Positions 1-26,110 of a stretch of DNA of 26,110 bases are shown piece after piece. The stretch spans positions 1 through 26,110 of IMG/VR virus record IMGVR_UViG_3300033388_006958; one strand, written 5' to 3'. A program made the translations under genes and the position numbers. The notes beneath the pieces were generated by a model, which worked only from the letters and a program-made list of their open reading frames with translations, did not search any database and was not told the origin of the DNA. Origin of the DNA: a virus. Numbering within the stretch: position 1 is the stretch's first letter; the number at the start of each line of letters is the position of its first letter.

Positions 1-20
1 GTACTGGGATAGATCCATAT

Positions 21-98
21 AAAAAAAGACCCCTCCCCTATACCCTATAAACAAAGACGACTAAAAGCCTTTATCCATAAGAAACAGGAGAGGGGTCT
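21..98 (-). terminator. Rho-independent terminator of the RHH/PLD/TerS-like operon
   Basis: Inverted repeat of 13 bp with one mismatch (27-39 against 86-98). Read on the minus strand, the GC-rich 3' arm AGGGGAGGGGTCT runs straight into seven T residues (21-27), the classic intrinsic terminator layout. The loop is long (46 nt). It lies 23 bases after the stop of the last minus-strand gene, so it should end that operon. No gene is seen in positions 1-121. Confidence 0.7.
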
Positions 99-121
99 GA
101 TCGATACATCTAAAATATTAA

Positions 122-379
122 TTAAAACTTTTTATTCTTTGTCAGGAGATCTGCCATAAGCTTTGAGGCGTCTGACTCAATTTTTATTGCTGGGTGCTGT
201 ATGATAGAACCCTTCATATCCCTGACGACAATCCCCTCTTCATCAATCCTTCTTTTAGCCTCATTAATTCGTTCCATCTGTATTGCAATCACGTCTATAA
301 TAGACAGAGGAGTATTGTCTCTCACTTGCCCTTCGATAAATTTAATGTTCTCCGATTTCATATGTAAATTTTGGCTCAT
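122..379 (-). CDS. P27-type small terminase subunit-like protein (short)
   Basis: 85 residues. The second half (about 48-80) has the pattern I associate with the C-terminal part of P27-family phage small terminases: a Glu-Glu-Gly-Ile-Val-Val turn, a hydrophilic hairpin, then Gln-His-Pro-Ala, Ile-Glu and Asp-Ala before a hydrophobic helix. If so, it would recognise phage DNA for packaging with the large subunit. It is shorter than usual P27 proteins, and the N-terminal DNA-binding part is small or missing. The ATG at 379 is preceded at good spacing by AAGGAG and overlaps the upstream PLD-like gene by 38 bases, so the two should be co-translated. No large terminase follows; a terminator does. 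Family assignment is by eye. Confidence 0.5.
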   Translation of the reverse strand: MSQNLHMKSENIKFIEGQVRDNTPLSIIDVIAIQMERINEAKRRIDEEGIVVRDMKGSIIQHPAIKIESDASKLMADLLTKNKKF

Positions 380-1016
380 TCAAATTACTCCTTTTTATAT
401 AGTCGCCTTTAACTAATTTAAACATATCGATAGCTTTAACATTTTCTAATGTTGGGGCTTCTGCCCTTAGTTCTTCGGGTTTTACTTCTTTAAAAATATC
501 ATCCACAATTGTATCAAAGAAATCGGCAAATTCTTTGTTGTCTGAAACCTCCATATTTTCTATGCGAGGATTTGTATTTAAGTTCATTGATGTCCTGACT
601 ACAATATCCCATTTATTATTTCTTATAGTCATAAATTTAGCATGGGTATTAATTGCTCTTATGCTCTTATGTCCGAAAAGGGCAATCATATGAGCGTGGT
701 ACTTTGGCTGTCGTGATTGGAACGATCGATCAACGATCATTCTAAAAGAAAGAATTTCTGCCGTCTCAAGTAGTTCAGCCGATTGTGTAAGGTCACCATG
801 TGCCGCAGTCCAAGTGCTAATAGCAATATGTGCCGGGCCAGTTTGATCAAGGATTGCCATCAATCCATCTATTAAAGAAAATTGTCCATAAGTAAGAATA
901 AATGTATCCGTATTTTTTTTTATTATTCCTATTGCTTGAGCTGCCGTGCCTCGTTTACTAACTCTAATCGTTTTATTTTCATTTGCTTTTTTAAAAACTT
1001 TTGGCTGTATTTTCAC
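342..1016 (-). CDS. Phospholipase D-like domain protein with a single HxK motif
   Basis: 224 residues. One PLD-type catalytic motif is visible: His125-Ala-Lys127 (in INTHAKFMTI), followed by SMNLN (143-147) and an N-P-R-x-E stretch (149-153), as in HKD-family phosphodiesterases. With only one motif it would need to dimerise to form an active site, as the bacterial Nuc-type nucleases do. Substrate (DNA, lipid or other) cannot be read from sequence. The start is GTG at 1016, overlapping the upstream RHH gene's stop as GTGA, with GGGGGAG before it. PLD-like genes of this kind are often annotated next to phage packaging genes, which fits the small-terminase-like gene downstream; a defence or anti-host nuclease is the alternative. 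Confidence 0.7.
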   Translation of the reverse strand: MKIQPKVFKKANENKTIRVSKRGTAAQAIGIIKKNTDTFILTYGQFSLIDGLMAILDQTGPAHIAISTWTAAHGDLTQSAELLETAEILSFRMIVDRSFQSRQPKYHAHMIALFGHKSIRAINTHAKFMTIRNNKWDIVVRTSMNLNTNPRIENMEVSDNKEFADFFDTIVDDIFKEVKPEELRAEAPTLENVKAIDMFKLVKGDYIKRSNLNEPKFTYEIGEH

Positions 1017-1225
1017 TTTGTTTCTCCCCCTTTATGAACATCTATTTTTATTTTATAATATTTAATCACAGCCTCTTCAATCGCTTTCCCTTGATTTGTA
1101 TGTCTTTTTAACCACTTAATTAACCACCTGGGCAAGCGGATGGTGATTCGTTCTCTTTTTATATGCTCAAGAGCAGGCTTTCGGCCTGCCCCTTTTCGCG
1201 CACCACCTCGATTACTTATTCCCAT
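1013..1225 (-). CDS. Small ribbon-helix-helix-like DNA-binding protein
   Basis: 70 residues, very basic. The N-terminus carries the flexible GGARKGAGRKP stretch common on small phage and plasmid DNA-binding proteins. Residues 26-32 (RITIRLP) look like the beta strand of a CopG/Arc-type ribbon-helix-helix fold, followed by two helices (about 33-41 and 46-58). It probably binds DNA as a dimer; the inverted repeat at 1703-1730 over its own operon's promoter is an obvious candidate target, but that is inference. The ATG at 1225 overlaps the preceding gene's end by 10 bases with no clear ribosome binding site, so translation is probably coupled. Confidence 0.6.
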   Translation of the reverse strand: MGISNRGGARKGAGRKPALEHIKRERITIRLPRWLIKWLKRHTNQGKAIEEAVIKYYKIKIDVHKGGETK

Positions 1226-1422
1226 GAATAATTATTTAATTTAGGTTCAGACGGTTCTATATAAATTTTAGCATCCATAAAACCAGTAAAAAAACCTTTT
1301 TTGTTATATTCTTTTGTCTTCTCAATATACCAATCAATTTCGTCCATATTTATTTTATCAATTTCTTCATCGGATAATGTATAATTTTCACAATCATCTT
1401 CACTTCCATATATTTTATTCAT
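1216..1422 (-). CDS. Small acidic protein of unknown function
   Basis: 68 residues from the ATG at 1422, chosen because AGGAGA sits seven bases upstream; an in-frame ATG at 1449 would overlap the upstream gene and lacks a site. The protein is rich in Asp, Glu, Asn and Tyr with predicted helical character around residues 18-40 (SDEEIDKINMDEIDWY). No family recognised. It is the second gene of the small operon and overlaps the RHH-like gene by 10 bases. Confidence 0.6.
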   Translation of the reverse strand: MNKIYGSEDDCENYTLSDEEIDKINMDEIDWYIEKTKEYNKKGFFTGFMDAKIYIEPSEPKLNNYSWE

Positions 1423-1432
1423 TTCATCTCTC

Positions 1433-1657
1433 CTAATATGTTGTACCATTACATGTCATTGCATTTATTACAGAATCATGATGTTTTTTATAATCAAATT
1501 TTTTATTTGGTTTATTAATTTTCTTTTCATAACTTCTTGGCTCTGCTTTTTCATATTTTTCACATATACGTTCTTCATTGGCAAACATTTCATGTATTTT
1601 TTTTATTCTTTCTTCTTTTTCTTTTTCTGTTTCTTTTATTTCTATATTTAACATCAT
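1433..1657 (-). CDS. Small charged helical protein of unknown function
   Basis: 74 residues, starting at one of two consecutive ATG codons (1657 or 1654) after GGGAGAG. Residues 5-42 are almost entirely Glu, Lys, Ile and Arg and look like one long amphipathic helix or short coiled coil; the C-terminus is Lys/His rich. No family recognised. It is the first gene after the consensus promoter at 1710-1738 and so opens the small operon that ends at the terminator near position 21. Confidence 0.6.
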   Translation of the reverse strand: MMLNIEIKETEKEKEERIKKIHEMFANEERICEKYEKAEPRSYEKKINKPNKKFDYKKHHDSVINAMTCNGTTY

Positions 1658-1702
1658 TTTCTCTCTCCCTCTTTTTAAAAAGTTTTTGTTTCCCTCACCA
1701 TC

Positions 1703-1730
1703 TATCTATAGTATACCACCACTATAGATA
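1703..1730. promoter_or_regulatory. Putative operator overlapping the promoter
   Basis: Perfect inverted repeat TATCTATAGT (1703-1712) and ACTATAGATA (1721-1730) separated by eight bases. It covers the -10 box and most of the spacer, the position where a dimeric repressor would block RNA polymerase. It is not followed by a T-run, so a terminator reading is less likely. Confidence 0.6.
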
Positions 1731-1738
1731 CTTGTCAA
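1710..1738 (-). promoter_or_regulatory. Consensus sigma70 promoter of the small accessory operon
   Basis: On the minus strand: -35 TTGACA (1733-1738), exactly 17 bases, then -10 TATACT (1710-1715). It points into the five-gene operon starting at 1657. A 10-bp inverted repeat overlaps its -10 box and spacer. Confidence 0.75.
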
Positions 1739-1786
1739 GACAAAAATCAATAAAAAGTGAGATTTTTTTATATTTTTTAAAATAAA

Positions 1787-2149
1787 TTATAATTTATTTG
1801 AGTGATGTGTCTTGTTATGACATTTGATACAGACGGGCGCCAGGTTTTCCTCATCGTATTTAGCGCCTGCAGGCAGAGGTATTTTATGATGTGGGATTAT
1901 AGCAGGGGCGATATGGCAATGAGAGCAAATAGGGTTTTTACGCAAGTAATAACGACGAAATTTATCCCATTTGCTATCATAACCGCGTTGGCGGGATGTT
2001 TTGCGCATTGAATCATAGTCGCGTTTAGCTTCGATTGAATTATGGTGCCCGGGATTGATGTGATGTTTTTTTGAATGGGATTCACAATAGCCACGCTTGA
2101 CTAGTTTGCTACATCCTTGCTCTTTACAGGGACGAAGTGGTCTTAGCAT
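1787..2149 (-). CDS. HNH endonuclease (phage packaging-associated type)
   Basis: 120 residues. Two CxxC zinc pairs (Cys75/Cys78 and Cys107/Cys110) flank the HNH core: His87-His88, Asn102 and C-H-N-K-T-H-H at 110-116. The N-terminus has a further Cys/His-rich stretch (Cys8, Cys13, Cys22, His25), also typical of short phage HNH proteins. Such enzymes (for example HK97 gp74) nick DNA and stimulate terminase during packaging. It starts six bases after the stop of the upstream tail gene without a clear ribosome binding site, so it is probably read as the last gene of the tail operon. A perfect 20-bp AT palindrome (1780-1799) overlaps its 3' end. Confidence 0.85.
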   Translation of the reverse strand: MLRPLRPCKEQGCSKLVKRGYCESHSKKHHINPGHHNSIEAKRDYDSMRKTSRQRGYDSKWDKFRRYYLRKNPICSHCHIAPAIIPHHKIPLPAGAKYDEENLAPVCIKCHNKTHHSNKL

Positions 2150-2155
2150 GGTATA

Positions 2156-3181
2156 TCAATTTGAAGTCCTGATGGTTATTCCAAAACTATTTTCCACTAA
2201 AATAGTTGTTAAGCGTGCAGTAAAGATCGCAGGAGTATCTACTGTGGTATCAATTATGATGAAATGGAAGATATAACCGGCGCTTGAGCCTGTCTGTGCA
2301 TCTATAACAGCAGTGCTTGTGCCTGCCGTTGAGCTAATAGATCCGGCCCCAGACAATACTTCAAGTTCCATAGCCCATCCTGCAGAAGAACCTTCCAGCA
2401 CAGGATTTTGATATTGATCTCTGACTTCGGCTGTAATCGAAGCAGTTGAGACTGCAGATGATAAATCCGTATTATTTGCCGATATATCGATAACATGAGG
2501 GACAGCCTTTGACCATACTCTGTCTATATCATTATCATTAATCGCTGTTTGGCCATAATGAATGAGTATTCTGGCAAGCTCAAAATGAGCTTCCGGAAGA
2601 TCCGGTATAGTTGCTGCAGTTGCCGAAGATCTGAATGTGGTGCCTGTGATAAGATCAATAGCTGCGTCAGTGCCTACCGCTATTAAATCATAACGACAAT
2701 TATTCACCGAAGCAGGCGCGGCGGTAATAGTGGTATTTACACTCGTAACCGATACAGTATCACCTCCTATACGTACAACACCACTATCAATATCAACACT
2801 CATTTCAGATACTAAAGATACCTCGCTCACAACACATCCGGACAAAACTCTATTTGTTAGTGTTGACGGATTTGCATATGGAGTATTTTCCCCTATTTTT
2901 TGCGCCGGGATAATATGCCCAGGCCCTATTATTTCCAGTGTGTTTCTAAATCCATTTCTATGAGACATTTGAACGGGGCATCCTAATTGCACCCAATTGG
3001 GAATCACCATCCAGGACGGTGGAAAATCAACCTGAATTATATCGGTTGAGCCAAGGACTTTCACCCCGCAATTATACGCTGTTGAGTTTATGGACCATAT
3101 AATGCCATTATGGAGCTCTAAAGATTGCTCTGCCACAGATTTTATATCTTTATTTATAAACTGCCGATTATATGTTTTCAT
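2156..3181 (-). CDS. Tail-tip protein with C-terminal bacterial Ig-like domain
   Basis: 341 residues from the ATG at 3181, which overlaps the upstream hub gene's stop as ATGA; a TTG at 3190 is possible but weaker. The N-terminal two thirds are beta-rich with a phage-specific look. Residues from about 245 onward (ITAEVRDQYQNPV, a Gly/Ser-rich middle, then FTARL) resemble an invasin/intimin-type Big_1 Ig-like domain, often found on phage tail tips and fibres. Position directly after the tail hub suggests a tip or receptor-contact role. Function is inferred from place and fold pattern only. Confidence 0.6.
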   Translation of the reverse strand: MKTYNRQFINKDIKSVAEQSLELHNGIIWSINSTAYNCGVKVLGSTDIIQVDFPPSWMVIPNWVQLGCPVQMSHRNGFRNTLEIIGPGHIIPAQKIGENTPYANPSTLTNRVLSGCVVSEVSLVSEMSVDIDSGVVRIGGDTVSVTSVNTTITAAPASVNNCRYDLIAVGTDAAIDLITGTTFRSSATAATIPDLPEAHFELARILIHYGQTAINDNDIDRVWSKAVPHVIDISANNTDLSSAVSTASITAEVRDQYQNPVLEGSSAGWAMELEVLSGAGSISSTAGTSTAVIDAQTGSSAGYIFHFIIIDTTVDTPAIFTARLTTILVENSFGITIRTSN

Positions 3182-6100
3182 ATTTGCCAACCTTCTATGG
3201 TGTCAAACATTCCGCCTGCCGCATCTGATTTGCTCGGAATTCTTATTCTGCGGGTTATATTTGTAATATATAATTTCACGTTAGCTTGGCTTATAGGATG
3301 AAGAACACTTATAGTATCGCCCTCTTCATCTTGAAGATGACCTATTTTATTAATGGTTACACGGGATCTTTGTAGCCGTGTTATCAGCATTTCATGTTCG
3401 GCGACAAAGGTGCATTGAGCATCCGTATATGCAAGAGGTTCGGCAATTGTGCGCTTTATGACACGGCCCATTTTCGTTTGGAAGACTGTGTCATCGGCAA
3501 TACCCTCAACTGAAGCTTTTACATACCCTATCGGCTGCGCTATTATGGTAGCCTGCCAGTTTGTAACTGATCCTAAAATTCTAAATATTTCTAAAAGGGC
3601 CACAGCCTTTACGAAATTGCCTACTATCGGCAGTGTCCCTAACGACAAAGAGCCCGTAATTGCAAGGGCTAATTCAGTAATCAAGAGCGGAGCATCTAAT
3701 TTTAAGGTTCCGAACGTATTGCTTGCATCCGCAGTCCAAGTCCATTTCAGCTTGTCTTTAAATAAAAAATTGCCTTTCAGATTTTTAACATCGGGGTATG
3801 GAGATAAACATTGCAGGGAATAATCATCGGCATAAGGGATTTTAATTTCTTCATTGCCCTGCCACCACCCAATAGTCCCATGTGATATTTGGATTTCTTT
3901 CTCCGGATATATGATTTGACTAAACAACCGCTCCTCTGACTGCACTATAATCCTGTTGACATAATCTGAATAATCATTATCCGGGGTAAACTCTAAAATA
4001 TCCGTTAGATTTGTATACGCATGATCCGTGCCGGCCTCGTCCGTTATTTTCTTAACATCAAATGAGTTATCAACATCGCAGCGCAAAAAATAGCCGAATC
4101 TATCACATATAGACCCTACGATGTCTAATATTTTTGCATTAGTCCAGGCGCTATACAGAGGTGTTCGATCATCGATTTCCGAGATTGAAATATTACTATG
4201 ATCTATTGCGCCTTTTTGATTTAAGATTGCAGTAATAATAGTCTCCGGAAAGGCGCCGGTATATTGCTGCGTCGTGATAAGCTCCATATCTGCTAATGGA
4301 CTGCTTGAATCTGCGCAAATAACTTGAATTAACGGCATAACGCCTTTTTTATATGAAAGGCTCCTATTCTTGACGTGAAAGGTTCCTTGGTTTTGCCAAT
4401 ATTCAGAGGAAGATACATTTTCTCCAAGCCTGCAGGTGAGGATTGATCCCTTCTTTATATATATTTTTAGCATTGCAAATACATTGCTCTCATCGAAATA
4501 ATGAGCGGAGACAAGAGTAAACGACAATCTTGCCGATTTATTATCTATTGTACGCTCAATTATGATGTCTTTATCAGTTGAGAGATAGGGGCTTAAATCA
4601 AAGGTTGTAACCTCTTTATCCCATTTTAAGGATAAGGACGTTTCCCAAAAGGCATAAAAATCATTAGTTGTAGGCTCTAAACATATAACAGTGTCGGAAT
4701 TATCCACGCCTTCTATAAATTTAGGAGCCGCGCCGTTGAAATCGCCTTGTGTATCATATCGCGTCACTTGACCGGAATAGTCATCGTTAAAATAGGGCGC
4801 AAAAAAAATGTACCTCGATCCGGTAAAAACAGCGCCACGGAACCCTTTTGAGTCGGCATGGACATCCGTGGTATCATACACAGCCCACGATCTGGCAGAA
4901 GTGAAAGCCCCGTGTGTATCATAGCGCGTCACTTGTCCAAAAGTCGCGCCATTATTTTGCGGCACAAAAAAAATGAAACGCGAGCCGTCATAAACAGCAG
5001 AGGAAAACCCTTTTGAATTGGCATGGACATCCGTGGTGTCATACACAGCCCAGGAAGCGGCATTATCAAAAGCCCCGTGTGTATCATAGCGCGTCACTTG
5101 CCCAAAATACGCGCCATTTTCAAATGGCACAAAAAAAATGTAACGACCATCAAAAACAGCAGAGGAAAACCCTTTTGAGTCGGCAAAATCTCCCCCCGGA
5201 CCCGTGGTGTCATACACAGCCCAGGAATCGGCATTATCAAACGCCCCCTTTGTATCATAGCGCGTGACTTGCCCGAAATACGCGCCATTGTCAAAAGGCA
5301 CAAAAAAAATGTAGCGCGAGCCGTCATAAACGGCAGAGGAAAACCCTTTTGAATTGGCAAAATCTCCCCCCGGACCTGTCGTATCATACACTGCCCACGA
5401 CCCGGCTGCATCGAAAGCCCCTTGCGTATCATAGCGCGTCACTTGCCCAAACGGTGCGCCGTTATCATTAGGCACAAAAAAAATGTAACGACCATCAAAA
5501 ACAGCAGAGGAAAACCCTTTTGAATCTGCAAAATCTCCCCCTGGCCCTGTCGTATCATAAATGGCCCACGACCCGGCTGCATCGAAAGCCCCTTGCGTAT
5601 CATAGCGCGTCACTTGCCCAAACGGTGCGCCGTTATCATTAGGCACAAAAAAAATGTAACGCGAGCCGTCAAAAACGGCGTTGGAAAACCCTTTTGAATC
5701 TGCAAAATCTCCCCCTGGCCCTGTCGTATCATAAATGGCCCACGACCCGGCTGCATCGAAAGCCCCCTGCGTATCATAGCGCGTCACCTGTCCAAATGGT
5801 GCGCCATTATCATTAGGCACAAAGAAAATATAGCGCGATCCGTCAAAAACAGCGTTGGAAAACCCTTTTGAGTCGGCAAAATCTCCCCCCGGACCAGTGG
5901 TGTCATACACCGAATAAGACGGTAATCCGAAACTAAGCGCCCAAGCGGCGCCTCCCCAATTATTTATTTTGTAGAGAGAGGTTGCTTGCTTAGACCACTT
6001 ATAATCACTTTGTGTATCATACCGCGTTACTTGTCCAAAAGGCGCGGGGGCATTACTGGGAACAAAGAAAATATTGCGCGAGCCATCATAGACAGCGCCC

Positions 6101-8046
6101 GCAAACCCTTTTGAGTCGGCATTTACATCCGTGGTGTCATACACAGCCCAGGATGCGGCTTCAGTGAACGCCCCGCGTGTATCATACCGCGTCATCTGCC
6201 CAGAAAATGAGCCATTATTATAAGCCACAAAGAAAATATAATGCGAGCCATCATAAACACCGCCCCAAAAGCCTTTTGAATTTGCGAAAGCTCCCCCAGG
6301 CCCTGTGGTATCATAAACTGCCCATGATGCTGCATTAGTGAAATCTCCGTGTGTATCATACCGCGTCACTTGGCCATTGTGATTTGGCACAAAGAAAATA
6401 TAGCGCGAGCCGTCAAAAACACCGCCGCGAAAGCCTAGTGAATTGGCGTTTACCTCTGTCGTATCGTAGACAGCCCATGATGCGGCTTCAGTGAACGCCC
6501 CTTGTGTATCATACCGCGTCACTTGGCCAAACACTGCGCCATTATTATTTGGCACAAAGAAAATATAGCGCGAGCCGTCAAAAACAGCGTTCCAAAAGCC
6601 TTTTGAATTGGCATGTACCTCTGTCGTATCGTAGACAGCCCATGATGCGGCCTCAGTGAACACCCCTTGTGTATCATAGCGCGTTACTTGCCCAAACGCT
6701 GCGCCATTATTATTTGGCACAAAGAAAATATAGCGCGAGCCGTCAAAAATAGCGCCGCGAAAGCCTTTTGAATTGGCAAAAGCTCCACCAGGCCCTGTGG
6801 TATCATAGACTGCCCATGATGCTGCATTAGTGAAATCTCCGTCCATATCATAGCGAGTTACTTGACCGAAATAGGCACCATTAAAATTTGGCACAAAGAA
6901 AATATAGTGCGAGTCGGCAAAAACAGCGCCCCAAAAGCCTTTTGAATCGGCGTAATCGCCTCCTGGAGAGGTTGTGTCATAGACTGCCCATGATGCTGCA
7001 TTAGTAAAATCTCCGTCCATATCATAGCGAGTTACTTGACCGGAAGGAGCTCCGTCGTCATATGGCACAAAGAAAATATGGTGTGAGCCGTCAAAAACAG
7101 CGCCCTTAAAACCTTTCGAATCGGCAAAATCTCCACCAGGCCCCGTCGTATCGTAAACGTCAAAAGAGTCTATTGGAATCTCTACCTCATTATAAACAAT
7201 ATGCATCTCTGTCGTAGCCTGCTGTGCCGCTATCGGATGACGCGCATATCTACTTGTTGTCGCATATGTAGTAATCTCCACAGCGGATGCCCAATCAACG
7301 CCGTCATTGGCAGAAATAGAATAATAGCAGTTGGTTATATCCGTTGCATCGGTGTAGTCAAAAAGAATAAAAACATCATCAGTATCTATCTGACAAAGAG
7401 ATACATTATATTTTTCTTCGGTAGATATTCCTGCCGGTTCGATAACCGCCTCTGCAGACCAGGAAGAAAAATCATCACAGGTGCGCTTATTAATATTCCA
7501 TTCCGGATTAGTGTCTTCCACTATATAAACGAGTAGATAATCACCCGATGCCATCAGAATACAAAAAGGGCTTCTTATCGTAGGATAGGAAGCGATGGCA
7601 TAAGTTTCTATTAACGCATTGCTTGAAACTACGCCGGTTATTGAGAGGATCGTTTGCCGTAAATAATAATCCGATCCGTCGTAGCAGGTAAAAACAAGAC
7701 CTATTGTTGCGTCGGCAAGCTCTACAATAGTACAATCTGTAATAGTCACCGCGCCACCGAGACCTAAATCCGTCGTATCGTCTAGGGTTACAGTTGTCTC
7801 AAAAATTTTCCTCTCTATATCAGAATATATATATTGCAATTTATCAGTGCCAAAGACAGAAATAGAGCATACCCGCCCGGTACTATGAGTTATAACGTTT
7901 GGATTAGTCTCATCCGTGGTTTCGGCGGTCAATAAATTACCCTCAAGGGGAATACTCTGCCCGCCGGCATTCTTTATCTCTGCAATAATTTTATGAGAAT
8001 CGCCATCCTGAGCCGTTTTAAGCGTTGCATTTAAGGTTATTGACAA
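3178..8046 (-). CDS. Giant tail hub protein with an inserted 14-repeat propeller array
   Basis: 1622 residues in three parts. Residues 1-293 are a beta-rich BNR/sialidase-like region. Residues 297-1107 are 14 tandem repeats of about 55 residues built on YDTT, DSKGF, FDGSRYIFFVP, NG and GQVTRYDT. Residues 1110-1622 look like a siphophage tail hub: a beta-rich region, a long helical/hydrophobic stretch near 1490, and a final domain ending in an EGW motif. The hub would cap the tail and contact the Ig-like protein encoded next; the repeats probably form one or two propellers displayed outward. The start is TTG at 8046, directly after the upstream gene's TAA and in the same frame, with GAGGT 11 bases upstream; no in-frame ATG occurs for over 100 codons. 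Confidence 0.75.
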   Translation of the reverse strand: MSITLNATLKTAQDGDSHKIIAEIKNAGGQSIPLEGNLLTAETTDETNPNVITHSTGRVCSISVFGTDKLQYIYSDIERKIFETTVTLDDTTDLGLGGAVTITDCTIVELADATIGLVFTCYDGSDYYLRQTILSITGVVSSNALIETYAIASYPTIRSPFCILMASGDYLLVYIVEDTNPEWNINKRTCDDFSSWSAEAVIEPAGISTEEKYNVSLCQIDTDDVFILFDYTDATDITNCYYSISANDGVDWASAVEITTYATTSRYARHPIAAQQATTEMHIVYNEVEIPIDSFDVYDTTGPGGDFADSKGFKGAVFDGSHHIFFVPYDDGAPSGQVTRYDMDGDFTNAASWAVYDTTSPGGDYADSKGFWGAVFADSHYIFFVPNFNGAYFGQVTRYDMDGDFTNAASWAVYDTTGPGGAFANSKGFRGAIFDGSRYIFFVPNNNGAAFGQVTRYDTQGVFTEAASWAVYDTTEVHANSKGFWNAVFDGSRYIFFVPNNNGAVFGQVTRYDTQGAFTEAASWAVYDTTEVNANSLGFRGGVFDGSRYIFFVPNHNGQVTRYDTHGDFTNAASWAVYDTTGPGGAFANSKGFWGGVYDGSHYIFFVAYNNGSFSGQMTRYDTRGAFTEAASWAVYDTTDVNADSKGFAGAVYDGSRNIFFVPSNAPAPFGQVTRYDTQSDYKWSKQATSLYKINNWGGAAWALSFGLPSYSVYDTTGPGGDFADSKGFSNAVFDGSRYIFFVPNDNGAPFGQVTRYDTQGAFDAAGSWAIYDTTGPGGDFADSKGFSNAVFDGSRYIFFVPNDNGAPFGQVTRYDTQGAFDAAGSWAIYDTTGPGGDFADSKGFSSAVFDGRYIFFVPNDNGAPFGQVTRYDTQGAFDAAGSWAVYDTTGPGGDFANSKGFSSAVYDGSRYIFFVPFDNGAYFGQVTRYDTKGAFDNADSWAVYDTTGPGGDFADSKGFSSAVFDGRYIFFVPFENGAYFGQVTRYDTHGAFDNAASWAVYDTTDVHANSKGFSSAVYDGSRFIFFVPQNNGATFGQVTRYDTHGAFTSARSWAVYDTTDVHADSKGFRGAVFTGSRYIFFAPYFNDDYSGQVTRYDTQGDFNGAAPKFIEGVDNSDTVICLEPTTNDFYAFWETSLSLKWDKEVTTFDLSPYLSTDKDIIIERTIDNKSARLSFTLVSAHYFDESNVFAMLKIYIKKGSILTCRLGENVSSSEYWQNQGTFHVKNRSLSYKKGVMPLIQVICADSSSPLADMELITTQQYTGAFPETIITAILNQKGAIDHSNISISEIDDRTPLYSAWTNAKILDIVGSICDRFGYFLRCDVDNSFDVKKITDEAGTDHAYTNLTDILEFTPDNDYSDYVNRIIVQSEERLFSQIIYPEKEIQISHGTIGWWQGNEEIKIPYADDYSLQCLSPYPDVKNLKGNFLFKDKLKWTWTADASNTFGTLKLDAPLLITELALAITGSLSLGTLPIVGNFVKAVALLEIFRILGSVTNWQATIIAQPIGYVKASVEGIADDTVFQTKMGRVIKRTIAEPLAYTDAQCTFVAEHEMLITRLQRSRVTINKIGHLQDEEGDTISVLHPISQANVKLYITNITRRIRIPSKSDAAGGMFDTIEGWQI
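4723..7158 (-). repeat. Array of 14 tandem coding repeats in the tail hub gene
   Basis: Fourteen units, usually 165-174 bases. Two length forms alternate: one with TTGPGGDFADSKGF and one three residues shorter with TTDVHADSKGF. Units 8, 9 and 10 (about 5400-5920) are nearly identical in DNA, so the expansion is recent. Unit 7 carries a roughly 20-residue unrelated insert (around 5930-6010). Units 9-14 have an eight-base T run in the IFFV codons, while units 1-8 have TATTTTCTTTG instead. Confidence 0.9.
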
Positions 8047-8424
8047 TTATGATGTTACCTCGGACATGATAAGCATTCTTAATGTGCAATTTTTCCTATA
8101 ATATGCCGCCGAGGATTCTTGCGATATCCAATAACTGCCATCGAGACCTAAAAGATTAACCTCATAAGTAACGGTGGATCCGGGGATATTTGGTGTCCAG
8201 ATCATAGTGCTGTCGACAGTGATTAGAGCATCTATAGCATCAAACATTGTCGATGGCATTGCATTCCAGTTAAGCGCAATTTCTTTGCCAACAATAGTTT
8301 TCCCCCAGGAAAAGAAAGCTACTCCATTATACGTTTTGGTAAAAGAGCATACTTTATCGGATTTAAGTATCGTCATATCCCCAGGGTCCAGGGCAAAGGT
8401 TGTGGTACTAATTGACATAGTCAT
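8047..8424 (-). CDS. Distal tail / minor tail protein (between tape measure and hub)
   Basis: 125 residues, beta-rich, with one central Trp/Pro-rich stretch (WTPNIPGSTVTY). It sits exactly between tape measure and hub genes, the slot of distal tail or tail-tip minor proteins (lambda gpM/gpL or Dit-like). The ATG at 8424 overlaps the tape measure stop as TAATG, so it is translationally coupled. Its own TAA stop is directly followed, in frame, by the TTG start of the hub. No sequence family recognised with certainty. Confidence 0.5.
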   Translation of the reverse strand: MTMSISTTTFALDPGDMTILKSDKVCSFTKTYNGVAFFSWGKTIVGKEIALNWNAMPSTMFDAIDALITVDSTMIWTPNIPGSTVTYEVNLLGLDGSYWISQESSAAYYRKNCTLRMLIMSEVTS

Positions 8425-10787
8425 TATGCGTACTTCCTCATAACTTCAATTACGGTTTTTTCAATCTCGACGCGCAATTCACTAGCAAGCAAAGAGTCGC
8501 CACTTTCTATTGTTACAGGGACGTTTATGGTAATACCTCCTCCGGCAGTATCGGAAGTTCCCCTTTTTCGAAACCACGAAGTAGGATCAAGAATTTTTTC
8601 AATAACTTCTCCCGCATCGCCACCAACTATATCCCCTACTACACTCGCAGGATTTAATAATGTATTAATTGGTGTATTAGTTTTCACAGCATCGGTGATG
8701 CTGTCAACCAAAGCATCTGCGGCGCCTTTACCAAATACATCATCATAGATATGCTCTATTGCATCAGCCGTCCATTGCGCAACAATTTTAAGAATATGCG
8801 TTTCCTTTAAGGCTTCTAAAATATTCGTTCCTGTCGGATCTTTTATTGCTGCTTGGATTGCTTCTATTTCACTACCAACACCAATATCTAATCCTCCGCT
8901 TACGGCTATACCACTAGTTGAAACACCACCGCCAGCACCGCCGCCTGTCGGGGACACAATAGGGCCTCCACTTGGTGTGCTATAACCTAATGGCCCCCCT
9001 AAAATACCACCTGTGCCCATATCATCGGAGGATAAACTTCGTTTTAATGTGCGGCCCATTCTGCGGAATTGGCTCTCTGAATTTTTGACGAAATCTTCGA
9101 CATCTCTATTCATAAGATATGTGTTTTCTTTAACTATATTTTGTACATCATTTGAGAGATTTATAGTTGTGTCTGCGACCCTAGCACGTCGCCCTCGGGC
9201 TGTTGGGGTTGTGGGTATCGGTGCGGGAATAACATTACCTCCGCTGCCAATGGGAACTTTATAGGGTGTTGGGGAGGTGGCTCCTAAACCTCCAACCAAC
9301 CTGGCAAATGGCGCCATTAAATGTTGTCTGATTATTATTCTCGCGATATCAGACAAAATAGCATCGCGCAAAGATGCCCATTCAAGCTTCCCTTTAACAA
9401 CAAAATCTACCAGGGCATCTTCCATTGTCTTCATACTGTCTACTACCGCTTCCTGAATCTGTTTATTCCGATCCATTATGCTATCGGCATAATCGGAAAA
9501 ACCGATTTTCATATTACCCCATACATCATCAGTCAGAAGGCGTTCATGCTCCGCCCGGATTTTTTCCATCCGTTTGCCTATCGCCTTAAGAATTTCATCA
9601 TGCTCTATGGTTAATGATACTTGTTTAGATAAAATAGTATAAATTCTTAATAACTGGTTATGCTCATCAGCCTTTAAGTTGATTATTCCTTTATATTCCT
9701 TTAACGCTTTGGATACAATCTGCCGGTTATCTTCAAGGAGTTTATTTATGCCTGCGATTCCCTGGCCTTTCTTTTTTAAATCAAGATTGAGTGTGATGGG
9801 TTTCATGAGATCTTGCATGAAATTGTTCCATTTATACAAAATGCCCTCAATCTTTGCGCCAACTTCCTCTAAATTCTCAGGGAAAAACATATAGTCTCCG
9901 GCTGCCGCCATCATTCCGAAGAAAGTACCTAAAGACTCAGTCGTTGCTGCAATTGCTGCTGCGCCAACTGCTATGTAAACCAAGGTTTTACCTAAAAGAT
10001 CGCCCACTTTTACAAAATTGCTAAGCGCCTCTTGATTATTAACCCATGCAGTGGATAGTTGCTGTAGCTCTTCCGCCATACCGGCCAATACTTGCAGCTT
10101 TATGCCGCGAAGGCCCGCGCCCATATCTTTAAAGTTACGATTAACTTCATCCATGATAGCCATAGTGTCATCAGTAACAAGAGCTCCCCATTTTTCAAGA
10201 TTTTTAGTTACTTTTTCAATACCGGCAGACGTTAGGTTCATCACCGGGATCAGCGCCGCGCCGGAGCGCCCAAATAATTTATTAGCAAGGCCCGCTTTTC
10301 TTGACCTATCGCCCATTTTAGCAAATTCATCCGTAATCTCTTCAAATACCGGCCCTGTATCGCGCATTTCCCCCGTAGTTGTTTCAAACTCGACGCCAAC
10401 ATCATGGAATATGCGTTTTGCCTCTCCTAAGCCGTAATTAGCATCGAGGATATTGATGTTTAGCCTCTTAAGAGCCTTAGCAACACCTGAGGCTTCCACC
10501 CCTGCATAAGATGCCGCTTGTATCCATCCCTGTAGCTTGCGCGTTGACATGCCGGCAGATTGCGCCATATCCTGCATCGTGTCTATGGCTCCAACACCTT
10601 CGGTAATAAACCTTTTTATTTGCCGAACCCCAAAAGCAAGTCCTAGATTAAGGGCTATAGATTTTAAATCTCTCTTTGCTTGGTAAGAGAACTTTTTGAT
10701 AGTTTTATTAATTTCGCCAAACTCTTTTTGCACCCTGGCAAAATTGGTTGCTATATCTATTAAGACGCCACCGACTTTTTGAGACAT
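8424..10787 (-). CDS. Tape measure protein
   Basis: 787 residues. Helical N-terminus (1-60), a conserved-looking Gly/Ala/Arg-rich region (about 70-215, with NKLFGRSGAALIPVM), a hydrophobic segment near 270-300, a second helical region, then a C-terminal part with the LEWASLRDAILSDIARIIIR pattern typical of lambda-type tape measures. It sets tail length and is ejected with DNA. At the usual rule of about 0.15 nm per residue a tail near 120 nm would be expected (inference). The ATG at 10787 directly follows the stop of the frameshifted chaperone reading frame. A Gly/Pro/Ser-rich stretch (about 590-640) is a flexible linker. Confidence 0.9.
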   Translation of the reverse strand: MSQKVGGVLIDIATNFARVQKEFGEINKTIKKFSYQAKRDLKSIALNLGLAFGVRQIKRFITEGVGAIDTMQDMAQSAGMSTRKLQGWIQAASYAGVEASGVAKALKRLNINILDANYGLGEAKRIFHDVGVEFETTTGEMRDTGPVFEEITDEFAKMGDRSRKAGLANKLFGRSGAALIPVMNLTSAGIEKVTKNLEKWGALVTDDTMAIMDEVNRNFKDMGAGLRGIKLQVLAGMAEELQQLSTAWVNNQEALSNFVKVGDLLGKTLVYIAVGAAAIAATTESLGTFFGMMAAAGDYMFFPENLEEVGAKIEGILYKWNNFMQDLMKPITLNLDLKKKGQGIAGINKLLEDNRQIVSKALKEYKGIINLKADEHNQLLRIYTILSKQVSLTIEHDEILKAIGKRMEKIRAEHERLLTDDVWGNMKIGFSDYADSIMDRNKQIQEAVVDSMKTMEDALVDFVVKGKLEWASLRDAILSDIARIIIRQHLMAPFARLVGGLGATSPTPYKVPIGSGGNVIPAPIPTTPTARGRRARVADTTINLSNDVQNIVKENTYLMNRDVEDFVKNSESQFRRMGRTLKRSLSSDDMGTGGILGGPLGYSTPSGGPIVSPTGGGAGGGVSTSGIAVSGGLDIGVGSEIEAIQAAIKDPTGTNILEALKETHILKIVAQWTADAIEHIYDDVFGKGAADALVDSITDAVKTNTPINTLLNPASVVGDIVGGDAGEVIEKILDPTSWFRKRGTSDTAGGGITINVPVTIESGDSLLASELRVEIEKTVIEVMRKYA

Positions 10788-11039
10788 TTACTTTTTATTC
10801 ACCTTTTTGGAAGAGGGTTTCTTAATGATTTTACTTCCCATTATATTTTTAAATTTATCTTGCAATGTAATCTCCGGTTCCTTCTTTTCTTCTTTTTGTC
10901 TTTGCTTATTCCTAATAGTATAATATGCTAACTGATCGGTGATTTCCCGACTGTCTATTTCCAAAAGCAGCTTATTTCGTGTCATATGCAAATCATGCGC
11001 AAGCTGCATAATAAAAAATTCCACATGATTTGCTTCTAA
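10788..11039 (-). CDS. Tail assembly chaperone, -1 frame extension (T domain)
   Basis: 83 codons read after a -1 shift at 11039-11045, fusing to the 134-residue upstream frame for a product of about 217 residues. The reading frame is open from the slip site onward. A GTG at 11024 could start it alone but has no good ribosome site. The protein has the H-M-T-x-x-x-L-L-x-E-I-D-S-R-E-I-T pattern followed by LAYYTIR, familiar from the C-terminal part of phage tail chaperones, and a very basic Lys-rich tail. In lambda the equivalent gpGT recruits tail tube protein to the tape measure. Confidence 0.75.
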   Translation of the reverse strand, partial: LEANHVEFFIMQLAHDLHMTRNKLLLEIDSREITDQLAYYTIRNKQRQKEEKKEPEITLQDKFKNIMGSKIIKKPSSKKVNKK

Positions 11040-11440
11040 TTTTTTACGCTTTCATCTATCGATTTATCTGTGAGCCCGTTTAATTTAGCAGCAGCGCCAA
11101 ATATTTTGTTCTGTATTATAGACGGTAACTTTTTATCAATATCTTTAATATCGGCAGCCTCTATACCAAATATATTATTATCACAGGCATCAACCGCGCA
11201 CAAAGCTATAAGGACAGGTATCATTGTTGTTGGCGCTTCATTTGCATCTAATGTCTTATCATTTGCCATCATTTTGTGAAACAATCTCCGCTCAAACCCG
11301 CTCAATAATTTCACATAGATATCATATTCGAGGCCTTCGATTGGGACCAATTCTCTTTTTTGCGTTAATGCAAATAAAAGTTCCTTTGTTACTTCTTTAC
11401 AATTTGGTTTTTCCATTTTTGTTACTTTTGTCTCTGACAT
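11036..11440 (-). CDS. Tail assembly chaperone (G-type, unshifted product)
   Basis: 134 residues, helical, acidic overall, with a hydrophobic centre (TMIPVLIALCAVDAC, 91-105). Its position just upstream of the tape measure and the overlapping -1 frame are the diagnostic layout of siphophage tail chaperones. The ATG at 11440 has AAGGGG about 15 bases upstream, rather far. The gene ends GTA AAA AAT TAG, the last codons forming the slippery site. The 70 bases between this gene and the upstream tail-tube gene hold a short direct repeat (GATCCTCG twice, about 11477-11495) and nothing else. Confidence 0.8.
   Translation of the reverse strand: MSETKVTKMEKPNCKEVTKELLFALTQKRELVPIEGLEYDIYVKLLSGFERRLFHKMMANDKTLDANEAPTTMIPVLIALCAVDACDNNIFGIEAADIKDIDKKLPSIIQNKIFGAAAKLNGLTDKSIDESVKN
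11039..11045 (-). promoter_or_regulatory. -1 programmed ribosomal frameshift site A AAA AAT
   Basis: In the coding direction the zero frame reads GTA AAA AAT TAG. The heptamer A AAA AAT allows both tRNAs to re-pair at AAA AAA, moving the ribosome into the frame of the T-domain reading frame just before the TAG stop. Place and outcome match the conserved tail-chaperone frameshift of siphophages. Confidence 0.75.
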
Positions 11441-11510
11441 GCAGCTTAAAAACCCCTTTCATTTCAATAGCTTCTACGACGATCCTCGTAGATCCTCGCC
11501 GAGCTCTTTG

Positions 11511-12167
11511 TTAAGTTGTTACTTTTGTTGAATATTGCACCGCACCTGTGATTTCAAGCACGGAATTAGCCGATACTTTACCGTTCACCGCGCCACTAGG
11601 CATAAAATTTTTACTATAGGCAAAAAAAGCAGCCCGGCTCGGCATAGCAGAATCAGTCTTAATGATATCGGTAAATAAAATATCGTATAAATTTCTCACG
11701 CGCCCTACACGATCTGATTTCAGCCCCTTCTGGCCCGTATCCGTGGCGTTATAATTGAGCGTCAATGACAGCTGACCTTCGTCGGGCAAACCCTTTAATT
11801 TTGGAAATTGAGAGTTGGAGCCCAGAGGGGTAATATCAATTACGGGTACAGATCCGCTACCCAAGCCGCCAAACTTCGTTACTTCGCCGATACCGCCCAT
11901 ATTGTATCCGGTAATAATTATATTTGTTGAGCCGGTAGCGCTGAAATCTCCATATATAGCAATAGCCGTGGCAACTACATCTTTAATTGCATATATATTC
12001 GTGTCTTGAGCATTACATATAATCAACATATTAGTTGTAAAACCGAGCGCTACAAAGTCAATCACGCCCGTACATTCAATCGCAGTTGATTTTATCTCCA
12101 TGGTGGTCGAGTCAGAAGAATTGACTAATACGGTTGAAGCTCTTCTGAATCTCGTTCCTTGTGATTC
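11511..12167 (-). repeat. Direct repeat copy A of the tail-tube coding region
   Basis: The 3' 657 bases of the fusion gene are homologous, in the same orientation, to nearly all of the gene at 13168-13818. Long exact runs remain, for example 56 identical bases (12073-12128 against 13724-13779). Confidence 0.9.
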
Positions 12168-13136
12168 CGTTGGAACCGGTGGTTTTGGCAGAGGTGGGCT
12201 AATATATGCAACCCAAGCTCGCGAATTTATTGTGCCAGCCCAAAGATTACTTTCTACTGTATCACCCCATATCCCATATACATCCGTAGAATATGCCGTG
12301 ATTCCTTCCGCTTGCCAAATAATCCCATTTCCCGTGCTATATACTGAAGATTCACCTATATTTGCACTGTCACCGCATACATATAATTTTTCATAAAATA
12401 CCTCTAAATGCCTACAATTATCTAGTCCGGAAAAAACTGACACCCATGAAGTTGCAGTTACTAATTTATACACATGTCCCGATGAATCACAACAATACAA
12501 ATTACCAGCAAATTCTTGCATGCTTACTACATTATTATTGTTGGCAACAGAAAGCCCTGTGCTGGCATTAACCCAACCGGGAGAAATTGGATCCACTGTA
12601 TAATATACTGAATCACGCTTATCAGAATTATTATACTGTCCGCAGATATAAAATTTGCCTGAATATTCTATCATTGCATAGCAAGAACGCATAGGATGAG
12701 ATACACCGAACCAATCACCTCCACCATTATCAGTGTAATAATATCTTCCAGTCGTGCCATAAGCTATATTTGAAGTAACACCCATAAAAAGCCTGCTGTC
12801 TATAGCATAAAAATCTGTCCCCATAGGACGACTAGCCGTACCTACGATCTTTGTAGTCCAATCAATACCATTATCAGTATAATAAACAGTAGCTTTTGCA
12901 TCACCAATCCCGCTAGCAAACAATCTCCCATTATGGACAATAAGCCGTCTACAATAATAACCCGTACCGTTAGGGCGTTCATTTGTCATAGTCCAATTTG
13001 TGCCGCCATCGGTAGTATAAGGGACTCCGTAATGACAGGAGGCATAAAGTCTATTCAAAAATCGCTTAAAATCGCGACAATAGGACGGAGAAGCAAGATG
13101 AGCTCCGGTGTTTTTTAATGACCAAGATAAACTCAT
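11511..13136 (-). CDS. Beta-propeller fused to a tail-tube protein
   Basis: 541 residues. Residues 1-310 contain at least five BNR-like blades, each with a VYYTDNGxxW-type strand and an xLYxCG-type strand. A proline linker (PPLPKPPVP, about 313-321) leads to residues 324-541, which are close to the whole 219-residue tail-tube paralogue encoded just upstream (13168-13827). The fusion would put a propeller on tail-tube subunits, probably for surface or sugar contact (inference). The ATG at 13136 follows AGGA within the AATTAGGAAT motif. This is much longer than ordinary tail-tube proteins (about 140-250 residues). Confidence 0.8.
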   Translation of the reverse strand: MSLSWSLKNTGAHLASPSYCRDFKRFLNRLYASCHYGVPYTTDGGTNWTMTNERPNGTGYYCRRLIVHNGRLFASGIGDAKATVYYTDNGIDWTTKIVGTASRPMGTDFYAIDSRLFMGVTSNIAYGTTGRYYYTDNGGGDWFGVSHPMRSCYAMIEYSGKFYICGQYNNSDKRDSVYYTVDPISPGWVNASTGLSVANNNNVVSMQEFAGNLYCCDSSGHVYKLVTATSWVSVFSGLDNCRHLEVFYEKLYVCGDSANIGESSVYSTGNGIIWQAEGITAYSTDVYGIWGDTVESNLWAGTINSRAWVAYISPPLPKPPVPTESQGTRFRRASTVLVNSSDSTTMEIKSTAIECTGVIDFVALGFTTNMLIICNAQDTNIYAIKDVVATAIAIYGDFSATGSTNIIITGYNMGGIGEVTKFGGLGSGSVPVIDITPLGSNSQFPKLKGLPDEGQLSLTLNYNATDTGQKGLKSDRVGRVRNLYDILFTDIIKTDSAMPSRAAFFAYSKNFMPSGAVNGKVSANSVLEITGAVQYSTKVTT

Positions 13137-13167
13137 ATACTATTCCTAATTAGTAATTAGTAATTAT

Positions 13168-13818
13168 TTAAGTTGTTACTTTTGTTGAATATTGCACAGC
13201 ACCTGTGATTTCAAGCACAGAATTAGCCGATACTTTACCGTTTACCGCGCCGTTAGCAGAAAAATTTTGACTATAGGCAAAAAAAGCAGCCCGGCTCGGC
13301 ACAGCAGAATCAGTCTTAGTGAATTCGTGAAATAAAATATCATATAAATTTCTCACGCGCGCTGCACGATCTGATTTTAGCCCGTTTTGCCCCGTATCAG
13401 TGGCATTATAATTGAGCGACATCGAAAGCTGGCCTTCGTCGGGCAAGCCGATCAATTTCTCGATCGCTGTTGAGCCAAGATGCGTAATATCTATCACTGC
13501 CGCTGCACCACCGGGCCCGTTAAAGTCCGTTACTTCGCCAATAACGCCCATATCATATCCGGTAATTACTATATTTGTTGCTCCCACGTTTGCAAAAGAG
13601 CCATATATATCTATAACTGTTGCAGATACATCCTTGATGGCATATATGGCCGTGTCTTGAGCATCACATATAATCAACATATCAGTAGTAAAACCGAGCG
13701 CGACAAAATCGATGGTGCCGGTGCATTCAATCGCAGTTGATTTTATCTCCATGGTGGTCGAGTCAGAAGAATTGACTAAAACAGTTGAAGCCCTCCTAAA
13801 TTTTATCCCTTGTGATTC
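13168..13818 (-). repeat. Direct repeat copy B of the tail-tube coding region
   Basis: Partner of 11511-12167 in direct orientation; the 5' and 3' ends of the two copies are the best conserved, and the centre (around 13450-13520 against 11800-11880) the most diverged. Confidence 0.9.
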
Positions 13819-13827
13819 CATAGACAT
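13168..13827 (-). CDS. Tail-tube protein paralogue with an inserted small beta domain
   Basis: 219 residues. Compared with the 144-residue paralogue upstream it has the same N-terminal ESQG start and the same C-terminal half (GEVTDF, GLPDEGQ, NYNATDTGQ, VNGKVSANSVLEITGAV). It has gained about 75 residues (15-90, with FVALGFTTDMLIICDA) resembling the small beta insertion found in many phage tail-tube proteins. It would assemble as hexameric rings around the tape measure. The ATG at 13827 follows AAGGAG. It is nearly duplicated in the C-terminal part of the next gene. Confidence 0.8.
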   Translation of the reverse strand: MSMESQGIKFRRASTVLVNSSDSTTMEIKSTAIECTGTIDFVALGFTTDMLIICDAQDTAIYAIKDVSATVIDIYGSFANVGATNIVITGYDMGVIGEVTDFNGPGGAAAVIDITHLGSTAIEKLIGLPDEGQLSMSLNYNATDTGQNGLKSDRAARVRNLYDILFHEFTKTDSAVPSRAAFFAYSQNFSANGAVNGKVSANSVLEITGAVQYSTKVTT

Positions 13828-13842
13828 AGTCTTGCTCCTTTC

Positions 13843-14277
13843 TTAAGCAGTAGTCCAACTTACCGCGCCGGTTATTTCAAGGGAAATTTGCGCTTGGACT
13901 TTACCATTCACCGCGCCTGTAACTGAAAAATTCTGGCAATATGCATCGAACTTAGCCGCGTTGGTTGCAGCATCATTAAATTTTATAACTCCCGCCCGCC
14001 GCTGCCTGGCTGCCCTATCTGTTTTTAGCGCTATTTGACCGGCATCCGTAGGATCATAGTTAACAGACATTGTAAATTGTCCCTCATCGGGCAAACCTAT
14101 TAGTTTTTCAACTGCAGTTGACTCCAGATGTGATACATCAATCACTGCCGCTGCACCGCCTGGCCCGCCAAAATCCGTAATTTCTCCAATTTTTTGGGCA
14201 GTACTTACAGCTCCGACCGTTGCGCCAGCCGTTGCTGCGGTCCAAAAAAACCTGGTTCCTTGTGATTCTAAAGCCAT
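13843..14277 (-). CDS. Major tail tube protein (shortest paralogue)
   Basis: 144 residues from the ATG at 14277, chosen because AAGGAG stands directly upstream and the longer frame would run into the preceding gene. The sequence has the pattern of siphophage major tail proteins: GEITDFGGPGGAAAVIDVSHL, a GLPDEGQ turn, repeated Asp-Ala-Gly-Gln, and a C-terminal VNGKVQAQISLEITGAV strand. It is the first of three paralogues in a row; which one builds most of the tube cannot be told from sequence. Confidence 0.8.
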   Translation of the reverse strand: MALESQGTRFFWTAATAGATVGAVSTAQKIGEITDFGGPGGAAAVIDVSHLESTAVEKLIGLPDEGQFTMSVNYDPTDAGQIALKTDRAARQRRAGVIKFNDAATNAAKFDAYCQNFSVTGAVNGKVQAQISLEITGAVSWTTA

Positions 14278-14299
14278 AATATTCTCCTTATTTGTATAA

Positions 14300-14674
14300 T
14301 TATTCGTGATTCCATATTGAAAAATCCAAAACCCGTGTGTATTCCTTAACAACCGGATTATAGCCATCATATGGGGACATAGCCGATATAGCTGAAAAAC
14401 GAGTAGCCGCCTCCATCGCTGTAACTACTGCATTAGAGACTTCACGCCGGGCATCTATGGCCGTCGCGAAAACTTTAATCTCTACTCTGGGATTTTCTAA
14501 TCCCACATAGCCCTCTCCTAAGGCAATTTCTCTATGTCCGGAAATTCTTTTATACACTACTGACGGTGTACCATCGTTTTGCGGCCTATGCTCAGGATAT
14601 ATTTTTGCAGAAACAAGAGCTGTTAGAGCTGTAGAGGTTGTCAAACTACCATATATCCTGCTATATAACGACAC
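14300..14674 (-). CDS. DUF3168-like tail completion protein
   Basis: 124 residues starting with GTG at 14674, four bases after the upstream stop and preceded by AGAGGA. The pattern (LYSRIYGSLTTSTALTALV, then IYPEHRPQNDGTPSVVYKRI, a central VEIKVFA strand and a C-terminal LDFSIW) is that of DUF3168/SPP1 gp17-type proteins that join the tail to the head connector. Its place between the HK97 gp10-like gene and the tail tube gene is the standard one. Confidence 0.8.
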   Translation of the reverse strand: MSLYSRIYGSLTTSTALTALVSAKIYPEHRPQNDGTPSVVYKRISGHREIALGEGYVGLENPRVEIKVFATAIDARREVSNAVVTAMEAATRFSAISAMSPYDGYNPVVKEYTRVLDFSIWNHE

Positions 14675-14677
14675 AGT

Positions 14678-15220
14678 TTAATATCCTCTAAATTTTTTCA
14701 ATGTTCTATCAAAGGCCTTCACACCTTTTTGGACAGCAACGCCATAGGATTCTTCAAACGACCTGGTAACAAATCTAGTGCCTCTCATCCCCGGATGTTG
14801 TATAGGGCCTATGAAATAATTATCGCCAATTCTCATGCGGATTTTTAGGCCTTTCTTCGGGATCGTATGTGGCGCGGCCCCAAATTCAACTATATTGGCA
14901 TACCAGCCATCATATTTGTACTTTCTTCCTTGGGTAAATCCAACCCTATAATAAACAACCTTTTGCGCTCTTTTTAAGATTCTAACACTTTTAATAGAAT
15001 TTTTTAGGTTACCCGGGGCCTTATCGGCTCGCTTACTTGAACCTTCAATGCCGCGCACTCCCACGGGACAATTAACGCGCATACTCTTCGCAAATACCGA
15101 AGCTGTAGCCCTTGACATAGAAACGGCGCCTTTGGTTTGCGCATGTTTACCATAAGCCTCCAGGGCTTTCATTGTTTCCGAAATCCCTTTTATTTGCACA
15201 TCTACATATTCTTGCGTCAT
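14678..15220 (-). CDS. HK97 gp10-like head-tail joining / tail component
   Basis: 180 residues, basic. The hallmark stretch is YANIVEFGAAPHTIP (about 107-121) followed by HPGMRGTRFV (about 142-151), as in HK97 gp10-like minor tail proteins. The N-terminal half is helical with a Met-Lys-Ala-Leu start. The ribosome site before ATG 15220 is weak. The 56 bases upstream hold no gene. Confidence 0.85.
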   Translation of the reverse strand: MTQEYVDVQIKGISETMKALEAYGKHAQTKGAVSMSRATASVFAKSMRVNCPVGVRGIEGSSKRADKAPGNLKNSIKSVRILKRAQKVVYYRVGFTQGRKYKYDGWYANIVEFGAAPHTIPKKGLKIRMRIGDNYFIGPIQHPGMRGTRFVTRSFEESYGVAVQKGVKAFDRTLKKFRGY

Positions 15221-15276
15221 AGGTTTACTTCTTTACCTGGTATCATCGTTTAAAATGGTGATGGTTGCCGGCAACT

Positions 15277-15600
15277 TTATCTCACCATTTTCCCAAAGAT
15301 CTCAAGGGTTATATTATCGTCCTGAAAATCAATAAATTTTTTTATATCATAAAAATTGCCTTTATATTTTATCTGACATAATTCATTTACTATACTGGTA
15401 TATCTCATTGTAATCACTGCGTCAGCTTCATAATGAATCGCTTCATTAATAAAGCTTTCGCGCCCGGTTATAGGTTTAAATTTCGCCCAGACATTAGAGG
15501 ATAGAGTCGTTATTGTAAGTATCGGCGCGCCATCAGTGCTTCTGGAAGTGCTGGTAGTTTTCACTATACTTACTAATTTATTCATTCTGCCTGCATTCAT
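15277..15600 (-). CDS. Head closure / head-tail adaptor protein
   Basis: 107 residues. Matches the short head-closure pattern (SPP1 gp16, HK97-type adaptors): N-terminal NAGRMNKLVSIVK, a WAKFKPITGRE turn near 38-48, ITMRYTSIV strand and a C-terminal ITLEIFGKMV. The ATG at 15600 shares a base with the upstream stop (TAATG), indicating coupled translation. The protein plugs the connector after DNA packaging and offers the tail docking surface. Confidence 0.8.
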   Translation of the reverse strand: MNAGRMNKLVSIVKTTSTSRSTDGAPILTITTLSSNVWAKFKPITGRESFINEAIHYEADAVITMRYTSIVNELCQIKYKGNFYDIKKFIDFQDDNITLEIFGKMVR

Positions 15601-15818
15601 TATAATTTAAGACCCATTCTTACACCATCGTTTATAATAGAATTCTTATACCACCAATCATATAATTCTTCGGTTATATCCTTTGGTAACTGATCTTCAT
15701 ACATAATAGGAATTTCAGTCCAATTAGAAGAATACTCATTTGGATCAAACCTAAACCATGCTAGAAATCCTGTATTTGTATGTTTATATAATTTTTTCAA
15801 TTGATTATTCGCATTCAT
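15600..15818 (-). CDS. Small protein of unknown function inserted between connector genes
   Basis: 72 residues, rich in Trp, Tyr and Asn (WFRFDPNEY, ELYDWWYKN); no family recognised. It lies between the gp6-like connector and the head-closure gene, a place usually without an extra gene. The ATG at 15818 directly follows an AATTAGGAAT leader, whose AGGA is unusually close to the start codon. The base composition is more AT-rich than its neighbours, hinting at later acquisition. Confidence 0.55.
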   Translation of the reverse strand: MNANNQLKKLYKHTNTGFLAWFRFDPNEYSSNWTEIPIMYEDQLPKDITEELYDWWYKNSIINDGVRMGLKL

Positions 15819-15820
15819 TC

Positions 15821-15868
15821 CTAATTCTTAATTAAAAGAATATACTGTACATTTGTACTAAATGCCAT
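15821..15868 (-). pseudogene. Very short reading frame, possible remnant
   Basis: A 15-codon frame starts with ATG right after the connector gene's stop (TAAATG) and ends inside the AATTAGGAAT leader of the next gene (TAG of that motif). It may be the beginning of a gene truncated when the 72-residue gene arrived, or meaningless. Weak support. Confidence 0.2.
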
Positions 15869-16459
15869 TTACTCATCGGTGGAGTAATTCAATAAATCGT
15901 CCACCAGCCCATCAACAAACTCGTTTTTAATGTACCCAATTGACCGACCTTCGATAATCGGCTCCCTATGTTCGTATGCAACGCCGACGCGATATTTAAG
16001 CCACAATTTAGCATTCTCCGGTATAGTCGCAGTAGTATATCCCGCGCTAAAAGCGATCGATATAGCTCCCTCAACATCCCTTACATCGGTTGGCCATGAA
16101 GCATCATAGGCCAAGTAAATTTTGCCGGGCTCTGATTTGTAATCCACTGTATAATTTGTCGCGTTGCAGGTAGATGTGCCACCCGTTGAATTTATATAAG
16201 TTATAACAACATCTGCAGCGGTAGATGATAAAGGCGGCATTGGAATTGTTATGGTGTCGCGAAACATATCCAATTTCATTTCATAGGAAGTGGGGATCAA
16301 TGCGCGTTTAATTTTGTTCTCTAATTGGATCCTGGCAGCTTTTATATATCCGGTTACTAAACGATCCTCCATTGTAGATTGTATTCTTAAATGCTCCTTT
16401 AATGCGCCTAATGTTATGGGCTCCGAAGTTGAAATAGAACTAACGATTAAGGATCTCAT
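15869..16459 (-). CDS. Head-tail connector protein (gp6 / phiE125 gp8-like)
   Basis: 196 residues. The start SEPITLGALKEHLRI, the helix YIKAARIQLENKIKRALIP and the ending with PENAKLWLKYRVGVAYEHRE are the signature of the HK97 gp6/phiE125 gp8 connector family. The protein forms a ring below the portal. The ATG at 16459 overlaps the upstream stop as ATGA. Length fits the family. Confidence 0.85.
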   Translation of the reverse strand: MRSLIVSSISTSEPITLGALKEHLRIQSTMEDRLVTGYIKAARIQLENKIKRALIPTSYEMKLDMFRDTITIPMPPLSSTAADVVITYINSTGGTSTCNATNYTVDYKSEPGKIYLAYDASWPTDVRDVEGAISIAFSAGYTTATIPENAKLWLKYRVGVAYEHREPIIEGRSIGYIKNEFVDGLVDDLLNYSTDE

Positions 16460-16782
16460 GTTGAGCCCTCCACCTCAGAAAGTACATGAATACTCAAATT
16501 CCCCCATACCAAACCATTCGCATCGGTGCTTTCATAGACAATTAAAGGGGCTTCATACAGGCCAGTTGAGAGCGTCGCTAATAAACCCAGATGCAATCGT
16601 ACTTCCCCAGTTTCATATCCTCCGACATTCCATGTTATTGAGTCTGTAGAATTTGCTGACTCCAACACTTTGTCGTTAAATGTAAGCGTTATTTTATTAA
16701 CGCCCGTTAAATCCACCGCAGAATTATTTTGTTTTAAAATTAAATTATTGGTGTTACTGTGTCCTAGATATACTTTTTCCAT
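16456..16782 (-). CDS. Phage beta-sandwich structural protein of unknown role
   Basis: 108 residues. Pattern of a common small phage protein found near connector genes: a start rich in Asn/Leu, VDLTGVNKITLTF, a short acidic turn, EVRLHLGLLATLSTGLYEAPLIVY and a final GLVWGNLSIHV. It looks like a single immunoglobulin-like beta sandwich. Its function is unknown to me. The 43-residue frame overlaps its start, and it overlaps the connector gene at its end. Confidence 0.65.
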   Translation of the reverse strand: MEKVYLGHSNTNNLILKQNNSAVDLTGVNKITLTFNDKVLESANSTDSITWNVGGYETGEVRLHLGLLATLSTGLYEAPLIVYESTDANGLVWGNLSIHVLSEVEGST

Positions 16783-16885
16783 CTTTTATCGATTCTATTT
16801 CTAAATTTGTTATACTAATTATCTTTAACACTTCGTCTGTTTCTATTTCTAAAGCTTCTGTTATCTTACTAATACTTAATTTCAT
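16754..16885 (-). CDS. Small 43-residue reading frame, unknown
   Basis: ATG at 16885, stop at 16754. The product is rich in Ile, Glu, Lys and Ser and contains TNLEIESIKDG. That resembles the C-terminal part of the frame just upstream (DNLEIESNNDNLSIKKI), so the two may be partial duplicates. The leader is AATTAAGAAT twice in a row, one base different from the motif before three other genes. It overlaps the next gene's first 29 bases. Confidence 0.4.
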   Translation of the reverse strand: MKLSISKITEALEIETDEVLKIISITNLEIESIKDGKSISRTQ

Positions 16886-16898
16886 TCTTAATTCTTAA

Positions 16899-17102
16899 TT
16901 ATTCTATGGCCATCCTTGTTATTTTTTTAATAGATAAATTATCATTATTTGATTCTATTTCTAAATTATCTATCTTCTTAACAGATAGCTCTATATTATT
17001 TGGCGACAAACTACGCGATGTATTATTCATGATGACGTACACGTCGCTATCTCTAATAATCTGTAGATACTTAACCCCCAATAAAAGCGCGAGATTGCCA
17101 AG
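16899..17102 (-). pseudogene. In-frame continuation downstream of a TGA stop
   Basis: The frame of the 83-residue gene upstream stays open for 67 more codons after its TGA (17103-17105) and ends at 16899. A TTG at 17081 could start a separate 60-residue product, but no ribosome site is seen before it. The most natural readings are a C-terminal part cut off by a nonsense mutation, or a readthrough extension (TGA followed by C). The product has repeated Ile/Glu/Asn/Ser patterns (NNIELSVKKIDNLEIES). Confidence 0.45.
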
Positions 17103-17354
17103 TCACCCATATGAATACCTCTCCGTAGTAATAACAGTGGCTCCTGCATCCCCCGTCGCTGCATATTCCTCGCCTGCATCGTAAAGCGATGTAAAATCAT
17201 ATTTATACCAGCCACGCCCCATCTCTGCCATGTTTTTATCAGACACAACCTCTGCATTATCTGACGCTCTAATGATAGAGATAGTCGGCACGGGAGACAA
17301 TCCTATTCTCGGCGCGCCATTATTGGTAAAATATGATTTAAAGTATATAGCCAT
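17103..17354 (-). CDS. Small phage protein, probably truncated by TGA
   Basis: 83 residues starting directly after the previous gene's stop (TAAATG). The pattern (AIYFKSYFTNNGAP, PTISII, GRGWYKYDFTSLYDAGEEYAATGDAG, ending ERYSYG) is one I associate with small phage virion proteins that normally continue past this ERY motif. Here a TGA follows at once and the same frame stays open beyond it. Function unknown; beta-rich, likely a minor structural protein. Confidence 0.6.
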   Translation of the reverse strand: MAIYFKSYFTNNGAPRIGLSPVPTISIIRASDNAEVVSDKNMAEMGRGWYKYDFTSLYDAGEEYAATGDAGATVITTERYSYG

Positions 17355-17813
17355 TTATTTTTCGATCTTTTTCTTTTTATCTTCCGGTTTAGCCTCATCT
17401 ATATCAGCCTTCTTTATAGCCCGTGAAACTGGAATCAATATTTTATTGAAATCTCTGATTAAAGGCGCCTCTCCTTGATGGAATTTTCTATTAAGGAATC
17501 TGAAATCGTCATCATCGAATTCGGCAATTCCTTCATTGTCTTCGCTTCCTTCAATTATATTCATTACTTTGCCGTATTTATATTGAACGTCCATATTAAC
17601 AGCTTGTGTGGCTCTACCTGTCTTAAGGTCCATCTTATTTACGCCCCGTTCAATCATATTGGCGATAGTCTCTATAACTATTTTTAAATCGGATTTTTGG
17701 GACGAAGGTATAAGATATTTTTCATAAAGGTCCGGACGTTCTCTCTTGAATGATTCTTCATCAAAAATATCTTTTCTTTCGGGGAGAAGGATGTTTAAAT
17801 CAAGTGTTTTCAT
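17355..17813 (-). CDS. Helical phage protein of unknown function
   Basis: 152 residues. N-terminus with Asp/Glu/Arg-rich helices, a middle helical part (KIVIETIANMIERGVNKM), an acidic patch (EGSEDNEG, FDDDDF) and a very Lys-rich tail (EDKKKKIEK). No family recognised. The ATG at 17813 lies five bases after the upstream gene's stop and its only ribosome site, GGAG, is inside that gene. It runs directly into the next gene. Confidence 0.6.
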   Translation of the reverse strand: MKTLDLNILLPERKDIFDEESFKRERPDLYEKYLIPSSQKSDLKIVIETIANMIERGVNKMDLKTGRATQAVNMDVQYKYGKVMNIIEGSEDNEGIAEFDDDDFRFLNRKFHQGEAPLIRDFNKILIPVSRAIKKADIDEAKPEDKKKKIEK

Positions 17814-17818
17814 ATATT

Positions 17819-18112
17819 TTATCTTGACTCCCTTATTCCCAAATCGTTTCTCAATACATTTAAAATATCTGCTGCATTAACAATAGCAACTAAATCATCA
17901 ATCACATCTTTGCCTGCTGCCAATTCAGTGGCAGTGATGCCGATAGCAGCTAAATGAGCATCAGTTATCGGATCGGCTCCATTTGATGCAAATCCTTTTT
18001 GAATAAATGTTTTTATAGATACCTCAAGAAGCCGTACCTTTTTTGTAACTGCGGTTAAATTTGTCCTAATCTCTGTAGCAAAAGCTCGTTTTATACTCTC
18101 CTTTACTGCCAT
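17819..18112 (-). CDS. Small helical phage protein of unknown function
   Basis: 97 residues, strongly helical, starting at ATG 18112 after AAAGGAA. Basic N-terminal helix (KESIKRAFATEIRTNLTAVTKKVR) and an Ala/Asp-rich second half (AAIGITATELAAGKDVIDDL). It resembles small proteins found beside phage fibre or connector genes, but I cannot name a family. It lies 12 bases downstream of the fibre-like gene. Confidence 0.6.
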   Translation of the reverse strand: MAVKESIKRAFATEIRTNLTAVTKKVRLLEVSIKTFIQKGFASNGADPITDAHLAAIGITATELAAGKDVIDDLVAIVNAADILNVLRNDLGIRESR

Positions 18113-18124
18113 ATTATTTCCTTT

Positions 18125-19777
18125 CTATACATGTTTCGCGTGAGAGCAATCATGCCAATGATTACCATTTTCATTTACAAAAACCCAGCCGCCTGGCTCG
18201 CCCGTCATTGTTTCGTCGGCTTGCGCATGGAGAATAAAATCCTGATTTCCTCCACCCTCATTATGTTCAATCGTGAAATTATTAGTATAATCATGCACCA
18301 CAATACAAAGCATTTGTCCGTCAACGCCTCCGACAGTACCACCGAGGGTTACATTGCCACCTGATGTGTCGATATATACCGTATTAACGCCGGAGACATC
18401 AAGATTATCAGTCGGCCCTGCTGCTGATAATGTCGTGGTCCCGGATGATATTCTTGTTGTTACATCGAGAGATCCGGTTACTGTCATAAGGCCGACCGAA
18501 TCTATCCGCAGCACTTCCACCAGCGTATCCGCCCCGCCATTTTGATTCACCGAAAGAATAAAATCCGCTTTGTAATCATCTCCCGTACCATCATGGCTAA
18601 ATTGCATCTGTCCGAGAGTATGCTCCGTACCGTCTTGCTTTTCGCCTTTGCCTCTCCAAATACATTCTCTGCCACCCTCAATATTTTCTTCCGTAGAATT
18701 GTGGGCGGTGTAATATGGCACTGTAGATGTCATTTCTAAGAGCGTTTCGGGGGCTGTTTCGCCTACACCAAGATAGCCGCCAGTCGGCAAAAGTACCAAA
18801 TTATGTTTTGTTGAACCATCTGAGTCTATTACATCTATTATCCCTGCATCATTTGTTCCATCACCGTAACCTAGTTCCAGGCGATCTCTGGCGTCATCTG
18901 CTGCATTATCTCCAAACAGCTTTAATTTCTTATTTCCATCTCCTAAACCGAATTGCCAAACCAGCAAATCTGCTACAGAATTTTCTAACATTCTTACTTC
19001 TGAAGCTACATATACTCTAAATATTTCTATATTTGCCCCATGAGTAGAATTCCCTGCATATAAAATTCCACTATTTGTTCCTTTGGCCATCACGCGGAAC
19101 CTTCCATCTCCTCGCACATCTAATGCATATAATGGCGTTGCCGTCCCAATCCCCACCCTTTCATTGACCGTATTAATATTCATCACAGGAATCCCCCCAT
19201 CGGCATCCAACCACTGATAAGCGGTGGTTGAATCTACTGCGTTTTGAAACACTGAAGTGCCTGTAACGCTGAGAGTAGTCGAAACAACCAAAGCATCAAT
19301 AGTAATTCCCGCAATAGTGCCGCCTTCAACTTTATCCCCGCTTATTTGATTGTCAGCTAAGGTAAATGTACCTCCCGAGACATCCAGCGTTTTCCCTGCA
19401 CCTACTGTTATATCAGATGTGGCCATCGTGCAGCCATCAATAACACCGCCGTCTATATCGACTTTTGGCAGATTGATCTCGCCGGTTCCTTTTGGCGTAA
19501 TATCAATATTAATGTTGGGATCAGTGCCATCCGCGGCTAATGTAATCCCGGATAAGATTACGCCTGCGGCAGCAATATTAGTGTCGAAGGTAAGCGCAAT
19601 AATGGCATCCGCTGTGATTGATCCGGCCGAAGTCATATTCCCCGCATCATCTACCTTGACATCAAGGCATCGCTGTATTTTATTACCTGTCAGATCAAAA
19701 CGGCATAATTCATGATCTACTGCATTAGGATCACCGGCAATTCCATTCCACGCCGGTCTCATTAATATACTTGCCAT
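18125..19777 (-). CDS. Fibre-like phage surface protein
   Basis: 550 residues from the ATG at 19777, chosen over an upstream alternative because AGGA stands right before it and the longer frame overlaps the upstream gene. The protein is Gly/Thr/Asp rich with repeated short beta motifs: DITPKGTGEINL, VGIGTATPLYALDV and YLGVGETAPETLLEM are the phage fibre signature (also seen before intramolecular chaperone domains). The C-terminus, with GGNQDFILHAQADE and WHDCSHAKH, looks like a small terminal domain. No S74-type chaperone tail is visible. Its place among head genes rather than at the tail tip is unusual. Confidence 0.65.
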   Translation of the reverse strand: MASILMRPAWNGIAGDPNAVDHELCRFDLTGNKIQRCLDVKVDDAGNMTSAGSITADAIIALTFDTNIAAAGVILSGITLAADGTDPNINIDITPKGTGEINLPKVDIDGGVIDGCTMATSDITVGAGKTLDVSGGTFTLADNQISGDKVEGGTIAGITIDALVVSTTLSVTGTSVFQNAVDSTTAYQWLDADGGIPVMNINTVNERVGIGTATPLYALDVRGDGRFRVMAKGTNSGILYAGNSTHGANIEIFRVYVASEVRMLENSVADLLVWQFGLGDGNKKLKLFGDNAADDARDRLELGYGDGTNDAGIIDVIDSDGSTKHNLVLLPTGGYLGVGETAPETLLEMTSTVPYYTAHNSTEENIEGGRECIWRGKGEKQDGTEHTLGQMQFSHDGTGDDYKADFILSVNQNGGADTLVEVLRIDSVGLMTVTGSLDVTTRISSGTTTLSAAGPTDNLDVSGVNTVYIDTSGGNVTLGGTVGGVDGQMLCIVVHDYTNNFTIEHNEGGGNQDFILHAQADETMTGEPGGWVFVNENGNHWHDCSHAKHV

Positions 19778-19785
19778 AATTATTC

Positions 19786-20076
19786 CTAATTTAAAACTAT
19801 TTTCCCCTCTTCGGTATGTGAATGAGATATGAATTGATTCTCTTCGCATTTACATGCCAAATTTTCCGAGAGAAATTTTATATTTTCATCTCTTTTTGAA
19901 AATCGACGCTCTAATATTTCTATCTGCCCCGCGCAATCGGTTTTATCGGTTTTCTGCGCCAATTCAACACTAATTTTATCCATTTTTTTATCCAAAGACT
20001 GAATCCACTTTTTAATGAAAAACCCTAAACAAATTGTCAACATCCCTAGCAATGCACTCTGAGTAATTTGAGTCAT
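19786..20076 (-). CDS. One-helix membrane protein with coiled coil
   Basis: 96 residues from the ATG at 20076; a TTG at 20079 is the longer alternative. A single hydrophobic segment (about 8-20) at the N-terminus is followed by a long charged helix (about 22-75) and a Cys/His-rich end (CKCEENQF, HSHTEEGK). Small phage proteins of this build are common near fibre genes; holin or spanin accessory roles are possible but nothing shows it. The AAAGGAA ribosome site is about 12 bases from the start. Confidence 0.6.
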   Translation of the reverse strand: MTQITQSALLGMLTICLGFFIKKWIQSLDKKMDKISVELAQKTDKTDCAGQIEILERRFSKRDENIKFLSENLACKCEENQFISHSHTEEGKIVLN

Positions 20077-20126
20077 CAATTTTATTTATTCCTTTTTTCA
20101 TATGGTGTTTTATCTACTGCAGTTTC

Positions 20127-20168
20127 AAAATTGTCCGGAACCCAACAGGAAGAATCCCGGACAATTTT
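20127..20168. terminator. 12-bp perfect hairpin, possible terminator
   Basis: AAAATTGTCCGG (20127-20138) and CCGGACAATTTT (20157-20168) with an 18-base loop. The stem ends in four T on either strand, so it could weakly terminate in both directions or mark an mRNA processing point. It sits in the 120-base gap between the 70-residue gene and the membrane protein gene; no other gene is seen in that gap. Confidence 0.5.
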
Positions 20169-20199
20169 CTCACAGTGGGCTCTTTGGCCCTGCGTATTC

Positions 20200-20412
20200 T
20201 TATAATGGATTTTGTCTTTTTGCTCTATTTTTTTTTCGTTCATTTTTTTTTATTTTTTCCTCTATCTTCGGAATATCCCCTATATTTCCAAATGCCATAA
20301 GCCTTCCATATTCCCCCTCTGAAAGCTCAGTTATAAAATCCCCTCTCCCACACCATTTTCCATTGTCTTGATTGACGCATGGGGTCAAAACTACCCACTT
20401 CCCGTGTATCAT
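20200..20412 (-). CDS. Small charged protein of unknown function
   Basis: 70 residues from the ATG at 20412, which overlaps the upstream stop as ATGA; a TTG at 20427 would extend it. Residues 1-30 carry Trp, Cys and Gly (GKWVVLTPCVN, GKWCGRGDF), and the C-terminal 20 residues are almost all Lys, Glu, Asn and Arg. No family recognised. Coupled to the Rossmann-like gene. Confidence 0.55.
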   Translation of the reverse strand: MIHGKWVVLTPCVNQDNGKWCGRGDFITELSEGEYGRLMAFGNIGDIPKIEEKIKKNERKKNRAKRQNPL

Positions 20413-21176
20413 TTGCAGCCATCCCAAATCTTGAGCATCTCGGTGAGAGCGACCTCTGACCCTATATATTGCTCCACTTGTTTTGCTCCCATATCGCGTT
20501 GCATCATTGCCTGTTGGCGTCTTTGCTGCATCGCCCCTATTGTATGTTTCACTTTCTTTGAAAAGGCATCTTCTTTTTGCTCTTCGAACCCGTACAAAAA
20601 CCGATTTTTCATTAGATCGGCCTCATCCGGCAAAATTACATTTATCCCCATCCCCTTCGCCAACCCGATAAAATATTCGCAGCTAGGCCTTTGTTTAGCA
20701 TATTCTGTCCCAACTGCCATATCTACGCCAAATATAGCAATCTCTTTAAACCCGAGATACAACCCCAAGGCAATTTCGCAGGAAATTGTATTAGTTATAT
20801 ATCTACCGTATTTGGCAACAACCTCTGTGAGAGGGTATTTCATGGAATTCTTGATCGAAGGCCATTTTTTTTGCATATAGACCTGGCATTTAAGACTTGC
20901 TAATTTTGTAATATAGGTATCAACGGCTAATCCCCTGAAACTCCTACTCCCGCGCCGTGAAAAATTGAGACCATCGAACGCAATATTATGAATTTCAAAC
21001 CATCGCGTCCACGGCACATCGGGAAAAGTGAGGAATAAATTATTAACCCCCCAGAATTCATAATTAGGATCCGTGACCGGCGCCAATGATTTTGAATCCG
21101 AGCATCCTATGATACATAATTTTTCTTTTATTCTTTTTGTCGGTGATACATAATTACATTCATTATCTTTTTTCAT
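20409..21176 (-). CDS. Conserved Rossmann-like phage protein, function unknown
   Basis: 255 residues from ATG 21176 (TTG at 21179 is the alternative), with AGGTAA upstream. The protein has an N-terminal LCIIGCSDSKSLAP loop, an FWGVNNLFL strand, RWFEIHN, and later IAIFGVDM and PSCEYFIGLAKGMGINV. These motifs recur in a family of phage proteins of Rossmann-like fold that I cannot link to a known reaction; a nucleotide-sugar or nucleoside-binding enzyme is possible. The last third (about 190-255) is helical and Gln/Lys rich. It stands between capsid and fibre genes. Confidence 0.65.
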   Translation of the reverse strand: MKKDNECNYVSPTKRIKEKLCIIGCSDSKSLAPVTDPNYEFWGVNNLFLTFPDVPWTRWFEIHNIAFDGLNFSRRGSRSFRGLAVDTYITKLASLKCQVYMQKKWPSIKNSMKYPLTEVVAKYGRYITNTISCEIALGLYLGFKEIAIFGVDMAVGTEYAKQRPSCEYFIGLAKGMGINVILPDEADLMKNRFLYGFEEQKEDAFSKKVKHTIGAMQQRRQQAMMQRDMGAKQVEQYIGSEVALTEMLKIWDGCK

Positions 21177-21218
21177 CAATTTACCTAACTTACCTTTCTT
21201 TTTTATTAATCATTAATT

Positions 21219-21341
21219 TTAATTTCCAACAAATACGGGGGGAAGGGCGCCCATCGGTAAGCGCCCATCCTGAAATATAAGATAATATGCCGCCTCAGCC
21301 TGCGATATTACCTCAAGGGGATTAACCCGATGTAAACCTAA
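21219..21341 (-). pseudogene. Coding-like 40-codon stretch without a usual start
   Basis: A frame opens after a TAA at 21342-21344 and runs for 40 codons to a TAA at 21219. The peptide looks protein-like (VISQAEAAYYLIF, then DGRLPMGALPPVFVGN), but no ATG, GTG or TTG precedes its middle. It may be the remnant of a gene, a non-standard start, or a frameshift extension of the upstream gene, whose stop lies just before. A 10-bp imperfect inverted repeat (21241-21250 with 21261-21270) lies inside it. The remaining bases up to 21176 hold only a leader with AAAGG and AGGTAA. Confidence 0.35.
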
Positions 21342-21345
21342 TTAG

Positions 21346-22149
21346 TTATACTATTGTATGCAACGTGCTTAAATTGCTCGGAGCATAGACCGGATCTCTA
21401 AACACCATAACCGACAGAGGGATGATGGACGAATCAGTACACGACACTCTCACACAAAAATTAGTAAAAGAACTAGCCGTAGCAACCAACTTGCCAGGTG
21501 TCAGAGTAATAATGCCCATTGCTTTCGTGGGGTAAACAGAAATTCCTGTGATAGTAGTATTACCCGTGGTTTTAACATATATTCCACTCGTATCAGGCTT
21601 TATATCTACCAGCTCCATACTTACTACAGCAGTGTCGCCAGTACCGGCATGAGTAACATTCATATTAGGAAATGCAACTTTTAGAACCGTTGTTAACGAT
21701 ACGGCAACAACGGTGGCAATACCGTTTAAAAAATTATGCGCGGTTGCGGCGCTTGCACTTGAATTCGTTTGAAAAGTAATACCATTTATTTCGAGCGATA
21801 CAGCCGACGCGATAGTAGCGGCAGCGGAGCTATGAATCGCTATATCTACTGCATGAGCCCCTTTTATTAATCCTGAGGTGCTACTTGTGCCGATGGAAAC
21901 AGCGGCACCTGAGATTGAAGACATACTGGCTGGGACTGTTGTAGCATCGCCGCCTAAAAGCTTCATTGTCATTGTGAACCCGGTAGAGACGGCTAGTCGT
22001 ACCGTAGAGCCTGGAATCCATCCTTGCTGAATAACGGCTGCTGCTTTATGACATCCTGCCATACTAAATGACTGTGAATAGATAACAGATGAGGTACTAT
22101 TCATGACTATAGCGGCATCCATTCTTAAATCTTCGAGTAAAGCTTTCAT
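21346..22149 (-). CDS. Ser/Thr/Ala-rich probable virion protein downstream of capsid
   Basis: 267 residues from ATG 22149 after GGGAGGA. Rich in Ala, Ser, Thr, Val and Ile with many predicted beta strands and few charged residues. No signal peptide or transmembrane segment is obvious. Immediately downstream of the major capsid gene, this is the usual slot for decoration or head-fibre proteins, but the family is not recognised. Cys residues are few (three). Confidence 0.5.
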   Translation of the reverse strand: MKALLEDLRMDAAIVMNSTSSVIYSQSFSMAGCHKAAAVIQQGWIPGSTVRLAVSTGFTMTMKLLGGDATTVPASMSSISGAAVSIGTSSTSGLIKGAHAVDIAIHSSAAATIASAVSLEINGITFQTNSSASAATAHNFLNGIATVVAVSLTTVLKVAFPNMNVTHAGTGDTAVVSMELVDIKPDTSGIYVKTTGNTTITGISVYPTKAMGIITLTPGKLVATASSFTNFCVRVSCTDSSIIPLSVMVFRDPVYAPSNLSTLHTIV

Positions 22150-22184
22150 TTATTAATCCTCCCTTAATGAATTTTTATTAAATA

Positions 22185-22221
22185 TCTTGTGTCCGATTAA
22201 TGGTTATTACCGGACACAAGA
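22185..22221. terminator. 11-bp hairpin after the major capsid gene
   Basis: TCTTGTGTCCG (22185-22195) and CGGACACAAGA (22211-22221), perfect, loop of 15 bases, in the 89-base gap after the capsid gene. On the minus strand it is followed by an AT-rich but not pure T stretch, so a partial terminator or an mRNA 3'-end stabiliser is more likely than full termination. The gap holds no gene. Confidence 0.5.
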
Positions 22222-22238
22222 ATTATTATTTATTTAAC

Positions 22239-23534
22239 TTATGCTGATTTTAATATGATAAACGGCGAAACTGTATTGGCTGTCGACCCTTCAAGCGGAA
22301 TCGGTTCATTAAGCCAAGACTGGCCGTCTACAAACCAAACAATTCGGAATGCGGTCTCATCGTTTTGGAACAGGAATTCAGTGGATACGTCAACCCGTGG
22401 CCCTGATCCGTCTTTAATAAGATAATAGTCCATATCGCATAAAGTCAAATCGCCGGTGGTTCCCAATACCGGCGAGCGGTCATTCCACAGTATATCAAAT
22501 CCTAACATCTTTGACGGCACACCGGTTGCCGCGTTTTGAATCCAAAGGTTATTGCTGCCGGCATCACGAATAGTAGCGAGTTGAGGGATACAGGTTTGGC
22601 TTGCTACCCATACTAAATTTCCACCCAGTTTTGCCCGTGCAAACATGCCTAGAACATCGGCATATGCTATAGTATTTGCCGTTGCGCGGGTATACTCGAT
22701 TTTACACGACAGATTTAATATACCCATGGACATATTAACGCCTGAACCTCTGTACTGGTCATAATCCTCAGCGCCTTTTACTGCCAGTTTTAATTGTTTT
22801 TTAAGAAATGACCCACAGGCGCCCCAATTGTTCATAAGCTCATTGGATACCGGGATAAAACCCTTTAAACTTTTAGGCTCTAAGGTAACTGACCGGAGGT
22901 TCATATTCGTCTCGGTGATAGACAATGTCTCTCCACTATGTACGACCTGGATACCTCCATACATGTTCTGCGCTGCTCCCTGGTCAAGCGCAGGAAGTCT
23001 TATTTTTGAATCAGGTGGATCTCCAGGCTCTATAATAGTTGCGCGAGGTCTGACAATCGCTCCCTGAGGCGCTACGCTTTTCACTCCTCCCTTAAATAAT
23101 TGATCCGGAAGAGCGAATCCGCCAAGTGAGCCCGTGCCCATTTTTTGCGCTGCTCTTTCCTGTGCCGGCGTTCCACCCTTCCTATAATAAGGCTTAAGTT
23201 CCGGAGAGTTACGGTTAAAGGCAATCGTTGCGAAAAACTCTCCGAGGTTTTCAAAGGCGCAGTTATTATCTCTATTGTCTCCGTCAGAATTGTCCCCTTT
23301 TTTGTCATCCATTTTAATATCAGGAATCGTGCGGGTTTCACTCTCCAGTTTAGACAATTTTAACTCACGATCAATTGATTCATTAAGTTTTCCTGACTCT
23401 TCGTCAAGCCCGTTAAACTTATTAATCTCATCCTCTGAGAGTTCTCTTTTCTCCTCATGCGCCTTTGTGAGAAGAGCTCGCATTTCCTCTAATTTTTTAC
23501 TTCGTTCTCTTTGTGTTTTTTGCAAATCAGGCAT
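22239..23534 (-). CDS. HK97-fold major capsid protein
   Basis: 431 residues. The N-terminal 1-65 is a charged coiled coil (the HK97 delta domain that acts as scaffold), followed by an acidic Asp/Asn/Gly-rich linker (75-91) where the protease would cut. The rest has the HK97 pattern: GGFALP, then the P-x-A-T-I segment, LEPKSLKGFIPVSNELM (E-loop and spine helix region), and a C-terminal FRIVWFVDG. The ATG at 23534 follows AAGGAG. Self-assembles into the icosahedral shell after cleavage by the upstream protease. Confidence 0.93.
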   Translation of the reverse strand: MPDLQKTQRERSKKLEEMRALLTKAHEEKRELSEDEINKFNGLDEESGKLNESIDRELKLSKLESETRTIPDIKMDDKKGDNSDGDNRDNNCAFENLGEFFATIAFNRNSPELKPYYRKGGTPAQERAAQKMGTGSLGGFALPDQLFKGGVKSVAPQGAIVRPRATIIEPGDPPDSKIRLPALDQGAAQNMYGGIQVVHSGETLSITETNMNLRSVTLEPKSLKGFIPVSNELMNNWGACGSFLKKQLKLAVKGAEDYDQYRGSGVNMSMGILNLSCKIEYTRATANTIAYADVLGMFARAKLGGNLVWVASQTCIPQLATIRDAGSNNLWIQNAATGVPSKMLGFDILWNDRSPVLGTTGDLTLCDMDYYLIKDGSGPRVDVSTEFLFQNDETAFRIVWFVDGQSWLNEPIPLEGSTANTVSPFIILKSA

Positions 23535-23549
23535 ATATAATTCTCCTTC

Positions 23550-24191
23550 TTATATGTTTTCATTCTGAACGCGCTCAAAATAGCGCCGATAAAAAGATAA
23601 ATTTGGCCCTATATGATCAAATCTATTTTTATATATATTTTCTAATGATTCCATCTCAGCGGTATTGTTTCTGTAATTTACATCGGTGGTCTTATATTGG
23701 GGATACGTTACTATTGATATATCGCGTAAGGTAACATCCTTTATTTGTCTAAGAGCGTTTTTACCTTTACCTCTTTTTTCACCGGAGATCCAGTTTTCCT
23801 CATTAACCCTAAATGAAAAAGACTGCCCGGTTACATCGCCTCTCTGAACCGATGTGATAATATCACGACCTGCTGTTGTGTCCGGAGGATCGATGACGGA
23901 CATGAGGCCCTTTTTATCCTCCGTTAACTCAAGTGTATTTGCTTTATTTCGTCCTATAATAAGAGAAGGGTTGTGATCTATTAGTGCTCTAACGTCATCG
24001 CCTTTAATAGCATTTTTGAACGCTCCTGGCATGATCTCTTCGTCAAACCAATACAAATCAGTTATTTCACCAAATCGGGCAGAGTAGCCCCTTAACTTTT
24101 TATCTTCTCCTTCAGCGTCTGCCCTGTATTCTATTGTGCCGAAAAAATTACGGCTTTCAATAAGGTTTATATCCTCATTATTCTTGGGCAT
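23550..24191 (-). CDS. Prohead protease (U35/HK97 family)
   Basis: 213 residues. The start of the catalytic domain (RGYSARFGEI), the conserved DEEIMPGAF segment, His73 in IDHNPSLIIGR and Ser124 in TGQSFSF are the visible active-site region of this serine protease family. The enzyme matures the capsid by cutting the N-terminal scaffold of the major capsid protein. The ATG at 24191 has AGGAG ten bases upstream and overlaps the portal gene by 14 bases. Confidence 0.9.
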   Translation of the reverse strand: MPKNNEDINLIESRNFFGTIEYRADAEGEDKKLRGYSARFGEITDLYWFDEEIMPGAFKNAIKGDDVRALIDHNPSLIIGRNKANTLELTEDKKGLMSVIDPPDTTAGRDIITSVQRGDVTGQSFSFRVNEENWISGEKRGKGKNALRQIKDVTLRDISIVTYPQYKTTDVNYRNNTAEMESLENIYKNRFDHIGPNLSFYRRYFERVQNENI

Positions 24192-25398
24192 CTTTTGTGT
24201 TCTCCTTTGTTTTCCTTGGGTTCTCTACATCTTCCATATTAAGCGGCATGAGATACTTTTTACCGGCGCCATTAGGAAGCGGGTTCAAGTTTTCTTTAGC
24301 CCGAATCTCATCTACATTAAGCATTCCCCATTGTCTCCCTATGGCATAAGCGCGGTATCTGGTTACTAGATCTCCCCTAAGAAGTCCATCTACGTTAAAT
24401 TCAAAATATATGCGGGCCTGGTCTTCCTCCGGGACTAATTGTGTATTAACTCTCTGTTCTGTTTTTACAAGCCAGGGGAGGCAAGTGAAAACCACGAACG
24501 ACTGCATGAATTGTTCTCTATTGGAATATACGCCGGTTTTTGAGGGCTCGTTTAACAATTCCAACGGGACATTATACCAACGGGCCACATCACGCACTTG
24601 GAACTCTCTGGTTTGTAAATATTGTGAGTCTTCATTAGAAAGTGAGGCGGCTTTATATGTCATCCCCTCTTCAAGAACGCGAATTTTAAATTTATTTTCA
24701 CCCGTCATTTTTTTATTATAGGATTTTTCTATATTTTCTCGCGCTTTACCTTTCAGTATTGCCGGGTGTTCTAAATATCCGGATGCCCGTGCGCCATTTG
24801 CAAAATAAGTATAGCCATGATTTTCAGCTTCCAATGATAGATTTATAGATTTTTTTGCATACGTTATAGGAGATAATCCGGTTAAACCATCAAGAGTTAA
24901 ATTTTTGCAATGGAATATACGCTCGGGAGGATATTGTTTTTGTGGTCCATCTTCATGATTATATGTATAAATGATTTTATTATTTTTTATTTCAGGAGTC
25001 ATACGATTTGAATCCATGGGTAGGATTTCTGTAATATAACCACGATCATAATTTATAGCACCATAATTGTTCCCATTGAAATTTATATTGGTTACAAGAA
25101 GTTCGAAAAATTCAGCGCGCGTTTGTAAAACATTTGGCTTTCTAAATACTTTAGCAAGAAAATAAGTGGAATATTCTTCTCTACCTCCATCTTTTGTGCG
25201 TTCGTAACATTTAAATGGTAGTGTCCCTATGGTTTCTGATAATATTTTATTGCAGGCATAAACAGTTGCAACCTTAAGCGCTGCTGATTTTGATATTGAG
25301 TTAGACGATGAGCCTAATAGTTGATTAAACCAATGATCGGGATTGCGGATTGATGACCTGGTGAAAAAGTTTTTGAGATATTGTATTGCTCGTAACAT
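24178..25398 (-). CDS. Portal protein (HK97 type)
   Basis: 406 residues. The domain typical of HK97-type portals is visible: VATVYACNKILSETIGTLPF near the N-terminus, FFELLVTNINFNGNNY, a central FHCKNLTLDGLTGLSPI, LNEPSKTGVYSNREQFMQSF, and a C-terminal LLRGDLVTRYRAYAIGRQWG with NEIR-like and ENLNPLP segments. Twelve copies form the ring through which DNA is packed. The ATG at 25398 has only a distant GGGGGA. It is the first gene after the strong promoter at 25468-25496. Confidence 0.93.
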   Translation of the reverse strand: MLRAIQYLKNFFTRSSIRNPDHWFNQLLGSSSNSISKSAALKVATVYACNKILSETIGTLPFKCYERTKDGGREEYSTYFLAKVFRKPNVLQTRAEFFELLVTNINFNGNNYGAINYDRGYITEILPMDSNRMTPEIKNNKIIYTYNHEDGPQKQYPPERIFHCKNLTLDGLTGLSPITYAKKSINLSLEAENHGYTYFANGARASGYLEHPAILKGKARENIEKSYNKKMTGENKFKIRVLEEGMTYKAASLSNEDSQYLQTREFQVRDVARWYNVPLELLNEPSKTGVYSNREQFMQSFVVFTCLPWLVKTEQRVNTQLVPEEDQARIYFEFNVDGLLRGDLVTRYRAYAIGRQWGMLNVDEIRAKENLNPLPNGAGKKYLMPLNMEDVENPRKTKENTKDAQE

Positions 25399-25439
25399 TA
25401 TGCTATCAAGCGTCCCCCAATATATAACAATAAATCATG

Positions 25440-25460
25440 AGGATATCCGAAGGATATCCT
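25440..25460. promoter_or_regulatory. Perfect hairpin at the predicted transcript start
   Basis: AGGATATCC and GGATATCCT around a three-base loop. It begins about where the minus-strand transcript from the promoter at 25468-25496 should start, so it could be an operator over +1 or a protective 5' hairpin of the capsid mRNA. Confidence 0.55.
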
Positions 25461-25467
25461 TTCTATT

Positions 25468-25496
25468 ATTTTACAAGAGGTTATGGATTCTGTCAA
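25468..25496 (-). promoter_or_regulatory. Consensus sigma70 promoter of the structural operon
   Basis: On the minus strand: TTGACA (25491-25496), exactly 17 bases, then TAAAAT (25468-25473). It points at the portal gene 70 bases downstream and could drive the whole structural module. The DnaA-box cluster lies just upstream. Confidence 0.75.
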
Positions 25497-25508
25497 GTTA
25501 TTAACAGT

Positions 25509-25604
25509 TTATCCACAGGACAATATATGTGTTATCCACAAGTTATTCACAAGACAAGGTATTGGTTTGTTTATGTTATTTGGGGTGAAATAGAGTTATC
25601 CACA
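25509..25604 (+). other. Cluster of four DnaA boxes, possible replication origin
   Basis: Perfect TTATCCACA at 25509-25517, 25532-25540 and 25596-25604, and the one-mismatch TTATTCACA at 25543-25551, all on the plus strand and in non-coding DNA. The middle pair are 11 bases apart, one helical turn. AT-rich sequence lies at 25411-25437 and 25518-25531. Host DnaA should bind here, either to start replication or to control the adjacent promoter. No initiator gene is visible in the window. Confidence 0.75.
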
Positions 25605-25723
25605 GGTACTATTACTACTACTTTAAATAGATACGTAGTATCCTTAGGGGGGTCCGGGGGGAATAAAGTCATAGATAAGTGGAGAAATGTCAGGTTGAGC
25701 GATTTGTTATCTGCACATTAATT
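25605..25723. other. Intergenic region with G-rich tract
   Basis: Between the DnaA boxes and the FnIII-like gene: GGGGGGTCCGGGGGG at 25647-25661, a small inverted repeat GATAC/GTATC (25630-25634 and 25638-25642) and otherwise AT-rich sequence. A plus-strand frame crosses it (25437-25721) but has no protein-like composition. The G tract could be a cohesive-end or origin element; no proof. Confidence 0.35.
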
Positions 25724-26092
25724 TCATTGGATAATCACATAATTCTTAATATGAAATATCATCGGTGCAGCAGGGGCGTTACTATCGATATAAATTACAT
25801 GCTGTACTTCGTTTGAATAATCACTTTCAAAGTCCGATTCATCAAAAGCAGTAAGAACGAAATAAAGAGACACACCGCTTTCCATATCCGTTTGTAGTGT
25901 ATATTGATTAGCATCTGCCATAATTACAGATGGATCGGAGGTATAATCACCTGATGTATTACTTTGATATAGGTTGTAACCGTCAAGGTCAGTCTCTGTA
26001 TTTCTGTCCCATCCGAATGTTATATTCACAACTTTTGCATATGCTGAGACTGCAAATAATATAATACATAAAAATAATAGTAGCTTTTTCAT
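25724..26092 (-). CDS. Secreted fibronectin type III-like protein
   Basis: 122 residues. A clear signal peptide (Lys-Lys then a hydrophobic core, cleavage after Ala-Tyr-Ala at about residue 19) precedes one FnIII-like domain: NITFGWDRNTETDLDGYNLY, YTLQTDMESGVSLYFVLTAFDES and SDYSNEVQ. The last 20 residues (NAPAAPMIFHIKNY) are a short extension. The protein would be exported and might bind sugar or another protein at the host surface. The ATG at 26092 follows AAGGGA. It belongs to a different unit from the capsid operon, since the promoter region separates them. Confidence 0.75.
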   Translation of the reverse strand: MKKLLLFLCIILFAVSAYAKVVNITFGWDRNTETDLDGYNLYQSNTSGDYTSDPSVIMADANQYTLQTDMESGVSLYFVLTAFDESDFESDYSNEVQHVIYIDSNAPAAPMIFHIKNYVIIQ

Positions 26093-26110
26093 TATTTTCC
26101 CTTTCTTTTG

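Follow-up and report, generated by a model that had tools for sequence, protein, structure and literature searches.

Origins of P1-type phage-plasmids combine Rep iterons with helper DnaA boxes. For bacteria a basal unwinding system (BUS) has been described, of which the DnaA-trios constitute the single-strand half (PMC8287927). The trio consensus is 3'-GAT-5', present in at least 3 copies and at most 16 bp away from a DnaA box (PMC8287927, PMC6669920), and the BUS has been described for chromosome origins. In E. coli, the in vivo targets of DnaA are double boxes with gaps of 2-3 bases, and at purH one of the two boxes is a 7/9 match and the other is perfect (PMC11317965). With respect to plasmids, a 2024 review of their origins indicates that there are so far no published data on the binding of DnaA to the single-stranded DUE (PMC10797057). 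Within the literature that we searched, as judged by title or abstract, no paper on DnaA-trios in phages was found.

The locus described here is part of an IMG/VR virus record that was analyzed as a whole (26,110 bases; referred to as the window). The record is classed as linear and the window is therefore probably a fragment. The region from 25498 to about 25640 resembles the unwinding core of oriC and probably represents a replication origin of the phage, or one of several. The features concerned are the following:

24178..25398, minus strand: portal protein gene, with which the head operon starts (PF04860, E=1.8e-92; phrog_12)
25440..25460, minus strand: hairpin in the portal leader, AGGATATCC-TTC-GGATATCCT
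25468..25496, minus strand: putative sigma-70 promoter, TTGACA-17-TAAAAT (11/12 match), of the late operon headed by portal
25498..25517, plus strand: double DnaA box A, TTATTAACA (7/9), 2 bases and TTATCCACA
25532..25551, plus strand: double DnaA box B, TTATCCACA, AG and TTATTCACA (11-base spacing)
25596..25604, plus strand: trio-proximal DnaA box, TTATCCACA
25606..25623, plus strand: DnaA-trios, top strand GTA CTA TTA CTA CTA CTT
25607..25649: candidate stretch for DNA unwinding, A+T-rich, covering the trios and the DNA immediately to their right
25724..26092, minus strand: secreted-looking ORF of 122 aa, on the far side of the element from the portal gene
Left end of the window: terminase small subunit gene
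Other minus-strand genes: prohead protease, capsid, connector, tape measure, large tail proteins, HNH and NucT-like nuclease

The element is located in a gap of 325 bases that separates the 122-codon ORF (minor tail protein as a weak PHROG match, no Pfam match) from the portal gene, at 0.5 kb from the contig end. Recognised genes are nearly all on the minus strand across the window. The ORF list of these 26 kb contained no recognised rep, par or integrase genes and, by reading, no dnaA or dnaN; neither did the list and the family searches reveal a linked replication initiator gene within the 26 kb of this incomplete record. The fragment thus speaks neither for nor against the phage-plasmid style of replication that the earlier note put forward. 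A tRNA scan and an Rfam scan of the window yielded no hits, and a simple end-word search yielded no end repeats. GC skew gives no guidance, as it lacks a sharp switch at the element and is around zero already within the portal gene. Among the other gene products, the tail protein of 1622 residues (3178-8046) contains many YDTTGPGGDFADSKGFSNAVFDGSRYIFFVPNDNGAPFGQVTRYDTQGAF-like repeat copies and looks propeller-like. The protein encoded at 20409-21179, without Pfam or PHROG match, forms one family of about 230-260 aa with those encoded at 7414-8097 of contig L038 and 4997-5668 of contig L020 (motifs WAVNN / FWGVNN and WTRWFE).

Three copies of TTATCCACA (at 25509, 25532 and 25596) and one of TTATTCACA (at 25543) are found on the plus strand within 96 bases (25509-25604), precisely as the earlier note had it, and the two boxes that it placed one helical turn apart are the second and the third, at a distance of 11 bases. 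A fifth and weaker box (TTATTAACA, 7/9) at 25498-25506 forms, across a gap of 2 bases, a second double box. When the window was shuffled 2000 times with dinucleotides preserved, two same-strand TTATYCACA within 96 bases turned up once and otherwise at most one, and four boxes were reached in none of 20000 shuffles of the intergenic region. Double boxes, recovered with the same threshold, had a shuffle mean of 0.12 per window, versus the two observed. Elsewhere in the window there is a single TTATNCACA, at 12466 (TTATACACA). Apart from the DnaA boxes, a direct-repeat search of the region found no repeat in more than two copies, and it uncovered no iterons in the element. On the available evidence the DNA of the cluster appears to be non-coding, in agreement with the earlier reading: the 94-codon ORF that spans the boxes (25437-25721, plus strand) lacks a Pfam or PHROG match and was rejected as a gene. 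It carries the box-derived peptide 'YPQVIH', which recurs in other ORFs that overlie box arrays.

After the last box come GG and then TACTATTACTACTAC (run TACTATTACTACTACTT). The complement of the trios reads 3'-CAT GAT AAT GAT GAT GAA-5', and thus holds six trios, four of which are G/A-A-T. The trios start at 25606 and the consensus box TTATCCACA at 25596-25604 lies upstream of them within the 16 bp of the BUS, while their strand and side, as well as their orientation, are those found in the dnaA-linked loci L055, L056, L060 and L063-L066. The window has one TAYx5 run, located 2 bases past the last box, and such a run appeared in 8 of 4000 shuffled strands; a search of both strands gave no other TAYx4 or longer. 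The trio pattern was picked after the window had been seen; the orientation controls and the dnaA linkage described below are independent of the window. According to nearest-neighbour stability, the 40-base windows starting at 25590 and 25610 rank among the least stable 4-5% of the window. The A+T-rich stretch measures no more than about 40 bases and gives way to a G-rich run at about 25648. This run, GGGGGGTCCGGGGGG at 25648-25664, could form a G-quadruplex.

As a positive control for the combination of box and trios, a genome collection (257 Gb, 84,980 species) was searched with the pattern TTATCCACA-N0-4-TAYx5, which resulted in 17 matches. Given that 10 of these 17 loci also hold dnaA (Bac_DnaA, Pfam-confirmed), the pattern acts largely as a detector of dnaA-linked origins. 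Another three loci, rich in boxes, come from Persephonella and Hydrogenothermaceae. Locus L062, on a contig of a Nitrospira MAG (DYJL01000023.1, 2930-3500), contains more than 15 DnaA boxes and a core of 27 bases that is identical to the box-plus-trio of the window. The adjoining RusA-like resolvase gene suggests that this locus may itself be mobile, probably a phage or other mobile element that was placed in the bin. Counted from the trio box, the other boxes of the window are positioned at -87, -64 and -53, and the weak box at -98, and in the dnaA-linked Clostridia origin L056 boxes occur at -64, -53 and -9. This likeness in -64/-53/0 spacing is a post hoc observation of descriptive value. 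Nine of the 17 genome loci and 2 of 12 viral loci have a box between -50 and -57. The trio box of the window has no tandem partner at -9; several chromosomal origins have one.

The 12 viral loci were recovered from IMG/VR with the pattern of the genome search, widened to N0-12 between box and trios. A wrong-strand trio after the box gave no matches in the same database and a reversed box followed by the trio gave two. Further boxes were found nearby in 9 of the 12 matches; the other three resemble chance hits with a lone exact box, and two of these share one sequence. Among the loci with readable genes, the box-plus-trio of G014 (L051) lies within the head and connector region, and in G003 (L041) a box cluster is situated where the terminase/portal and primase-helicase/polymerase blocks diverge, with a CTACTACTACTA run further downstream. 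A second pattern search yielded eight related marine virus contigs (L072-L076, L078-L080) in which the order box-box-trio-box is nearly invariant (GTTATCCACAGGTTATCCACAACTTAYTACTATTA...TTATCCACAACT) between variable flanks; in four of them (L075, L076, L078, L079) the element is about 170-230 bases away from the large terminase gene. The remark in the earlier note that an origin against the portal gene is not the usual arrangement was thus too strong, considering that such elements occur near packaging or structural genes in several other virus contigs. Elements of the marine type come and go, because relatives by terminase (the pelagiphages HTVC027P and HTVC023P and the phages 023Pt_psg01 and DSL-LC04, with cultured ones such as HTVC027P among them) show no box cluster or trio near TerL. 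BLASTN of the element of the window against phages and plasmids returned short partial matches only. Two other arrangements were encountered. Escherichia phage P483 (L085, T7-like) has an unannotated DnaA-box array without adjacent trios at about 2940-3070, near a packaging gene. L021 has a near-palindromic box-plus-trio, with trios on both strands flanking an A+T-rich centre, which adjoins an ORF that reads as RusA-like and has no Pfam match.

Relatives of the phage were collected from IMG/VR as well. The portal protein alone retrieved no relative and the capsid protein alone one, while a two-row capsid alignment retrieved five loci, including L020; the alignment found no relatives in the bacterial genomes. 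Five contigs have the capsid (36-63% identity) and the portal in common with the window. Absence of the boxes from relatives, which the earlier note would take as a refutation, was found in part: none of the five has DnaA boxes upstream of the portal gene, so that the position is not conserved, but the closest relative (G001/L033; capsid 63%) has a double box elsewhere. It is the only one in 24.6 kb, with none in 60 shuffles, and is flanked by a Lin1244_N gene (assigned to DNA replication initiation by PHROG) on one side and the genes for a nuclease, TerS and TerL on the other. Very A+T-rich DNA is found 3' of this double box and two direct repeats of 58 bases beyond. The fact that this relative has an initiator of its own suggests that the phage group may normally combine such a protein with DnaA, and the missing part of the phage in the window may hold an initiator too. 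In L033 (3734-7682) and L040 (2468-7332), reading of the sequence revealed gene insertions between TerL and portal, with sialic-acid-synthase-like, SDR, cytidylyltransferase-like and methyltransferase-like genes.

Taken as an origin, the element would work as follows. Host DnaA would bind double-stranded DNA at both double boxes and at the box next to the trios, and would then oligomerise onto the adjacent DnaA-trios in single-stranded form. In this way the A+T-rich stretch over and right of 25607 would be melted, which would allow a helicase to be loaded, perhaps with the help of a phage initiator or helicase loader, and replication to start, from an intergenic site at the beginning of the late, portal-first operon. 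The earlier note had left the choice between replication from this point and a capsid promoter tied to the level of host DnaA. For the former, strong support on anatomical grounds comes from the DnaA-trio, from the presence of double boxes and from a spacing like that of oriC. As to the latter, a predicted promoter of the head operon adjoins the boxes; the neighbouring gene is that of the portal, the first of the operon, and not that of the capsid. Only two sites with an 11/12 match are found in the 26 kb window, one of which is the portal candidate, the best match in the region, and the -35 of this predicted promoter (25496-25468, minus strand) is one base away from double box A, so a box is present at or near the promoter as in promoters that are regulated by DnaA. 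DnaA is a known transcription factor, a role with which PMC8203912 deals, and the marine phage family keeps its box pair, trio-like run and third box almost unchanged close to TerL. All of this would suit a late promoter for portal that is activated or repressed by DnaA sitting on double box A and the boxes further upstream, without any start of replication, and where expression of the head genes is timed to the DnaA-ATP level or the phage copy number. We nevertheless regard this explanation as unlikely, as it accounts neither for trios at 2 bases from the box that is farthest from the promoter, nor for the oriC-like -64/-53/0 spacing. The two roles are compatible and could coexist: given the single base between double box A and the -35, binding of DnaA could affect late transcription too.

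The resemblance to the core of a chromosomal origin, the location at 0.5 kb from the contig end and the lack of the element in the portal region of the relatives would also be compatible with a piece of host oriC that was joined to the phage by integration or misassembly. Such a chimera seems very improbable, considering that the scan of the window found no tRNA and that dnaA, dnaN and integrase were not recognised in its ORF list. Moreover, the element shares its intergenic region with the portal's own promoter, the start of the portal gene is not a prophage end, and comparable elements reside inside other phage genomes. A decoy, by which the phage would bind host DnaA to stop or disturb initiation in the host while no DNA is opened at the element, finds a parallel in the trio-less array near the packaging gene of the lytic T7-like phage P483. 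Yet a decoy has no need of trios, directional order or an A+T-rich neighbour, and as few as five boxes would serve titration poorly, which makes this a very unlikely purpose. An origin opened by host DnaA remains our preferred reading. Its most far-reaching form, to which we attach only a tentative and rather low likelihood, is a stand-alone phage origin of the oriC type that host DnaA opens via the trios without a phage initiator, and that is fused to the late promoter in such a way that DnaA occupancy links copying to head expression.

Ordinary DnaA boxes alone would be of modest interest. More noteworthy, judged from sequence, is a full module of box and trios beside the late operon of a phage, one that has counterparts in other virus contigs. 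If phages indeed carry such complete modules, they would use the most tightly regulated initiation step of their host in place of, or together with, a phage-encoded initiator, and phage copying would be tied to host DnaA-ATP. Such modules would also offer a sequence signature by which phage origins could be predicted in metagenomes, and biochemists would have small natural BUS scaffolds to work with.

Several described systems share part of this anatomy. Like P1-type phage-plasmid origins, the candidate origin contains DnaA boxes, but no iterons and no adjacent rep gene were recognised, and it has trios. Similar to the origin-like region of the closest relative, it has a double DnaA box with an A+T-rich 3' side that points away from the late genes, boxes that are antiparallel to these genes, and a position ahead of a packaging or structural block; the relative differs in having its own initiator gene and long direct repeats, in lacking a trio, and in that its region precedes the terminase genes instead of portal. 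The two box pairs with 2-base gaps, one of which starts with a 7/9 box as at purH, recall the DnaA regulon of E. coli (PMC11317965), although in the window they are followed by trios and reside in a phage. The BUS of bacterial oriC, as known from B. subtilis (PMC8287927, PMC6669920), differs in its location, since the element of the window resides in a phage, where it is flanked by a small ORF and by portal and not by dnaA, and in that the window has a single box beside the trios and a short A+T-rich stretch. It corresponds in the box with a short spacer (at most 16 bp) and in the six trios, with A as the middle base and in the correct strand and order, and the box spacing is like that of the dnaA-linked Clostridia origins recovered in the genome search.
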